Part shown: positions 1 through 64,000 of the stretch, piece after piece
Layout: every line of letters starts with the position of its first letter
Position numbering within the stretch: position 1 is the first letter of the stretch
Assembly (NCBI RefSeq): GCF_003633725.1
Contig: NZ_RBIJ01000003.1
Span: 62,001 to 126,000, forward strand
DNA from: Brockia lithotrophica
GTDB lineage: Bacteria > Bacillota > Bacilli > Thermicanales > DSM-22653
Reading direction: 5' to 3'
DNA: 64,000 nucleotides
Notes under the pieces: model-generated
The model's database searches: none
The model's input: only the letters and a program-made list of their open reading frames with translations
Told to the model about the DNA's origin: nothing
Translations under genes and position numbers: made by a program

Positions 1-184
1 AAAAGACCAAGAGACGCGTCCCCATGTCGTATATGTCGCGAATGAGCTTCTTTCCTTCCTCCGTAGAAAGCTCCCGGGGGTCACGCCGGTACTGCGCCCG
101 CGCTCGGCAGTGCCGGCACTTGAGAAGGCAGGCACGCGTGACCTCCCAGATGACGAGAACCGGGTGATCGTCGAAGTGGCGCAT
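1..184 (-). CDS. Radical SAM protein, N-terminal part only
   Basis: The first 61 residues of a gene that runs off the left edge. Translation from ATG at 184 gives a segment with the CxxxCxxC iron-sulfur motif (TRACLLKCRHC, Cys19, Cys23, Cys26) that binds the 4Fe-4S cluster cleaving S-adenosylmethionine. The flanking pattern, WEVTRAC before the motif and ELSTEEG after it, is that of the SPASM-type radical SAM proteins related to the haem-synthesis enzymes AhbC/AhbD/NirJ and to the TIGR04053 family. A purine-rich stretch (GGGGAAAGGA) lies about 10 bases before the ATG. The substrate cannot be told because the rest of the domain is missing. The radical SAM assignment is firm; the subfamily is a guess. 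Confidence 0.8.
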   Translation of the reverse strand, partial: MRHFDDHPVLVIWEVTRACLLKCRHCRARAQYRRDPRELSTEEGKKLIRDIYDMGTRLLVF

Positions 185-692
185 GGGTACCGCATCCTTT
201 CCCCGTATTCCCGACTCCGGCCCTCTCGGCACCATGCGAGAGGAAGATGCCCCCGATACCCGCGCCGGGGGAATACGCTCCGCACCCTCAGCACCGCATA
301 GGGAGGAGCCTGCCCGCTTCGGCGGATGCAAACCGCTCGCGACAGAGGCGCGATCGGGGGTACGAGAAACCCGAAAACGGCCCGCCCGACCGCGGGCACG
401 ATCCATTGTAGCATGGGAAAAAAGAAAATCGCGGAAAGGGATCCTTTAGGTTCTGAATCTTTCAAGGCAAAGTTGTGACAGGAATTTGAACAAACCACGG
501 GAAGCAGGGGCCCGGAAAGGGCCGGGGCGGATCCGGAAGGTTCGAACGGCGTGCGCGCGTGCGAAAAGGGGCGGTCTCGAGAATCTCCGCGAGCGGAAGT
601 TCGCTAGAATACTAGAATAAGGGAATGGACGGGGATCCGCAGCCGAGGTTCCAAAAGGCGCAGACAACCACACGAATCCGGGAGGGGTGATC
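185..692. other. Divergent intergenic region, 508 bases
   Basis: Lies between the leftward radical SAM gene and the rightward NEW3-domain gene, so it must hold both promoters. I find no convincing reading frame. A leftward extended -10 is at 405-413, which would give the radical SAM mRNA a leader of about 215 bases. Rightward, two overlapping TAGAAT-like hexamers lie near 604-616 without a good -35. I looked for cobalamin, FMN and TPP riboswitch core motifs in the leader and saw none. Confidence 0.5.
405..413 (-). promoter_or_regulatory. Candidate extended -10 promoter of the radical SAM gene
   Basis: On the minus strand the sequence reads TGCTACAAT, matching the TGnTATAAT extended -10 pattern. 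No good -35 hexamer is seen at 16-18 bases upstream, which is tolerated for extended -10 promoters. Assignment is by pattern only. Confidence 0.35.
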
Positions 693-1853
693 ATGGCCGG
701 CATCACGGACAGGCGCGTCGCGCTTCTCGTTTTTGCGGGCCTTCTCCTCTTTGCCGTCCTTCCCCCCGCCCTTGCCGGGGCGCAAGACGAGGGCATTCGC
801 CTCTTTACCCCGTACATCCACGTGGCCGTATCCCCGGGGGACACCGTGACCTTCGACATCACGGCAACGAACACGACGGGGGCCGTACGCTCCCTCCCCC
901 TCGCGGTTCGCGCGCCGGAAGGGTGGCGGGCAGAGCTCACGGCAGGAGGACGAAAAATCGCCGGACTGGCCGTCGCCCCCGAGGAAAAGGAGACGTTTTC
1001 GCTTACCGTCGAGGTGCCGCTCAAGGTCGAGCGCGGAAGCTACGGCGTCCAAATCGTCTCTGGCTCGTCGACCCTCCTCTCCCTCACCCTCGACGTGACG
1101 GAAGCCGGGACGTTGCAGACGGAGCTCACCTCGGATCAGACGAACATGGAGGGTACGGCGAGTTCCACCTTTTCCTACGAGCTTCGCCTCCGAAACCGCA
1201 CTCCGGAAACCCAGACCTACGCCCTCCTCGCCAATGCTCCCGAGGGATGGAACGTCGTATTTCGCGTAGAAGGAAAGGACGTGACGAGCGTCACGGTTGA
1301 GCCAAACGCCACAAAGCGGATTACCGTGTCTCTCACCCCGCCGAGCAAGGTGAAGGCAGGGACGTACAAAATCCCCGTACGCGCGGAGACCAAAGGCCAA
1401 ACGGCGGAAGTCACGTTGGAAGCGGTAATTCGGGGGACATACGGCCTCAAGCTCACCACGCCCAACGAGGTCCTCTCCACGGACATCACCGCCGGCGGCA
1501 GCCGGACGCTCCAACTCGTCCTCGAAAATACGGGATCGGCCCCCCTTCACCGCATCGAACTCGCGGCGGAGAGCGTCCCCATGGGCTGGGAGGTCACGTT
1601 CGATCCGAAGACCGTAGACGTGCTGGAGCCCGGGAAGACGGCGACCGTAAACGCCACGATCCGCGCAGACCGCAAGGCGATCGCGGGCGACTACGTCCTC
1701 ACCCTCTCGGCAAACGCGGCGGAAGCGAGCGCGTCCCAAACCTTCCGCATCACGGTCAAGACCTCCCTCTGGTGGGGAATCGTTGGGTTCCTCCTCATCG
1801 CCGCCGTGGTCTTCGGCCTCTGGGAGCTCGTCCGCCGCTACGGGAGGCGATGA
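693..1853 (+). CDS. Secreted, membrane-anchored NEW3-domain protein (COG1470-like)
   Basis: A 386-residue exported protein. Residues 1-28 form a signal peptide ending in an Ala-Gly-Ala region. The body is about three repeats of a beta-rich Ig-like module of the NEW3 type (recurring P-x-GW and T/V-rich strands near residues 45-100, 150-200 and 255-310). A single membrane helix and a basic tail (residues 360-386) anchor the C-terminus. ATG at 693 is preferred over GTG at 687 because GGGAGGGG lies at normal distance from it. The gene ends three bases before an ABC-2 exporter ATPase, an arrangement common in Firmicutes, so it probably serves as the extracytoplasmic partner of that transporter. 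The transported substrate is unknown. Confidence 0.7.
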   Translation: MAGITDRRVALLVFAGLLLFAVLPPALAGAQDEGIRLFTPYIHVAVSPGDTVTFDITATNTTGAVRSLPLAVRAPEGWRAELTAGGRKIAGLAVAPEEKETFSLTVEVPLKVERGSYGVQIVSGSSTLLSLTLDVTEAGTLQTELTSDQTNMEGTASSTFSYELRLRNRTPETQTYALLANAPEGWNVVFRVEGKDVTSVTVEPNATKRITVSLTPPSKVKAGTYKIPVRAETKGQTAEVTLEAVIRGTYGLKLTTPNEVLSTDITAGGSRTLQLVLENTGSAPLHRIELAAESVPMGWEVTFDPKTVDVLEPGKTATVNATIRADRKAIAGDYVLTLSANAAEASASQTFRITVKTSLWWGIVGFLLIAAVVFGLWELVRRYGRR

Positions 1854-1856
1854 GCT

Positions 1857-2801
1857 TTGGCCCGAGAAGAAGCGGTCGTCCTCGAACACCTCACGAAGAC
1901 GTTTGGCGAAACCCGAGCGGTCGAGGACCTCAACCTCACCGTGTACGAGGGCGAGATCTTCGGGCTCCTCGGGCCCAACGGGGCGGGAAAGACGACGACG
2001 ATCCTCATGCTTTTGGGCCTCGTAGAACCCACCGAAGGACGCGTCCTCGTGTTCGGCATCGACGCCACGCGGAATCCGCGGGAGGTGAAGCGTGTGGTGG
2101 GGTACCTCCCGGACGACGTGGGGTTTTACGAGGACCTCACGGGTCGGGAAAACCTCCGCCTCACCGGGCGTCTCAACGGACTTTCCGAAGCGGAGGTGGA
2201 AGCCACCGCCGAGCGCCTCCTCGCCCGGGTGGGGTTGGAAGAGGCGGCAGACCTCCCGGTAAAGGCGTATTCCCGCGGGATGCGTCAGCGCCTGGGCCTC
2301 GCCGACACGCTCATGAAGAAGCCCAGGCTCATCGTCCTCGACGAGCCCACGTTGGGAATCGACCCCGAAGGCGTGCGGGAATTCCTCCACCTGATCCGTA
2401 CCCTGAGCCAAGAAGAAGGCGTGACCGTGCTCCTCTCCTCGCACCACCTTCACCAAGTCCAAGCCATCTGCGACCGCGTCGGGATCTTCGTCCGGGGGCG
2501 ACTCCTCGCGGTAGGGACGATCGACGAACTCTCGCGCCAGCTGTTCTCCCAAGAACCGTACGCGCTGCGCCTGACCGTCCGTCCCCTCACGGAAGACGTT
2601 CGGCAGGCGCTCTCCCGGATCCCCGGCGTCACCCGCGTGGAGCCCCAGGGAACGGACGAGCTCTTCGTGGCGGCCGCACGCGACGTGGCTGCGGAGGTAG
2701 CCCGCGAAGTCGTCGGCCGCGGAGCGGCCCTCGCCCGCCTCGAACCCGTCCGTTACGGCCTCGACGAGATCTACCACCGCTTTTTCGAGGGGGTGGCGTG
2801 A
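1857..2801 (+). CDS. ABC-2 type exporter, ATP-binding subunit
   Basis: A 314-residue ATPase of the drug/lipid exporter (CcmA/DrrA-like) type. Walker A is GPNGAGKTT near residue 43, the signature region is SRGMRQRLGLA near 140, and Walker B is LIVLDEPT followed by the H-loop SSHHL. The C-terminal 90 residues are the variable regulatory tail typical of this class. The start is TTG at 1857, just behind the GGGAGG at the end of the previous gene. It is coupled to the NEW3 protein upstream and the permease downstream (one-base gap), so the three act as one inner-membrane exporter. The cargo cannot be read from the sequence. Confidence 0.88.
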   Translation: MAREEAVVLEHLTKTFGETRAVEDLNLTVYEGEIFGLLGPNGAGKTTTILMLLGLVEPTEGRVLVFGIDATRNPREVKRVVGYLPDDVGFYEDLTGRENLRLTGRLNGLSEAEVEATAERLLARVGLEEAADLPVKAYSRGMRQRLGLADTLMKKPRLIVLDEPTLGIDPEGVREFLHLIRTLSQEEGVTVLLSSHHLHQVQAICDRVGIFVRGRLLAVGTIDELSRQLFSQEPYALRLTVRPLTEDVRQALSRIPGVTRVEPQGTDELFVAAARDVAAEVAREVVGRGAALARLEPVRYGLDEIYHRFFEGVA

Positions 2802-2802
2802 G

Positions 2803-3747
2803 ATGGACCGCGGCCTGGCCGTGCTCTACCGCAAAGAACTCGCCGACCACATCCACAGCCTTCGCTCCCTCGTGCTCGCCGCCCTCGTCGCCCTCACGTC
2901 CCTCGCCTCCCTCTTCACCGCCGCCCAAGCGCTGCGCGCGGTCGTCCCTACAGCCAAAGACCCTTCCGCCGTTTCCGTCTTTCTCATCGCCGTGAGTTCG
3001 GGTGCAAACAACCTCCCCTCGCTCGCGTCCTTCGTCGGCTTTTTGGCACCCCTCCTCGGACTCGGCATGAGCTTCGACGCCATTAGCTCGGAACGCAACC
3101 GCAGAACGCTCCTTCGCCTCCTCGCCCAACCCATCTATCGGGACGACGTGATCCTCGCGAAGTGGCTCGCCGCGCTTACCGTCGTAGGCGTGTTCTTCTT
3201 CGCGCTGGGAGTACTCGTCGTAGGCCTCGCGATCTTCTTCTTCGGCGTGCCGCCGGAGGGTGAGGAACTCCTCCGCTTCTTCACGTACCTAGCCGCGACG
3301 GTCGTGTACGTTGCGGTGTGGATTTCTTTCGGCGTGCTCCTCTCTCTCCTCTTTCGCCAGCCTTCCACGGCGATCCTCATCGGCCTCGCCGCGTGGCTCT
3401 ACTTCGTCCTCTTCCATCCCCTTCTCGTCAACCTCTTCGTCCCTGTAGACGAGGGAGCCCCCCCAAACGTACAACTTCGGCAGTTCGCCTGGCATCAAGG
3501 GTTGCTCCGCCTCTCCCCAGTGGAACTTTACCAGGAAGTTGCCACCGCACTTCTCACGCCGGAAGTCCGCACCTTGGGGCCGCTCACCCTCGGCCAGCTC
3601 GTCGGTGCGGTCCCCACCCCGCTTCCGTATTCCCAGAGCCTAATCCTCGTCCTTCCACACGTCGTCGTCCTCTTCGCTCTCGCCGCGGCCCTCTTTGCCC
3701 TCTCCTTTGCCTACTTCATGCGTCAGGACATCACGGGAAGGGAATAG
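2803..3747 (+). CDS. ABC-2 type exporter, permease subunit
   Basis: A 314-residue integral membrane protein with about six hydrophobic helices (near residues 22-45, 65-90, 115-145, 155-180, 185-205 and 275-305). The segment DAISSERNRRTLLRLLAQP is characteristic of ABC-2 permeases of the NosY/YhaP type. It starts one base after the ATPase stop, so the two are translated together. Its last 36 codons are overlapped on the opposite strand by the PhoU-like gene at 3640-4347, an unusual convergent overlap. Confidence 0.82.
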   Translation: MDRGLAVLYRKELADHIHSLRSLVLAALVALTSLASLFTAAQALRAVVPTAKDPSAVSVFLIAVSSGANNLPSLASFVGFLAPLLGLGMSFDAISSERNRRTLLRLLAQPIYRDDVILAKWLAALTVVGVFFFALGVLVVGLAIFFFGVPPEGEELLRFFTYLAATVVYVAVWISFGVLLSLLFRQPSTAILIGLAAWLYFVLFHPLLVNLFVPVDEGAPPNVQLRQFAWHQGLLRLSPVELYQEVATALLTPEVRTLGPLTLGQLVGAVPTPLPYSQSLILVLPHVVVLFALAAALFALSFAYFMRQDITGRE

Positions 3748-4347
3748 AGGAATCCCTCCCGCCTCTGTCCGCCCCGCCTCAGCCAAGTAGGCGCGAACGT
3801 CTTCGTACATCTCGGTGACGACCTCCCTTGCACAGACGAGAAAGGTGCCGTAAGCCCCAGGGAGGTCTTCCCCTTCCGCGGGAAAGCCGAACGTACGCCC
3901 CTCCTCGTGTACGCGGAGGAGGGGCGTCGCTTCTGCGACGAGAAACGCCTCTACGATCTCCTCCGCCGCCCGCAAAAGACTCCGCACGTACCGGGGAAAG
4001 GCCGCGTCCGCCTCCCCGGAAGGGCGGTTCGTACCCGCCTCCGAAAGGCGGCGTGCCATGAACACCCCGTATTGGCCGAGGCGGCGGAGGGAACGGGCGA
4101 GCTTCCCGGCGGTGATCCACCACCGGGCCTCCCTCTCCGGATGTTTCCCCATACGTAACGCGCGGAGGGCGAGTTCCTCCAACCTCCGCGCGTTTTCCCC
4201 CAGAGACTCCTCTTCGTCCGCCATCCGCCGGGCGAGCTCGCGGTCCTCGCGGAGGGTCGCCACCGTCGCCCCTTCCACGGCGCGCTTCGCCAACCGGAGT
4301 TGGGCGAGGAGGAGTCCGTGAACCTCACTCCGCAAGTCGTCTTCCAC
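3640..4347 (-). CDS. PhoU-like protein at the end of the pst operon
   Basis: A 235-residue, almost entirely helical protein without membrane segments. The spacing of helices and the segment around residues 60-100 (ALRMGKHPEREARWW, then a leucine/arginine-rich helix) resemble PhoU, the regulator that connects the Pst transporter to the phosphate sensor kinase. Similarity is weak, but the place, directly after two pstB genes (15-base gap), supports it. The start is GTG at 4347 behind GGGGGAGGACGGG. The C-terminal tail, rich in Glu, Asp, Gly and Lys, is read from the strand opposite the ABC permease and is probably disordered. A more typical phoU is at 15757-16413, so this would be a second copy. 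Confidence 0.55.
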   Translation of the reverse strand: MEDDLRSEVHGLLLAQLRLAKRAVEGATVATLREDRELARRMADEEESLGENARRLEELALRALRMGKHPEREARWWITAGKLARSLRRLGQYGVFMARRLSEAGTNRPSGEADAAFPRYVRSLLRAAEEIVEAFLVAEATPLLRVHEEGRTFGFPAEGEDLPGAYGTFLVCAREVVTEMYEDVRAYLAEAGRTEAGGIPLFPSRDVLTHEVGKGEGKEGRGESEEDDDVWKDED

Positions 4348-4362
4348 CCCGTCCTCCCCCTC

Positions 4363-5136
4363 TCAACCAAAGCGGCCGGCGACGTAGTCCTCCGTCTCTT
4401 TCTTCTTCGGCCTTTGGAAGATTTCCGAGGTCGGGCCGACCTCCACGAGATAGCCGTTGAGAAAAAAGGCAGTGATGTCGGAAATGCGCGCCGCCTGCTG
4501 CATGTTGTGCGTCACGATCACGATCGTAAGGCGCGACTTGAGTTCGTAGAGGAGCTCTTCGATCTTGGCCGTGGAGATGGGGTCCAACGCCGACGTGGGC
4601 TCGTCGAGGAGGAGGACTTCCGGATGCAAGGCCAAGGCGCGGGCGATCACGAGCCGCTGCTGCTGTCCGCCGGAGAGGGAAAGGGCCGACTCGTGAAGCC
4701 GATCCTTCACCTCGTCCCACAGAGCCGCCCACCGCAGGCTGCGTTCGACGATCTCGTCGAGTTCCGCGCGAGATACGCGCCCGTGCAAACGGGGTCCATA
4801 GGCGACGTTGTCGTAGATGCTCATGGGAAAGGGGTTCGGGCGTTGGAACACCATGCCCACGCGCCGACGCAGGGCAAGCACGTCCGTGCGCGGGTCGTAG
4901 ATGTCCTCGCCTTCGAAGAGGATTTTCCCGCGGACGCTCGTGTTGGGGATGAAGTCGTTCATGCGGTTGAGGAGGCGGATGAAGGTCGACTTCCCGCAAC
5001 CCGACGGGCCGATGAGGGCGGTAATCCGGTGTTTGGGAATGTCCAGCGTGATGCCGAAGAGGGCCTGTTTGTTGCCGTAAAAGAAGTCCACGTCGCGCAC
5101 CGAAAAGACCACGCGCTCCCCGCGTTCTGGGCTCAC
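4363..5136 (-). CDS. pstB: Phosphate ABC transporter ATPase, second copy
   Basis: A 257-residue ATPase that drives phosphate import with PstS, PstC and PstA. Walker A is GPSGCGKST, the signature is LSGGQQQR, Walker B is [12 protein letters not shown], and the phrase RLLNRMND after Walker A is specific to PstB. The start is GTG at 5136: the sequence GCAGGAGGG sits seven to eight bases before it and 17 bases after the stop of the first pstB. It is about 60 percent identical by eye to the neighbouring copy, as with pstBA and pstBB of B. subtilis, and probably arose by tandem duplication. Confidence 0.93.
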
Positions 5137-5152
5137 GCCGGTACCCTCCTGC

Positions 5153-6019
5153 TCAGCCGAAACGTCCCGTGACGTAGTCCTCCGTCCGCTTGTCCTTCGG
5201 ACGGGTGAAGATCTCCCGCGTCGGAGCGAACTCGACGAGTCGCCCTTCGAGGAAGAACGCCGTATAGTCGGAGACGCGGGCCGCCTGCTGGAGATTGTGG
5301 GTGACGATGACGATCGTGTATTCCTTCTTGAGCTCGTAGAGGAGCTCTTCGATCTTGGCCGTGGAGATGGGGTCGAGGGCGGAGGCGGGTTCGTCGAAGA
5401 GGATGACCTCGGGTTCCACGGCAATCGTCCGGGCGATGCACAGCCGCTGCTGTTGTCCGCCGGAGAGGGAAAGGGCCGACTGGTGAAGCCGATCCTTCAC
5501 CTCATCCCACAGGGCTGCCCGACGGAGGCTTTCCTCTACGCGCGCGTCGAGCTCCGCCCGATCGCGGACGCCGTGGAAGCGGAGGGCGTAGGCGATGTTC
5601 TCGTAGATCGACTTGTTGAACGGATTGGGGCGCTGCCAGACCATGCCGATGCGCGTCCGCACGAAGCGCACGTCGACGTCCGGGCGGTTGATGTCCACGC
5701 CGCGGTAGAGGATCTGCCCTTCCGTACGCACGTCGGGGATCGTGTCGTTCATCCGGTTGAGCGCCCGGAGGTAGGTGGACTTCCCCGAACCGGACGGGCC
5801 GATGAGCGCCGTCACGTATCCCTTCCGAAATTCCAAGCTCACGCGGTCGACGGCCAGGGTTCGTCCGTAGTAGATGGACAACTCCCGCGTGCTCAAGCTC
5901 ACCTGGCCTACGGCGAGTGGGGCGTCCCAAACGCCCTCCAGTTCCCGTTCGAGGGTGGCCGCACGCTTCATCCCTAAGGGGATTCCCGTCGCAAGCGCGA
6001 GGCGCCGGAGTGCTTCCAT
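5153..6019 (-). CDS. pstB: Phosphate ABC transporter ATPase, first copy
   Basis: A 288-residue PstB with Walker [10 protein letters not shown], signature LSGGQQQR, Walker [13 protein letters not shown] and the PstB hallmark RALNRMND. Compared with the second copy it carries about 40 extra residues at the N-terminus (basic, then acidic); the ATG at 6019 has GGGGGGAAAGGG before it, but a start at Met17 is also possible. It follows pstA after a 107-base gap with no visible hairpin and belongs to the same operon. Cytoplasmic face of the inner membrane. Confidence 0.93.
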
Positions 6020-6126
6020 GGCCCTTTCCCCCCAAAAAGATTCTCGATAATCCCCCTCAGATGCTCGGAAAAGGAACGGCCGACCGAACCCTTACGACAT
6101 GGGCCGCTTCCCGGAGCACGAACCCC

Positions 6127-7017
6127 CTACTCCGACGCCGTGAGGCGCCGGTAGAAGGCACGGCCGAGCCAACGGGCGAAGACGTTGTAGAGGAGCACGA
6201 CGAGGACGAGGAGCGCCGAGGCCCCGTCCGAGATGCGCAGGCGGTCAGGTACGAGGGATTCCGCGTTGAGCTTCCAAATGTGCACGGAGAGGACTTCCCC
6301 GGGACGCATCGGAGAAAGCGGAGAGCTCGGAGAAAAGAGGTCCCAATTCGAAAAGTCGAGGGGGAGCGTGGTCATCCCCGCCGTAAACATGAGCGCCGCC
6401 GCCTCGCCGAAGGCCCGACCCGATGCGAGGATGATCCCGGTGAGAATCCCCGGTACCGCCGAAGGAAGAAGGACGTGAACGACGGTGTGCCAACGCGTCA
6501 CGCCCAGGGCGAGGCTCGCCTCCCTCTGGTCGCGCGGGACGGCGCGAAGGGCGTCCTCCGTCACCCGGACGATGAGCGGGAGGTTGAAGATCGTAAGCGC
6601 CAGGGCGCCGCCCAGCAGGGTAAACTTCCACCCCGTGTAGTAGACGAAGACGAGGAACCCGAAAAGCCCTACGACGATGCTCGGAAGCGAGGCGAGGACT
6701 TCGACGGCGAGGCGGACGAGTTCCGTAAACGGGCCTCGGCGGGCGAATTCGGCGAGGTAGATCCCGCCGCCTACCCCGAGGGGAACGGTGATGAGGAGGG
6801 AAAGGACGAGCACGTACACCGTGTTGAAGAGCTGAATCCCTACGCCCCCGCCGGCCTCCATAGTCTTAGGCGGAGAGGTGAGGAAGTGCCAGTCGATGAC
6901 GGGCAAGCCGCGGTAAAAGATGTACCCCAAAAGGCCGAGGAGGAGGACGACGAAGAAGGTGGCGATCACGCTGAAGACCACCGTAGCGATGCGGTCGGCA
7001 GTCTTAGGAGAGATCAT
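6127..7017 (-). CDS. pstA: Phosphate ABC transporter permease PstA
   Basis: A 296-residue permease with six predicted membrane helices. The cytoplasmic loop with the EAA-type motif (EDALRAVPRDQREASLALG, near residue 165) and the nearby phrase LPSIVVGLFGF are typical of PstA. The ATG overlaps the stop codon of pstC (ATGA), so translation is coupled. With PstC it forms the channel of the high-affinity phosphate importer. Confidence 0.94.
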   Translation of the reverse strand: MISPKTADRIATVVFSVIATFFVVLLLGLLGYIFYRGLPVIDWHFLTSPPKTMEAGGGVGIQLFNTVYVLVLSLLITVPLGVGGGIYLAEFARRGPFTELVRLAVEVLASLPSIVVGLFGFLVFVYYTGWKFTLLGGALALTIFNLPLIVRVTEDALRAVPRDQREASLALGVTRWHTVVHVLLPSAVPGILTGIILASGRAFGEAAALMFTAGMTTLPLDFSNWDLFSPSSPLSPMRPGEVLSVHIWKLNAESLVPDRLRISDGASALLVLVVLLYNVFARWLGRAFYRRLTASE

Positions 7018-7931
7018 GCGTACACCCTCCTCCTACCGAGAAGGCGAACGACAAAGATGGACAGAGCGGACATGAGGAGGAGGATCACCGCCAACGTCCA
7101 GAGGACGTAGTATTCCAGCGTTCCCTCTGCGGCAAAGCCCATGCTCATCGTGATGATGCTCGTGATCGTCGCCCCCGGGTCGAGGAGCGACTTGGGGAAA
7201 CGCGGGGCGTTCCCGATGACCATCTGTACCGCCAGAGCCTCTCCGAATGCGCGCGCCATCCCGAAGATCACGGCCGTGAGGAGGCCGGGAAGGGCGGCGC
7301 GAAGGGAGAGGCGGGAAATCGTCTGCCAGCGCGTCGCGCCCAGCGCGTAAGAACCATGCTTAATTTCCGTAGGAACGGCCCGCAAGGCGTCCGTGGCCAC
7401 GCTCGTCACAGTGGGGAGGATCATCACCGTGAGGACGAGAATCCCCGTAAACAGGCTGTAGCCGATGCCCCCGAAGTGATCCCGCACGAAGGGGACGAGG
7501 AGGCGCATGCCGATGTAGCCGTAGACGACCGAGGGGATCCCGACGAGAATCTCAAGAACCGGCGTGAGGATCCGGTCCCCCCACCGGGGGGCAATTTCCG
7601 CCACAAAAATGGCCGCACCCAAGCTGAGGGGCGTCGCCAAGAGCGCGGCACCCAACGTGACGACGGCCGAACCGTAGAGAAAGGCGAGGGCGCCGTACTG
7701 CGGCGGACTCCCGAGGGGGCTCCACGTCGTCGACAAGAACTCCACCAGCGAGAGGCGGTAGCGGGTAAACGGGAGGATTCCCTGGTAAAAAATGAAAAAG
7801 TACACCGCCCCTGCGACGAGAAGGACGAGGGCGACGCTCGCAGCGAGGTACAAGAAGCCGAGCTTTTCCTGGAGTTCGCGGAAGAGGTCTACCCGCCGCC
7901 GTGATGCGGATTTCCTACGTCCGTCCGACAT
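7014..7931 (-). CDS. pstC: Phosphate ABC transporter permease PstC
   Basis: A 305-residue permease with a cytoplasmic, basic N-terminus and six membrane helices. It has the EAA loop (TDALRAVPTEIKHGSYALG) and the phrase EILVGIPSVVYGYIGM that distinguishes PstC. The ATG follows GGGGGAGGCTCA. A hairpin in the 150-base gap after pstS may lower expression of this and the following genes relative to the abundant binding protein. Confidence 0.94.
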   Translation of the reverse strand: MSDGRRKSASRRRVDLFRELQEKLGFLYLAASVALVLLVAGAVYFFIFYQGILPFTRYRLSLVEFLSTTWSPLGSPPQYGALAFLYGSAVVTLGAALLATPLSLGAAIFVAEIAPRWGDRILTPVLEILVGIPSVVYGYIGMRLLVPFVRDHFGGIGYSLFTGILVLTVMILPTVTSVATDALRAVPTEIKHGSYALGATRWQTISRLSLRAALPGLLTAVIFGMARAFGEALAVQMVIGNAPRFPKSLLDPGATITSIITMSMGFAAEGTLEYYVLWTLAVILLLMSALSIFVVRLLGRRRVYA

Positions 7932-7989
7932 TGAGCCTCCCCCTGGAACGTGGATTCACCCAAAAGATACGCCATTTCGAGACGTAAAG

Positions 7990-8018
7990 GAAGGGGTACG
8001 CCCTGCGCATACCCCTTC
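7990..8018 (-). terminator. Hairpin between pstS and pstC
   Basis: A perfect nine-base-pair inverted repeat (arms 7990-7998 and 8010-8018, 11-base loop) sits about 65 bases after the pstS stop. There is only a short T-rich stretch after it on the minus strand, so it is more likely a partial terminator or mRNA 3'-end stabiliser than a full stop. Confidence 0.5.
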
Positions 8019-8081
8019 GCACCGCCAATCGGCATCATTCTAGCAGGTTTTTCACCCGTCCACCACACGGCTCGACGGACA

Positions 8082-9056
8082 TTACTTCTTCGGAGTTACC
8101 TTCCCCTCCACGTCACGCTCGACCTTCATGTCCTTCGTGGGGATGTAGCCTTGTTTTTCCACGATTCCTCCCGGACCCTGAACTTCCGGATCCGTCATGA
8201 TGTAGTCGAGGAAGGCCTTGACGACGCCCGTAGGCTGGCCCTTCGTGTACATGTGCTCGTAAGCCCAGATCGTGTACTTGTTCTCGACGACATTTTCCTT
8301 CGTCGGGGCCACGCCGTCGATCTTGAGCGCGACGATCTTCGTGTCTTCGGGCTTCACGTAGCTCGTAGCGAGGTAGCCGATGGCTCCCGAGGTGGACGCG
8401 ATCTTTTCCTTGATCTCCCCGCTGGAGTCCGTCTGCATTTCCGCCTTTTCTTCCTGGCCGCCCAGGGCGTACTTCTTGAACGTGGCGCGCGTCCCCGAAC
8501 CCTCCGGACGTCCGATCACGGTGATCTTGAGGTCCTTACCGCCGACGTCTTTCCAGTTCGTGATCTTGCCCGTGAAGATGTCCACGAGTTGCTGCTTCGT
8601 CAGGTTGTCGACACCCGCATCCTTGTTCGCCACAGCGGCCATGACGACGACGGCGACCTTGTGGTCGACGAGGTCGTTGCACTTCCCTTGCTCCTTAAGC
8701 TCCTTCTTCTCCTCGCAGAAGATGTCGGAGTTCCCGATGTCGAAGGCGCCCTCGATCACCTTGGAGAGTCCCGTGCCGCTTCCGCCGCCCTGTACCGTGA
8801 TCTTGACGTTCGGGTGCTTCTTCATGAAGGCTTCCGCCGCCGCCTGAACGAGCGGCTGAAGGGCCGTAGCCCCGCCCGCCGTGATGCTCCCGCTCAGCTC
8901 GTCCTTCTTGGGTTCCTGCTGGCTCGGGGTCGTGGTTCCGGTGGTTTGATTGCTCTTTGCGGGTTCCTGGGACGTTTTCTGTCCGCCGCAACCCGCAAGC
9001 CCCGCGCCGAAGAGGAAGACGACCGCCAGGAGAAGTACCGCGATGCGTTTGGACAT
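8082..9056 (-). CDS. pstS: Phosphate-binding lipoprotein PstS
   Basis: A 324-residue periplasmic-binding-type protein. Residues 1-23 are a lipoprotein signal peptide with lipobox LAGC (Cys23 lipidated), followed by a Gln/Thr/Lys-rich linker and the phosphate-binding fold. The phrases GSITAGGATALQPL near residue 55, GGGSGTG near 88 and GRPEGSGTRATF near 180 carry the Ser, Thr and Gly residues that hydrogen-bond phosphate in this family. AAGGAGGTCG precedes the ATG. First gene of the pst operon, about 75 bases downstream of the predicted -10, under a Pho box. Confidence 0.95.
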   Translation of the reverse strand: MSKRIAVLLLAVVFLFGAGLAGCGGQKTSQEPAKSNQTTGTTTPSQQEPKKDELSGSITAGGATALQPLVQAAAEAFMKKHPNVKITVQGGGSGTGLSKVIEGAFDIGNSDIFCEEKKELKEQGKCNDLVDHKVAVVVMAAVANKDAGVDNLTKQQLVDIFTGKITNWKDVGGKDLKITVIGRPEGSGTRATFKKYALGGQEEKAEMQTDSSGEIKEKIASTSGAIGYLATSYVKPEDTKIVALKIDGVAPTKENVVENKYTIWAYEHMYTKGQPTGVVKAFLDYIMTDPEVQGPGGIVEKQGYIPTKDMKVERDVEGKVTPKK

Positions 9057-9133
9057 CCGACCTACGACCTCCTTGGATCTCGGGCCTTCGAACCCCCGTA
9101 TTCACCTCGGCCTGTCCTCGAGGCTCCGACACT

Positions 9134-9199
9134 ACTATACAGGATTCCCTTTCCCCGCGAAGTAAATTTTGCGTAAAAGAAATGTAAAGGAAGTGTAAA
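9134..9199 (-). promoter_or_regulatory. Pho box and -10 of the pst operon
   Basis: Read on the minus strand, four hexamers TTTACA, TTTACA, TTTACG and TTTACT begin at 9199, 9188, 9177 and 9166, exactly 11 bases apart (five-base spacers). This is the PhoP-binding arrangement known from B. subtilis (TTAACA-like repeats, four copies at 11-base spacing). A -10 element TATAGT lies at 9134-9139, 21 bases after the last repeat, and there is no -35, as expected for an activator-dependent promoter. The cognate regulator would be the PhoP encoded at 18092-18820. Confidence 0.85.
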
Positions 9200-9232
9200 G
9201 GCGGCGTTCCTCCTTCCGCGCACACGCAAAAG

Positions 9233-9253
9233 GGCCGGCGGTGTCCGCCGGCC
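9233..9253 (-). terminator. Terminator hairpin after gapB
   Basis: Nine-base-pair perfect G/C stem (GGCCGGCGG with its complement) and a three-base loop, 80 bases after the gapB stop and followed on the minus strand by CTTTTGCG. Strong stem, short T run. It insulates gapB from the pst promoter. Confidence 0.65.
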
Positions 9254-9334
9254 GCTTTACGGGAAACTCGGATTCGGGTGCGCACGTACGGTGGGCAGGT
9301 TCCAAAGGAGAAGTATCGATCGGTTCCGCGAAGC

Positions 9335-10393
9335 TCACACTCCAGCCTGTTCCGGAAGGCTGACGCTTCCACCCGAACGCGCGTACTCGGCGTCCCGAGC
9401 CGCGATGTACGAGACGAGGTCGACGACGCGCGCCGAGTACCCCCACTCGTTGTCGTACCAGGACATCACCTTGGCGGTACGCCCGAAGGCGAGCGTGGAC
9501 AAGCCGTCTACGATGCTCGAACGCTCCTCTCCGTTGAAGTCCGAAGAGACGAGCGGCTCTTCCGTGTAGCCCAAAATCCCGCGAAGCGGCCCTTCCTCGG
9601 CCGCCGCACGCAACGCCGCGTTTACCTCTTCTTTTGTCACCTCGCGCTTTAGGACGACGAAGAGGTCGATGAGGGACACGTTGGGCACGGGAACGCGCAC
9701 CGCAATCCCCGTGAGCTTGCCGTCGAGTTCGGGAATGACCTTACCGATCGCCTTTGCCGCACCCGTCGTCGTGGGAACCATGGCCAAGGCCGCACCCCGC
9801 GCCCGCCTAAGGTCCTTGGGGTGGGGGTTGTCGAGCAGCCTCTGGTCGGACGTGTACGCGTGCACGGTGGTCATGATCCCCTGTTCGATGCCGAAGACCT
9901 CGTGGAGGACCTTGGCTACCGGCGCCAAACCGTTCGTCGTGCACGACGCGTTGGAGATGATGCGATGCTTTTCCGGATCGTAGGTCTCGTGGTTCACCCC
10001 GATCACGAGGGTCGCATCTTCACCCTTTGCCGGAGCCGTGATCACCACGCGCTTTGCACCGGCCCGAAGGTGCTTTTCTGCGCCTTCCCGATCCGTAAAC
10101 GCTCCCGTGGCCTCCACGACGATGTCGACGCCCAACTCCCCCCACGGGAGGCGCTCGGGATCGCGGTCGCCGAGCTTCCGGATCGAGCGCCCGGCCACGT
10201 GGAGGACGTCCCCTTCTACACGGATCTCCTCGGAAAAGCGCCCGTGTACGGTGTCGTACTTCACGAGGTGCGCTATCGTCTCCGGCGGATACGAGGCGTT
10301 TACCGCGACGACGTCGAGGTCCGTGTGCGTGAGCATCCGCCTGAGTACTAGCCGACCGATCCGTCCCATGCCGTTGATGGCAACCCGTACCAT
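9335..10393 (-). CDS. gapB: Glyceraldehyde-3-phosphate dehydrogenase, GapB type
   Basis: A 352-residue enzyme that interconverts glyceraldehyde-3-phosphate and 1,3-bisphosphoglycerate. The NAD(P)-binding loop is NGMGRIGR; Asn33-Ala-Ser-Tyr replaces the Asp found in glycolytic NAD-dependent enzymes, and together with TIAHLVKYDTVHGRF this is the GapB (NADP-preferring, gluconeogenic) pattern. The catalytic cysteine is Cys151 in SNASCTTNG, with the general-base histidine in TTVHAYTSDQ. The place next to coaE, mutM and polA matches B. subtilis gapB. ATG follows GGGAGGTCGG. A glycolytic gapA would be expected elsewhere. Confidence 0.93.
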   Translation of the reverse strand: MVRVAINGMGRIGRLVLRRMLTHTDLDVVAVNASYPPETIAHLVKYDTVHGRFSEEIRVEGDVLHVAGRSIRKLGDRDPERLPWGELGVDIVVEATGAFTDREGAEKHLRAGAKRVVITAPAKGEDATLVIGVNHETYDPEKHRIISNASCTTNGLAPVAKVLHEVFGIEQGIMTTVHAYTSDQRLLDNPHPKDLRRARGAALAMVPTTTGAAKAIGKVIPELDGKLTGIAVRVPVPNVSLIDLFVVLKREVTKEEVNAALRAAAEEGPLRGILGYTEEPLVSSDFNGEERSSIVDGLSTLAFGRTAKVMSWYDNEWGYSARVVDLVSYIAARDAEYARSGGSVSLPEQAGV

Positions 10394-10530
10394 GACCCGA
10401 CCTCCCGCACGATATTTGTCGGCAGAATGCCCGCTTCTATTCTACAACCGTATGTCACATTTCTCAAGCAGGATGCCCGTATCGGACTTGTGGGGGGAGA
10501 AGGAACCTTCTATGGTTTTCAAACATGAAG

Positions 10531-10536
10531 ATTATA
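10531..10536 (-). promoter_or_regulatory. Candidate -10 of gapB
   Basis: A perfect TATAAT on the minus strand inside an AT-rich patch of the 183-base gap upstream of gapB. No good -35 is visible 17 bases further up. The resulting leader would be about 130 bases. Confidence 0.35.
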
Positions 10537-10576
10537 TTTCCATTATTCCGACTATTGGGTGCGCGGAAAGGGGAGG

Positions 10577-11191
10577 TTACCTCTCCCCCTCCAAAGCCCC
10601 GCTCGCACTCTCCAAGACCGTAGGTCTACGGAAATCCGCGTTCGAAAATTGTCCCCACGTGGCGTACCCGCGGTAGAGGAACTTCACGCGGGCCACGAAA
10701 TGCCGCGTCTCCCCTATGCGGGCCTTTTTCGCCTTCGTTGGGCGGTGAAGCTCATCCCAGCGGTCGACGCGCCCGGGGCCCGCATTGTAGGCCATGAGGG
10801 CGAGGTCGAGGTCCCCCTCATAGCGGTCGAGGAGGTAGCGCAAGTACAGCGCGCCGAACAAGAGGTTTGTCGCGGGGTTTTCGAGTTCGGTAGAAGTGGG
10901 GGCGGGAATCCCCTGCCGCGACGCGACGTCGCGCGCGGTTTCCTCCATGATCTGCATGAGGCCAATGGCCCCGCGTTCGGAGCGGCGCTCCGGGCGAAAG
11001 CGGCTTTCGGCGGCGGCGACGGCCGCGACAAGAGCTGGGTCCACCTGCGCCATTCGGGCAGCGCGGACGAGCTCTTCGCGGTAGGGCAAGGGGTAGACGA
11101 GATCGCGGCAGGTCGTCGTCCGGAGAGCGCCCGCGAGGAGGACCAAACCAATTCCCGAAAGGAAAAACGCCCACACCCCGCGAACGCGCAC
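10577..11191 (-). CDS. Membrane-anchored lytic transglycosylase (SLT fold)
   Basis: A 204-residue enzyme that cleaves peptidoglycan glycan strands. Residues 8-24 form a signal or anchor helix. The soluble-lytic-transglycosylase domain starts near residue 36: catalytic Glu62 in AAESRF, then GAIGLMQI and the late motif ALMAYNAGPGRV. GTG at 11191 was chosen because GAGGGGGG lies eight bases before it. A SleB/MltE-like role in wall remodelling or germination is possible, but the sequence only shows the catalytic domain. Confidence 0.85.
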   Translation of the reverse strand: MRVRGVWAFFLSGIGLVLLAGALRTTTCRDLVYPLPYREELVRAARMAQVDPALVAAVAAAESRFRPERRSERGAIGLMQIMEETARDVASRQGIPAPTSTELENPATNLLFGALYLRYLLDRYEGDLDLALMAYNAGPGRVDRWDELHRPTKAKKARIGETRHFVARVKFLYRGYATWGQFSNADFRRPTVLESASGALEGER

Positions 11192-11259
11192 CCAATTTCC
11201 CCCCTCGAAATCGTACGAACTATCTATTCCCGAAGACGAAACGGTCCGCGCGCTTCGCC

Positions 11260-11868
11260 TCACGCGAAACGGCGGTGCAGGGCGGAAACGAAAGCGTCGA
11301 CCTGGCGAACGAGATCTTCGTGCGTCCCTCCGTTTTCGAAAAAGACGTGGGCCCGCAAGATGCGTTCTTCGGGCGGAAGTTGCGCGCGAATCCTCGCGAG
11401 GGCTTCCTCCTCGCCCAAACCGTCGCGCTCCACGAGCCGCCGAAGCTGGACTTCTCGGGGAACCTCCACGGTGGCGATCCAATCGAACTCCGATTCCCAA
11501 GCGGCTTCGAAGAGGAGGGGGACGAGGACGACGGCGGCGCGAGGAGGGGATGGCGCGCTTGCGAGCGCTCCGAGCCATACGCGAATCCGGCGGCGGATCT
11601 CCGGATGGAGGAGTTCTTCAAGGGCGCGGCGTGCGGCGTCGTCGGAAAAGACGAGCGCCCCGAGGCGGCGGCGATCCAAGGTCCCGTCGGGGAGGAGGAT
11701 GTCGGGGCCGAAGCGACTCACGACGGCTTCGAGGAGGGGTTCGCCGGGACGGACGACCTCCCGGGCGACGACGTCCGCGTCCAAGACGGGAAACCCGCGC
11801 TCCTCAAGGATCCGCCCCACGGTGCTCTTGCCCGCGGCAATTCCTCCCGTGAGGGCGACGCGCAGCAC
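11260..11868 (-). CDS. coaE: Dephospho-CoA kinase
   Basis: A 202-residue kinase for the last step of coenzyme A synthesis. The P-loop GGIAAGKST is at residues 8-16, followed by DADVVAREVV, which binds the CoA moiety, and the lid segment with VPLLFE near residue 115. GTG at 11868 is preferred because AAAGGGGG lies at the right distance and the usual CoaE N-terminus (LRVALTGGI) starts there. It begins four bases after the mutM stop, as in B. subtilis where coaE and mutM are close neighbours. Confidence 0.93.
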   Translation of the reverse strand: MLRVALTGGIAAGKSTVGRILEERGFPVLDADVVAREVVRPGEPLLEAVVSRFGPDILLPDGTLDRRRLGALVFSDDAARRALEELLHPEIRRRIRVWLGALASAPSPPRAAVVLVPLLFEAAWESEFDWIATVEVPREVQLRRLVERDGLGEEEALARIRAQLPPEERILRAHVFFENGGTHEDLVRQVDAFVSALHRRFA

Positions 11869-11872
11869 GAAC

Positions 11873-12760
11873 TCACCCCCTTTCCGACGCACCGGGTGCG
11901 ACCTCGGACGAAAGAGAAAGGGGCTGACAGACAGGACAGACGTGCGTGCCGCGACCGCCTACGCGCAGCTTGCGGACAGGTGTGCCGCACACGGGACAGG
12001 GAAGCCCCTCCCGACCGTAGACGCTCAGCCGGAGCTGAAATTTCCCCGCTTCCTCCAAGGCGTGGTAGGAACGGACCGAAGCTCCGCCGGCGGCGAGGCC
12101 GTCGGCGAGGACCTCCCGTACGGCGGCCCAGAGGCGGGCGACTTCGTCCGAAGAGAGGCTTCCGGCCGGCCGGAGCGGGTGAAGCCGGGCGCGAAAGAGG
12201 GCTTCGTCGGCGTAGATGTTTCCGAGGCCGGCGACGACATCCTGGGCGAGGAGGGCGGATTTGAGAGGCCTTCGCCCCGCGCGGGCGAGGCGCTCCGCCA
12301 GAATTTGGGGCGTGAATTCGGGAGCAAAGGGTTCCGGACCGAGCTTTTGGAGCGGCGGAAAGGAGGAAAGCTCGTCCTCCTCGAGGAGGTCGAATGTCCC
12401 GAACTTGCGGACGTCGTCGTACGCGAGGACGCGCCCGTCGGCGAAGAAGAAGGCGAGGTGGGTGTGCTTCTTCCACGGGTCTCGGGGGGAAGCTTCCCGA
12501 TAGCGCCCCTCCATGCGCAGGTGCGAGACGAGGACGAGTTCGTGCCCACGCGCTTCGTCCGCCCAGCGAAAGAGGAGGTACTTCCCCCGACGGTCTACGC
12601 CTCTGAGCGTCCGGCCGACGAGGGCGGAGGCGAGATCCTCAGGCGTTTCGGGACGGCGAAGGAGGCGGGGGCAGCGGACTTTGAGGTCGACGAGGCGCGC
12701 CCCGCGAAAGCGCTCGTCCAAAATCCGGCGGATCGTCTCGACTTCCGGAAGCTCAGGCAA
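11873..12760 (-). CDS. mutM: Formamidopyrimidine-DNA glycosylase
   Basis: A 295-residue base-excision repair enzyme that removes 8-oxoguanine and cuts the abasic site. Starting at TTG 12760 gives MPELPEVET, which places the obligatory Pro2 nucleophile and Glu3 correctly; GGAGGAGG lies eight bases upstream. Lys60 in RRGKYLLF is the conserved DNA-binding lysine. The C-terminus is the zinc finger with CPVC and CPVC pairs. A start three codons upstream would bury Pro2, so the TTG start is strongly favoured. Confidence 0.95.
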   Translation of the reverse strand: MPELPEVETIRRILDERFRGARLVDLKVRCPRLLRRPETPEDLASALVGRTLRGVDRRGKYLLFRWADEARGHELVLVSHLRMEGRYREASPRDPWKKHTHLAFFFADGRVLAYDDVRKFGTFDLLEEDELSSFPPLQKLGPEPFAPEFTPQILAERLARAGRRPLKSALLAQDVVAGLGNIYADEALFRARLHPLRPAGSLSSDEVARLWAAVREVLADGLAAGGASVRSYHALEEAGKFQLRLSVYGREGLPCPVCGTPVRKLRVGGRGTHVCPVCQPLSLSSEVAPGASERG

Positions 12761-12797
12761 CGGGGTCACCTCCTCCGTGTCCCGCGCGGGGCACGTC

Positions 12798-15689
12798 CTA
12801 CGCCTTGGCTTCGTACCAATTCGCCCCCGTGTGGATGTCTACCTTGAGGGGGACGGCGAGATCTGCGGCCCCCTCCATAGCATCGCGTACGAGCTCGACG
12901 AGGCGGGGCTCTTCCTCCGCAGGGAATTCGAAGACGAGCTCGTCGTGTACCTGGAGGAGCAGGCGGGCGCGCAGCCCCTCGGCCGCAAGCCGTTCGTCCA
13001 CGCGGAGCATCGCGCGCTTGATGATGTCCGCCGCAGTACCTTGGATCGGGGTGTTCATCGCCGTCCGTTCCGCAAAGCTTCGCCGCGCGAAGTTCCGATC
13101 GCGGATTTCCGGCAGGTAGCGCCTGCGCCCGAAGAGCGTCGTCACGTACCCGTCGCGGCGCGCCCGCTCGACGGCCTCGTCCAGATACCGCTTCACCCCG
13201 GGATAGGCGGCAAAGTACCGCTCGATGAACGCCGCCGCCTCTTTGCGGGGGATGCCCAGCTGCTGCGAGAGGCCGTAATCGCTGATGCCGTAGATGATGC
13301 CGAAGTTCACCGTCTTCGCCGCCCGGCGCATCTCCGGCGTGACCTGATCTTCCGAGACGCCGAAGAGGTCCATGGCCGTACGTCGGTGGATGTCCTGGTC
13401 GTGGGTAAAGGCCTCGAGGAGTGCGGGGTCGCGGGAAAAGTGGGCGAGGACGCGGAGCTCGATCTGCGAGTAGTCCGCAGAGAGGATCCTCCATCCCGGC
13501 TCCGACGGGACGAAGGCGAGGCGCAACCGCCGGCCTTCTTCGAGGCGAATGGGGATGTTCTGCAGGTTGGGCTCGTTGGAGGACAGGCGTCCCGTCGCGG
13601 TCTGGGCCTGGTTGAAGGTCGTGTGTACCTTCCCGTCGGGGCCGATTTCCGCAAGGAGGCCGTCCACGTACGTACTCTGGAGCTTCATGAGCATGCGGTA
13701 GTCGAGGAGCTTGGGGACCACCTCGTGGGCGCCCGCGAGCTTCTCCAAAGTCTCCGCGTCGGTGGAGTACCCCGTCTTCGTCTTCTTCACGGGGGGAAGT
13801 CCGAGCTTGTGGAAGAGGACGTCGGCGAGCTGCTTGGGAGAATTCAGGTTAAAGCGCACCCCGGCGAGGGCGTAGATCTCCTCCTCGAGCTCGGCAAGGC
13901 GCCTACCGAACTCCTCCTTCAGGCGGAGGAGGACGTCGCGGTCCACGCGCACCCCCACGTGCTCCATGCGGGCGAGGACCGCGGAAAGCGGAACTTCGAG
14001 GTCGCGGTAGAGGGCGTAGAGCCCCTTTTCCTCGAGTTCGGAGCGCAGGTGCGCCGTGGCGCGGTAAAGGCCGTAGGCAAGCGCTCCGAGGAAGTGGCCC
14101 TCGTCCGTCCAGGGAGGGCGGCGAAACTTCGCCCCCTTGCCGTAAAACTCCTCGTCCGCGGGGACGTCCACCCCGCCGAAGGCCGAGGCGGCGAGCTGAG
14201 GGGGGTACGCGTCGCGCGTCGGGTCGAGGAGGTACATGGCGAGGAGGTGGTCGTCGAGCGAGCCGCGAAGGACGTCTTCCCAGGCGCCCAAGGCGAAGCG
14301 GTGCGCCCCCTTGAGGTCGTAGGTCACCTTGGAGACGGCGGGATCGACGAGGAAGGCGCGAAATTCTGGAGCTTCGGCCAGCCGCGGGAGGAATTCGGGG
14401 GAAACCGCCCACGCTCCGCGCTCGTCGGCATAGGCGAAGGCGTACGGACGCCTCTTCCCCCCCGCCGGGGGATCCCAGGCGAGGAAGAACGCCCCGCCCG
14501 GCCGAAGGGCCGCGAGAAAGTCGCGTATCCCGGAATCGCCCACCCGCGTGACGGGTACCTCGCGCCAGGATACGAGGCGTTCCCAAGGCACAGCCCCGAG
14601 GATAGGGTCGGCGTAGGGAACCGCCGCTTCGGCGACCGAACCCCCGTCGGCAGGCTCCTCTTCGCCCGCTTCCCCTACGGCACTGGATCCTTCGTCCGCC
14701 TCGGGCGACGCCAAGGTCTCCCACAGTTCACCCTGAACGACTTCGCCGGCGCCGGAAGGGGCGCCTTCCGCCGAAGGCGCAATGTCGCCGCGAACGACTC
14801 TCCCCTCTTCGCTTCTCCCGGCAACGCGCGCGAGGTCCGGAAGGCGCTGCAGGAGGGATTGAAAGGCGTACTCCCGGAGGAAGGACCTCACGGCGGAGGG
14901 GGAAAACCCCGGATAGCGGAGGTCTTCGAGGTTCAGATTCAGCTCGAGGTCGCGGCGGATCGTCGCAAGGCTGCGGCTCATAAAGGCCTGCTCCCGATGG
15001 GCCGCGAGCTTCTCGCGCAACTTAGGGGAAATCTCGTCGAGGTGCGCGTAGAGCCCCTCGAGCGTTGTATACGCGGCGAGGAGCTTGCGCGCCGTCTTAT
15101 CGCCAATGCCCGGGACGCCGGGGATGTTGTCCGAGGCGTCACCCGCAAGCCCTTTGTAATCCGGTAAGGACGACGGAGGAAACCCGTACTCCTCGCGAAA
15201 GCGCCCCTCGTCGTACCACTCGATTTCCGTTACGCCTTTCCGCGTAAGCCCCACGCGCACCGAAGGTTCGAGAAGCTGCAGGAGGTCGCGGTCAGACGAG
15301 AGGATGTCCACGTCCAGAGAACGGGTGCGCGCCTCCTTCGCCAAGGTCCCGATCAGGTCGTCCGCCTCGAAGCCGGGAAGCTCGAGCCAACGGATCCCGA
15401 AGGCGTCCAAAAGCTCGCGCACGGTGAAAAGCTGCTCCTTGAACTCTTCCGGCGCCCGCTCGCGCGTGGCCTTGTACGCCTCGTACGCTTCCTGGCGGAA
15501 GACGGGTACGCCCGCGTCGAAGGCGACGGCGAAAAAGTCGGGCTTTCCCCGTTCGAGGAGGTGGAAGAGCATGAGGGAGAACCCGTAGGGAACGTGGGTG
15601 TAGCGTCCCTTTCGGTCCGTGAGAGGCGGTAAAGCGTAAAAGGCGCGAAAGGCAATGCTGTTTCCGTCGATGAGGACGAGCTTGGCCAT
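12798..15689 (-). CDS. polA: DNA polymerase I
   Basis: A 963-residue family A polymerase for repair and Okazaki fragment processing. Residues 1-300 are the 5' nuclease (FLAP) domain with LIDGNSIAFRAF and GLAGDASDNIPG. The middle domain (roughly 320-580) has the fold position of the 3'-5' exonuclease but no DxE motif (FLAWDPPAG in its place), so proofreading is probably lost as in Geobacillus Pol I. The polymerase domain has motif A DYSQIELR, motif B RRAAKTVNFGIIYG and motif C LQVHDELVFE. A Glu/Gly/Ala-rich linker precedes the middle domain. ATG 15689 fits the family N-terminus; its ribosome site GGGGGCG is modest. Confidence 0.96.
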   Translation of the reverse strand: MAKLVLIDGNSIAFRAFYALPPLTDRKGRYTHVPYGFSLMLFHLLERGKPDFFAVAFDAGVPVFRQEAYEAYKATRERAPEEFKEQLFTVRELLDAFGIRWLELPGFEADDLIGTLAKEARTRSLDVDILSSDRDLLQLLEPSVRVGLTRKGVTEIEWYDEGRFREEYGFPPSSLPDYKGLAGDASDNIPGVPGIGDKTARKLLAAYTTLEGLYAHLDEISPKLREKLAAHREQAFMSRSLATIRRDLELNLNLEDLRYPGFSPSAVRSFLREYAFQSLLQRLPDLARVAGRSEEGRVVRGDIAPSAEGAPSGAGEVVQGELWETLASPEADEGSSAVGEAGEEEPADGGSVAEAAVPYADPILGAVPWERLVSWREVPVTRVGDSGIRDFLAALRPGGAFFLAWDPPAGGKRRPYAFAYADERGAWAVSPEFLPRLAEAPEFRAFLVDPAVSKVTYDLKGAHRFALGAWEDVLRGSLDDHLLAMYLLDPTRDAYPPQLAASAFGGVDVPADEEFYGKGAKFRRPPWTDEGHFLGALAYGLYRATAHLRSELEEKGLYALYRDLEVPLSAVLARMEHVGVRVDRDVLLRLKEEFGRRLAELEEEIYALAGVRFNLNSPKQLADVLFHKLGLPPVKKTKTGYSTDAETLEKLAGAHEVVPKLLDYRMLMKLQSTYVDGLLAEIGPDGKVHTTFNQAQTATGRLSSNEPNLQNIPIRLEEGRRLRLAFVPSEPGWRILSADYSQIELRVLAHFSRDPALLEAFTHDQDIHRRTAMDLFGVSEDQVTPEMRRAAKTVNFGIIYGISDYGLSQQLGIPRKEAAAFIERYFAAYPGVKRYLDEAVERARRDGYVTTLFGRRRYLPEIRDRNFARRSFAERTAMNTPIQGTAADIIKRAMLRVDERLAAEGLRARLLLQVHDELVFEFPAEEEPRLVELVRDAMEGAADLAVPLKVDIHTGANWYEAKA

Positions 15690-15756
15690 CTTCGCCCCCG
15701 CTTTCCCCGAAATCCCGATCGCACGACGTTGCCGGCCGAAATGGGGCCGGTCGCCT

Positions 15757-16413
15757 TTACGGGTTGAGCTCGCGAAATTCTCCCGTCTCGAGGTAAGCAA
15801 TCCACTCGCAGATGTTCGTCACGTAGTCACCTACGCGCTCGAGAGACCGGGAGATGAAGAGGAGTTGGGCGCACGTGTCCAACGAGGCGTTTTCCTCGGA
15901 CATCCGCTGCACGAGTTCGGAAAGCACCTGTTTGTGTAAGGCGTCGAGACGGTCGTCTCGGGCGGCAATTTCCAAGGCGCGGTTTGCGTCGCGCTCCACG
16001 TACGCCTCGATGCTTCCCTGGACCATCTCTTCCGCGATGGTGCCCATCTCCCGAAGCTCTCGCGGGACGGGGCGGACAAAGGGTGCCTCGTGCATGCGCC
16101 GGTACGCCTTGGCGATGCTCGCAGCGTGATCTCCGATCCTCTCGAGGTTGTCAGCAATCTTGAGGATTGTGATCACGCGCCGGAGGTCACGCCCTACGGG
16201 CTGCTGCAGGGCGATCGTCTCGATGGACTCTCCTTCGATCTCGAGCATGAGCCGGTTGATCTTGTGGTCGGAGGAGATCACGTCTTCGGCAAGCGCGAGG
16301 TCTCGCTCCTCTACGGCTTTGAGCGCCTTGTGAATCGCCTCGACGACGAGGCTCGCCATCTGGAGAAGGCGGCGGTTGAGCAGGTCGAGCTTTTCGTCAA
16401 AGGGCGTGCGCAT
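15757..16413 (-). CDS. phoU: Phosphate transport regulator PhoU
   Basis: A 218-residue helical protein made of two PhoU three-helix units, with metal-coordinating acidic patches (EERD near residue 35) and the phrase LQQPVGRDLRRVITILKIADNLERIGDHAA near residues 70-100, closely matching canonical PhoU. It blocks PhoR activation when phosphate is plentiful and modulates Pst. Here it follows phoR, not pst, so phosphate signalling genes phoP-phoR-phoU form a unit. AAAGGAGGG precedes the ATG. Confidence 0.94.
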   Translation of the reverse strand: MRTPFDEKLDLLNRRLLQMASLVVEAIHKALKAVEERDLALAEDVISSDHKINRLMLEIEGESIETIALQQPVGRDLRRVITILKIADNLERIGDHAASIAKAYRRMHEAPFVRPVPRELREMGTIAEEMVQGSIEAYVERDANRALEIAARDDRLDALHKQVLSELVQRMSEENASLDTCAQLLFISRSLERVGDYVTNICEWIAYLETGEFRELNP

Positions 16414-16476
16414 CCGGCACCCTCCTTTCTTACCAAAAAATCGTCAAACGGAAACACCGCTCGGCCTGGCAGACAC

Positions 16477-16586
16477 GCGGGATTAGGCTCTTCCGCCCTG
16501 CAGGCGGGATCGGCCGATCTTGGGAGTGCCGACCTTTGGAGCGGGCAGGCGGGATCGGCCCGCCCGAACGGACAGGTACGCGGGAT
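16477..16586. repeat. Imperfect GCGGGAT repeats and hairpin between phoR and phoU
   Basis: GCGGGAT occurs at 16477, 16504, 16549 and 16580, each in a similar context; the second and third copies share the 15-base CAGGCGGGATCGGCC. The third copy can fold with what follows (GGCGGG at 16548-16553 against CCCGCC at 16559-16564) into a hairpin that could end or process the phoR message. No known family recognised. Confidence 0.4.
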
Positions 16587-18085
16587 CAGGAGGAGGGACG
16601 CGAATCGCCAGAGGAGGGTGCACCGTGCTCCCGGGCTTCGCCGCTCGGCACTTCCTCGTCGGAAATCCCGCCGCGGGGAAGGGCGACGGTGAAGACCGTT
16701 CCCTGGCCCTCTTCGCTCACGACGGAGATCACTCCCCGGTGTGCCTCGACGAGGTGCTTCACGATCGCAAGGCCGAGCCCCGTCCCACCCGATTCGCGGG
16801 AACGGGCTTTGTCGACGCGGTAAAAGCGTTCGAAAATCCGCCCGAGGTCCCGCGCCGGTATGCCTATCCCCGAGTCCTCTACCGCGAAGTAGGAGAAGCG
16901 GTCGTCTTCCCACGCCTCTGCGGCTACGTATCCGCGTTCTCGGTTATACTGTACCGCATTTGCCATGAGGTTGAGAACGATCTGCCTGAGCCGGTCGGGG
17001 TCAGCCTCCACGACGAAGCCCTCGGGAATTCGGTTCTCGAAGCGAAGCCCCTTCTGTACGAATCGGGATTCGAGCTGCACGTACGCGTCGTGAAACACCT
17101 CGACCAGACGCACGCGGGCGAGGGACAGCCTGGGCATCCGCTCGATCCGCGAGAGGTCGAGGATGTCGGAAATGAGGCGTTCCAGGCGTTCGCTCTCCCG
17201 GAGGATGATCTCGAGGAACGGACGCGCGACCTGCGGGTCGCCCAAAGCTCCGTCGAGGAGCGTTTCCGCAAAGCCGCGGATCGCCGTAACGGGGGTCTTG
17301 AGCTCGTGGGATACGTTTTGCACGAACTCGCTCCGCACGCGCTCTAAGCGCCGAACTTCGGTCACGTCCGTAGCGGCGAGAAGGACGCCGCTTCGCGTGC
17401 CCTCCCCCTCCGCACCGAGGGGGACGACGTGGGCGCGGACGATGCGTTCTTCCGGGTAGTACACGTGAAATTCTCGCTCGTTCTCGCGTCCCGTTCGGTA
17501 GACCCCCTCCACCAGCTCCACGAGGTCGAAGTTTCGCAGGACTTCCCCGTACGGCCTACCGAGGAGGTCCTCCAACGGGCGAGCTACGAGGGGGACGGCG
17601 GCACGGTTGGCAAAGCGGAGGTTCCCCCGGTCGTCGAAGAGGAAGACCGCCGTGCGCATCTCGTGAAGGATCTCGCGCAGGCGACGTTCCTCGCGCCGAA
17701 GCTCGCGCACGTGTTCCCGTAGGTGTCCAAGTTCGGCGGCAAGGGGTGCGAGGACAGGATCGAGCCGAAGGAGGAGATCCGAAAGCGGCTCCCCCTTCCG
17801 CCCTTCGGGTCCTTCTCCACCGTCGCAGAGATCGGCAGACGCCCGAGGGAAAAGGCGGCGAAGTGCCCGGACGTCTGCGGAAATCCCGGAAATCCTGCGG
17901 GCAAAGAGGAGGACCGAACCGAAAATCCCAAACCCGATCCCCAAAAGCAGACCCTCCAAGAAAGAAGGCCACGCAAAAGAGGCGGGAGAACCCTGCAGGT
18001 ACAGGTTCAGGAAGAGGGCCTCGGACATAAAAAAAAGGGCCACACCCGTGCCCACGGCGAGTACGTCCTTCGCCATCTTCGCCAT
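16586..18085 (-). CDS. phoR: Phosphate-regulon sensor histidine kinase PhoR
   Basis: A 499-residue kinase. Two membrane helices (about 7-28 and 43-63) are separated by only some 14 residues, so the large extracytoplasmic domain of B. subtilis PhoR is missing. A PAS domain follows (about 140-245), then HisKA with phospho-acceptor His260 in FVQNVSHELKTP, and the HATPase domain with the N box, SGIGIPARD, FYRVD and GTGLGLAIVK. GGGGAGTAGG precedes the ATG. It lies seven bases after phoP and should phosphorylate it. Sensing is likely through Pst/PhoU as in E. coli rather than directly outside the cell. Confidence 0.92.
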   Translation of the reverse strand: MAKMAKDVLAVGTGVALFFMSEALFLNLYLQGSPASFAWPSFLEGLLLGIGFGIFGSVLLFARRISGISADVRALRRLFPRASADLCDGGEGPEGRKGEPLSDLLLRLDPVLAPLAAELGHLREHVRELRREERRLREILHEMRTAVFLFDDRGNLRFANRAAVPLVARPLEDLLGRPYGEVLRNFDLVELVEGVYRTGRENEREFHVYYPEERIVRAHVVPLGAEGEGTRSGVLLAATDVTEVRRLERVRSEFVQNVSHELKTPVTAIRGFAETLLDGALGDPQVARPFLEIILRESERLERLISDILDLSRIERMPRLSLARVRLVEVFHDAYVQLESRFVQKGLRFENRIPEGFVVEADPDRLRQIVLNLMANAVQYNRERGYVAAEAWEDDRFSYFAVEDSGIGIPARDLGRIFERFYRVDKARSRESGGTGLGLAIVKHLVEAHRGVISVVSEEGQGTVFTVALPRGGISDEEVPSGEAREHGAPSSGDSRPSS

Positions 18086-18091
18086 CGCGGC

Positions 18092-18820
18092 CTACTCCCC
18101 GTCCGTGCCCGCCCGCTCCTCTGCCGCGGGGGGCGCTTCGAACTTGTAGCCGATCCCGCGCACCGTGTGGATGTACTTGGGGTTTCGGGGGTTGTCCTCG
18201 ATCTTTTCCCGCAAATGGCTCACGTGGACGTCGACGATGCGCGAATCCCCTACGTATTCGAAGTTCCAAATTTCGGTGACGAGCTGTTCCCGGGTGAGCG
18301 CCCGCCCCCGATTGCGCACGAGGTAGGCGAGGAGTTCGTACTCCTTCGGGGTGAGGTCTACAGGCTTCCCGAAACGGGTGACCTCGTAGCGCTCGAGGTC
18401 GACGACGAGGTCGCCGAAATCGTAGCGCTCTCCCCCGTTGTCCCGCATCTCCTCCCGCTCCGCCCGGCGGAAAACCGCTTTAATCCGTGCGAGAACCTCC
18501 CGAACGCTGAAGGGCTTCGTGATGTAGTCGTCCGCCCCGAGTTCGAGGCCGAGCACGCGGTCCAGCTCTTCGCCCTTTGCCGTGAGGAGGAGCACGGGTA
18601 GCCGCGCGTCGCGCGCGCGGATCCGGCGAAGCACTTCGAAACCGTCGAGCCCCGGAAGCATGACGTCGAGGAGGAGGAGGTCCGGACGTTCGCGCTCTAC
18701 GATCTTGATCGCCTCCCGACCTTCTCCTCCCGTGAGCACCCGGTAGCCTTCCCGTTCCAGGTTGAACTTGAGGAGCGTCACGATGGACGGTTCGTCGTCG
18801 ACGACGAGGATCTTCCGCAC
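18092..18820 (-). CDS. phoP: Phosphate-regulon response regulator PhoP
   Basis: A 242-residue OmpR-family regulator. The receiver domain has the acidic pocket VVDDE, phospho-acceptor Asp52 in LLLLDVMLPG, and the conserved Thr and Lys (LLLTAKG, YITKPFS). The C-terminal winged helix (about 135-230) ends with RGIGYKF. GTG 18820 is chosen because GGGGGAGGACG precedes it and the receiver starts directly. It should bind the Pho box before pstS. Upstream lies the CRISPR effector operon instead of the mdh gene found here in B. subtilis. Confidence 0.94.
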   Translation of the reverse strand: MRKILVVDDEPSIVTLLKFNLEREGYRVLTGGEGREAIKIVERERPDLLLLDVMLPGLDGFEVLRRIRARDARLPVLLLTAKGEELDRVLGLELGADDYITKPFSVREVLARIKAVFRRAEREEMRDNGGERYDFGDLVVDLERYEVTRFGKPVDLTPKEYELLAYLVRNRGRALTREQLVTEIWNFEYVGDSRIVDVHVSHLREKIEDNPRNPKYIHTVRGIGYKFEAPPAAEERAGTDGE

Positions 18821-19057
18821 CGTCCTCCCCCGCCCTTTCCGTTCCCCTCCCGATCTTTCGGGGCCTCCGCGAGGCTTCGCTCCATAAGGCCCTCCCTGTC
18901 TCATTCTACCCGAAGCGGCGGTAAAAGGCGAAGCCCCGGAAGCAAAGGACCGCTTAACCCGGGTTAGTGCTCCCCCTGTGCCGATCCCGACAACGCGCAT
19001 CCTCTAGGTTGAAACCAAATTTTAAAAATCTCGCAGGAGCTCATGGGCTTGGCAAGT
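18821..19057. other. Gap between phoP and the CRISPR effector operon
   Basis: 237 bases. The half next to phoP is GC-rich and presumably carries the phoP promoter, although no Pho box or good -10/-35 pair is seen. The half next to the effector operon is AT-rich. A single motif ending GTTGAAAC (about 19011-19018) resembles the end of many CRISPR repeats but is not repeated. Confidence 0.4.
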
Positions 19058-19064
19058 TCATGAG
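19040..19064. terminator. Hairpin at the end of the CRISPR effector operon
   Basis: Inverted repeat CTCATG / CATGAG with an inner CTTG / CAAG pairing, spanning the stop codon of the last gene. A run of six T follows on the plus strand (19067-19072) and a run of five T lies about a dozen bases beyond it on the minus strand. Possible weak bidirectional terminator. Confidence 0.35.
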
Positions 19065-19963
19065 AGTTTTTTCCACAACCCATCTTTCTCAATAGACCAT
19101 TTCGGTTCGTCTTTACTTTCGTTTCTTTCTTTATAAAACCGAGAACCTGGTACCCATACGAGATCATTTTTTTTGAGCTCTCCGTTATCCCAGCCCACTA
19201 ACATCTCCCATGCTCCGTACATCTTCGAGGTTGCGGTTGCGATTGATGCGTGAGCCAAAACGCTGTCGCTTCGAACCTCTGGGTTGTTTTTTTGCAAATC
19301 TACTGGAATACCGAAAAAAATACCATCTTTAATTTCCTCAAAATACTCCCGTCGAACTCGTCCCAATCCATAGCGGGTGTCCCCACCGATAAACAGCTCT
19401 TTGGTTTTGGTTTCTAACTCTCTTTTAAGAGTGTCGTGGTCATCATCATTGAAAATGAAAATATAACCTGAAAATAATACCGGGAGAAAATCGCCATGTT
19501 TTTCCCCCCAGAACGACCATTGATTTACTACCTCGTTTTCGCGAAGAGTGCCCTCGCTTACAGTATCGGAATTGGGATCTATGGCCGTACCCATCCGTGT
19601 GGTAAGGAGCCAACGTCGAAATTCCCTATCTTTTACTTCCCGACTCCGATCTTCCCGTCGCCACAGCAATCCTTTCCCAAATTCATAGATTGGGATCCAA
19701 GCGATCCAGTCTTGATCCACAGGTTGGGCCGGAAATAGATAGCTTAAACGAGTTTTTTCGCGAAGCTTATCACCCTCACCTTTATAATTAGGCGACCCAC
19801 CTGAAGAACTTGCTTTCTTCCTGGCAAGTTCTGCGGTGAGGGCCCCCCAGAGCGTACGAGCCGGCACGTAGAGGCGCGTGCGATTGAGTTGTCCGGCCGG
19901 AGTCGTCCCGATGTATAGGGGCGCCTCCAATCGCCAGACCCAACGATACATCTTCCAACTCAT
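19058..19963 (-). CDS. Type III CRISPR RAMP protein, Cmr3-like
   Basis: A 301-residue RAMP (Repeat-Associated Mysterious Protein) of the effector complex. An N-terminal strand and turn PLYIGTTPAG is followed by PARTLWGALTAELA, the GA(L)R-type helix of group 5 RAMPs. The segment TRMGTAIDP...SEGTL at residues 122-140 matches the Cmr3/Csm4 pattern in which this loop caps the crRNA 5' handle. The glycine-rich loop LFIGGDTRYGLGRV is at 190-203. The ATG overlaps the Cmr5 stop (ATGA). Csx10 is the main alternative name. Last gene of the operon. Confidence 0.7.
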   Translation of the reverse strand: MSWKMYRWVWRLEAPLYIGTTPAGQLNRTRLYVPARTLWGALTAELARKKASSSGGSPNYKGEGDKLREKTRLSYLFPAQPVDQDWIAWIPIYEFGKGLLWRREDRSREVKDREFRRWLLTTRMGTAIDPNSDTVSEGTLRENEVVNQWSFWGEKHGDFLPVLFSGYIFIFNDDDHDTLKRELETKTKELFIGGDTRYGLGRVRREYFEEIKDGIFFGIPVDLQKNNPEVRSDSVLAHASIATATSKMYGAWEMLVGWDNGELKKNDLVWVPGSRFYKERNESKDEPKWSIEKDGLWKKLS

Positions 19964-20358
19964 GACCCGCGCCCCCCCTTGGCTTTGAGGAAATAACGGG
20001 CGTAAGAGAGTGCCGTACGCAGCAAGTCGCGGGCGAAGAGCAGGTCATCCAAATTTTGCGCTAACTTCTTCACAGCTTCCAGAATGTCTTCTTGAATGTC
20101 TTCTTGAATGTCTTCTTCTTTACCCAAACGGTCACCGAATATATTTTGGAAAAAAAACAGAGACTTATCAGAAATGGAATCTTTAGCTTCATTATACCGG
20201 GCTCTTACATATAGGAACATGGCATAGAGCCCTTGCTCCTCCAAGACGGCCAAAGCTTCGTTGAATAATTTTTCATTAACTTTTTCGATATCCGCCAATT
20301 CGCGTCCCAGCTTAGCGCATTGGATCTCCAGGTTGGTTATGCCTCGGTCCTCCCTCAT
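19960..20358 (-). CDS. cmr5: Type III CRISPR small subunit, Cmr5/Cas11-like
   Basis: A 132-residue, all-helical protein rich in Glu, Leu and Lys, with the helices LFNEALAVLEEQGLYAMFLYV and LLFARDLLRTALSYARYFLKA typical of the Cmr5 small subunit that lines the belly of the effector complex and binds target RNA. ATG 20358 has AAGGAGGAG upstream and overlaps the Cmr4 stop (ATGA); an earlier ATG is less likely. An acidic stretch near residues 85-97 is built of three in-frame copies of EDIQ (see the repeat at 20082-20117). Confidence 0.75.
   Translation of the reverse strand: MREDRGITNLEIQCAKLGRELADIEKVNEKLFNEALAVLEEQGLYAMFLYVRARYNEAKDSISDKSLFFFQNIFGDRLGKEEDIQEDIQEDILEAVKKLAQNLDDLLFARDLLRTALSYARYFLKAKGGRGS
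20082..20117. repeat. Tandem repeat in cmr5, 12 bases x 3
   Basis: Three exact copies of GAATGTCTTCTT (plus-strand reading), in frame, encoding EDIQ-EDIQ-EDIL. Copy number can change without breaking the frame. Confidence 0.85.
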
Positions 20359-21515
20359 GAACGATCTCCTCCTTGGCTTGGAGGTGACGTGCAATCGATA
20401 GAATCAATCGATTGGCCGCTATCAGGATCTCCTGAGTAAACCACCTTCACCCTTCCCATGCCCCTGGTGCCCATGCCACCGATGCCCAGGTACTCCATGT
20501 ATGGATGAGCTTTTGCGGCGACTTGGCAGACCTTTTTGGGAGTGTCCATTTCCCCGCCACCGTCCATGGTCACTTGGATGTCCTGGCCTCTCACCTTGAA
20601 GTATTTTGGGTTTTTGCAAATAATCTCCCACACCAGAACTGTCCACCGAGGCAGGGCTTCGTAAGAAAACAGGGCCCCTTCCTCCGCCGCACCTGTTTCC
20701 GGGTTGATGGAGACCGATGTGCGAACTTCCAAGTTGCTATTGACGATGTGGGAAAAAAGACGATCGGGCACCAGGGCCAAATTGTTGGGGATGCAGGAGA
20801 AGATGTCGGGAATACCGGAAGTGTCGGGAGTGCCAGATGTGTCGAGAGTACCGGAGGTGTCGGAAGTATAACCCAGGCCCCACAAGTTTCGAAACCTCTT
20901 TTTTTTGATCTTACTAATTTGATCGCATTCTCGTACTGGCAGCAGTAGCCAACCTAGGTTTAACTTATAATAGGAACTTTTTTCCATGTATACTGCATTA
21001 TCATCAACTCCTTGAACTTTCAGCCCGATCTGACGCAAAGCCATCGGGCTTGTCACCCACTTGGGACCCTCGCGGGTGGGAACGGGAAAGAGCAGGACAT
21101 GGGCGTCGGTAAAGGCAGCCAACCCGGCAAAACCACCCTCCTGCCCCGCACCCGCAGCAAAACCAAAGACGGTGCAGACCGGACAGTTCGGATAGCGGCA
21201 GTGACCGTTCTTTTGATCAAGCCCCAATCCTGCACAGTCCGGAAAATAGGGTTTTTTTCGAGTTTTGGACTGTTGTTCGGACTGTTGTTCGGACTGTTGT
21301 CCTTGTTGTAGCTTTAATTGTCGGTCTTCCTCGTAATGCATCGCCACATAGGTCCGATATACTCCGGCCAAACTGGAGCCCGGGATCTTGGGAATACGGG
21401 TTACCGGATCGCGAACGATGGTGAGGTCCACACGGCCGATGTGGGCGCCCCCAGCGCCCACGTGGATGGGATCGAGCGCGATGCCAACTTGAAGGAACTT
21501 TTGGTAACTAGTCAT
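20355..21515 (-). CDS. cmr4: Type III CRISPR backbone RAMP protein Cmr4
   Basis: A 386-residue backbone subunit expected in several copies along the crRNA. The N-terminus DPIHVGAG, then Asp30 in GRVDLTIVRD, is the loop whose aspartate cuts target RNA in Cmr4 and Csm3; it is kept here. IPGSSLAGVYR at 44-54 is the RAMP helix. CRYPNCPVCTVFG at 106-118 is a cysteine pair common in this family, and YLGIGGMGTRGMGRV near the end is the glycine-rich loop. ATG 21515 is preceded by AAAGGAGGAG and lies 14 bases after cas10. Two low-complexity inserts (EQQS at about 73-84, DTSG repeats near 225-245) come from tandem DNA repeats. Confidence 0.85.
   Translation of the reverse strand: MTSYQKFLQVGIALDPIHVGAGGAHIGRVDLTIVRDPVTRIPKIPGSSLAGVYRTYVAMHYEEDRQLKLQQGQQSEQQSEQQSKTRKKPYFPDCAGLGLDQKNGHCRYPNCPVCTVFGFAAGAGQEGGFAGLAAFTDAHVLLFPVPTREGPKWVTSPMALRQIGLKVQGVDDNAVYMEKSSYYKLNLGWLLLPVRECDQISKIKKKRFRNLWGLGYTSDTSGTLDTSGTPDTSGIPDIFSCIPNNLALVPDRLFSHIVNSNLEVRTSVSINPETGAAEEGALFSYEALPRWTVLVWEIICKNPKYFKVRGQDIQVTMDGGGEMDTPKKVCQVAAKAHPYMEYLGIGGMGTRGMGRVKVVYSGDPDSGQSIDSIDCTSPPSQGGDRS
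20812..20883. repeat. Tandem repeat in cmr4, 18 bases x 4 (degenerate)
   Basis: Four imperfect copies, about 18 bases each, with core GTGTCGGGAGTACCGGA, in frame and encoding a (P/L)DTSGT-type hexapeptide four times. Lies in a probable surface loop of Cmr4. Confidence 0.75.
21267..21302. repeat. Tandem repeat in cmr4, 12 bases x 3
   Basis: Three near-exact copies of GGACTGTTGTTC (plus-strand reading), in frame, encoding glutamine/serine-rich EQQS units in a loop of Cmr4. Confidence 0.85.
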
Positions 21516-21529
21516 GGCTGCTCCTCCTT

Positions 21530-24500
21530 TTATAGTCTTTCTTTCAATACAGCGATGTGCCAATCCAGCGTCCATCGTAGGATACCTTGCACAGCGGCTT
21601 CGGTGAGCGCCTCCAATTCTGTGCCATGCACCTCCAGATGGTGAGCCAGAAAGGCTTTTAAGGTTTCTCGCCAGAGATCGGGCGAGGCTGCCAGTTTCTT
21701 TTCTGGGGGCGCCTTCCACTCTTCTTCCAGACGTGCCAACTCACTACGCAGGCTCTGCAATGCCGTCTGGCTGGGCGCCACCCGCTGCAAGAGCGCCCAT
21801 ATTTGACGCATTTGCGTCCAATCCTCAAGGTATCGCGGGGGCGTTATGTTAAAGCGCGCGGCGGTGCTATCCATGAAGAGCGTATTCACCCGTGCCGGGA
21901 CTACCTGAATATCGTCTCCCGGCAGGAGATCGGCGACATGACGGTATACCTTACCGTACGGATGCTGGAAGTCGCGGGGAAAGCGCACCTGAGAATCCTT
22001 TACGGCTACGTACGGGTAGAACACGTCCTCCCGGCCGTCGGGCAGGACGACCGGCACGTCCCGAAGGACTTCGCGGTCGTCAACTCGGCGTCGGCGCATG
22101 CGCAAGGTCACTACACCTGCCATTTGTCTCGTTTCCACCACCATCCAGGTCTCTTCCCCGCTCGCCAGCCCGTCTTCCACATTGCGCACAGCCTCTACGA
22201 TCGCCTGATAGGGAACCATTCGCGGGAAGGCGACCACGCCCACTCGAAGGGGAAGGCGGTCCCATACCCGGGCGAAGCGCTTCTGCCACTGGGCCACGGC
22301 CAGGTCCACACATTCGGAAGCCACCTCTAACGGCACCAGCACGCGGAAGCGCAAGGGGGAGAGTTCCACGGGGATCACAGGATGATACACGCTCAGATGT
22401 GCGAAGGGTTGCCATGATCCCCGAACCTGTTTTACTGTCATCTCGCGGCGCCCTTCGGGCGCATCTTCGACTTCCAGGGATATCCTCACCCCCTGCAAGT
22501 CGGTCTGGGAGTCTTCCGGCCTAAGCCAGCGCGCCAGGTTGAAGGCCGTAACGAAACCACCGAGCTCCTTTACGTAGATCAGGCTGATCTGCCGCCCTTG
22601 CCAGCGGCCGTTGTAGAGGGTCAGATCACGCCACTCGTCATGGTTATCCGGGACCAGCAGCAGCCGCCGCACCCGCCAGGGGTTGTCGCTGCGAGCGGCC
22701 AGCTGACGAAATTCCCTCAGAAGGTCGTGAAAAAACTCTTCTGATTCTCGCCAGAAACGGTAAACCCGACCTGGGGATGGAAGTTTGCGGAAGAGCTGGT
22801 GGGCAAGCCAGGAGATGCGCTTGTCGTCGTTCAACTCATCCCAGCTAGGCGCATCTGCGCGATCTTCAACGATTTGCTCGTAAAAGGTGCGCCACAGATG
22901 TTTCTCGTAGCTGTTATTATCATCATTTTTTCTTTGAAGATTCGATTTTCTAAAGTGTTTAAAACCATCGTGGAGGTTATTCAAAAAAATATCGTCGTCA
23001 ACAAATTTCCAATTTCCGCTTTTATCTAGAATTTTTTCCTTAATTAAACCAACAATTTGGGAAAATAAAGTCTGCGGAGATATTGGATTACTAATTCGTT
23101 TGGATTCGCCTTCTTGAAATACAGGATTGAATCTCGCCCACTCCGGAATCGCCTGCGCTCGCAGGCTGTCTACGCGTTCGCCGTTCAGCCAATCTTCCAG
23201 ATCCAGCGAAAAGGTAAGTAAGGCAAGGCGATCGTTGCTGTCGGCCACTTCTTCAAACCAGATAGTGTCATTTCCCAACTGTCCAAAAATCCAGTCGTCG
23301 CGACGGTGGTGACGACGTTCACGGCATACCTCACAGGGTTTACCCTTGTTGGTGCGGTCTCCGTTGAGGCGCACCTGGCAAACGGGGCAAACGTGGCCTT
23401 GTGCTTCCGTAGGAACTCGGTGACAAATGTCCCACGGTTTGTGAATCGGAACGGCCACAGTTTTTCGAGCTTCCCTCCACTCACGCACCATCGGCACCAA
23501 GGAACGCGTAGGGCTGCTGAGGCGCACATAGGGCGGTGTTTCCAGGTTAAGATCATAGGCAAACTTATCCACTTGTTCCCGTAGCAAGGTGTTCAAACTC
23601 TTAAGCCAGGGAGCAAAAATCCGGTCGTCGTATTTGAAACTCGAGTCATTTAGACGTTGTCGCTCCAGTTCTTCTTCGTCAAACCGCTCTCCTGGTAAAG
23701 AAAACACAGCTACGGTGTTATCCCGATAGAGCAGAGAACCAACTGCCAGGTCCACTTCTACCAGCGCAGCCACTTGGCGAAAAAAATCTTCAATGTCACT
23801 CTTAGCGCCCGTCCAATCGCCAATCTTCACTGCCCGGGCCTCGTAGTGCTCCGTACCGAGGGCTACGGTGAGCAGGCGCCAGCGAGTGTTGTTTTTGATA
23901 AATGCGTTTATGTATGCTTTTTTGTCACTATCCTTATTCGGTAATTTTAATGATAATTTTTGAGCGATTTTCTTGATATTATTCTCATCCAAGAAATTAA
24001 GTTTTATATCCGGATAGATCTGATAAAGCGTTTTCAAAAGCTCTCCAGCCACCGCACTCTTGAACAGCGCGGCAGCCACGTAAGACTGATCCCAGAGGGT
24101 GACGTCGTTGTCGGGTAAGCGGGTTTCGGCTAGGGTGGAGAGGAAAGCACGGCGGATGAAAGAACCCTCACCAATAGCGCTATTTCGCCATTTCAGCCAG
24201 TCGTCGTCTGAGCCCTTGTCGGTGACCAGTTTTTGGAGTTCCTCCAACACCCGGCGGATTTCCCTCACCAGTTGTTCCCATCCCTGGGGGGAAAGGATTT
24301 CCGGCGGGTCGGCTAAGAGGTTGCGCTTGGGATGCCCCCAAGGAGAGGAAAGCCACATGTGGGGGATTGTCTGGCGGAGATAATTTGACGTCTGTGTAGG
24401 CAGGTTCTTTTCAACACCAGAGGTAATACCGTGTGCGGCTTGAAGAAGGCCCAGAAGCCCTGGGCTAGCCTTTGTATGTTTTTCGGTAAAATCGGCGAAG

Positions 24501-24757
24501 GATCGAGGCCAAGCGTCTTCGGGAATAATGTGACTACACCGCTGCCGTACCCATCCCAGGAGTTTATCCCAAGTAAAAGAGGTATTTTCCTGTTCATGCC
24601 ACTTTTTGTAATCATACTTGTTGTTTTCACCGCCGTGTTTACGCAGAAACTCCTCACGCGCCTTACCCGCCATATGGAACCAACCGATAGCTTCCATGGC
24701 CAGGAGCAGGGGACGGCAATTTCGCAGAATTTCCGCAGGAGAAAGGCTGTCCGTCAT
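21530..24757 (-). CDS. cas10: Type III CRISPR large subunit Cas10, divergent and probably catalytically dead (III-C-like)
   Basis: A 1075-residue large subunit. The N-terminal HD region reads WFHMAGKA (residues 27-34) where active enzymes have HD-x-GK, so the metal-binding Asp is missing. A treble-clef zinc site is at about 456-478 (CPVC...CEVC). The first palm motif reads LTFSLDLEDWLNG instead of the DGD(R/N)xG type, and where the second palm should have GGDD the sequence reads VELSPLRFRVLVPLE (about 797-811). Loss of GGDD and strong divergence are the published traits of subtype III-C. ATG 24757 overlaps the previous stop (ATGA) and follows AGGAGGTACG. Without the cyclase motif, cyclic oligoadenylate signalling is unlikely. 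AT-rich, Lys/Asn-rich stretches alternate with GC-rich ones. Confidence 0.82.
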   Translation of the reverse strand: MTDSLSPAEILRNCRPLLLAMEAIGWFHMAGKAREEFLRKHGGENNKYDYKKWHEQENTSFTWDKLLGWVRQRCSHIIPEDAWPRSFADFTEKHTKASPGLLGLLQAAHGITSGVEKNLPTQTSNYLRQTIPHMWLSSPWGHPKRNLLADPPEILSPQGWEQLVREIRRVLEELQKLVTDKGSDDDWLKWRNSAIGEGSFIRRAFLSTLAETRLPDNDVTLWDQSYVAAALFKSAVAGELLKTLYQIYPDIKLNFLDENNIKKIAQKLSLKLPNKDSDKKAYINAFIKNNTRWRLLTVALGTEHYEARAVKIGDWTGAKSDIEDFFRQVAALVEVDLAVGSLLYRDNTVAVFSLPGERFDEEELERQRLNDSSFKYDDRIFAPWLKSLNTLLREQVDKFAYDLNLETPPYVRLSSPTRSLVPMVREWREARKTVAVPIHKPWDICHRVPTEAQGHVCPVCQVRLNGDRTNKGKPCEVCRERRHHRRDDWIFGQLGNDTIWFEEVADSNDRLALLTFSLDLEDWLNGERVDSLRAQAIPEWARFNPVFQEGESKRISNPISPQTLFSQIVGLIKEKILDKSGNWKFVDDDIFLNNLHDGFKHFRKSNLQRKNDDNNSYEKHLWRTFYEQIVEDRADAPSWDELNDDKRISWLAHQLFRKLPSPGRVYRFWRESEEFFHDLLREFRQLAARSDNPWRVRRLLLVPDNHDEWRDLTLYNGRWQGRQISLIYVKELGGFVTAFNLARWLRPEDSQTDLQGVRISLEVEDAPEGRREMTVKQVRGSWQPFAHLSVYHPVIPVELSPLRFRVLVPLEVASECVDLAVAQWQKRFARVWDRLPLRVGVVAFPRMVPYQAIVEAVRNVEDGLASGEETWMVVETRQMAGVVTLRMRRRRVDDREVLRDVPVVLPDGREDVFYPYVAVKDSQVRFPRDFQHPYGKVYRHVADLLPGDDIQVVPARVNTLFMDSTAARFNITPPRYLEDWTQMRQIWALLQRVAPSQTALQSLRSELARLEEEWKAPPEKKLAASPDLWRETLKAFLAHHLEVHGTELEALTEAAVQGILRWTLDWHIAVLKERL

Positions 24758-25722
24758 GGCGTACCTCCTACCGAAAGCCAAGTTTGCACTTTTTTCCAGA
24801 GGGCTCCACGATCGCTTTCCTTCACTTCTCCCCCATCCTTATGGAAAGCCCGCCATTCCGTGATCTTCGCCGTCCCCCAGCCCACGGTGCGTTTGGCGGA
24901 GATACCGTAAACAGTAAGTAGGTATTCAATGGCTTCCAATAGCTTGGGAAGCACCTCTTTGGGGTCGGCGCTGAACTTCGTAGAGTCGGCACTGAACTTC
25001 ATCCCGGGCCAGGGGGCGTAAAGCAGGGAAAGGGTACCTTTTCCTCCTTCCTCATTAGGCCGTATTTCGGGCACCACCTCGTAGTAGATAGGTTGGGTAC
25101 CGGCGCGACGCTCCCGGCTGTGGGGGTTGATCACTTCGAAACCTATCTTGTTAAACCAAGTAGGATAAAACACTAGAGCTCCCTGACGAAAATTTTCTTT
25201 TTCTTCTTTTTCGTTGCCAAAGAGGTGCAAAATCCAGTCGGGGTCACGCCAGTTATCAAGTCGGTTGTTGTGCCGTTCCAGGTGCTCTCGCAATCCGTTC
25301 CGCATTCGACAAGCCCAACGCAACATGCCCTTCCAGGAGGAGGCCGCCATGAAGGGCACACCGAAGACCCGGTCTTTGCGCACCGGGTTGTCCAGCACGT
25401 GGAAGACCCGGTCATCTTTGGAATACCAAGGGGTAAGGAGTTCGAAGTCTACCTGGAGGCCGATCCAATTTAGGGAGGGTAGGTGTGAGAAATCGGGAAC
25501 TACTCCCGAAAGGAAATCACATTTTTGGTTCTTCGTGTCTGATTTCCGCGCTTTATCTATATAATTTTTACGAGCCCTCTCCTTATCTCCACCTAGAAAG
25601 AATCTCAGCGAAACCTCATCTACAAATCCGCTTGCAAGACACTCGAAGGAAACCGATATTTCTTGAGTGTTGTTTATATTTTCAATTGTATCGGCAATAA
25701 ACACAAAGTAGTCCCAAGTCAT
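24754..25722 (-). CDS. Type III CRISPR RAMP protein, Cmr6-like
   Basis: A 322-residue RAMP. After a leader of about 90 residues comes the group 7 pattern: FELLTPWYSKDDRVF, then VFGVPFMAASSWKGMLRWA at 119-137 (the GxPxxxxSSxKGxxR helix of Cmr6/Cmr4/Csm3), and near the C-terminus YGISAKRTVGWGTAKI, the glycine-rich loop. It precedes cas10 with an ATGA overlap. Cmr6 caps the 3' end of the crRNA in type III-B, and a similar role is likely. AAGGAGGAAG precedes the ATG. The assignment to Cmr6 rather than another RAMP group is moderate. Confidence 0.7.
   Translation of the reverse strand: MTWDYFVFIADTIENINNTQEISVSFECLASGFVDEVSLRFFLGGDKERARKNYIDKARKSDTKNQKCDFLSGVVPDFSHLPSLNWIGLQVDFELLTPWYSKDDRVFHVLDNPVRKDRVFGVPFMAASSWKGMLRWACRMRNGLREHLERHNNRLDNWRDPDWILHLFGNEKEEKENFRQGALVFYPTWFNKIGFEVINPHSRERRAGTQPIYYEVVPEIRPNEEGGKGTLSLLYAPWPGMKFSADSTKFSADPKEVLPKLLEAIEYLLTVYGISAKRTVGWGTAKITEWRAFHKDGGEVKESDRGALWKKVQTWLSVGGTP
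24964..25005. repeat. Tandem repeat in the cmr6-like gene, 21 bases x 2
   Basis: Two copies, with four differences, of a 21-base unit starting GTCGGCGCTGAACTTC, in frame, giving KFSADST and KFSADPK in a loop before the C-terminal RAMP strand. Confidence 0.7.
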
Positions 25723-25737
25723 GTGTCTTCCTCCTTG

Positions 25738-26952
25738 TTAAGAGTGGTTGAATAGCTCACCCAAAATCTGATCGACTGTTAGAAAATCTATATCTGGGTT
25801 AAACTCGTCGCCCCAGGCATCTTTTAGCCGACTCTTCATATTTTCAGGATCAATTTTCTCTTTTGGATTCACAAAGCCGAAAGTTAGTGCCTTTCCGTTT
25901 GTGTTCTTAAAGCTAAACACTTTTTTGCTTTCAGGAAGCTGACCTCCTGTTGCTTTATATCCGGCGATCCATTTATCTGAATTTTCATCAGATGATTTTT
26001 CCTTTTCACTTGGACGCCCAATCACCATATTGAAAGTGCTTTCGTTGTTATTCAACCTCGCCAGATATTTCCCCTTTACGCACCAAAAGTACTTTAGGGA
26101 GGCCCAGGCAAAGGGTTTGTAGTCAAAGCCCTTTCGCCATTGTGAATCAATCACATATTTTTCTGCTTCTCCTCGACTGCAATTAATATCTTCAGGAGAA
26201 TGTTCAAGTTTCACTAGTCCAAAATCTATATGGTGTCTTTTACCGGCCCACGATTTTATTTTTTCTGTCTCTCCGTTACTTTTCTTGACCTCAATTTCTA
26301 TAGGATCGCCGTGTCGCTTTTCCTTAAGGATTCGCTCAATATCGTCGATACTACTAACCTGTTCTCCGTCAATCTTCAAGATGATATCATTTTTACGTAA
26401 TTTGAGGCCTTTCCGGCTGTTTTTCACTATTACTTGGTTGTTATGTACACCTAAATCGTCTTTACCAAGGTCTTCAATCCCCCATTCCTTCGACGGCTTC
26501 AACACCGTCCTGCCCCCTACCGCACCACATTTCGAGATTAAATTTAGAGTGGCATTCAGCAGACACCACTCCTCTTCCCGAATGAAGCGCAAGGGGATGA
26601 AGCGGAGGATGAAGGTTTGCTTGGCTTTAATTTGATTCTGAATGACTCGGCCATTTTCATCCAGAACCATCAGTCGGAACTTGCGCGCCCATCCGGTGCA
26701 ACCGAAAAGTTCACAAACGACACAGTGATGGTCGGCTTCATTAGGACGCTTTCCATGGTTTGGACAGCGAACCCTTCCGTCGGTAGGATCACATGCCTTC
26801 CCACCCAAACCTCGTACCAAAACTTCGAACCACCACCGGATGGACCCCATAAGTCCGGTGGGAATGAAGCGATTTCCCTTACCGTTCGCATCCCCGGTCC
26901 AAATGTCCGTCAAAGCCTTGAACTCCCATTCCTTCCATTCGCCAGCACCCAT
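25738..26952 (-). CDS. cmr1: Type III CRISPR RAMP protein Cmr1 with an internal PDZ-like domain
   Basis: A 404-residue protein and first gene of the operon. Residues 10-45 (ALTDIWTGDANGKGNRFIP, then GLMGSIRWWFEVL) are the Cmr1 signature; RCPN and HHCVVCELFGCTGW at 62-88 add cysteines that may bind zinc. LISKCGAVGGRTVLKPS (138-154) is the Cmr1 glycine-rich loop. Directly after it, residues 164-235 form a PDZ-like module: carboxylate-loop-like DLGV, then GLKLRKNDIILKIDGEQV, SSIDDIERIL, GDPIEIEVKKSNGETEKI. The RAMP sequence resumes with HHIDFGLVKLEHSPED at 240. The insert is AT-rich. The ribosome site (AAGGGGG) is weaker than for the other genes. Cmr1 binds near the crRNA 3' end in III-B complexes; what the PDZ part binds is unknown. 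Confidence 0.82.
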   Translation of the reverse strand: MGAGEWKEWEFKALTDIWTGDANGKGNRFIPTGLMGSIRWWFEVLVRGLGGKACDPTDGRVRCPNHGKRPNEADHHCVVCELFGCTGWARKFRLMVLDENGRVIQNQIKAKQTFILRFIPLRFIREEEWCLLNATLNLISKCGAVGGRTVLKPSKEWGIEDLGKDDLGVHNNQVIVKNSRKGLKLRKNDIILKIDGEQVSSIDDIERILKEKRHGDPIEIEVKKSNGETEKIKSWAGKRHHIDFGLVKLEHSPEDINCSRGEAEKYVIDSQWRKGFDYKPFAWASLKYFWCVKGKYLARLNNNESTFNMVIGRPSEKEKSSDENSDKWIAGYKATGGQLPESKKVFSFKNTNGKALTFGFVNPKEKIDPENMKSRLKDAWGDEFNPDIDFLTVDQILGELFNHS

Positions 26953-27283
26953 GGGAAGCCCCCTTCCCGGGAATCCGAAAAAGCTGTCCCTTTCGGAAGC
27001 GAAAAGGAACGCCCTCGAGCCCGGACTTTCCAGAGTATAGAAATTCTACGGCTTTCCCCGGTTTTCCTCCTCAGTTTTTTGTCGAAAGAGAGGCGACAAG
27101 GAAAAATCTCGGGAGTTTCGGGGAATCCCTTTGCGGCGTAACCGCTTTCTTTTGCGTACATCCCGACACTTTCATCGGGAGTCCCTTAGGATACTTAAAG
27201 GGCTTTCCCGGTGAACCGGGAAAGCCCTTGTAGTCAAGCTGAAATCGCTCTCAGAACGATAGAGCTTTTCCTCGGACTTACCC
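26953..27283. other. Gap between icd and the CRISPR effector operon
   Basis: 331 bases with no credible gene. It holds the hairpin after icd (27198-27229) and two short inverted repeats: TTGTCG/CGACAA at 27079-27099 and TCCCGA/TCGGGA near 27163-27182. A leftward TATACT at about 27034-27039 is the best -10 for the effector operon but has no clear -35. No CRISPR repeats are present. Confidence 0.5.
27198..27229 (-). terminator. Hairpin terminator after icd
   Basis: Perfect 14-base-pair stem (AAGGGCTTTCCCGG and its complement) with a four-base loop, 54 bases after the icd stop. The following minus-strand sequence TAAGTAT is only mildly T-rich. It separates icd from the effector operon. Confidence 0.7.
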
Positions 27284-28600
27284 TCAAGCGCCTTCCATGT
27301 GGCGCACGAGGGCGTCGCCGAAGGCCTGGGTGCCGACGATCGTCGCATCGTCCATGTGGCGCCCGAGGTCTTGCGTCACGATGCGCGCCGCCAAAGTCTT
27401 CTCCACAGCCCGGAGGAGCACGTCGGCCGCCTCATGCCAACCGATGTAGCGGAGCATCATTTCGCCCGAGAGGATCACGGAGGTGGGGTTTACCACATCT
27501 TTCCCCGCGTACTTGGGGGCCGTTCCGTGCGTCGCCTCGAAGACCGCATGCCCCGTCTCGTAGTTGATGTTCGCCCCGGGCGCCATTCCGAGTCCGCCGG
27601 CAAGGGCCGCGGCGGCGTCGGAGAGGTAGTCGCCGTTAAGGTTCGTCGTGGCGAGGACGTCCATCTCTTCCGGCCGAAGGATGAGCTGCTGAAAGGCGTT
27701 GTCCGCGATGGCTTCTTTGACAATGAGACGCCCCGATGCCTTTGCCTCCGCCAAGAGCTCCTCGGCCGCCGCCTCCCCCTTCTCTGCCTTGACGCGCTCG
27801 TATTCGCGCCAGGTGAATACGCGGTCTCCAAACTCTTCCTCGGCTACCTCGTACCCCCAGCGGCGGAAACCGCCCTCCGTGAACTTCATGATGTTCCCCT
27901 TGTGGACGAGAGTCACGCTCTTCCGACCGTACTCTAGGGCGTAGCGAATCGCCGCCCGCACGAGGCGCTTGGATCGCCGTTCGGAGATGGGCTTAAGGCC
28001 GAAGGCCGTCGTTCCGGCGTCGAAACGGTCGGGGGCGACGCCCAGGCGTTCGCCGAGAAAGCGGCGAAGGGCTTCGGCCTCCGGAGTTCCCGCGGCCCAC
28101 TCGAGTCCCGCGTACACGTCCTCCGTGTTTTCGCGGAAGATCACCGTGTTCACCCGTTCGGGGCGCACGAGGGGGGAGGGAACGCCAGGGAAGTAGCGCA
28201 CGGGGCGGACGCAGGCGTAGAGGTCGAGGAGCTGCCTCAAGGCGACGTTTAGGGAGCGAAAACCCTCGCCGACGGGGGTGGTCAGGGGCCCTTTGATCGC
28301 CACGACGTGTTCGGCGATCGCCGTGAGGGTCTCTTCCGGAAGGTAGGTCCCCGTTTCGCGCAAGGCCTTTTCTCCTGCCAAAACCTCCTTCCACACGATC
28401 TTCCGGCGGTCGCCGTACGCCGTGCGCACGGCGGCATCCAAAACCTTGCGCGCGGCCCTCCAAATCTCGGGGCCGGTGCCGTCGCCCTCGAGGAAGGGGA
28501 TCACGGGAAAGTCGGGGACCGAGAGGCGGCCGTCCCGCACGCGAATTGGTTCTCCCGCAGGGAGGAAAGAAGGGTGGGCGGAAGAGACGTCGGATGGCAT
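27284..28600 (-). CDS. icd: NADP-dependent isocitrate dehydrogenase
   Basis: A 438-residue TCA-cycle enzyme that oxidises isocitrate to 2-oxoglutarate. [15 protein letters not shown] opens the fold; the substrate-phosphate loop is in [13 protein letters not shown], and the metal-binding region [16 protein letters not shown] and the cofactor loop [15 protein letters not shown] are typical of Bacillus/E. coli ICDH. The start is uncertain: AAAGGAGGTGA at the citZ stop lies 36 bases before ATG 28600 but seven bases before an in-frame CTG at 28630, which would add ten residues. In B. subtilis mdh follows here; in this window the CRISPR operon does. Confidence 0.93.
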
Positions 28601-28634
28601 AGGGCACGGCTGCCCGCAGACGCGGGCCAGCCGC

Positions 28635-29777
28635 TCACCTCCTTTCGTGGTCGCGCTGTTCGATGGGGACGTAGGGAACGGATACGGGACCGACGTACAC
28701 CGCCCGCGGGCGGATGAGGCGGTTGTCCGCATACTGCTCGAAGAGGTGGGCCGTCCACCCCGCCGTGCGTGCCACGGCAAACATGAGGGGATACATCTCC
28801 TTGGGGATCCCCAAGCCGCGGTAGACGAGGGCGGCGTAGTAGTCCACGTTGGGTTTGAGCCCCTTGACTTCTTCCATGTACGCTTCGATGCGTTCCGCGA
28901 GCTCGAGCCAGACGATTTCTCCGCGCCGGGAAAGGACCTCGCGGGCGAGGGATCGAAGAAGGGGGGTACGCGGGTCGCCGCGTTTGTAGACGCGGTGGCC
29001 GAAACCCATGATCCGTTCCTTGCGCGCGAGCTTGTCCGCCACGTATCGCATCCAATCGCCTTCGGGGCCGATCTCTTCGAGCATCGTCATCACGCCCTCG
29101 TTGGCGCCCCCATGCAGAGGGCCCTTGAGGGCGCCGACGGCCGCGACGACCGCCGAGTACATGTCCGACAAGGTCGAAGCCACCGAGCGGGCGACGAAGG
29201 TAGAGGCGTTGAGTTCGTGGTCCGCGTGTAGAAGAAAGGTGCGGTCGAGGACGCGGACGTCCTCTTCGGGGGGTTCTTCTCCTCGAAAGGCGCGGAGAAA
29301 CGCGCGCGCCAACTTTCCGTCGCCCGCGGCGGCTTCCACCGCCGTCTCCACTTCTTTTCCCGCCCGGTGACGCCCGACTGCCGCGGCAAATAGGGGCATG
29401 CGGGCTACGAGGCGCAGGGCGACGGTGCGCCGGGCCTCGGGCGTACGTTTTTCCGCGTCTTCGTCGAGAAGGGATGCCGCGTCCACGAGCGCCCGCAAGA
29501 GGGACATGGGCGGAGCCGTACGGGGAAGGCGCGCGAGGAACGTGTAAAGTTCTGCGGGGACGTGGGCTTCCCCCGCCAGGCGGTCGCGAAAGGCGGCGAG
29601 CTCTTCCGCCATAGGAAGTCGGCCTTCCCAAAGGAGGAAAATGACTTCTTCGTGTGTCGAGTGGGCGAAGAGGTCCTCGACGGCGATACCCCGGTAGAAC
29701 AGACGCTCGTCGGTGATCTGGGTCACGCCGGACGTCGCCGCCACGACTCCGTCGAGCCCGCGGAGGACGTGCGCCAC
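28635..29777 (-). CDS. citZ: Citrate synthase
   Basis: A 380-residue enzyme condensing oxaloacetate and acetyl-CoA. The catalytic residues lie in [26 protein letters not shown] and MGFGHRVYK, and RPRAVYVGP near the end binds CoA. GTG 29777 gives the family N-terminus ([14 protein letters not shown]) and follows GGGGGGTGGC. Its stop codon is inside the ribosome site of icd, so the two are co-expressed. Confidence 0.95.
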
Positions 29778-30109
29778 GCTGCCACCCCCCGGTCGAAACT
29801 TGTCCCCACCCGCACGGACCGGAAGGGACGACAGCTCCCTTCCCGCGCCTTTCGGCGGCCCGCGCGAAAGCCCGAGACGTATCCTGGGTTTGGGGCTAAA
29901 ACACCGTGCTTCTCGGCGGCCCGCACAGAGGCCTAAGGCCCAAACGGCACCACCCGAAACGGGCGGGGATGATGAATAGAATAGCGCATCGAACGGACGG
30001 AACCAAATTCCGTACGGATGCTCTGCGGCGCGGCGGCAACCCCCAGCTGCACGCCGCCCGAAAGACCTCGGGTGTTCCGGAGAAGACAGTTCTTTTCGGC
30101 GAGTAACGA
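29778..30109. other. Gap between pyk and citZ
   Basis: 332 bases without a credible gene. It holds the citZ promoter (29978-30006), a long GC-rich leader with two copies of TCGGCGGCCCGC at 29852 and 29913, and a weak hairpin after pyk. B. subtilis has small genes (ytzA, ytvI, fxsA) in this interval; none is seen here. Confidence 0.45.
29978..30006 (-). promoter_or_regulatory. Candidate promoter of citZ-icd
   Basis: On the minus strand, -35 TTGGTT (30001-30006) and -10 TATTCT (29978-29983) are separated by exactly 17 bases, about 200 bases upstream of the citZ start. Confidence 0.5.
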
Positions 30110-31864
30110 CTACAGGATTTTGGCGTACCCGGCGTAAATCCGCCCTTCCCGCACGTCCACGGTGAGCTCCATCCCGGTGTGTACCTTCTCCGTGATCCGC
30201 TCCACCCCTACGACCGCCGGAATCCCGAGGCTCAGGGCGGCGACCGCCGCCTGCGAGGTCATGCCGCCTTCCTCGGCGACGACGGCGCGGGCGTTGCGCA
30301 GGTACGGAACGTCCTCCTCCGAGACGTGGGAGGTGACGTAGACGTACGGCTCTTCCGGAAGGGGGAGGTCTTCCCCCGGACGACGGACGAAGGCGCGGGC
30401 CGTCACCACACCCTCTCCGATCCCGAGGCCGCGGCCTACGACGTCTCCGACGACGTGGACCTTGAGGAGGTTCGTGTTTCCCGCCTCGCGGACGGGGATC
30501 CCCGCCGTGAGGACGACGAGGTCGCCGCGGGAGATGAAGCCGCGTTCGAGGGCGATGGCGATGGCCTGCTCGAGGACCGCCTCGATCGTGTCCCCGGGTT
30601 CCGCCACGTAGGGAAACACGCCCCAGACGAGGCGCAGGCGGCGAGCGACGCGCGGATTGGGGGTCACGGCCACGATCGGGCGGTGGGGACGGCAGCGGGC
30701 GATGTTGCGCGCCGTATAGCCGCTTTCCGTGGGCGTGAGGATCGCCCGCGCGCCTAGGGACTCCGCTACCTCCGCCACCGCCCGGCTCAAGACGGCGGTG
30801 TGCGTCACCTCGGCATCGAGCCCCCGGGCCCGCCGGTAGAGTTCCGCCCCGAAGTGCTCCTCGGTCCGGAGGGCGATCTGCGCCATCGTGCGCACCGCCT
30901 GCACGGGGTAACGGCCTACGGCCGTCTCCCCGGACAGCATCACGGCATCCGTACCGTCGAGGATCGCGTTGGCGATGTCGCTCGCCTCGGCCCGCGTCGG
31001 CCGCGGGTTCTCGATCATGGAGTTGAGCATCTGAGTCGCTGTGATCACCGGCTTCCCCGCCCGGTGCCCCATGGCGATGAGGCGCTTTTGGATGAAGGGG
31101 ACGTCTTCGACGGGGATTTCCACGCCGAGGTCTCCGCGGGCGACCATGATCCCGTCGCTTACGGCGAGGATTTCCTCGGCGTTTTCTACCCCTTCTTCGT
31201 TTTCGATCTTCGCGATGATCGGGATCTCCCGGCCCTCCGCTTCGAGGATGCGCCGAATCGCGTACACGTCCTCGGCACGGCGGACGAAGGACGCCGCAAT
31301 GAAGTCGAAATCGTGGGCGATGGCGAAGCGGAGGTCGGCCTCGTCGCGTTCCGTGAGGCTCGGGAGGGGAAGGCGAACCCCGGGTACGTTGACGCTCTTC
31401 CGCTCGCCGAGGAGCCCGCCGTTCTCTACGCGGGCGAGGATCTCTCCCGGTCGGACTTCTTCTACGCGGAGGCCGATGAGCCCGTCGTCGAGGAGAATCC
31501 GCGTTCCCGGAGCGACGTGGCGCCAGAGGTCGGCGTAGCTGAGGGAGATGCGCTCGGCGTCGCCCGGGACGTCCTCCGCAACGAGGCGAATGCGTGCCCC
31601 TTCCTCCAGGCGAAGCGGCTTCTCCTTGAGTCGTCCGGTGCGAATCTCCGGGCCCTTTGTGTCGAGGAGGAGCGCGACGTCTTCGGAAACGCTCCGGACG
31701 AGGCGCACGCGGCGCGCGTGCTCTTCGTGATCGCCGTGGGAAAAGTTGAAGCGGAGCACGTCGCAGCCCGCATCGAGGATGCCGCGCAGGACTTCGGGAT
31801 CGTCCGTCGCGGGCCCTAGGGTGCAGACGATCTTCGTCATCCGCCGCCGTTGTCCGTCGGACAT
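30110..31864 (-). CDS. pyk: Pyruvate kinase, long Bacillus type
   Basis: A 584-residue enzyme that makes pyruvate and ATP from phosphoenolpyruvate and ADP. The catalytic barrel has TKIVCTLGPAT, LRFNFSHGDHEEH, the Lys/Glu/Asp metal site in IIAKIENEEGVEN and MVARGDLGVEIP, and TQMLNSMIENPRPTRAE. The last 110 residues are the extra PEP-utiliser swivel domain seen in Bacillus enzymes. It reads EEGGMTSQAAVAAL, with Gln where phosphotransfer enzymes carry the histidine of TSHAA, so it cannot be a phosphohistidine domain. ATG 31864 is preferred; GTG 31876 is also possible. It starts 16 bases after pfkA. Confidence 0.95.
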   Translation of the reverse strand: MSDGQRRRMTKIVCTLGPATDDPEVLRGILDAGCDVLRFNFSHGDHEEHARRVRLVRSVSEDVALLLDTKGPEIRTGRLKEKPLRLEEGARIRLVAEDVPGDAERISLSYADLWRHVAPGTRILLDDGLIGLRVEEVRPGEILARVENGGLLGERKSVNVPGVRLPLPSLTERDEADLRFAIAHDFDFIAASFVRRAEDVYAIRRILEAEGREIPIIAKIENEEGVENAEEILAVSDGIMVARGDLGVEIPVEDVPFIQKRLIAMGHRAGKPVITATQMLNSMIENPRPTRAEASDIANAILDGTDAVMLSGETAVGRYPVQAVRTMAQIALRTEEHFGAELYRRARGLDAEVTHTAVLSRAVAEVAESLGARAILTPTESGYTARNIARCRPHRPIVAVTPNPRVARRLRLVWGVFPYVAEPGDTIEAVLEQAIAIALERGFISRGDLVVLTAGIPVREAGNTNLLKVHVVGDVVGRGLGIGEGVVTARAFVRRPGEDLPLPEEPYVYVTSHVSEEDVPYLRNARAVVAEEGGMTSQAAVAALSLGIPAVVGVERITEKVHTGMELTVDVREGRIYAGYAKIL

Positions 31865-31879
31865 GGATTTTCCCACCCC

Positions 31880-32851
<972 letters not shown>

Positions 32852-33874
32852 TCAACTCCGCGTACCGTCGGGAGGCCGATCCTCTTCCTCCGCCGCTTCA
32901 TCGCCGTCCACGGAGGAGAGGAGCGAAGAAAAGCGTCCCACGCTCCGAAGGCGGCGATACCGCCGCTCGACGAGGTCTTCCGGAGGCACTAAGAGGAGCT
33001 CATCCAAAGCGAGGCGAAGGAACCGCCGGATTTCCCCGTAGACCGCCTCGGGATCCTTGTGCGCGCCCCCCAGGGGCTCGGGGACGATGGCATCGATCAC
33101 GCCGAGCTCGAGTAAGTCCCGGGCCGTGAGCTTCAACGCGGCCGCCGCCCGCGGGGCCTCCTTGGCGTCGCGCCAGAGGAGGGCGGCCGCGCCTTCGGGG
33201 GCGATCACGGTAAACCAGGCGTACTCGAGCATGTACAGCCGGTCGGCGACGGCCAGGGCGAGGGCGCCGCCGGAAGCCCCCTCGCCCACGACAAAGGTGA
33301 CGATAGGGACGCGGAGGCCAGCCATCGTCCACAGGTTCTCCGCAATGGCCAACCCTTGTCCCCGCTCTTCCGCGCCTTTCCCGGGATATGCCCCCGGCGT
33401 GTTCACGAAGGTGATCACGGGGCGGCCGAACTTTTCCGCCTGACGCATGAGGCGGAGGGCCTTGCGGTTCCCCTCCGGATGCGGCATCCCGAAGTTCCGG
33501 CGGATCTGTTCTTCCGTAGTCTTTCCCTTTTGGTGCCCGATTACGGTCACGGGGAGGCCTTCGAAGAGCGCGATCCCGCCGACGACGGCCGGATCGTCGC
33601 CGTAGAGGCGGTCCCCATGGAGCTCGAAAAAGTCCTCGAAGACATGCTCGACGATCTCCAGCGTCGTCGGGCGCTCCGGATGGCGCGCCACGAGCACGCG
33701 TTCCCACGGACCGAGGTTCCGGTATAGCTCTTCGGCGAGGGCGCGGGCACGCGCTTCCAGACGCTCGATCTCGTCGCGCAGGTCGATTCCCTTCTCCGCC
33801 ATGAAAGCTTTGAGCTCGCGGATCTTGAGTTCCAGGTCGAGGAGGGGCCGCTCGAAGGGGAGTTCACCGGCCAC
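32852..33874 (-). CDS. accA: Acetyl-CoA carboxylase carboxyltransferase, alpha subunit
   Basis: A 340-residue subunit that with AccD moves CO2 from carboxybiotin to acetyl-CoA, the first step of fatty-acid synthesis. [27 protein letters not shown] and [19 protein letters not shown] are highly conserved, and [12 protein letters not shown] is the oxyanion region. GTG 33874 lies behind AGGAGGG and overlaps the end of accD by 11 bases, so the two are coupled. An acidic tail extends the C-terminus slightly beyond the usual length. Confidence 0.96.
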
Positions 33875-34796
33875 CGCCGACCCTCCTTCCCGCGGCGTGC
33901 AGGCGCAAGAGTTTGGCGAGCGTGGGGCGCATCTCCTTCCGGGGGACGATGCCGTCGAGCTGGCCGTGGGCGAAGAGGAACTCCGCCGTCTGGAAGTCCG
34001 GGGGCAGCTTTTCTCGAATCGTCTGCTCGATGATCCGCCGCCCCGTAAACCCGATGAGCGCCCCGGGTTCCGCCAGAAGGACGTCCCCGAGACCCGCAAA
34101 GCTCGCGAGGACGCCCCCTGTCGTAGGGTGAGTAAACACGCTCACGAAGAGGACGCCCGCGTCCGCGAGGCGTCGCACCGCCGCGGCGGTTTTGGCCATC
34201 TGCATGAGGCTTAGGATGCCCTCCTGCATGCGGGCTCCGCCAGATGCGGAGAAGAGGACGAACGGATAGCGCTTCGCCCGCGCCATCTCCGCCGCCCGCG
34301 CGACTTTTTCCCCGACGACGGATCCCATGCTTCCCATGATGAAGCGTCCGTCCATGACCGCCGCGACCACAGGAAAGCCTTCGATCGTCCCTTCGCCCGT
34401 GACGACGGCCTCCATGAGGCCGGTACGCTCCTGGGCTTCCGCGAGTTTCTCCCGATAGCCGGGAAACGCGAGCGGGTCTTCGCTCACGAGGTCGCGGTCG
34501 TACTCAAAGATGTGCCCTCCGTCGAAGGTGATGGCGATGCGTTCCGGCGCGGAGAGGGGGAAGTGGTACCCGCAGCGCGGGCACACCTTGAGGTTTGCCT
34601 CGAGTTCCTTGCGGTAGAGGATGGCGCCGCACGAAGGGCATTTTTCCACGAGTCCTTCGGGGATGTCCTTGGCCTGGCGGGCGGACGGGGAAGCCTCGTC
34701 CGCCTTGCGGGCGACCGCACCCGTCTCGCGGCGTCGGAGTGGCGGACCTTCTCCCTCTCGTTTCCCCTTTTTGCCAAAGAGATCGCGCCAACGCAC
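33864..34796 (-). CDS. accD: Acetyl-CoA carboxylase carboxyltransferase, beta subunit
   Basis: A 310-residue partner of AccA. The zinc ribbon has CPSC (about residues 53-56) and CPRC (about 72-75), followed by the crotonase-fold core with [23 protein letters not shown] and [14 protein letters not shown] 34796 is chosen because GAGGAGGGGAAG precedes it. The N-terminal 45 residues before the zinc ribbon are basic and low in complexity, longer than in B. subtilis. Confidence 0.96.
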
Positions 34797-34809
34797 GGCT
34801 TCCCCTCCT

Positions 34810-36099
34810 CTACTCTCCCACCGATTCCCCGAGGCGGCGTCCGAGTTCCGCAAAGCGCCGCGCTTCCGCCTCGACCTCTTCCGGACTTCGGGAAAGGCGG
34901 GCGACCCCTTCCTCCAAAGCCGTTCGAGCGACGGCGGCGGCGACGCGAGGGACGACTTCGGGGTGGAACACGGAAGGAAGGATCGTTTCGGGCGAAATCC
35001 CCTCCAAACGGGCGACGGCGTAGATGGCGTGGGCGGCGGCGCGCTTCATCTTCGGGGTGATCCGCCGCGCCCGCACGCTCAAGGCCCCGCGGAAGACTCC
35101 GGGAAAGGCGAGGACGTTGTTCACCTGGTTGGGAAAGTCCGAACGGCCCGTCGCCACGATCGCCGCACCGGCGGCGCGTGCCGCATCGGGCAAAATTTCT
35201 GGGTCGGGGTTGGACAGGGCGAAGACGATCGCCGGAGACCGCATCGCCTGTACCATCTCCGGCGTGAGGAGCCCCCCGCGGGCGACGCCGACAAATACGT
35301 CGGCGCCGACGAGCGCCTCGGCAAGTCCCCCTTCCTCGCCTTCCGGATTCGTCCGCTCGGCCAACCGGCGTTTGTAGGCGTCGAGGTCGTTCCGCTTCGG
35401 CGAAAGGATGCCCCGGCGGTCGAGGACGCGCACTTCGCCGGCGCCTTCGGCGAGGAGGAGTTCCGCCACGGCGGTTCCCGCCGCGCCGGCCCCGGCTACG
35501 ACGATGCGCAGGTCGGAGAGGTCCTTGCCCACGACCTCAAGCGCCCCCAAGAGGGCGGCGAGGACGACGATGGCCGTCCCGTGCTGGTCGTCGTGAAAGA
35601 CGGGGATGTCGAGAGAGCGCACGAGCTCCTCTTCCACGGCAAAGCACCGCGGCGCAGCGACGTCTTCGAGGTTGATCCCGCCGAAGGAAGGGGCGAGCCC
35701 CCGGACGATCTCGACGAGCGCCTCGGACGTGGGGGCCCGTACGACCAAGGGAACGGCGTCGATCCCGGCAAACCGCTTGAAGAGGAGGGCTTTCCCCTCC
35801 ATCACGGGAAGCGCGGCCTCGGGCCCCACGTCCCCGAGCCCGAGGACGGCCGTGCCATCGGATACGACGGCCACGAGGTTCCCGCGGGAGGTGAGTTCCC
35901 AAACCTCCTCGGGTTCTCGGGCGATGCGGCGAACGGGCTCGGCGACGCCGGGGGTGTAGGCGAGGCTCAGATCGCGGGAATTCCGGAGGGGGACCCTCGG
36001 GGATATCCCCCACTTCCCTCGCGCGGCGCGGTGCAAGCGTACTGCCTCCGAATCCCCACCTGCCTCTTGGGCCGCCTTACGTCCGTGGGCTTCCGTCAT
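34810..36099 (-). CDS. Malic enzyme (malate dehydrogenase, decarboxylating)
   Basis: A 429-residue enzyme that converts malate to pyruvate and CO2. [15 protein letters not shown] at the N-terminus, the catalytic lysine and acidic metal ligands in [16 protein letters not shown] and [11 protein letters not shown], and the Rossmann motif [16 protein letters not shown] mark the bacterial short type such as YtsJ. Whether it prefers NADP or NAD is not clear. The ATG overlaps the dnaE stop (ATGA). With mdh absent from this locus, malate use may lean on this enzyme unless mdh lies elsewhere. Confidence 0.93.
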
Positions 36100-39000
36100 C
36101 TACGCGTTTCCTCCTTTTGACTTCCGGCACTCCCAGCATCCCCCTCCGTTCCTCGTTCTTGAAGAACGACGGCATCCTCGCCGAGGAGGCGCCGCGCCTC
36201 GCGCAAAAACGTGAGCGTCGGCCGCACGTGGTAGCGCGGCGGAAGTTTCAGCCAAGACCTTCGCTCTTCATCATACACGAAAACGGGAACGTCCCCGGAA
36301 TGTCGAAGGAGAAGTTCGCGGAAGGCGTCGGCGACGTGCGTGACCTTGTGCGCCTTGCCCAGGCGCACGTAAAGCCGGCGCTCGACGGATCCCGCGCTCC
36401 CTCCCGAAGGTGCCTCCTGCGATGCATGCTCCGCTTCGGAAGGTGCGGCGGGGGCATCCGATGCAGGCGGGGTGGAGGGCGCTCCCCGGAAGACCGGCAC
36501 GGAAGGAGCATCCGGCGCCGCAGAGGGGGGCCGGGAAGGTCGGACGTCCCGCGAAGGGGAAGCGGAACGCGCGGAGCGGGGTCGAGACGGGGGAGTGCGG
36601 CCGGAGAAGAGGCGCGCACGGACCTCCTCCGGCGATCCGTCTGCAGAGACGATCCGCCGCACCCAGAGGCGCGGGAGTTCCTCGCCCTCGTCCTCCGCCA
36701 AGGTCCCCTCCACGATCACGAGGAAAAACCCGGAGGACGATCCGCGTTCGGCGTAGAGGCGGCGAAGGGCGTCGAAGGCCTCTCCGGCGGCGACGATCTT
36801 GGCCGCACCGCTAAAATCCGTAAGCAGGGCTTCGGCGTAGCTTCCCCCGCGCCGCGCCGGGCGCACGGTGAACCCTTCGAGTTCACCGCCCACGCGCACC
36901 TCCCCTTTCCCCACCCTTTCGAGTTCCCGCAGGGGGAGCACGTCTAAACGGCGAAAGACCTCTTCCCGAGTGTCCGCCGGGTGGCCGCTTACGTACGTTC
37001 CGAGAAATTCGCGCTCGTCGCGCAGGCGTTCTTCCGGAGTGAGCGGTGGGACGTCGGGAAACTCCACCTCCACCTCGAGGAGGCGTTCTCCCCCCTCTTC
37101 TTCTTTGAGGAGGAGGTCGAGGATCTGCAGCTTGGCAGCCCGTTCTCCGGGAAGGGAATCGAGGGCGCCGGAGCGGATGAGGGCCTCAATGCTCCGGCGG
37201 CTCACCGCCCTTCGGTCCGTCCTCCGGAGGAAGTCCGAAAAGGAGCGGAATTCTCCTCCCGCCGCACGGGCGCGCAGGATTTCCGAAGCGGCACCGTCCC
37301 CCACCCCCCGGATCGCCCGAAGCCCGAAGCGGATCCCCTCGCCCTCCACGGTGAACCCTGCCTCGCTCCGGTTCACGTCCGGGAGGTAGACGGGAATCCC
37401 GCGGCGGCGGCACTCCGACACGTACAGAGCCACCTTGTCCTGGGCGCCGAGGGACTGGGAGAGGAGGGCGGTGAAGAACTCCCGCGGGTGGTTGGCCTTG
37501 AGGTAGGCCATCCGGTAGGCGAGCTCGGCGTAGGCGACGGCGTGGCTCTTGTTGAACCCGTAGTCCGCAAAGCGGACGATGAGTTCGTACACCTCTTCCG
37601 CAACCTCTCGGGGAAAGCCCCGCTCTACGGCGCGCGCCACGAAGCGCTCGCGCTCGCGTTCGAGCGTCGCCCGCTCCTTCTTCGCGACGCCGCGACGAAG
37701 GACGTCCGCCTCGCCGAGGGTGTACCCCGCCATCGCCTCCGCGATGCGCATGATCTGCTCTTGGTAGACGAGGACGCCGTACGTCGGGCGGAGGATCGGT
37801 TCGAGGGCGGGGTGAGGGTAGCGCACCTCCCGCTCGCCGCGCTTCCCTGCGATGTAGGCGTCGATCTGGGCCATGGGGCCGGGGCGGTAGAGGGCGAGGA
37901 CGGCGACGAGGTCCTCGAAGCGCTCCGGATGGAGGCGACGGAGGACGGCGCGCATCCCCCGGGACTCGAGTTGAAAGACGCCCGCCGTATCCCCGCGCGC
38001 GAGGAGTTCGAACGTCGCGCGGTCGTCCTTGGGAAATTCTTCGGGGCGTACCTCGCGCCCTTCGCGGGCGAGGAGGCGCACGGTTTCGTCCACGATCGTG
38101 AGGTTGCGAAGTCCGAGGAAGTCCATCTTGAGGAGGCCGATCGCCTCCAAGTCCTCCATGGGGTACTGCGTGAGGAGGAGGGTGGCCTCGCCGTCCATGA
38201 GCGGGACGTACGTCTGCAAAGGCTTCGGGGCGATGACGACGCCTGCGGCGTGCACGCTCGTCTGCCGCGGCAGCCCCTCGAGGCGCGCGGCGACCTGGGC
38301 GAGGCGGCGGTATTCGTCCCGGGAGGCGAGGAGTTCCCGCAGAGCGGGTTCCTCTTCCTGCGCCCTCGCCAAGGTCATGTCGGGGCCAGCGGGGATCAAC
38401 TTGGCGATCCGGTCCACCTCCGAGGGCGGAATCCCGAGGAGGCGGCCGGCGTCGCGGACGGCCTGGCGCGCGGCGATCGTCCCGAAGGTGACGATCTGCG
38501 CCACGCGCTCGGCGCCGAAACGCTCCGCGAGGTAGCGGAGGACTTCGTCGCGGCGTACGTCGGCGACGTCGATGTCGATGTCCGGGAGGTTGCGGCGCTC
38601 GGGGTTCAAAAAGCGCTCGAAGAGGAGGTCGTGGGCGAGCGGGTCGACTTCCGTGATGCCCAGGGCGTAGGCGACCAAACTCCCGGCGGCCGAGCCGCGG
38701 CCGGGACCTACGGGGATCCCCCGCTCGCGGGCGGCGCGCACGACGTCCCAGACGATGAGGAAGTAGTCTTGAAACCCCATGGCCTGGATCGTCCGGAGCT
38801 CGTACTCGAGCCGCTCGCGGACGTGGGCGGGGAGAGGCGAACCGTACCGGCGTTCCGCACCTTCCCGCGCACGAATGCGGAGGTAGGTCTGAGGGTTCAT
38901 GCCGGGCGTCAGAGGGAAGGACGGGAGCTTGAGTTCGCCGAAGGTGAGGTACGGCTCCACGCGTTCGGCGAGGCGGAGCGTTTCCTCGAGCGCCTCCCGG

Positions 39001-39770
39001 TCGAAGGCGTAGCGACGCTCCATCTCCTTTGGGGAGAAGAAGGCGTACTCCCCTTCGCGTTCGAGGCGCGGACGATTGGGGTCGTTGAGCCGAACGCCCG
39101 CCCCGAGAGCCATGAGGACGTCCAGCGCCCGAGCGTCCTGCGGGTCGAGGTAGCGCACGTCGTGCGTGACCACCCTCCGAAGGTTCAGCTTCTCGGCGAG
39201 CTCCCGGAGCGGACGGAGGACGATCCGCTCGTCCTGATTCCCGTGGTCCATGAGCTCGACGTAGACGTTCTCCCTTCCGAAGAGTGCGATGTACGTAAGC
39301 GCCCGGGAGTAGGCTTCCTCTTCGAGGCCGAGGCGCAAAAGTTGGGGGATCTCCCCGAAAACGTCGCCGGTCAAAAGGACGAGTCCTTCGGCGCCGTCGG
39401 CGAGTTCCCTCTCCACGTCCTCCCACGTCACACCCGACGTCTTCCCTTTGGTCCGCGCCGCGGTCGCGAGGCGGAGGAGCTTCCCGTACCCTTCTGCGTT
39501 CAAGGCGAGGAAGGTGAGGTGCACCTCCGACACGTGCCGCTTCTTCAACTGCTCGGAGGGGGCGAGGGTGAGCTCGAGCCCGAGGATGGGCTTCACCCCC
39601 AGCTCCTCGGCGCGGCGGAGGAACTTGATCGCCCCGAAGAGGGCGTCACGGTCCGTCAGCGCCACCGCGGGCATCTCCAAGCGGTGCGCCGCCTCGACGA
39701 TGGCCTCGGGCGTCGGAAGCGCGGCGTGCAGGGAGTACGAGGAGTGCACGTGCAGGTGAACGAAACCCAC
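36096..39770 (-). CDS. dnaE: DNA polymerase III alpha subunit, DnaE
   Basis: A 1224-residue family C replicative polymerase. The N-terminal PHP domain begins with FVHLHVHSSYSL but reads TDRDALFG where active PHP domains have TDHG, a degeneration shared with B. subtilis DnaE. The catalytic aspartates are in PDIDIDVADVRRDE; FADYGFNKSHAVAYAELAY is the conserved fingers helix. An OB fold follows, then a Pro/Ser/Ala-rich linker (about 1056-1127) and a C-terminal domain (about 1128-1205). The linker makes it some 100 residues longer than B. subtilis DnaE. GTG 39770 follows GGGGGAGAAAG. Confidence 0.95.
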   Translation of the reverse strand: MGFVHLHVHSSYSLHAALPTPEAIVEAAHRLEMPAVALTDRDALFGAIKFLRRAEELGVKPILGLELTLAPSEQLKKRHVSEVHLTFLALNAEGYGKLLRLATAARTKGKTSGVTWEDVERELADGAEGLVLLTGDVFGEIPQLLRLGLEEEAYSRALTYIALFGRENVYVELMDHGNQDERIVLRPLRELAEKLNLRRVVTHDVRYLDPQDARALDVLMALGAGVRLNDPNRPRLEREGEYAFFSPKEMERRYAFDREALEETLRLAERVEPYLTFGELKLPSFPLTPGMNPQTYLRIRAREGAERRYGSPLPAHVRERLEYELRTIQAMGFQDYFLIVWDVVRAARERGIPVGPGRGSAAGSLVAYALGITEVDPLAHDLLFERFLNPERRNLPDIDIDVADVRRDEVLRYLAERFGAERVAQIVTFGTIAARQAVRDAGRLLGIPPSEVDRIAKLIPAGPDMTLARAQEEEPALRELLASRDEYRRLAQVAARLEGLPRQTSVHAAGVVIAPKPLQTYVPLMDGEATLLLTQYPMEDLEAIGLLKMDFLGLRNLTIVDETVRLLAREGREVRPEEFPKDDRATFELLARGDTAGVFQLESRGMRAVLRRLHPERFEDLVAVLALYRPGPMAQIDAYIAGKRGEREVRYPHPALEPILRPTYGVLVYQEQIMRIAEAMAGYTLGEADVLRRGVAKKERATLERERERFVARAVERGFPREVAEEVYELIVRFADYGFNKSHAVAYAELAYRMAYLKANHPREFFTALLSQSLGAQDKVALYVSECRRRGIPVYLPDVNRSEAGFTVEGEGIRFGLRAIRGVGDGAASEILRARAAGGEFRSFSDFLRRTDRRAVSRRSIEALIRSGALDSLPGERAAKLQILDLLLKEEEGGERLLEVEVEFPDVPPLTPEERLRDEREFLGTYVSGHPADTREEVFRRLDVLPLRELERVGKGEVRVGGELEGFTVRPARRGGSYAEALLTDFSGAAKIVAAGEAFDALRRLYAERGSSSGFFLVIVEGTLAEDEGEELPRLWVRRIVSADGSPEEVRARLFSGRTPPSRPRSARSASPSRDVRPSRPPSAAPDAPSVPVFRGAPSTPPASDAPAAPSEAEHASQEAPSGGSAGSVERRLYVRLGKAHKVTHVADAFRELLLRHSGDVPVFVYDEERRSWLKLPPRYHVRPTLTFLREARRLLGEDAVVLQERGTEGDAGSAGSQKEETRR

Positions 39771-39836
39771 CTTCTCTCCCCCTTTCCGGACGACGCCGAA
39801 ACGGCGGCATACCTTCCTCTGCCGCGGCGTAGGGTG

Positions 39837-40187
39837 ATGGCGAGGCAAAGGCGAGGGGGATGTCCGTTGGCTCGGCTCGCCGCCGTCTTTTTCATCGCGT
39901 ACGGGATGACCGCAGGCGGCGTCCTCTTCGGCGGCCTCGCCGCCGTGCTCTCTCGAACACCGCCCGTCCCCTTCATGCTCCGCCTGGCAGAGGACTTGAA
40001 GTACTGGGCGGTGATGGCCGCCGTCGGCGGCACGATCACCGCCCTCAAGTCCCTCGAGGAGGGCGTCTTCGGCGGACGGCCGGGAGAACTCCTCAAGGGG
40101 TTGGCCCTCTTGGGCGCCGCCTTCCTCGGGGCGGCACTCGCCGCCCAACATTTGGCCTGGGCCCTCCGCGACCCTACGCGGGGGTGA
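39837..40187 (+). CDS. ytrH: Sporulation membrane protein YtrH
   Basis: A 116-residue membrane protein with three hydrophobic segments, the middle part (AEDLKYWAVMAAVGGTITALKSLEEG) closely resembling YtrH of B. subtilis, a mother-cell protein needed for efficient sporulation. ATG 39837 is given, but TTG 39867 has the better ribosome site (GAGGGGG, seven bases away) and would drop ten basic residues. Divergent from dnaE, followed by ytrI after four bases. Confidence 0.85.
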   Translation: MARQRRGGCPLARLAAVFFIAYGMTAGGVLFGGLAAVLSRTPPVPFMLRLAEDLKYWAVMAAVGGTITALKSLEEGVFGGRPGELLKGLALLGAAFLGAALAAQHLAWALRDPTRG

Positions 40188-40191
40188 GGCG

Positions 40192-40677
40192 ATGCAAGGC
40201 ACGCGCGCCTCGACCCTTCGCTCACTTGCGTGGTTTTTCCTCGGCCTCGGATGGGGAGCAGCGCTCATGCTCGTAGAAAGCGGCGACGAACTCAGTCGGG
40301 TGATGCTCGAAAAGCGCGAACTCGAAGGCGAAATTGCCCGACTCCACAAACTCCTCGCGGAAGAGCGTGAGCGTCCCCTCGGGCCAACCGCAATCCGCCG
40401 CTTGGAAATCCACTTCGTGGGCCCCTCCCTCGAGGAAGGGGAAGAGGACGAACTCCGGCGGCGGTTGGAATCCCAGTTTCGCGAACTCGTCGGGGTAGAG
40501 GCGGGCGCCCTCTCGCGGCTTCCCGAGGCGCTCCTCTACGCGGCATTCCCCCGGGACGTCGCCGGGGAAAGCGGCGTCTACCGCGTCCGCCTCCGCCTAG
40601 CCGTCGTGGGCCCGACGACGCACCTCTACGTAGAGGCGGAACGCCTACGGGGACCAAGCTCCCCCGCACCGCGCTAA
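40192..40677 (+). CDS. ytrI: Sporulation membrane protein YtrI
   Basis: A 161-residue protein with one N-terminal membrane helix (about 10-30), a coiled-coil stretch (about 35-60) and a C-terminal alpha/beta domain. This layout and the place behind ytrH match YtrI of B. subtilis. Sequence similarity is modest, so the name rests largely on position. It converges with ytoI. Confidence 0.75.
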   Translation: MQGTRASTLRSLAWFFLGLGWGAALMLVESGDELSRVMLEKRELEGEIARLHKLLAEERERPLGPTAIRRLEIHFVGPSLEEGEEDELRRRLESQFRELVGVEAGALSRLPEALLYAAFPRDVAGESGVYRVRLRLAVVGPTTHLYVEAERLRGPSSPAPR

Positions 40678-40697
40678 GGCGTCCGCGGGCGCGGCGC

Positions 40698-42014
40698 TCA
40701 ACCTTCCCACACCTGGGCGGCGATGAGGGCCTTGGCCACCTCTTGCCCTTGCGAGCGGACGGTCACCTCGACGCGCCCGCGCCGGCGGCCAATGTCGAGA
40801 ATCCGCGGCTCGACTTCGATTTCCTGCTCGATGGGTACGGGACGGAGGAAGTAGACGAGGGAGTGTTCGATTTCGAAGTCGCCCCGGCGCTCGCGGCGCA
40901 GGCAGGCGATCGCCGCCTCGTAGATGAGCGAGGCGAGTACGCCGGAGGAAAGCATCCCGTAGCGGTTGGTCATCTGCGGCGTCACGGAGCCGACGAAGGT
41001 GCTGCACCCTTCCTCGTCCCGCGGCTTGAGCGTGGTGAAGATGAGGTCCTCGAACGTGTCTCCGACGTGCGGCTGCTTGTCGAGCTGCTGAAGCGCCTTG
41101 AGGATGTCTTTGCGCGTGACGATGCCGAGAAGGCGGCGGTCGGCGTCTACGACCGGCAGGAGGTGCATGTCTTCCCACACGAGGGTGTGCGCCGTCGCCG
41201 CCACGGTGAACTGCGGCCGCGCGTAGACGGAGAGAGGCTTGAGGATGTCCGCGACGCGGGTGTCGTCCCGGAGGCTCAACAGGTCGCGGGCGGAGACGAC
41301 GCCGAGCACGGTCATGTCGTCGTCGACCACGGGAAAGTGGTGGTGCCCCGTTTCTTGGGCGATCCGCTTCACGTCCCCGACGGTCTGCTTTCCCGTCACG
41401 TAGACGGTCTTCTCCAGGGGGATGTAGATGTCCTCTACGCGGAGGATCTTCTTTTTGATGAGTTGGTCGTAGATCGCCCGGTTGATGAGCGTGGCCACGG
41501 TAAAGGTGTCGTACGGGCTGGAGATGAGGGGGAGGCCGACCTCGTCGGCGAGCTTCTTCGTCGCCGGATCGGCGTCAAACCCCCCCGTGATGAGCACCGC
41601 CGCACCTTGCAGCAGGGCCAGGCGGTGGGCCTCGTCGCGGTTGCCGACGATGAGGAGGTTCCCGGGCTCGACGTACTTCATCATGTCGTCCAGGCGCATG
41701 GCGCCGATGACGAACTTGTTGAGCCGCTTCCCCAACCCGGAAGCCCCCGCGAGCACCTCCCCGTCGACGATCGCCGCGACCTCGCCGAAGGTGAGCTGCT
41801 CAAGGGTCTCCCGCTTTTTGCGTTCGATGCGGATGGTCCCCACCCGCTCGATCGTCGAGACGAGCCCTTGGTTTTCCGCCTCCTTGATCGCGCGGTACGC
41901 CGTCCCTTCGCTTACCCCGAGGGCGCGCGCTACGGAGCGGACGGAGATCTTTTCACCGACGGGAAGGCTCTCGATGTATGCCAAAATTTGCTCGTGTTTG
42001 GTAAGAAGCGACAA
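40698..42014 (-). CDS. ytoI: DRTGG/CBS/hotdog regulatory protein YtoI
   Basis: A 438-residue multidomain protein: an N-terminal winged helix (about 1-65, VSEGTAYRAIKEAENQGLV), a DRTGG domain (about 75-185), two CBS motifs (about 195-310, HHHFPVVDDD and HLLPVVDADRRLLGIVTRKD) and a C-terminal hotdog/thioesterase-like domain (about 330-435). The order and length match YtoI (439 residues). CBS pairs usually bind adenine nucleotides; the function is not known. TTG 42014 follows GGGGGGAGAG, and an upstream extension is low in complexity and unlikely to be coding. Confidence 0.88.
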   Translation of the reverse strand: MSLLTKHEQILAYIESLPVGEKISVRSVARALGVSEGTAYRAIKEAENQGLVSTIERVGTIRIERKKRETLEQLTFGEVAAIVDGEVLAGASGLGKRLNKFVIGAMRLDDMMKYVEPGNLLIVGNRDEAHRLALLQGAAVLITGGFDADPATKKLADEVGLPLISSPYDTFTVATLINRAIYDQLIKKKILRVEDIYIPLEKTVYVTGKQTVGDVKRIAQETGHHHFPVVDDDMTVLGVVSARDLLSLRDDTRVADILKPLSVYARPQFTVAATAHTLVWEDMHLLPVVDADRRLLGIVTRKDILKALQQLDKQPHVGDTFEDLIFTTLKPRDEEGCSTFVGSVTPQMTNRYGMLSSGVLASLIYEAAIACLRRERRGDFEIEHSLVYFLRPVPIEQEIEVEPRILDIGRRRGRVEVTVRSQGQEVAKALIAAQVWEG

Positions 42015-42129
42015 GGCTCTCCCCCCTGTGGCGAGGAGCGCCCGCCGCCCCGATACGGGCACCCCTCCCGTAGTCTCCGTGTTTGCCTCACTTGGAACGC
42101 GACACGGCCCCGCACCTCCTCCGCGCCGG

Positions 42130-42432
42130 TTACGGCCGTCCGTCTGCCGCCCTCCGCCCTTCGCCGTCGGGTGAAGTTTGGCGCGCGGAGCGCGGGACAG
42201 GGAAGGGGCGAACGCCACCCCGCACCGCCGCCTCCAGGTCGGCGAAGGGATCGCGGACGAGTCCGAGGAGCTCCGCAAGTTCAGCCCCGAGGACGAGGAA
42301 GCCGACCGCGGCCCACGCCCAGGCAAAGATCCCGGCCGGTGCGGGAAAGGAACGAAACGGCAGTACGGGAATCGCCGCAGCGAAGAGGGCGAGGGCGGCG
42401 AGGAACTTCGCCAGCGCCCACGCCTTGCGCAT
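42130..42432 (-). CDS. Small membrane protein in the ytpI position
   Basis: A 100-residue protein with two hydrophobic segments (about 8-25 and 32-55) and a polar, arginine-rich tail. GGGAGGTGG precedes the ATG. It sits between ytkL and ytoI, close to where B. subtilis has ytpI, but I cannot confirm homology. B. subtilis also has nrnA nearby; it is missing here. Confidence 0.5.
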   Translation of the reverse strand: MRKAWALAKFLAALALFAAAIPVLPFRSFPAPAGIFAWAWAAVGFLVLGAELAELLGLVRDPFADLEAAVRGGVRPFPVPRSARQTSPDGEGRRAADGRP

Positions 42433-42517
42433 CTCCACCACCTCCCGACGCCTTTCCCCATTTCCCTATGCGGAAAAGGCGGGAGGAAGACGTCCTGCAC
42501 GTCCGCCCGCAGGGCGC

Positions 42518-43204
42518 CTACAACGTAAGCGAACCGCCGGGCGTAAGGGCGATCCCGAGGATCCCTTCGGCGGCGAGACGGGCGACGAACGCCTCCGGAT
42601 CCTGGGCGATGGCGGGAAACGTGTTGTAGTGGATGGGCACGACGCGCCGCGCCCGAAGCCACCGCGCCGCGAGGACCGCGTCTTCGGGGCCCATCGTGTA
42701 CGTATCCCCGATGGGGAGGAAGGCGACGTCTGGAGGCGTGAGTTCGCCGATGATGCGCATGTCCCCGAAGAGCGCCGTATCCCCCGCGTGGTATACGGTT
42801 TTCCCTTCGGCAAAGAGGAGGAATCCCCCGGGCATCCCCGCGTAGCGGATCCCGGAACCCGTCTCCACGGAAGAGCTGTGGAAGGCGGGAACGAGCTTCA
42901 CGCGGCCAAAGGGGAGCGCGAGGCTCCCGCCTAGGTTCATCGGAAGTACCTCCGCCCCCCGCTCGGCGAAGATCTGCGCGAGCTCGAAGGTGGCGACCAC
43001 CTTTGCCCCCCGTCGGGCGAGGTCCCACGCCCCGCCTACGTGATCCCCGTGCCCGTGGGTGAGGAGAACGTAGTCTGCCGCAACGTGGCGGGCCTCCGGC
43101 GGTGCGAGTGGGTTCCCCTCGACGAACGGATCGATGGCCACCCGGTACCCGCCGACGGTGAGATGCACGTACGCGTGTCCGAAGTAGCGGATTTCCACGC
43201 CCAC
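42518..43204 (-). CDS. ytkL: Metal-dependent hydrolase YtkL (UPF0173)
   Basis: A 228-residue metallo-beta-lactamase-fold enzyme. The motif THGHGDHVG supplies three histidines and an aspartate for two metals; AFHSSS, YHAGDTALFGDM and PIHYNTFP complete the site as in the UPF0173/UlaG-like group. The start is GTG 43204 (a second GTG is six bases downstream). Substrate unknown. Confidence 0.92.
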   Translation of the reverse strand: MGVEIRYFGHAYVHLTVGGYRVAIDPFVEGNPLAPPEARHVAADYVLLTHGHGDHVGGAWDLARRGAKVVATFELAQIFAERGAEVLPMNLGGSLALPFGRVKLVPAFHSSSVETGSGIRYAGMPGGFLLFAEGKTVYHAGDTALFGDMRIIGELTPPDVAFLPIGDTYTMGPEDAVLAARWLRARRVVPIHYNTFPAIAQDPEAFVARLAAEGILGIALTPGGSLTL

Positions 43205-43330
43205 ACCCCCTACTCCCCCGCGCGCGCCGCGAGGGAGAAACGTACCGTTCGCATTTCCGTCACCCCCATCCTACCCCAAACGGGCGGGCGGAGGAAGGGA
43301 GGGAACCGAAGAGGGCGAAGTCCCACCGCT

Positions 43331-44284
43331 TCAGCGGAGGAAAAAGAGCTGCAACACTCCGATCCCCGCACCGAGGACGGCGCCGAGGACGAGGATGGCG
43401 CGAATCTCGCGGTGGGCGATTCGGCGCACCGCCTCCTCCACGAGGGTCATGGGGATCCTCGCGACCTCGCGTTCTACGAGTTCCGCGGGGCGGAGGGCAC
43501 GGTAGACTTCGGGGACGGCGCGCACGAGCGCCGACTGGAGCAATGCGGCGAGCCTCGGCGCTTCGCGCCGCAAAAGGCGAAGGAGCGTGCGCCGGAGGAC
43601 CGGATCTCGGCTCCACGCCTCGCCGCCTTCGGCAAAGGCGTCTTGGACCACCTGGCGGACGACCTGAGCGACGACGTCGCGGCCTCCTTGCGAGGCGAGG
43701 TAGCGGACGAAAGCCCTGTGCAGGGAGCGGGCGATCGGTTCGCGCAACGTGCGCGCTACGGTACGTCCGAGAAAGCCCTGCTCTTCGAGAACCCGCCCCG
43801 TCCACTCCGCGACGAGGGCGTACCCTTCCGCCGACGAGGCGCGGCGGAGGAGCCCCTGCCATACGTGGAAGGCGACGTCCGGGGCGAGGTCTTCCCACAG
43901 GCGGAGGATCTCCCTTCGGGACTCGGAAGCGGAGGCAAAGAGCGGGGTGTCCGCCGCGGAATCCTCCCTTGCCCGCAGGTGGGCGATGGCACGGCGGCCC
44001 GTGCGCAGGAGGAAGAGCTGGAGGAGGCGCCGTACGTCCTCCTCTTCGAGGCGCGCGACGATCGCCCGTTCGGGAAGGAGCGTCCCTTCCACGAGTTCGC
44101 CGAGGGCGCGGCCGAGCTCTTCGCGGTGGCGGGGCAAAACCCCTGGGGTGAGGGGAACGCGGACGCGTCCGACGTACAGAGGTTCGTGGGGGCGAAAGAT
44201 GAGCCATACGGCCGCAGCGCTCGTCGCCCAACCGATGAACGCCCCGACGGCCGTAAGGAGAACGGCGTTCCAAAGGAGGGACAC
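43331..44284 (-). CDS. DUF445 family membrane protein, YheB-like
   Basis: A 317-residue protein with an N-terminal membrane helix (about 5-25), a long helical, cytoplasmic middle, and a C-terminal membrane helix (about 295-315). N-terminal GAFIGWATSAAAVWLIFRP followed by a PLTPGVLPRHREELGRALGE region is the DUF445 signature. Divergent from the YheC/YheD-type genes, the same neighbourhood as yheB-yheC-yheD in B. subtilis. GTG 44284 follows GGAAGG. Confidence 0.85.
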   Translation of the reverse strand: MSLLWNAVLLTAVGAFIGWATSAAAVWLIFRPHEPLYVGRVRVPLTPGVLPRHREELGRALGELVEGTLLPERAIVARLEEEDVRRLLQLFLLRTGRRAIAHLRAREDSAADTPLFASASESRREILRLWEDLAPDVAFHVWQGLLRRASSAEGYALVAEWTGRVLEEQGFLGRTVARTLREPIARSLHRAFVRYLASQGGRDVVAQVVRQVVQDAFAEGGEAWSRDPVLRRTLLRLLRREAPRLAALLQSALVRAVPEVYRALRPAELVEREVARIPMTLVEEAVRRIAHREIRAILVLGAVLGAGIGVLQLFFLR

Positions 44285-44372
44285 AGGCGCACCTTCCTTT
44301 CCGCCCGTGCATATCGTACCACACGGACATTCGATACGTAGAACGGCTTCGCCCCCGCCGGAGGGAGCGCCC

Positions 44373-45506
44373 ATGCCCTTAGGACCGTTTCCCGTCGTCG
44401 CCGTAGCCCTAGAGACCCCTCCGCGAGACGCACGCGAGGCGGCCTACTACCGCGCGCTGGCGGCGTACGTAGGGGAACGCGGAGGGCTCGTCTTCGGCGC
44501 AAGCCCGGAGCACCTCGCCCGCGCCACGCGGCGCGGGGTGCGGGGCTTTCCCCTCTCGGGCGGCTCGGGAACACCGGACTTCTACCCTACGCCGCACGTC
44601 GTCTACAACCGCCTGCGCCGCCGAAGTGCGGAGACCTCACCCGCGTGGGAAGAAGCCCTTCGTCGTCTGGCGCACCTCAACGTTGCCGTGGTGAACGCGC
44701 GGTTTCTCGACAAGTGGACGGTCCACGAGTGCCTCGCCGCCACCCCCCTCCGGCGGCATCTGCCTCCCACCACCCCGTACGCAGACGGCGCGCACCTCCG
44801 CCGCGTGCTCGAGGAGTGGGGGCGCGTCTACCTCAAGCCGCGGCACGGTTCGGGAGGTAGGGGGATCTACGTCCTCACCCGCGAAGCCCCCTTGGCGCGT
44901 TCTGCATCCCCGGAGGAGGAGACGCCGCGAACGCGAGAGCGGGGGGAATTTCCGGTTCAAGTGCGTACCCCGACTTCGGAAGGACCCACGGTCCTCCCCT
45001 TGGGGGACTTCCTCCGCCGTACCCACCGCCACCTCCGTAGCCGCGGCTACCTCGTTCAGCACGCTCTCCCCGCCCTTTCCCTGCACGGACGCCCTGTAGA
45101 CGCGCGCATCGTCGTCGTTTGGGACGGGGGGCGGTGGCGGATCGCCTCCGCTGTCCTTCGGCTCGGTCGTCCCGGATCTCCCGTGAGCAACATCGCCCAA
45201 GGAGGAACCGCTCTCCCCCTCCGGAAGACGTGGCCCCTCCTGCGAAGGCGGTTCCCCCGACTGCCAAGCACGGACGCCCCCCTCCGGCGCCTCGCGCTCC
45301 GGGCGGCGGAGGCGTTGGCCGACTGCGGGATCGGACCGATCGGCGAGCTCGGCGTCGACCTCCTCCCGACGCCCCACGGGCGAACGTACCTCCTCGAACT
45401 GAACGCCAAGCCCGACAAGCGGGGTTCCCGCGCCGGGCTTCCCCCCACCGTGCCCCCGCTCCACCGAATGTTCGTCGCCTTTGCGCGAAACCGACGCCAC
45501 ACGTAG
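44373..45506 (+). CDS. YheC/YheD-type ATP-grasp protein
   Basis: A 377-residue protein of the spore-coat-associated YheC/YheD family. VYNRLRRR, then FLDKWTVHECL, precede the ATP-grasp core: YLKPRHGSGGRGIY (about 165-180) and the metal-binding end GELGVDLLPTPHGRTYLLELNAKPDKRG. Such enzymes join a carboxylate to an amine using ATP, but the substrate of this family is unknown. GGAGGGAGC precedes the ATG. A second, related gene follows at 45521. Confidence 0.85.
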   Translation: MPLGPFPVVAVALETPPRDAREAAYYRALAAYVGERGGLVFGASPEHLARATRRGVRGFPLSGGSGTPDFYPTPHVVYNRLRRRSAETSPAWEEALRRLAHLNVAVVNARFLDKWTVHECLAATPLRRHLPPTTPYADGAHLRRVLEEWGRVYLKPRHGSGGRGIYVLTREAPLARSASPEEETPRTRERGEFPVQVRTPTSEGPTVLPLGDFLRRTHRHLRSRGYLVQHALPALSLHGRPVDARIVVVWDGGRWRIASAVLRLGRPGSPVSNIAQGGTALPLRKTWPLLRRRFPRLPSTDAPLRRLALRAAEALADCGIGPIGELGVDLLPTPHGRTYLLELNAKPDKRGSRAGLPPTVPPLHRMFVAFARNRRHT

Positions 45507-45520
45507 GACGGCGATGACCC

Positions 45521-47617
45521 GTGCTCCTTCTCCCAAGTCCCCCCGCACTCGCCATCGTCACCCGCACGCTGGGGGAGTACGTCTCCGCCTTTCGCCACAT
45601 CCTCTGCCGCAGCGGACCCGCTCCAAAAAGGCGCGCGGACGCGGTGCTCCTCGCCGCAAACGCGCGGCCAAACGCGGGGGGAAAACTCGCGGGCCTCACG
45701 CTGTGGGGGGAAGCGGCGTTCTTTCCGCCTCCCCGCCGGGCGTACGTCTCCCTCGCTCCCCCCTTGCAGCGCAAGGAGCGGCAGTTGCTCTTTCGCCTCA
45801 AGCGCTCGGGCACGGAGCTCTTCGGAGGGCCCCTCCCGAACAAAACGACCGTGCACGAACTCCTCGTCCGTACAGGGGAGGCGGACGACCTCCTCCCCTA
45901 CCGCCGCCCCCTGACCTCCCTCCGGGACCTCGAAGAGTGGCCCTTCCCCGCAGCGGTGGTCAAACCCCGGGCCGGGAGCCGAGGACGCGGCGTGCGGCTC
46001 GCGACGCTTTCCCCTCCGTACCTCCTCTGGGGCCAAGATGCCCACGGCCTCTCCTTTCGCACCGCGTACCAAAGGAGAGAAGACCTCTTTGCCGCGCTCG
46101 TTCCGGACCTAGGCGGCACCTTCCTCGAAGAGCCCCTCCCCCTCCTCACCCCCGACGGCCGCCCCTACGACGTCCGCGTCTTTTTGCTCCGCGAGGCGGC
46201 GTGCGCGGACCGGCCCTACCTCCTCGCCGTCGTCGTCCGCCTCGGACTTCGGGGACGCTTCACGGCAAACCTCCACACCGGAGGCACCCCGTTGTCCTTC
46301 CGGGAGTTCGCCCGTCGCTATCCGGACCTCGGGACGGCGGAGCGAAAGGAGCGCCTCCGGAAGGCGGCGGTGCGCGTCGGCGCGCTCGTCTTTCGTCTCT
46401 TTCCGCGCGCCTGGGAAGTCGGATTGGACTTCGGCTTTCGCGCCACGGGAGAACCCGTCCTCCTCGAGGTGAACGGAACCCCGGGACGAACGTCCTTGCG
46501 CGCCCTCGGGGCGGACCTCCCGGCACGGCGCCTTACGCGCCTTTTGCGCCTCGGCCTTTCGCCGTGTGCGGCGGAGAGGTATCCTGGAAGTGTGGTAGGA
46601 AAAGCCCGCGCCCGCGCGGGACGAGGGTGTCCTCTGCTCCGCGGTCTCTCCGCAAGGACAAAAGACCCATACCCGCGCGAGACGGGGACCATCGCGCAAA
46701 CCGCCGCGGGCGGGCGCGAGAGAGCGAGCAAAGGAAGGGAAGAAGGCGCCGTGGTCGGTCCTTGGTCTTATCGAGAACCCCTCGCCGAGGTCGGATTCCT
46801 CGGAGCCGGGCGCATCGCCGAGGCTCTCATCGCCGGACTCGTCGCCTCGGGCACAGACGGCGGTTCGATCCTCGTCGCCAACCGTACGCGGGCGGAGCGC
46901 CTCGACGAGCTCGCCGGGCGCTACGGCGTTCGTCCGGTCCGGAACGTCTCCGACCTCGCCCGCGCCCCGCTGATCGTCCTCGCCGTAAAGCCCAAAGACG
47001 TCCCCGAAGCCCTCTCTCCGCTTCGGGACCTCCTCGGTCCGGAGCACGTCCTCGTCTCCCTGGCCGCGGGCGTCCCGCTCGCCGCCCTGACCCGCCTCGT
47101 CCCGAAGGCGGCAGTCGCGCGGGCGATGCCCAACACGGCCGCGCAGGTCCGCGCTTCGGCGACAGGCATCGCCTTCCCCGCAGAAACGCCCTCCGCGGTC
47201 AGGGGGCGCGTCCTCGACCTCTTCTCCCGCGTGGGAAGCGCCGTAGAGGTGGAGGAACGCGCCATGGACGCGGTCACCGCCCTCGCGGGAAGCGGCCCGG
47301 CGTTCCTCTACGCCGCCCTCGAGGCGATGGTCCAAGGGACGGAAGGGGCCCTCGCCCCCGAAGTCGCCCTCCGCCTCGCCCGCCAGATGTTCGCAGGCGC
47401 CGCCCGTCTCTGGGAGGTCGATCCCGCCCCCCTCGCCGAGCACATCCGCCGCATCGCCTCACCCGGAGGAACGACGGAGCGCGGCCTCGCCGTACTCCGG
47501 GAAACGGGCGCCCTTTCGGCCTTCTCCCGGGCGGTCGCGGCCGCGGCGGAGCGGGCGGCGGAAATCTCCGCAGACGTCGTCCGCTTTCTGGAAGGAAAGG
47601 ACGGACCCGCGCCCTGA
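45521..47617 (+). CDS. proC: Fusion of an ATP-grasp (YheC/YheD-type) protein with pyrroline-5-carboxylate reductase
   Basis: One uninterrupted 698-codon frame. Residues 1-350 are a YheC/YheD-like ATP-grasp protein (PNKTTVHELL, VVKPRAGSRGRGV, VGLDFGFRATGEPVLLEVNGTPG). Residues 421-698 are a complete ProC, the last enzyme of proline synthesis: GFLGAGRIAEALIAG for NADPH, ALAGSGPAFLYAALEAM and SPGGTTERGL. The linker 355-420 has reduced GC at third codon positions and looks intergenic, yet contains no stop. GTG 46751, in frame, has AAGGAAGGGAAG before it and could start a separate ProC. So both a fusion and a free ProC may be made. GTG 45521 has only a weak ribosome site. Confidence 0.8.
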   Translation: MLLLPSPPALAIVTRTLGEYVSAFRHILCRSGPAPKRRADAVLLAANARPNAGGKLAGLTLWGEAAFFPPPRRAYVSLAPPLQRKERQLLFRLKRSGTELFGGPLPNKTTVHELLVRTGEADDLLPYRRPLTSLRDLEEWPFPAAVVKPRAGSRGRGVRLATLSPPYLLWGQDAHGLSFRTAYQRREDLFAALVPDLGGTFLEEPLPLLTPDGRPYDVRVFLLREAACADRPYLLAVVVRLGLRGRFTANLHTGGTPLSFREFARRYPDLGTAERKERLRKAAVRVGALVFRLFPRAWEVGLDFGFRATGEPVLLEVNGTPGRTSLRALGADLPARRLTRLLRLGLSPCAAERYPGSVVGKARARAGRGCPLLRGLSARTKDPYPRETGTIAQTAAGGRERASKGREEGAVVGPWSYREPLAEVGFLGAGRIAEALIAGLVASGTDGGSILVANRTRAERLDELAGRYGVRPVRNVSDLARAPLIVLAVKPKDVPEALSPLRDLLGPEHVLVSLAAGVPLAALTRLVPKAAVARAMPNTAAQVRASATGIAFPAETPSAVRGRVLDLFSRVGSAVEVEERAMDAVTALAGSGPAFLYAALEAMVQGTEGALAPEVALRLARQMFAGAARLWEVDPAPLAEHIRRIASPGGTTERGLAVLRETGALSAFSRAVAAAAERAAEISADVVRFLEGKDGPAP

Positions 47618-47675
47618 CCGCAAACGGACGCGGCCCCGGGCAATCCCCGCGAGGACGGACGAAAGGAGGACACCC

Positions 47676-49076
47676 ATGACGAACCCGAACGCGCACGCCG
47701 TAGAGCGCGCCCTCGCCTACGCGCGCTCCGAAGAGGGCCGCTTCCTCGAAGAGCTCTTCGCCTTTTTGCGCATCCCCTCCATTAGCGCCTTGCCGGCGCA
47801 CCGCGAGGACGTCCGCCGGGCGGGCGAGTTCCTCGCCGAACACCTCAAGGCCCTGGGGTTCCCCACGGTGCGGGTGTACGAAACCGAGGGACATCCGATC
47901 GTCTACGCGGAATACCTCGTAGACCCGTCCCTGCCCACGGTCCTCTTTTACGGCCACTACGACGTGCAACCGGTGGATCCCGAGGCGGAGTGGACGACGC
48001 CGCCCTTCGAACCGGAAATTCGCGACGGTGCCGTGTACGCCCGTGGGGCGAGCGACGACAAGGGCCAGGTGTGGCTCTTCCTCAAGGCTGTGGAAAGTTT
48101 CCTCCGGGGGGCCGGCGGCCTGCCCGTAAACCTCAAGGTCCTCCTCGAAGGCGAGGAGGAAATCGGGAGCCCGAACCTCGTCCGCGCCCTCTCGCGGGAA
48201 CGTGAAGCTTGGCGCGCCGACGTCGTCCTCGTCGCGGACACGGGGATGCCGGAACCCGGGCGCCCGGCGATCACCGTCGGCCTCCGCGGGATCTGCGGCT
48301 TGGAAATCCGCGTGCGCGGCGCCCGGACCGACCTCCACTCCGGAGAGTTCGGCGGCATCGTCCGCAACCCGATCCAAGCGCTCGTGGAGCTCCTCGCCCG
48401 CTTCCACGACGCCGAAGGGCGCGTGGCCGTTCCAGGCTTTTACGACGAAGTACGGCCCCTCTCGCGCGAAGAGCGCGAGGCGATCCGCGCCCTCGCCCGG
48501 GACGAACACGAGCTCGCCCGCACCTTGGGAGTCCCCGAACTCTACGGCGAAGCCGGCTACTCCTACCTCGAACGCAACTGGGCGCGACCCACCCTCGAGT
48601 TCAACGGCATCGGCGGAGGCTTCCAAGGAGAGGGAACGAAGACGGTGATCCCGCGGGAGGCCTTTGCCAAGATCACTTGCCGCCTCGTGCCCGACCAAGA
48701 CCCCGAACGGATCCGAGAGCGCATCCTCGCCTTTGTCGAGGAACACGCCCCCCGAGGCGTCGTGACGACGGTAACCGCCTTCGACTCCGGACCCCCCTAC
48801 GTCGTAAACCCCGACCGCCCGGCGATCGCCGCGGCGGCCCGCGCCCTCGAGGCGACGTTCGGAACTCCGCCGGTCTACGTGCGCATGGGGGGATCGATCC
48901 CGATCGCGGCACCGCTGGCGCAAAACCTAAATGCCCCCGTGGTCTTTTTGGGCTTCGGGCTGCCGGACGACCGAATTCACGCCCCCGACGAGCACTTCCG
49001 TCTCGAGCAGTTTACGAAGGGGCTCGAGGCAATGGTCCGCACCCTCGCGGAATTGGGCAAAAGCCCTGCCTCTTGA
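47676..49076 (+). CDS. M20 family dipeptidase
   Basis: A 466-residue metallopeptidase. Metal ligands are in FYGHYDVQPVDP and GASDDKGQ, the catalytic Glu pair in LEGEEEIGSPN, and further ligands in VADTGMP and near the end (GFGLPDDRIHAPDEH). The lid domain (about 205-330) has RTDLHSGEFGG. This is the PepV/CNDP-like M20 group acting on short peptides in the cytoplasm. GAAAGGAGGAC precedes the ATG, 58 bases after proC. Confidence 0.92.
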   Translation: MTNPNAHAVERALAYARSEEGRFLEELFAFLRIPSISALPAHREDVRRAGEFLAEHLKALGFPTVRVYETEGHPIVYAEYLVDPSLPTVLFYGHYDVQPVDPEAEWTTPPFEPEIRDGAVYARGASDDKGQVWLFLKAVESFLRGAGGLPVNLKVLLEGEEEIGSPNLVRALSREREAWRADVVLVADTGMPEPGRPAITVGLRGICGLEIRVRGARTDLHSGEFGGIVRNPIQALVELLARFHDAEGRVAVPGFYDEVRPLSREEREAIRALARDEHELARTLGVPELYGEAGYSYLERNWARPTLEFNGIGGGFQGEGTKTVIPREAFAKITCRLVPDQDPERIRERILAFVEEHAPRGVVTTVTAFDSGPPYVVNPDRPAIAAAARALEATFGTPPVYVRMGGSIPIAAPLAQNLNAPVVFLGFGLPDDRIHAPDEHFRLEQFTKGLEAMVRTLAELGKSPAS

Positions 49077-49139
49077 CCTGAGGCGAACGCCGAAAAAAGC
49101 CGGACCCGCACAGAGGTTTCCAACGGCGCGAGGTCGTCC

Positions 49140-50669
49140 CTACGCGAGGTCTGCCTCTTCGGCGGGGAGGTAGAGCGTCGCCCGCGTTCCCGACCCTGGC
49201 CGCGAGGCGAGGCGTACGTACGCCCCCATGTGGCGGGCGAGGTCGCGGACGAGCGCAAGCCCGAGGCCGCTACCCGGGACGCCCCCCGTGGCGCGGCCGC
49301 GCACGAACCGCCGGAAGATGCGGGGAAGCTCGTCGGCGGGGATCCCCGGGCCTTCGTCCCAAACGTCGAGTTCCGCCCACACCCCATCCGACGCGCCGGG
49401 CGCTTCCGGGGCCCACACGACCCCTACATCGTCCGGCGCGTCGGCCGTTTGCGGACTTCCCCGGCGAAGGGCGACGCCCAGAGGGCGATCGGGGGCGTAC
49501 TTAGCGGCGTTTTCCAAGAGGAGCACGAGGACCTCCTCGAGTTCCCACGCGGGAACCCGCACAAGGAGGCGGCGGGCATCGGCGGCGACTTCGAGCCGCG
49601 TCGCGGGCGGCGCGCCCGCGCGGCGGAGGATTCCCTCCCACGCCGCCTCGAGGTGGTCGGCGACGAAGAAGGGATCGGAAGCGGCGCTTTCGCTCGCCGC
49701 GCGGGCGAGGGACAAAAGGCGGTCTACGAGGGAGACGAGCCGCTCCACGTCTTCTCCGATCTCGTCGGCGAGTTCGCGCAGGGCTTCCGCCGAAGGTCCG
49801 TCCTCGGGCTTTTGGAGGGCGCGGGAGAGGAGGTCTGCATTCCCCCGGAGGGCCGTAAGCGGGGTGCGCAGGGCGTGGGATACGTCCCCAACGAACTGCC
49901 GCTCGCGCGCCAGGGCTTCCTCCAACTCCGCCTGGGCCTCCTGCACGCGGGAGAGGAGGCGGTTGGTGAGGACGACGAGGCGGCCGATCTCGTCCTCCGG
50001 CCCCGCGTAAGGAATGCGGCGGGAAAAATCCCCCGTCCGCGCGGCCTCCTCGAGGACGCGGGCGATGGCCTCCGCAGGGGCGAGCGCCCGTCGGGCAAAG
50101 GCGGCGGCTTGGGCGGCGACGCCTACGGCGAGGATGGCGCCGGCGAGGACGAGGAGGCGGCGGATCCCCGCGAGAGTTTCGAGCACCGGCGCCTGGGAGG
50201 CCGCCACGAGGAGCGTGCCGGCAATCCGGTCGTTCACGCGCAAGGGTAGCGCAAAGACGCGGAAGCCCGCCTCGCCGATTCGCACCGTATAGTACTCTTC
50301 CGTGTCCGGAACTCCTTTGGGCGGTAGGGGGAGCACGGCGTCGCCGAGGTTCAACGAGCGGGCGACGACGCGGCCGTCGGGGCGCACGACCTCGATGAAC
50401 GTGTTGGGAAAGGAAAAGACGTCGACGTCCGGGAGGAGAATCGCCTGGTAGGGCAAGGCGAGGGATTCGGTGACGCGGGTGCTTCGGGCGATCTCCACCG
50501 CCGTACGCGCGAGGGAGGCGTCGAGGCGCGACCACTCGCGGGCGGCGAAGCCCAAGTAGAGGACCGTGGCGACGGCCGCGTACAGGGCGAGGAGGACGGC
50601 GGTGAGGGTGAGGGCGAGGCGGCGGCGAAACGACGGGCGGAGCCCCAGGCGGGAGAGGAACACACGCAC
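49140..50669 (-). CDS. Sensor histidine kinase, CssS-like by context
   Basis: A 509-residue kinase. Membrane helices at about 17-43 and 166-190 flank an extracytoplasmic domain of about 120 residues. HAMP follows (about 190-245), then HisKA with His in FVGDVSHALRTPLTALRG, and HATPase with NAAKYAPD, DEGPGIPADE, FRRFVRG and GSGLGLALVRD. GTG 50669 lies three bases after the regulator. With HtrA in front, the set resembles the CssRS secretion-stress system of B. subtilis, but the sensed signal is an inference. Confidence 0.88.
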   Translation of the reverse strand: MRVFLSRLGLRPSFRRRLALTLTAVLLALYAAVATVLYLGFAAREWSRLDASLARTAVEIARSTRVTESLALPYQAILLPDVDVFSFPNTFIEVVRPDGRVVARSLNLGDAVLPLPPKGVPDTEEYYTVRIGEAGFRVFALPLRVNDRIAGTLLVAASQAPVLETLAGIRRLLVLAGAILAVGVAAQAAAFARRALAPAEAIARVLEEAARTGDFSRRIPYAGPEDEIGRLVVLTNRLLSRVQEAQAELEEALARERQFVGDVSHALRTPLTALRGNADLLSRALQKPEDGPSAEALRELADEIGEDVERLVSLVDRLLSLARAASESAASDPFFVADHLEAAWEGILRRAGAPPATRLEVAADARRLLVRVPAWELEEVLVLLLENAAKYAPDRPLGVALRRGSPQTADAPDDVGVVWAPEAPGASDGVWAELDVWDEGPGIPADELPRIFRRFVRGRATGGVPGSGLGLALVRDLARHMGAYVRLASRPGSGTRATLYLPAEEADLA

Positions 50670-50672
50670 GGC

Positions 50673-51395
50673 CTACTCCCCCTTCGGAACACCCGAGGAA
50701 GGGACGCCGCCCGCACCGGTTTCGGGGGCACGGAGGACATACCCTACCCCGCGTACGGTGTGGATGAGCCGCGGGGCGCCCCCTTGCTCGGTCTTCTGCC
50801 GAAGTTGGGCGACGTACACCTCCACCACGTTTTCGTCGACCTCCGCGTCGTGCCCCCAGACGCGGGAGAGGATCTCCCCCTTGGCGAGGACGCGCCCCGG
50901 GTGGTGGAGAAAGAGGAGGAGGAGCTCGAACTCGCGCGGGGTGAGTTCCAGGTGGCGCCCGCCGCGCCGCACGACGCGGCGTGCCACGTCCGCCTCGAGG
51001 TCGCCCACGCGCAGGATCTCCCCGTCTTCGCGCCTCGCCTTGCGCAGGTTACTCCGCACGCGGGCGAGGAGCTCCTCGAGGTGAAAGGGCTTCACGACGT
51101 AGTCGTCCGCGCCGCGCATGAGGCCGTGCACGCGGTCGGGTACCGCATCGCGGGCGGTGACGAGGAGAACGGGGACGTCGGGGTCGACGGCGCGAAACTC
51201 GGCAATGAGGGATACGCCGTCCGCGTCGGGAAGGACGACGTCCAAAAGGACGAGGCTCACCCCGCCGCGGCGGAAGATCCGGAGCGCCGTCTCTGCGTCG
51301 GGCGCCGTCTCCACGGCAAACCCCTCATAGCGCAGGGCGCGGGCGAGCATGCGCAAGATGTGGGCGTCGTCGTCGACGACGAGGATCTTGGGCAT
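50673..51395 (-). CDS. Response regulator, OmpR family, CssR-like by context
   Basis: A 240-residue regulator. Receiver domain: VVDDDAH, phospho-acceptor Asp in LVLLDVVLPDADG, Thr in LVTARD and Lys in YVVKPFH. The winged-helix domain (about 125-225) ends in HTVRGVGYVLR. ATG 51395 is chosen because GGAGGG lies upstream and the receiver starts directly. It follows htrA after a terminator and may bind the 11-base-spaced repeats upstream of htrA. Confidence 0.9.
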   Translation of the reverse strand: MPKILVVDDDAHILRMLARALRYEGFAVETAPDAETALRIFRRGGVSLVLLDVVLPDADGVSLIAEFRAVDPDVPVLLVTARDAVPDRVHGLMRGADDYVVKPFHLEELLARVRSNLRKARREDGEILRVGDLEADVARRVVRRGGRHLELTPREFELLLLFLHHPGRVLAKGEILSRVWGHDAEVDENVVEVYVAQLRQKTEQGGAPRLIHTVRGVGYVLRAPETGAGGVPSSGVPKGE

Positions 51396-51474
51396 TCCCA
51401 TCCCTCCGAAACGAGGGCCTTTCGTCTTGGGGACCACCCGACCGTAGCTTACCGCCCGGGCACAAAAGAAGAAA

Positions 51475-51499
51475 CCCGCCCCCGAAGAGAGGAGGCGGG
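51475..51499 (-). terminator. Terminator after htrA
   Basis: G/C-rich hairpin (arms 51475-51483 and 51491-51499, one mismatch) followed on the minus strand by TTTCTTCTTTT. Placed between htrA and the two-component genes, so the latter may have lower or separate expression. Confidence 0.7.
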
Positions 51500-51520
51500 G
51501 GCGTGGACGCTGAACTCCCG

Positions 51521-52675
51521 TCAATCGTAGCTCTTTTCCCCGATGGTGACCTCGATGTTTTGGAGTTTGCCGTCGCGGTATATGAGGAGCTTCTTCGCCT
51601 CGCCGATCTTGCTCTCCTGGATGAGGTTGACGAGGTCTTGGGCGGACGTCACGTTCTTGCCGTCAAACGAGGTGATCACGTCGTAGGGGCGGAGTCCCGC
51701 CCTTGCCGCGGGGCTGTTGGGAAACACCTGCATCACGAGCGCGCCCTTGGCTCCCGGGATTCCAAGGTAGTCGGCGACGTCGGGCGTGAGGTCCTGCACG
51801 CTCACGCCGAGCCAAGGCCGACTCACCTTGCCCTTCGTGAGGAGGTCGTTGAGCACCTCCTTCACGGAGTTGATGGGGATGGCGAAACCCAGCCCCTGCC
51901 CTTGGGCGCTCACGGCCGTGTTGATCCCGATCACCTCACCCCGCAAGTTGAGGAGCGGTCCGCCGGAGTTTCCGGGGTTGATTGAGGCGTCGGTCTGAAG
52001 CAGGTTCTTGAAGGGCTTCCCTTGAATCGTAAGCGGGCGCTCCTTCGCGCTGAGCACGCCAAAGGTAACCGTGTGGTCGAGGCCGTAGGGATTTCCGATG
52101 GCGACCACGAAGTCGCCCACCCACATCGCCTCCGAATCGCCCAAGGGGAGGTACGGGAACGGGCCGCCGTCTACCTTGAGGACGGCGAGGTCGAGCTCGG
52201 GATCGCGGCCGACCACGCGGGCGGGCAAAGGCTCCTTGCGGTCCACCAGGTAGACCTTGATCTCCGAGGCGTTTTCGATCACGTGGTTGTTCGTGAGGAT
52301 CGTCCCTTTGTCGTCGATGAAGAACCCCGAGCCGATCGCCCCCCGCGGTTCCTGCGGAACGTCAAAGGGAAAGGGAAGCGCAAAGGGAGAAGGTGGGGCG
52401 CTTCCTCCCGAGGCGATGCGCGTTTCGATGCGCACCACGGCCGGCCCGGCCTTCTTCACCATTTCGGCGACGACGCTGTGGCCGTCCTGCTCGAGGATCG
52501 CCTCTTTCCCGCCCGCGGACGGCGCCGGGGAAGACGACGAAGGCGGAGCGCTTGTCCCCGCAAAGGGCCCCTTCCCGAACACGGCGTCACACCCGCCCGC
52601 GAGAACAGCGACCAAGAGGACGAAGGCGGAGAGGACGACGAGCGGCCGCAGCCGCTGAAGGTTCGATGCGAGCAT
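51521..52675 (-). CDS. htrA: HtrA/DegP-type serine protease with PDZ domain
   Basis: A 384-residue quality-control protease. Residues 11-29 are a membrane anchor or lipoprotein signal (VLAGGC, imperfect lipobox), then a Ser/Pro-rich linker. The trypsin-like domain has His131 (TNNHVIEN), Asp162 (DPELDLAVLK) and Ser237 (NPGNSGGPL). One PDZ domain follows (about 283-375, LGVSVQDL, GLRPYDVITSFDGK). ATG 52675 is preferred over GTG 52687. Acts outside the membrane on misfolded proteins. Followed by a two-component system. Confidence 0.93.
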   Translation of the reverse strand: MLASNLQRLRPLVVLSAFVLLVAVLAGGCDAVFGKGPFAGTSAPPSSSSPAPSAGGKEAILEQDGHSVVAEMVKKAGPAVVRIETRIASGGSAPPSPFALPFPFDVPQEPRGAIGSGFFIDDKGTILTNNHVIENASEIKVYLVDRKEPLPARVVGRDPELDLAVLKVDGGPFPYLPLGDSEAMWVGDFVVAIGNPYGLDHTVTFGVLSAKERPLTIQGKPFKNLLQTDASINPGNSGGPLLNLRGEVIGINTAVSAQGQGLGFAIPINSVKEVLNDLLTKGKVSRPWLGVSVQDLTPDVADYLGIPGAKGALVMQVFPNSPAARAGLRPYDVITSFDGKNVTSAQDLVNLIQESKIGEAKKLLIYRDGKLQNIEVTIGEKSYD

Positions 52676-52777
52676 CTCCCGAACCACCTGCTTTCCCGCC
52701 GAGTTTGCCGGAAGCTCGTCCGCTTCCGCGGTTCGCCTTTAGTACACCGCACCATGCTGAAGGCTTCCTGAGGAAAA

Positions 52778-52795
52778 TGTGAACGAAATGTGAAC
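52778..52795 (-). promoter_or_regulatory. Direct repeat upstream of htrA, likely response-regulator site
   Basis: GTTCACA occurs twice on the minus strand, at 52778-52784 and 52789-52795, 11 bases apart, the spacing used by OmpR-family dimers. It lies about 105 bases before the htrA start. A possible -10 TACTAA is at 52738-52743. The neighbouring response regulator (50673-51395) is the natural candidate to bind it; PhoP is an alternative because the repeat resembles half a Pho box. Confidence 0.5.
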
Positions 52796-52803
52796 AAAGC
52801 GCC

Positions 52804-53616
52804 TCACCAGACGACGGGAAGGAGGACGACGGCGAGGAGAAGGCGGTAGACGACGAAAGGGAGAAGCCCGATGCGTTCCACGAAGCGCACGAAGAGGCGC
52901 ACCGCCGCATAGGCGGAAACGAAGGCAGTTCCAAAGCCCAAGGCGAGGACGAAGGCGCCGCCGTCGGCGAGCACGGAAAAGCTCTTCGCGAGGTCGAAGG
53001 CGGTCGCGCCGAGCATCACCGGGACGGCGAGGAGGAAGGAAAACTCTGCCGCCGCCGTACGGCTGAGCCCTACGAGAACCCCGCCACCGATCGTCGCCCC
53101 GGCCCGTGAAAACCCGGGAAACAAGGCGAAACTCTGAAACACGCCGATCCACAAGGCTTCGCGGTACGTGAGGGCGTCGAGCGCCTTGCCCTCCGCGGTT
53201 CGGACGCCCCCTCCCTCCCTACGGCGACCGAGTACTTCCGCCGCGAGCATGAAGAGGGAGCCGAGGACGAGGCCGACGACGACGCTTCGGGGAGAAAAAA
53301 GGCGGGCCTTGATCGCGTCGTGAAACACGGCGCCAAAGACGAAGGCCGGGAGGATTCCCAAAAAGAGGTGCCCGAGGTCGAGCCGCCCCGAACCCATGTA
53401 GGGCGGGGCGAGGAGTTCGCCCAGGCGGCGGGCGTACAGCTTTACGACGGCGAGCACGGCCCCGAGCTGAATCGCGACCGTAAACGTGTCCGCAAGCGGT
53501 CCGACAAAGCCCAGGGCGTGCCCGGCGAGGATGAGGTGGGCCGTCGACGACACAGGCAAAAACTCGGTGAGCCCTTCTAAAATTCCCAGGAGAACGCTCG
53601 TCCACCAGACGTTCAC
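52804..53616 (-). CDS. uppP: Undecaprenyl-diphosphate phosphatase
   Basis: A 270-residue membrane protein (BacA/UppP) that recycles the lipid carrier for wall synthesis. The catalytic motifs are EGLTEFLPVSSTAHLIL near residue 14 and FPGFSRAGATIGGG near 165, with about eight membrane helices. GTG 53616 follows GGGAGGG. Confidence 0.95.
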   Translation of the reverse strand: MNVWWTSVLLGILEGLTEFLPVSSTAHLILAGHALGFVGPLADTFTVAIQLGAVLAVVKLYARRLGELLAPPYMGSGRLDLGHLFLGILPAFVFGAVFHDAIKARLFSPRSVVVGLVLGSLFMLAAEVLGRRREGGGVRTAEGKALDALTYREALWIGVFQSFALFPGFSRAGATIGGGVLVGLSRTAAAEFSFLLAVPVMLGATAFDLAKSFSVLADGGAFVLALGFGTAFVSAYAAVRLFVRFVERIGLLPFVVYRLLLAVVLLPVVW

Positions 53617-53722
53617 GCACTTCCCTCCCTATGGTCGGCTGCGCCCGCCCTTCTCGTCCAAGAGGCAGGGGCTCGCTTCCATGCCTACGAGAAAGAACGG
53701 CGGATCTTGCCGCACAAAAAAT

Positions 53723-53744
53723 CGCGGCTCCCGCGGGAGCCGCG
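53723..53744 (-). terminator. Terminator after the glycosyltransferase gene
   Basis: A perfect 22-base palindrome (CGCGGCTCCCG and its complement) followed on the minus strand by ATTTTTTG, a classic intrinsic terminator 33 bases after the stop codon. Confidence 0.85.
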
Positions 53745-53776
53745 TCCTCCTTCCCGTTTCGTGCACCCGAACCTCC

Positions 53777-55009
53777 TTACCCCACCTCTTGGGGAGCGCG
53801 TTCCCGGGCGTTGGGAGTCTCCCGCCTCGGATCCGACCACGGCGGACGGCGGTCCGGGTCTCCGGAGGCGCGAAGCGCCACCTCCTGCATCGACGCAAAG
53901 AGGCGAGAAAATACCGCGTCCCACGTGTGCGGTCGGACCGCCGTGTGCCCCGCACGCCCGAGGCGTCGGCGCAAGTCCTCGTCCCGGGCCAAAAGCTCGA
54001 TCCCCCGGGCGAAGGCTTCCGGATCGCGGGGCGCTACGAGCCAGCCGGTCTCTCCGTGGACGACGCGCTCGGCGACGCCCCCGGCGGAAACGCCAAGGAC
54101 GGGAAGCCCCACGGCCATCGCCTCTTGGACTACGTTTCCGTACGTCTCCGTGCTCGACGGAAAGACGAAAAGGTCCGCCCCTTGGTACGCTTCACGCAGG
54201 TCCGCCCCGCGGAGGAAGCCGGCAAAGCGCACAGGCACCCCCGCCTGCGCGACCTTCCGCTCGAACTCGCCGCGGTAAGGGCCGTCACCGACCACGAGGA
54301 GGGCCAAGTCCCGGCGAACTGCGGGAGAGACGTGGGCGAGGGCGTTTACGAGGACGTCGAGGTCCTTTTCCACGGCGATCCGCCCCACGTAGAGGAGGAG
54401 GAGCGGGGCGTCGATTCCGTACCGCACCCGCAGGAGCCTGCGGGCGGCTTCCGGGTCTTGGGGTGGGTGGAAGAGGCGCTCATCCACCCCCCGAGGGAAG
54501 AGTTCGAGGCGGCGAATCCCCATCGCCTCTAAACGCTCCCACGTCTCGCGGCTCGGGACGTACACCCGCTCCATGGGCGCGTGGAACCAGACGTTCAGCG
54601 ATTCGTACGCCCCTTGCAAGGCTTCCAAGCGGTAGTAGGCGAGGTAGCGGTCGAGGTGCGTGTGGTAGGACGCCACCATGGGGACGCGAAAGCGGCGGCA
54701 GAGGTATCGGCCGAAGAGGCCCATCGTCCCCGGCGTGGCGATGTGGCACAAGTCGGGGCGGAACTCGCGAAAGCTCCGCTGCGCGCGCAAGGGATTGGGG
54801 ATCCCCAGGCGAATCGGCGGGTAGAGGAAGAGGGGCGCGCTCAAAAAGCGTTCGACGAAGTCGCGCGGCTCGTCGCCCTTCGGGGGATCGGGCGCGAAGA
54901 CCTTGAGCGCCACACCGCGCTCGCGGAGCCATTCCGTCCAACGGCCGAGCGTCATGGAGACGCCGTTGACGTCCGGAGGGAACGTGTCCGTGAAGAGCAC
55001 GAGGCGCAT
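53777..55009 (-). CDS. Family 4 glycosyltransferase
   Basis: A 410-residue GT-B enzyme. The acceptor half opens with FTDTFPPDVNGVS; the donor half has YVGRIAVEKDLDVLV and the nucleotide-sugar motif SSTETYGNVVQEAMAVGLPVLG with the conserved EX7E glutamates. This is the group of alpha-mannosyl and diacylglycerol glucosyltransferases (YtcC, MgtA, PimB-like). No membrane helix; likely works on the inner leaflet. The acceptor is unknown. ATG 55009 follows AAAGAGGG. Confidence 0.87.
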   Translation of the reverse strand: MRLVLFTDTFPPDVNGVSMTLGRWTEWLRERGVALKVFAPDPPKGDEPRDFVERFLSAPLFLYPPIRLGIPNPLRAQRSFREFRPDLCHIATPGTMGLFGRYLCRRFRVPMVASYHTHLDRYLAYYRLEALQGAYESLNVWFHAPMERVYVPSRETWERLEAMGIRRLELFPRGVDERLFHPPQDPEAARRLLRVRYGIDAPLLLLYVGRIAVEKDLDVLVNALAHVSPAVRRDLALLVVGDGPYRGEFERKVAQAGVPVRFAGFLRGADLREAYQGADLFVFPSSTETYGNVVQEAMAVGLPVLGVSAGGVAERVVHGETGWLVAPRDPEAFARGIELLARDEDLRRRLGRAGHTAVRPHTWDAVFSRLFASMQEVALRASGDPDRRPPWSDPRRETPNARERAPQEVG

Positions 55010-55093
55010 CGCATTCCCTCTTTCCCGCACGGATGTACTTCTACCGTATCACGTACGGGAAGAAAAGAGAGCTAAGACCTCGTAAAGATTCGG

Positions 55094-55762
55094 TTAACCT
55101 TGCGTAAACTTCGCGCGCCCGCGGCGCACGGCCTCGGCGATCGCCCGGGCGGCCCCTTCGGGGTCGCGGGCTCGGGCGACCGCGCGGATGAAGGCCACGC
55201 CGTCCGCCCCGGCCTGAACGGGGAGGTGGGCGTTGTTCGCGTCGATCCCCCCGATCGCCACGAGGGGGAGTTCGACCCCCGCACGCCGCATCTCGCCGAA
55301 GATTTCCAACCCCACGGGTCGCTTTTCCGCCTTGATCGGCGTGGGAAACACGGGGCCGACTCCGAGGTAGTCCGCGCCGGCCTCGCGCGCGCGGAGGGCG
55401 CAGACCACGGTCGCGCACGACGCCCCCACGAGGAGCTTGCCTCCCACCCGTTGCCGCACCTCGGCGACGGAAAGGTCCTCCTCGCCAACGTGCACCCCGT
55501 CCGCCTCGACGGCAAGGGCGAGGTCCACGTCGTCGTCGACGAAGAAGAGGATCCCTAGGCGCCGGGCGAGCCCGCGCAACTTCCGGGCGAGCCGAAGGCG
55601 GTCTTCGCCTTCTAAGGCCCCGGGGCCCTTTTCCCGGAACTGATACGCCGTCACGCCACCGCGCACGGCCGCCTCGAGGAGCGCTTCCGGCGGCCAGGAA
55701 GTGTCCTGCGTGCCGAAGAGGAAGTACACGGAAAGGGCGTCTCGGAGCTCCCCGCCCTTCAT
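55094..55762 (-). CDS. thiE: Thiamine-phosphate synthase
   Basis: A 222-residue TIM-barrel enzyme that joins hydroxymethylpyrimidine diphosphate and thiazole phosphate. YQFREKG near residue 40, FVDDDVDLAL, GVHVGEEDL and GADYLGVGPVFPTPIKAE are characteristic, with IGGID near 165. The ATG overlaps the thiD stop (ATGA). Confidence 0.94.
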   Translation of the reverse strand: MKGGELRDALSVYFLFGTQDTSWPPEALLEAAVRGGVTAYQFREKGPGALEGEDRLRLARKLRGLARRLGILFFVDDDVDLALAVEADGVHVGEEDLSVAEVRQRVGGKLLVGASCATVVCALRAREAGADYLGVGPVFPTPIKAEKRPVGLEIFGEMRRAGVELPLVAIGGIDANNAHLPVQAGADGVAFIRAVARARDPEGAARAIAEAVRRGRAKFTQG

Positions 55763-56661
55763 CGCCCGCACGCCTCTTCCCAGCGTTCGACGGCGAGGTC
55801 CGCACCGTCGAAGCGGAGGCTCGCAAACGCCCAGTGGTTCGTGGGGCCGTGCCCCTTCCCCAGGGGAAAGGCGTGGCGAATCGCGGCGTCGATGAACGCC
55901 TCACCGAGGGCCACGGCCTCGACGAGCTCCGCACCCTGGGCGAGGGCGGCGGTCACCGCCGCAGAAAACGTACACCCCGTCCCATGCGTGTGCGGGGTCA
56001 ACCAGTAGTCCTTGCGGAACACGACGACCCCCTCTTCCGTGGCGAGGACGTCCTCGACGTACTTGCGCCCGCGGGCGTCGGGAGACACGGGGTTCCCCTC
56101 TTCGTCGACGGGGGCGTGCCCACCCTTTACGAGCACGGCCTTGGGCCCGTATGCGAGGAGGCGGCAGGCCGCCCCCTTCTTTTCCGCCCGCGTCCGCGGC
56201 GCCTCTCCGAGGAGGGCCTCGACTTCCGGCAAGTTGGGCGTGACGAGCAAGGCGAGGGGAAAGAGGTGCTCGCGCAAGGCCTTCTCTGCCTCCGGCGCGA
56301 GGAGGGATGCCCCGCTCTTCGCGCGCATCACGGGGTCGACGACGAGCTTGCGGATTTCGTGGGCGCGCACGCGGTCCGCCACGACCTCGACGATCTCCCG
56401 GGAAAAGAGCATCCCCGTCTTCGCCGCGTCGACCCCAATGTCTTCGACCACGGCGTCGATCTGCGCCGCCACCGCCTCCGGCGGAAGCGGATAGATCCCG
56501 CGCACCTCGCGCGTGTTTTGCGCCGTGACTGCCGTGATCGCGCTCATTCCGAAAACCTCGAGCGCGTGAAAGGTCTTGAGATCCGCCTGAATGCCCGCTC
56601 CGCCGCCGGAGTCCGACCCGGCGATCGTGAGCGCCCGGGGAACGGGAACTCCTCCCTGCAT
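55759..56661 (-). CDS. thiD: Hydroxymethylpyrimidine (phosphate) kinase
   Basis: A 300-residue ribokinase-fold enzyme. TIAGSDSGGGAGIQADLKTF binds the substrate, and the anion-hole motif HTHGTGCTFSAA near residue 220 is that of ThiD. ATG 56661 follows GAGGAGGGAC. It phosphorylates HMP and HMP-P for ThiE. Co-transcribed with thiE and probably thiM. Confidence 0.94.
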   Translation of the reverse strand: MQGGVPVPRALTIAGSDSGGGAGIQADLKTFHALEVFGMSAITAVTAQNTREVRGIYPLPPEAVAAQIDAVVEDIGVDAAKTGMLFSREIVEVVADRVRAHEIRKLVVDPVMRAKSGASLLAPEAEKALREHLFPLALLVTPNLPEVEALLGEAPRTRAEKKGAACRLLAYGPKAVLVKGGHAPVDEEGNPVSPDARGRKYVEDVLATEEGVVVFRKDYWLTPHTHGTGCTFSAAVTAALAQGAELVEAVALGEAFIDAAIRHAFPLGKGHGPTNHWAFASLRFDGADLAVERWEEACGR

Positions 56662-56764
56662 CGCACGTCCCTCCTCGAAATTCGGGCGTAGACGACCCTC
56701 CCATTCGGAGGTCCTCACACCCGGTTTTCGTCACGCGAAAGGTCCGACTCCCCCGACAGATCAC

Positions 56765-57646
56765 TCACGCCTCTCGGGCGGAGAGCTCCACCTTTCCGAA
56801 CCGCAAGAGGTCAGCCCCCTCCACCTCCGCGAGCGCGTCCAAAAAGTACGTCGCAAACGTCGCCGGCCTCTCCCCCGCGCCGAGGCGGATGCGGGCCAAC
56901 TCCCCGGCCACCTTTGTCGTGAGCGCTGCCGCAAACGCGGCGACAAACGCGTCCTCTCCCACCGCGGCAAAAGCGGCGACCACGGCTCCGAGCAGGCACC
57001 CGCTTCCCGTAAAGCGCGTGAGGAGGACGTCCCCACCGCCGACGTACGCGGTTCGGCCGACCGCGTCGGCGAGCACGTCCCACGCTCCCGTGGCCAGGAC
57101 GACGCCTCCCGTCTCGCGGGCCAGGGTGAGGGCCGCCTGGGCGACGACCTCCCTCGGCGCCTCGCCGGCGTCCACCCCCTTTTGTGGGAGAGAGAGCCCT
57201 GCGAGAAAGGCGATCTCCGCGGCGTTCCCCCGGACGACATCCGGGCGGAGTTCGCGCACGAGTTCTGCCGCCGTCCGGTTGCGGAGCTCCGTAAAGCCCG
57301 CGCCTACGGGATCGAGGACGACAGGCCGTTGGGCGGCGCGGGCGGCGCGACCGGCGCGAAGCATGGAAGCCCCGAGTTCGGACGATAGGGTCCCCAGGTT
57401 CAAGAGGAGGGCGTCGGCCTTCGTGGCCACCTCCTCCACCTCCTCCGGTGCCTCGGCCATGATGGGCGAGGCCCCGAGGGCGAGAAGCCCGTCCGCCGTT
57501 CGCCCCTTGACCACGTCGTTCGTCATCGCGTGGACGAGCGGGCGGCGCGCCCGCACGGCGGCGAGGAGGTTTGCGGCAGCCGCAAGGAGGGTATGGGCTT
57601 CGGGCGACGCGGGGCTTGGGGACCCCCCGGCACGGGTTTCTTCCAT
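56765..57646 (-). CDS. thiM: Hydroxyethylthiazole kinase
   Basis: A 293-residue kinase of the thiamine salvage pathway. PLVHAMTNDVVKG, GASPIMAEAPEEVEE, LDPVGAG and the anion-hole TRFTGSGCLLGAV are diagnostic. ATG 57646 follows GGGAGGT. First gene of thiM-thiD-thiE; only 67 bases separate it from the preceding gene and I see no TPP riboswitch core there. Confidence 0.94.
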   Translation of the reverse strand: MEETRAGGSPSPASPEAHTLLAAAANLLAAVRARRPLVHAMTNDVVKGRTADGLLALGASPIMAEAPEEVEEVATKADALLLNLGTLSSELGASMLRAGRAARAAQRPVVLDPVGAGFTELRNRTAAELVRELRPDVVRGNAAEIAFLAGLSLPQKGVDAGEAPREVVAQAALTLARETGGVVLATGAWDVLADAVGRTAYVGGGDVLLTRFTGSGCLLGAVVAAFAAVGEDAFVAAFAAALTTKVAGELARIRLGAGERPATFATYFLDALAEVEGADLLRFGKVELSAREA

Positions 57647-57713
57647 CCGTCCGTACCTCCCGTACAGGATCATGGTGGGAAAAGACTCGGAGAAATCGTG
57701 ACCCCGTTTACGG

Positions 57714-59159
57714 TTAAGGAGCTTCGGAAAAGGCCGCAGGCGGTTCGTCGCGAAGGAGGGTGGGCTTTCGGTACGTCGGGCAACGGCACCCTTCTCCTCC
57801 CGGAGGAGCGGCCAACAAGGCGTCGATGAGGATATGGCCCACGAGCTCCGCCTCGCCGTAAAAGATGTCTTTGAGCTCGTCGTGCTCCCAGTCGCGAACC
57901 ACGCCCTCGGCGTAGTTCGTCACGAGGTGGATCCCCGCGTAGCAGGCGCCGATTTCTCGGGCGAGATACACCTCGGGTACGAGGCTCTGGCCGACGACGT
58001 CGCCGCCCATCTGGCGAAACGCCTGCACCTCGCTCCGGCTTTCGAAATGCCGCCCGTCCGTGGCCACGTAGACGCCGCGGCGAAACACGCGGCGCCCCGT
58101 TCCGCGCACCCGAGCCTCCGCGGCACGGGCGAGGATTTCCGCGCCCACGAGGCAGATGGGTTCGCGCATGATGAGGAGGTACGGAAGCCCCAAGGAAACG
58201 TCCTTTCGCATCGTCATGTCGATGTAGTCGTCGGGAATCACGAAGTCGCGAAGTTCGAGGAGACGGCTCAAACTTCCGACGCCCCCCTCGGCGAAGATCC
58301 GCCGAACTCCCGCCTCGCGGAAGACCCAGAACACCTGACGCGAGGCGTCGGCGCGGCTGACGTGGGGGGGCCGCCACCCGTGCATGCGCACGGTGAGCAC
58401 CCGCTTCCCCCCTACTTCAAAGAGGGTGAACGGGGGGCTTTCGCCAAAGGGTGTAGGAAAGACGAGCCCCTCTTCGAGCACCCGGACCTCCGGACGGTTG
58501 AGCGCCGCGGGGAAGCGAAGGGAAAACGTGCTTGAACCGCCGATGACGGCAAAGGAGGCCGAGGGTACGGCCCTCTCCCCGCCGCCATCCGCGGCGCGGG
58601 TAAGTCCCTTCCCCTCGGGCGGATCGGAGTTCTCTCCGTGGGGCTTGTCCGCCGCAGAATCGCGGGAGATAGCCCCGGACGCGTCCGTCCTTCCTTTGAG
58701 GCCGCGGCGAATCGCCTCCCGGGCCAACGTATCGGCGCGCTCGTTTCCCCAAACGCCGGTATGGCCCGGCACGTGGGCGACTTCCCAGGGGATTCCCTCG
58801 AGCAGCTCGAGCAGTTGTTCCCAGAGGTCGACGTTCTTGACCGGCGAACCCGAATTCGTGCGGTACCCTTGCGACCGCCACTCCCAGGGCCAGTGGTTTT
58901 TCAGGGCGTTTGCCACGTAGGCGCTGTCCAAGAACAGGCGGACGCGAAGGCGTCCTGAACGCAAGTCTTCCTCCGCACGTTCGCGCAGGCGGCGGAGACC
59001 TTCAATTATGGCCATAAGCTCCATCCGGTTGTTCGTCGTCGAAGGCGAAAAACCCGACACTTCCTCTACGCGGCCGTCGGGAAAGACGAGGACCGCGCCG
59101 TACCCGCCGGGTCCCGGGTTCCCCGAACACGCCCCGTCCCCGTAAAGGGCTACGCTCAT
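57714..59159 (-). CDS. Fusion of ribonuclease HI with an MTA-phosphorylase-family domain
   Basis: A 481-residue protein. Residues 1-153 are a full RNase HI: Asp8 (GDGACSGNPG), Glu47 (TTNNRMEL), Asp78 (LDSAYV), a basic loop with WEWRSQGYRTNSG, and Asp143 (GNERAD). After a polar linker (about 154-202) comes a full methylthioadenosine/purine nucleoside phosphorylase-family domain: FAVIGGSSTF, FAEGGVGSLS, DDYIDMTMRKD, DGRHFESRSEVQAFRQMGGDVVGQ, VPEVYLAREIG and LVTNYAEGV. No in-frame ATG, GTG or TTG occurs between the domains, so the second half cannot be made alone. ATG 59159 follows GGAAGGGG. RNase HI cuts RNA in RNA-DNA hybrids; the phosphorylase would split a 5'-modified adenosine nucleoside. 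The pairing is unusual. Confidence 0.85.
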   Translation of the reverse strand: MSVALYGDGACSGNPGPGGYGAVLVFPDGRVEEVSGFSPSTTNNRMELMAIIEGLRRLRERAEEDLRSGRLRVRLFLDSAYVANALKNHWPWEWRSQGYRTNSGSPVKNVDLWEQLLELLEGIPWEVAHVPGHTGVWGNERADTLAREAIRRGLKGRTDASGAISRDSAADKPHGENSDPPEGKGLTRAADGGGERAVPSASFAVIGGSSTFSLRFPAALNRPEVRVLEEGLVFPTPFGESPPFTLFEVGGKRVLTVRMHGWRPPHVSRADASRQVFWVFREAGVRRIFAEGGVGSLSRLLELRDFVIPDDYIDMTMRKDVSLGLPYLLIMREPICLVGAEILARAAEARVRGTGRRVFRRGVYVATDGRHFESRSEVQAFRQMGGDVVGQSLVPEVYLAREIGACYAGIHLVTNYAEGVVRDWEHDELKDIFYGEAELVGHILIDALLAAPPGGEGCRCPTYRKPTLLRDEPPAAFSEAP

Positions 59160-59460
59160 GCCCGATCCCCTTCCGCCCACGCGATCACCCCCTCGCTTGT
59201 CCTCCTCCGGCGTGCAGGGAACCGCCCGCACCTCCGGAACGTCCCTCCTGGCCGGCCCGTCGGCTTCGAAGCGGAGTTCTCCGCGCCTTCGTAGCCTATG
59301 CGGCGCGGATCGAGCTCAAAGGAAACTTCCGCGCCACCGGGGAAGCGCCCCGATTTCACCGCGCGGAAGGCGCAAAACCCGGAGAGGAAGGAGCGGACTT
59401 CTTCGCGGGAGAAGGCGCGGTCCCTTGGGGAGACCCGGGCGTGGATTTCTCCAAATCCCG
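59156..59460 (-). other. Coding-like stretch in another frame, no start codon
   Basis: Between the RNase HI fusion and the hypothetical gene, one minus-strand frame is open from before 59460 to 59156 and reads like protein (GFGEIHARVSPRDRAFSREE, then SFLSGFCAFRAVKSGRFPGG, AEVSFELDPRRIGYEGAE), with better third-position GC than the tail of the gene it overlaps. No ATG, GTG or TTG occurs before GTG 59359. It may be the true C-terminus of the hypothetical gene after a frameshift, or a decayed gene, or chance in a GC-rich genome. Confidence 0.3.
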
Positions 59461-60021
59461 CGCCTCGAGGCGGCCCAAGAGGTCGAAGAGGTAGAGCACG
59501 TCTTCTCCCGTAAAGCTCCCGCGAATTCGCGACGTGAGCTCAACGGTGCGCACAAATGCGCTTCGGTCGGCCCAAAGCCCGACCAGCGCGTCGAGCACGT
59601 CCGGCGTGAGCTTCGCCTGAGCCCAGCGGAGGAAGTCCTCCCGCTCTTTGGGCGTCATCGACCGTTCGAGGGCGGTGAAGAGCGACGCCGCTTCGGCGGG
59701 AACGGGGGAAAGGACCTCCTTCGCCTCTCCCTCCGGGCGGGAAACCTGCTCTTCCGTACGGGGAGCCGCACCCTCCCCGCCCTTCCCCTCGGGAAGTGCA
59801 CCGAGGACGGAGGCGGCCAGACCGTTCCGTCCGGAGGCTTCGCCCCACTGGGCAATGCCCTGAGCGAGGCCGTCCCGCACCCCTTCAGCGAGCGCCCGGC
59901 CGAGGTCGTCGCGCACCGCCTGTGCGATGCGGTCGCCGAATGCGGGAGAAGCCAAGACGCCGAGAGAAAACCCGAAGACGAGGGCGAGAAAGACGGCGAA
60001 GAAGCGGCGAAACGCGGCCAA
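59356..60021 (-). CDS. Hypothetical membrane-anchored protein
   Basis: A 221-residue protein of unknown function. An N-terminal hydrophobic segment (about 6-28) could be a signal or anchor; a Glu/Gly/Pro-rich linker follows (about 70-105), then a helical region (about 110-190, MTPKEREDFLRWAQAKL and ELTSRIRGSFTGEDVLYLFDLL), and a Ser/Pro/Ala-rich tail. The start is TTG 60021 behind GGGAGGGATC. The tail overlaps a protein-like stretch in another frame, so a frameshift near 59455 is possible. Confidence 0.55.
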   Translation of the reverse strand: MAAFRRFFAVFLALVFGFSLGVLASPAFGDRIAQAVRDDLGRALAEGVRDGLAQGIAQWGEASGRNGLAASVLGALPEGKGGEGAAPRTEEQVSRPEGEAKEVLSPVPAEAASLFTALERSMTPKEREDFLRWAQAKLTPDVLDALVGLWADRSAFVRTVELTSRIRGSFTGEDVLYLFDLLGRLEARDLEKSTPGSPQGTAPSPAKKSAPSSPGFAPSAR

Positions 60022-60092
60022 CGGCGATCCCTCCCTGTCTGCACGTGGGGCAAACCGCCCTCGGACCTAGTCTCGCCGCTTCGCGCGCGCCT

Positions 60093-61589
60093 TTAAACTC
60101 CCCGGGCCTCGCGAATGGCCAGGCGCACGAGGCTCCGAACCATGACCCCCGTCGGCCCCTTGGGGACGAGGGGCGAACCTTCGTCGTCCCAAGCCGTGCC
60201 GGCGATGTCGAGGTGCAACCAAGGGAGGGGATCGGCAAACTGCTTGAGGAACATCCCCGCGGTGATCGTCCCGGCATTTCGGCCGCCGGAGTTCTTGAGG
60301 TCGGCAATCCGACCGCGGATCCGTTCGAGGTAGACATCGAAGGCGGGAAGGCGCCAGATACGCTCGTCTTCTTCGCCCGCCGCCTCGGCAAATCGGGCGT
60401 ACAGTTCCTCGTCGTTGGCCATGACCCCCGTCGTCTCCGTACCCAAAGCGACGAGCACGGCACCCGTGAGCGTGGCGATGTCGACGATCTCCCCCGCACC
60501 GCGCCCCCGCGCATACGTGATCGCGTCGGCGAGGATCAGCCGTCCTTCGGCGTCCGTGCTGATCACCTCGACGGTCTTGCCGGACATCGTCCGGAGGACG
60601 TCTCCGGGGCGGTAGGCCTTGCCGTCGGGCATGTTTTCCACCATGGGGAGGACGGCCATGAGGTTGCGACGGACGCCCAGGCGCGCCGCAGCGAGAATCG
60701 CCGCAAGGGCCGTGGCCGCTCCCGCCATGTCCATCACCATGGACTCCATTCCCTGGGCGGGCTTCAGGGAAATGCCCCCTGTGTCGAAGGTGATCCCCTT
60801 CCCGACAAACGTGAGGGGATCCTTCCACTCGGGTTCTCCCGGATACTCGAGGACGACAAGGCGCGGTTCGTTGGCGCTGCCCTTGGCAACGGCGAGGAGC
60901 GCCCCCATGCCCAGGGACTCCATGTCCTCACGCTTGAGGACGGCGTAGCGGAGGCCGACTTCCTTGGCGGCCTCCACGGCCCGCGTACAAAACGCCTCCG
61001 GCGTGAGGACGTTGGGCGGCGTCTGGACGAGGTCGCGGGCGAAGTTCACCGCCTCACCCAAGATCCGTCCGCGCCGAAGCCCTTCCTCTGCGCCCGCTTC
61101 CGCAGGCGCGATGCGCACGGATTCCACGGCGGGGCGCGGTACGTCCTCGCTGCGAAACTCGTCAAAACGATACTGGGAGAGGTATGCGGACGTCGCCAGC
61201 CATTCCGCGACGCGCTCGGCGGGAAATCCCGCCGCGTACAGGGCTTCTGCCCAGAACACGAGGTCGCGGGCGCCTACGGCCTGCGCCTCGCGCACCCCGC
61301 GGGCAAAAAGGGTGCGCAGGCGGCTCCGTTCGGGCGCCTCCGGCGTTCCGAGGAGGATCACGTTTCGGACGGGCATGCGTCCGAGGGTCGACACGGCGAG
61401 GACGACGTCTTCGCCGCGGCGGCGATAGGCGAGCTTGCGCGTCCACGCATCCGACAGCGCACCGCCGAGGGCCTCGTCGATGCGGCGCAAGGCAGGTGAA
61501 AACGCTTCCCCGAAATGCAAGACGGCCAGCGCGTCCCCTCGGACGGCGAGAGGATCTTCCCCTCCCCAAATCCCAAGCTCGATGTGCAT
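60093..61589 (-). CDS. pepA: Leucyl aminopeptidase (M17)
   Basis: A 498-residue zinc aminopeptidase. The N-terminal domain (about 1-160) is followed by the catalytic domain with Lys and Asp ligands in VGKGITFDTGGISLKP, MDMAGAA, and the signature STDAEGRLILADA. LHLDIAGTAW and GPTGVMVRSLV close the fold. ATG 61589 follows AAGGGGGAACG. Acts in the cytoplasm as a hexamer in known family members. Confidence 0.95.
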   Translation of the reverse strand: MHIELGIWGGEDPLAVRGDALAVLHFGEAFSPALRRIDEALGGALSDAWTRKLAYRRRGEDVVLAVSTLGRMPVRNVILLGTPEAPERSRLRTLFARGVREAQAVGARDLVFWAEALYAAGFPAERVAEWLATSAYLSQYRFDEFRSEDVPRPAVESVRIAPAEAGAEEGLRRGRILGEAVNFARDLVQTPPNVLTPEAFCTRAVEAAKEVGLRYAVLKREDMESLGMGALLAVAKGSANEPRLVVLEYPGEPEWKDPLTFVGKGITFDTGGISLKPAQGMESMVMDMAGAATALAAILAAARLGVRRNLMAVLPMVENMPDGKAYRPGDVLRTMSGKTVEVISTDAEGRLILADAITYARGRGAGEIVDIATLTGAVLVALGTETTGVMANDEELYARFAEAAGEEDERIWRLPAFDVYLERIRGRIADLKNSGGRNAGTITAGMFLKQFADPLPWLHLDIAGTAWDDEGSPLVPKGPTGVMVRSLVRLAIREARGV

Positions 61590-61722
61590 CGAAGGCCGTT
61601 CCCCCTTACGCGAACGGATCTTTTCGGCGGAGCGGCCGCATCCCGAAGACGCCCGGTCTTTCTCTGGAGAACGGGCGATTCGCCGACGGCATGCGCCCGC
61701 CGAAGGAGGAAAAAAAGGAAAA

Positions 61723-61752
61723 CCCGCCCGGTCTCGCGAGGCACCGGGCGGG
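61723..61752 (-). terminator. Terminator after the liv operon
   Basis: Perfect ten-base-pair stem (CCCGCCCGGT with its complement, ten-base loop) followed on the minus strand by TTTTCCTTTTTT. Located 34 bases after the livF stop. Confidence 0.9.
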
Positions 61753-61785
61753 AGGTCGGAGAGAAACGATCTCCGAACCTCAGCA

Positions 61786-62490
61786 TCAACCACCCAGGTA
61801 CGCCGCCCGAACCTCCTCACTCGCCCGCAGCCGCTCGGCGGTGTCCGCGAGCACGATGCGCCCCGTCTCGAGCACGTAGCCGCGGTGGGCGACGGAGAGG
61901 GCCATGTGCGCGTTTTGCTCGACGAGGAGGAGGGTGGTCCCCTGCTCGTTGATTTCTTTTAGTGTAGCAAAAATCTGCCGTACGAGGAGAGGAGCGAGGC
62001 CCAAAGAGGGTTCGTCCAAGAGAAGCAGGCGGGGGCGCGCCATGAGCGCGCGCGCAATGGCGAGCATCTGCTGTTCACCGCCGGAAAGCGTCCCCGCCTT
62101 CTGCTGCAGGCGTTCCTTGAGGCGGGGAAAGAGGGCAAAGACGCGCTCGAGGCTCTCTGCAACCTCCTTCGGGTCTCGCCGAAGGTAGGCGCCGAGGGCG
62201 AGGTTCTCCCGCACGGTCATGTTGGCAAAGATCCTGCGCCCTTCCGGAACGTGGGAAATGCCCAGACGCACGATTTCTTCGGCTTTGAGGCGCGTGAGCG
62301 GGCGCCCCTCAAAGGTGATGGTCCCCTCGCGCACCGGCACGAGGCCGGAAATCGCCCGAAGCAGGGTCGTCTTGCCCGCCCCATTCGCCCCGATGAGGGT
62401 GACGATCTCTCCCGGCTCTACCGTGAGGGAAATCCCCTTCAAGGCGTGGATCCGCCCGTAGTAGACGTGGACGTTTTCGATCTTGAGCAT
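61786..62490 (-). CDS. livF: Branched-chain amino acid ABC transporter ATPase LivF
   Basis: A 234-residue ATPase. Walker A GANGAGKTT, signature LSGGEQQM, Walker B LLLLDEPSLGLAP and the LivF phrase HVPEGRRIFANMTVRENL. The start is ATG 62490 (or GTG 62493), overlapping the livG stop. With LivG it powers uptake of leucine, isoleucine and valine, or a related substrate such as urea or amides. Confidence 0.94.
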   Translation of the reverse strand: MLKIENVHVYYGRIHALKGISLTVEPGEIVTLIGANGAGKTTLLRAISGLVPVREGTITFEGRPLTRLKAEEIVRLGISHVPEGRRIFANMTVRENLALGAYLRRDPKEVAESLERVFALFPRLKERLQQKAGTLSGGEQQMLAIARALMARPRLLLLDEPSLGLAPLLVRQIFATLKEINEQGTTLLLVEQNAHMALSVAHRGYVLETGRIVLADTAERLRASEEVRAAYLGG

Positions 62491-63296
62491 CACGACACCT
62501 CTTCCCCGAGGTAAGCTTCGATGACGCGGCGGTTCCTCCGGATCTCTTCGGGGGGCCCTTCGGCGATGAGCACCCCGTGGTCGAGGACGTAGATGCGCTC
62601 CGAGATTCCCATCACGACGCTCATGTCGTGCTCGATGAGGAGGATCGTGAGCGAAAAGCGCTCGCGAATCTCGCGGATGAGCCGCATGAGATCCTGAGAC
62701 TCCTGCGGGTTCATCCCCGCCGCTGGCTCATCCAAGAGGAGGAGCTTGGGCCGAAGAGCGAGGGCGCGGGCAATTTCGAGGCGCCTCTGCAGGCCGTACG
62801 GGAGGTTGCGCGCCTTTTCCTCCCGGTAGGCGGAGAGGCCCATGAGTTCCAAAAGCTCTTCGGAAACGCGGGACATCTCCGCCTCTTCGCGGTAGAACCG
62901 GGGGAACCGGAGCATCGCCTCCCAAGTGCGGTAGCGAGAGTGCACCGCCGCGGCGATGCGCACGTTGTCGAACACGGAAAGGTTCCCAAAGAGGCGGATG
63001 TTCTGGAAGGTGCGGGCGATCCCGCGCCGCGCAAGGACGTAAGGGGGAAGGCCGTTGATCCGCTGGCCTTCGAAGAGGATCTCGCCCTCCGTAGGGGCGT
63101 AGACCCCCGTGAGGAGGTTGAAGACCGTCGTCTTGCCCGCGCCGTTGGGCCCGATGAGCCCCACGAGCTCTCCTCGCTGGAGGTAGAGGTCGAGGTTGTC
63201 CACGGCCTTGAGCCCGCCGAAGCGGATCCCCACACCCTTGAGGCGGAGGATCTCCCGTTCTCCTTCGGCGGTGGCCGCAAGCGATTGCTCCTTCAC
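62490..63296 (-). CDS. livG: Branched-chain amino acid ABC transporter ATPase LivG
   Basis: A 268-residue ATPase. Walker A GPNGAGKTT, the LivG phrase GIARTFQNIRLFGNLSVFDNV, signature-region LPYGLQRRLEIARAL and Walker B LLLLDEPAAGMNPQE. GTG 63296 overlaps the livM stop (GTGA). Same operon as livM and livF. Confidence 0.95.
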   Translation of the reverse strand: MKEQSLAATAEGEREILRLKGVGIRFGGLKAVDNLDLYLQRGELVGLIGPNGAGKTTVFNLLTGVYAPTEGEILFEGQRINGLPPYVLARRGIARTFQNIRLFGNLSVFDNVRIAAAVHSRYRTWEAMLRFPRFYREEAEMSRVSEELLELMGLSAYREEKARNLPYGLQRRLEIARALALRPKLLLLDEPAAGMNPQESQDLMRLIREIRERFSLTILLIEHDMSVVMGISERIYVLDHGVLIAEGPPEEIRRNRRVIEAYLGEEVS

Positions 63297-64000
63297 CGAA
63301 CATCCGCCCCCTTCTTCGGACGAAAGACGGACAAGAGATCCCCGAACTCGCGGTCCCCAAGAAGGCCTTGCGGCCGGAAGAGCATGATGAGGATGAGGAC
63401 CACGCTGTAGAGGATCATCCGGATCTCGGGAAACTGCTGGAGGTAGGTCGAGAGGATCGTGAGGAGGACCGCGGCCAAGGTCGCCCCCGAGAGGCTCCCG
63501 ATCCCGCCCAAAACCACAAACACGAGGATTTCGAACGACTTGAGAAAGCCGAAGTCTACGGGTTGAATCACGTAAAACGTGTGGGCGTACAGGCCTCCGG
63601 CGAGGCCGGCGATCCCCGCCCCGAAGGCAAAGGCAAACACCTTGACGAAGGTCGGAGAGATCCCCATGGCCTCGGCGGCGATTTCGTCCTCGCGCACGGC
63701 GAGCGTCGCGCGTCCGTACGCAGAATGCGTAAAGGTAAGGACGAGAGTGAAGACGAGGACGAGGGAAACGAAGAGGTGCGTCCACGTCGTGAGGTGCGGA
63801 AGCTGCATGCCCGCGGCCCCACCGACGTAGTCGAAGTTGAGGAGCGAAATCCGGACGATCTCGGCGAACCCGAGCGTGGCAATCGCGAGGTAATCCCCGC
63901 GCAGGCGAAGCGTGGGAAGCCCCACGAGAAGCCCCATGAGCACGGAAACGACGACGCCGGCGACGAGCGCGAGTTCAAAGGGCATGTCGAGGCGGGTGGT
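63293..64000 (-). CDS. livM: Branched-chain amino acid ABC transporter permease LivM, C-terminal part
   Basis: The gene enters from the right edge and only about 235 residues are seen; full LivM has about 300 or more. Membrane helices alternate with the cytoplasmic EAA-type loop (VREDEIAAEAMGISPTFVKVFAFAFGAGIAGLAGG is split over the loop and next helix). LPTLRLRGDYLAIATLGF near the left part is typical of LivM. An ATG at 63985 exists but lies inside the conserved domain and is not the real start. Confidence 0.92.
   Translation of the reverse strand, partial: TTRLDMPFELALVAGVVVSVLMGLLVGLPTLRLRGDYLAIATLGFAEIVRISLLNFDYVGGAAGMQLPHLTTWTHLFVSLVLVFTLVLTFTHSAYGRATLAVREDEIAAEAMGISPTFVKVFAFAFGAGIAGLAGGLYAHTFYVIQPVDFGFLKSFEILVFVVLGGIGSLSGATLAAVLLTILSTYLQQFPEIRMILYSVVLILIMLFRPQGLLGDREFGDLLSVFRPKKGADVR

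What the first reader, a model, noticed from the sequence alone, without database searches (positions are those of the whole stretch)
26248..26463. PDZ-like domain inserted inside a Cmr1 RAMP protein
Seen: the Cmr1 sequence is interrupted right after its glycine-rich loop (GAVGGRTVLKPS) by about 72 residues with the PDZ pattern GLKLRKNDIILKIDGEQV, SSIDDIERIL and a final EIEVKKSNGETEKI, then resumes with HHIDFGLVKLEHS. Known: PDZ domains bind C-terminal tails or internal strands of partner proteins, and in bacteria occur mostly in HtrA-type and membrane proteases. I know of no described Cmr1 with one. Inferred: the insert could dock a protease, a membrane partner or another effector onto the crRNA complex, replacing the cyclic-oligoadenylate output that this Cas10 seems to have lost.
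Basis: partly seen in the sequence, partly recalled or inferred. Interest (0 to 1): 0.85.

Follow-up and report, generated by a model that had tools for sequence, protein, structure and literature searches.

The report
PDZ domain inserted in CRISPR Cmr1
One building block of an RNA-guided bacterial defence complex carries a protein-docking module (a PDZ domain) spliced into it at the end that holds the guide RNA; the same insertion occurs in three other distantly related bacteria, so it is a real and possibly useful add-on whose partner is unknown.

Summary
Cmr1 of a type III-C CRISPR operon (window 25738-26952, minus strand) carries an 82-residue PDZ domain, residues 157-238 (26239-26484), between the crRNA-groove Gly loop and the conserved HHxDFGL motif. 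The domain passes Pfam's PDZ_2 cut-off and folds as an HtrA-type PDZ (AlphaFold2; Z about 10-11 to DegS and Rv0983). The rest of the model matches Cmr1 (Z 12.6 to 4l6u). Closest relatives have about 10 residues at that site. Three other genomes (Thermanaeromonas, a WOR-3 bacterium, a Geobacteraceae bacterium) carry the same insert at the same site, 47-53% identical to the window's, so it is conserved and not an assembly artefact. On the Cmr1 tree the four sit in one clade together with PDZ-free members: gained and lost, or swapped between relatives. No paper found in the library searched describes it. The best reading is an optional docking surface on the head of a complex that still looks competent to cut target RNA (Cmr4 Asp kept). 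The partner is unknown; a Cas10 C-terminal-tail ligand was tested and a counterexample was found.

The parts
25738..26952 (-). cmr1 (III-C Cmr1, RAMP/Cas7-like) with PDZ insert, 404 aa
   Evidence: Pfam RAMPs E 1.4e-19; TIGR01894 Cmr1 57 bits; model matches Cmr1 4l6u Z 12.6
26239..26484 (-). PDZ domain inserted in Cmr1, residues 157-238
   Evidence: PDZ_2 above the Pfam cut-off; AF2 model of residues 155-242 pLDDT 83, Z 11.0 to Rv0983, 10.6 to DegS; absent from the closest PDZ-free relatives
26476..26487 (-). EWGI (156-159): candidate carboxylate-binding X-phi-G-phi loop of the PDZ
   Evidence: Aligns with RPWLGV/RPTIGI of HtrA PDZs; E-W-[GS]-I in all four inserts
26491..26526 (-). Gly-rich loop GAVGGRTVLKPS just before the insert
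   Evidence: Conserved GA[IVL]GG[KR] in nearly all relatives
26197..26235 (-). HHIDFGLVKLEHS, where Cmr1 resumes
   Evidence: HHxD[YF]GL conserved in most insert-free relatives
26827..26844 (-). SIRWWF, expected crRNA 3' groove tryptophans (W40, W41)
   Evidence: Conserved in all relatives; by analogy with P. furiosus Cmr1 W38/W39/R154 (PMC5965380)
24754..25722 (-). cmr6
   Evidence: PADLOC Cmr6 E 3e-69
21530..24781 (-). cas10 of type III-C (Csx11); palm and HD motifs degenerate; C-terminus ...VLKERL. Listed from a TTG start; an ATG lies a few codons in
   Evidence: PADLOC Cas10c E 1.6e-110; TIGR02682 Csx11 246.7 bits, just below the cut-off of 248.95; motifs
20355..21719 (-). cmr4 (likely starts at an internal ATG, about residue 69); catalytic Asp equivalent to P. 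furiosus D26 kept (GRVD, 21420-21437)
   Evidence: TIGR02580 122.9 bits; alignment to 4w8w
19960..20394 (-). cmr5
   Evidence: PADLOC Cmr5 E 3.1e-27
19058..19963 (-). cmr3
   Evidence: PADLOC Cmr3 E 1.9e-72

Best explanation
A type III-C Cmr complex whose head subunit Cmr1 acquired an HtrA-type PDZ domain in the loop between the crRNA-groove Gly loop and the HHxDFGL motif. The complex would still bind crRNA and cut target RNA with Cmr4. The PDZ, exposed at the head near the crRNA 3' end, would be an optional docking surface that recruits a partner protein by its C-terminus or a beta strand. Shown: the domain, its site, its presence in four phylogenetically scattered loci, its absence from close relatives, loss of both Cas10 motifs, retention of the Cmr4 Asp. 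Inferred: position in the complex (from P. furiosus Cmr), exposure, and peptide binding. Unknown: the partner.
For: PDZ_2 over the cut-off in all four. AF2 model of the full protein: Cmr1 Z 12.6 and PDZ 158-240 Z about 10; PDZ alone pLDDT 83, Z 11. Same site and length (81-82 aa) in four loci, about 10 aa linker in most other relatives. Inserts 42-59% identical to each other with invariant W, I, D, L, SRxGL, HGxP and WAGKRHH, i.e. kept in frame through long divergence. X-phi-[GS]-phi loop kept. Cmr1 caps the crRNA 3' end in III-B (PMC5965380, PMC7192623). Cmr4 Asp aligned.
Against: The segment after EWGI, where a PDZ usually has its peptide-binding strand, is a short helical turn in the model, and the SPAxxAGL segment is shortened, so canonical peptide binding is uncertain. 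No partner gene found. Patchy presence within the clade shows that related complexes do without the PDZ. No experiment.
Confidence: 0.45

Rival explanations
1. The PDZ is a structural spacer: it packs on the Cmr1/Cmr6 head or covers the crRNA 3' end or target RNA, tuning stability or crRNA length (for example at high temperature), and binds no peptide.
For: Inserted 8 residues after the Gly loop next to the expected crRNA 3' groove; the groove strand is helical in the model; conserved WAGKRHH joins the insert to Cmr1; at least one source is thermophilic by name (Thermanaeromonas; inference).
Against: The carboxylate-loop motif E-W-[GS]-I is kept in all four; sister complexes do without the insert.
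Confidence: 0.3
2. The PDZ binds the C-terminal tail of Cas10 (LKE-x-[LV]-COOH), closing the complex or linking complexes head to tail.
For: Cas10 ends in LKERL, LKENV, LKESL in 3 of 3 PDZ loci with a complete cas10; of 44 PDZ-free Cas10s in the first set none ends at that position with such a residue and 4 end in V/I/L/M/F at all (Fisher p 0.002, not corrected for relatedness).
Against: A further PDZ-free member of the same clade (G742) ends in LKESV, so the tail can be a clade trait. In Cmr complexes Cas10 lies at the tail and Cmr1 at the head (PMC5965380), which disfavours contact within one complex. The hypothesis was formed after seeing the data.
Confidence: 0.1
3. The PDZ replaces the lost cyclic-oligoadenylate output by docking a protease, membrane or other effector.
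For: Cas10 here lacks GGDD and HD; PDZs occur in proteases (general knowledge).
Against: Most PDZ-free close relatives in the set have the same motif losses, and III-C as a whole lacks the cyclase site (PMC11229360). No protease or membrane gene was found to be shared by the PDZ loci.
Confidence: 0.1
4. A non-functional passenger: a PDZ fragment captured by recombination and tolerated in a loop, spreading by allele exchange.
For: Patchy presence (at least three changes on the tree); insert 42-59% identical, no more conserved than the C-terminal part of Cmr1.
Against: Open frame, same boundaries and fold-specific invariants kept in four lineages.
Confidence: 0.05

Closest known systems
Cmr1 of type III-B (4l6u A. 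fulgidus, 4w8x P. furiosus) and insert-free III-C Cmr1
   Same: RAMP folds, RWW motif and Gly loop, operon place; Z 12.6 and 10.9
   Different: 82 extra residues with a PDZ fold after the Gly loop; insert-free III-C relatives have about 10 there
PDZ domains of HtrA/DegS/Rv0983 proteases (Pfam PF13180)
   Same: Fold and GLxxxDII...G..V...DL...L order; Z about 10-11; nearest free-standing sequences found are HtrA PDZs
   Different: No protease domain, SPAxxA segment shortened, N-terminal groove strand not extended in the model, part of an RNP subunit
Type III-C CRISPR-Cas (Csx11/Cas10c)
   Same: Cas10c, cmr1-cmr6-cas10-cmr4-cmr5-cmr3 order, cyclase motif lost
   Different: PDZ in Cmr1; HD also lost (also in PDZ-free members of the subclade)
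Type III-E Cas7-11 with Csx29 protease (Craspase)
   Same: A RAMP effector associated with a protein effector, as an analogy only (PMC10028731)
   Different: No single-chain effector and no Csx29 here; PDZ occurs in that paper only in a reference title

Membership tests
PDZ domain (PF13180) | Profile score above the curated cut-off | tested here: met
   28.4 bits against 27; 34.2, 32.6, 30.0 in the three homologues
PDZ domain (PF13180) | PDZ fold | tested here: met
   AF2 model, Z 11.0, rmsd 2.0, 78 residues to 2z9i; Z 10.6 to DegS; prediction, not experiment
PDZ domain (PF13180) | X-phi-G-phi carboxylate-binding loop | tested here: met
   EWGI, EWSI, EWGI, EWGI aligned to HtrA WLGV/TIGI; position 3 is Ser in one
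PDZ domain (PF13180) | Open peptide groove between strand 2 and helix 2 | tested here: inconclusive
   Strand 2 region is a short helical turn in the models; coordinates could not be inspected
PDZ domain (PF13180) | Binds C-terminal or internal peptides | not testable with these tools
   Needs binding assays
Cmr1 | RAMP domains with Cmr1 profile match and Cmr1 fold | tested here: met
   TIGR01894 57.1 bits against 28.65; 4l6u Z 12.6 over 209 residues
Type III-C CRISPR-Cas | Cas10 of the Csx11/Cas10c family | tested here: met
   PADLOC Cas10c E 1.6e-110; Csx11 model 246.7 bits, 2 bits under NCBI's cut-off
Type III-C CRISPR-Cas | Inactivated cyclase motif | tested here: met
   No GGDD at the aligned palm position; YRDNT there
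Type III-C CRISPR-Cas | CRISPR array in cis (not a defining requirement: most III-C loci lack arrays, PMC12669027) | tested here: inconclusive
   No array in the window; the rest of the genome was not searched for arrays
HtrA-type protease | Trypsin-like protease domain | tested here: not met
   No such match in Cmr1

The most novel reading that the evidence does not exclude
A sub-lineage of type III-C complexes that lost both Cas10 catalytic sites uses a PDZ domain on Cmr1 as an adaptor to recruit a protein effector or a cellular compartment, making an RNA-guided protein-docking complex.
Probability: 0.15. Interest if true: 0.85.

Novelty: new variant of a known kind. Interest (0 to 1): 0.55.

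Why it matters
Type III-C is barely studied and has no known output besides possible target-RNA cutting (and, in about half of the systems, an HD nuclease). A conserved protein-interaction domain on the head of such a complex gives a concrete handle to find its partner. It would be the first PDZ domain reported in a crRNA-guided complex, as far as the papers held here show.

Tried and rejected
Ordinary Cmr1 sequence at 164-235: rejected, insert-free homologues skip it. Assembly artefact or one-off: rejected by three homologous loci. Recent copy of a host PDZ: rejected, own-genome PDZs are at most about 31% identical. Cas10 C-terminal tail as ligand: suggestive at first, then a PDZ-free member with the same tail was found. 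PDZ as replacement for cOA: not specific to PDZ loci. Cmr6 C-terminal GGTP as ligand: also in PDZ-free L050 and G742. PDZ proteins as a single clade of their own: AU p 0.044, marginally rejected. Searches that found nothing: viral contigs, plasmids beyond three partial or PDZ-free hits, first genome-contig scan with the single protein, further PDZ loci in 277 and 147 genomes of the other two groups, Rfam. A profile search of insert-free Cmr1 against PDB sequences matched only type VII Cas7 and a large RAMP protein, so the site was placed by fold match and motif, not by residue alignment. Literature: no paper held joins PDZ and Cmr1 in one protein; subscription papers are not held.

Full report
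What is there. The ORF at 25738-26952 (minus strand, 404 aa) is the first gene of a six-gene type III-C operon: cmr1, cmr6, cas10 (Csx11/Cas10c), cmr4, cmr5, cmr3. Pfam finds a RAMP domain at 10-149 and, above its curated cut-off, a PDZ_2 domain at 181-230. Compared with homologues, the added segment is residues 157-238, window 26239-26484, 82 residues, somewhat longer than reported.

It is an insertion. The nearest genome of the same family (G002) has a Cmr1 that is 65% identical up to residue 158 and resumes at 237 with no PDZ. In an alignment of Cmr1 homologues from many phyla, four carry 85-86 residues between KPS and HH, while most others carry 10 and none of the rest more than 21. The insert begins right after KPS[DEK]E and ends at WAGK-RHHxDFGL.

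It is not alone. Contiguous homologues with the insert are in a Thermanaeromonas genome (G167; L018 and L049), a WOR-3 bacterium (L047) and a Geobacteraceae bacterium (L048). All three also pass Pfam's PDZ_2 cut-off. The inserts are 42-59% identical to each other, the N-terminal part of Cmr1 67-70%, the C-terminal part 48-67%. Invariant positions include E-W-x-I, SRxGL, HGxP and WAGKRHH.

Fold. AlphaFold2 with five homologues gives a modest whole model (mean pLDDT 69) but 72-95 per ten-residue block across most of the insert. VIA-align matches the whole to Cmr1 (4l6u, Z 12.6) and residues 158-240 to the PDZ of DegS, DegQ, Deg8 and Rv0983 (Z about 10). The module alone (155-242) has pLDDT 83 and Z 11.0 to Rv0983, 10.6 to DegS. 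EWGI aligns with the X-phi-G-phi carboxylate loop of HtrA PDZs. Two features are not canonical: the stretch after EWGI is a short helix rather than a strand, and the SPAxxA segment is shortened. Peptide binding is therefore plausible, not shown.

Evolution. On the Cmr1 tree, built without the insert, the four fall in a supported clade with PDZ-free members: 99/88 with seven rows, 96/90 with nine rows after G742 and the Thermus plasmid copy were added. At least three changes are needed. G167 (PDZ) and L055 (no PDZ) are sisters with strong support. One clade of only PDZ proteins is marginally rejected (AU p 0.044). One gain with losses, or exchange between related alleles, both fit. The nearest free-standing PDZs found are those of HtrA proteases; the host's own PDZs are at most about 31% identical, so the insert is not a recent copy of one.

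Place in the complex (inference). In P. furiosus Cmr, Cmr1 with Cmr6 forms the head and holds the crRNA 3' region in a groove with W38, W39 and R154, while Cas10 and Cmr3 form the tail (PMC5965380, PMC7192623). The window protein keeps the double tryptophan (RWWFE) and the Gly loop; the insert starts 8 residues after GGRT. It should thus stand at the head near the crRNA 3' end.

Catalysis. In this Cas10 the palm position reads YRDNT in place of GGDD, and the HD position reads HM. Both losses are shared by PDZ-free members of the subclade; some more distant relatives in the set keep HD. Absence of the cyclase site is already known for III-C, where about half keep HD (PMC11229360, PMC12669027). 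Cmr4 keeps the Asp aligned with P. furiosus D26, so target-RNA cutting is likely retained. Hence the PDZ is not tied to loss of cOA.

Partner search. Of the PDZ loci, only the window's and the WOR-3 locus extend well beyond the operon; no non-cas gene was found to be shared. The WOR-3 locus has cas6 upstream and, downstream, Csx15 plus a protein with a weak Csm6-CARF match and hydrophobic N-terminal stretches. The Cas10 C-terminus ends in LKE-x-[LV] in all three PDZ loci with a complete gene, against none at that position among 44 PDZ-free ones in the first set. Fetching two more loci broke the pattern: PDZ-free G742 ends in LKESV. I therefore leave this as a weak rival.

Verdict. A real, conserved but rare PDZ insertion in III-C Cmr1: a new variant of a known kind of complex. 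The most likely role is an optional docking surface on the head of an RNA-cutting complex (0.45), with a purely structural role next (0.3).

Noticed in passing
window 21530-24781 (-), and III-C homologues: In the subclade around this Csx11, the Cas10 HD motif is HM as well as the cyclase motif being lost, so both classical Cas10 activities look dead; more distant relatives in the set keep HD.
   Followed up: partly
window 19058-26952: The cas operon is 47-58% G+C between flanks of about 60-70% G+C, which suggests horizontal acquisition. No CRISPR array in the window; Cas1 genes lie on other contigs.
   Followed up: no
window 20805-20861, 21264-21308, 20080-20121, 24958-24999: Short in-frame tandem repeats in several cas genes: DTSGxxDTSG and QQSEQQSEQQS in cmr4, EDIQEDIQEDI in cmr5, KFSAD repeated in cmr6.
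   Followed up: no
L116 6539-9800: On Thermus thermophilus plasmid pHB5018b the III-C cmr1 region is interrupted by an IS3 element and followed by an IS701-like element.
   Followed up: no
L047 16842-18253: Downstream of a III-C operon with a cyclase-dead Cas10 lie Csx15 and a protein with hydrophobic N-terminal stretches and a weak Csm6-CARF match, odd for a system thought not to make cOA.
   Followed up: partly
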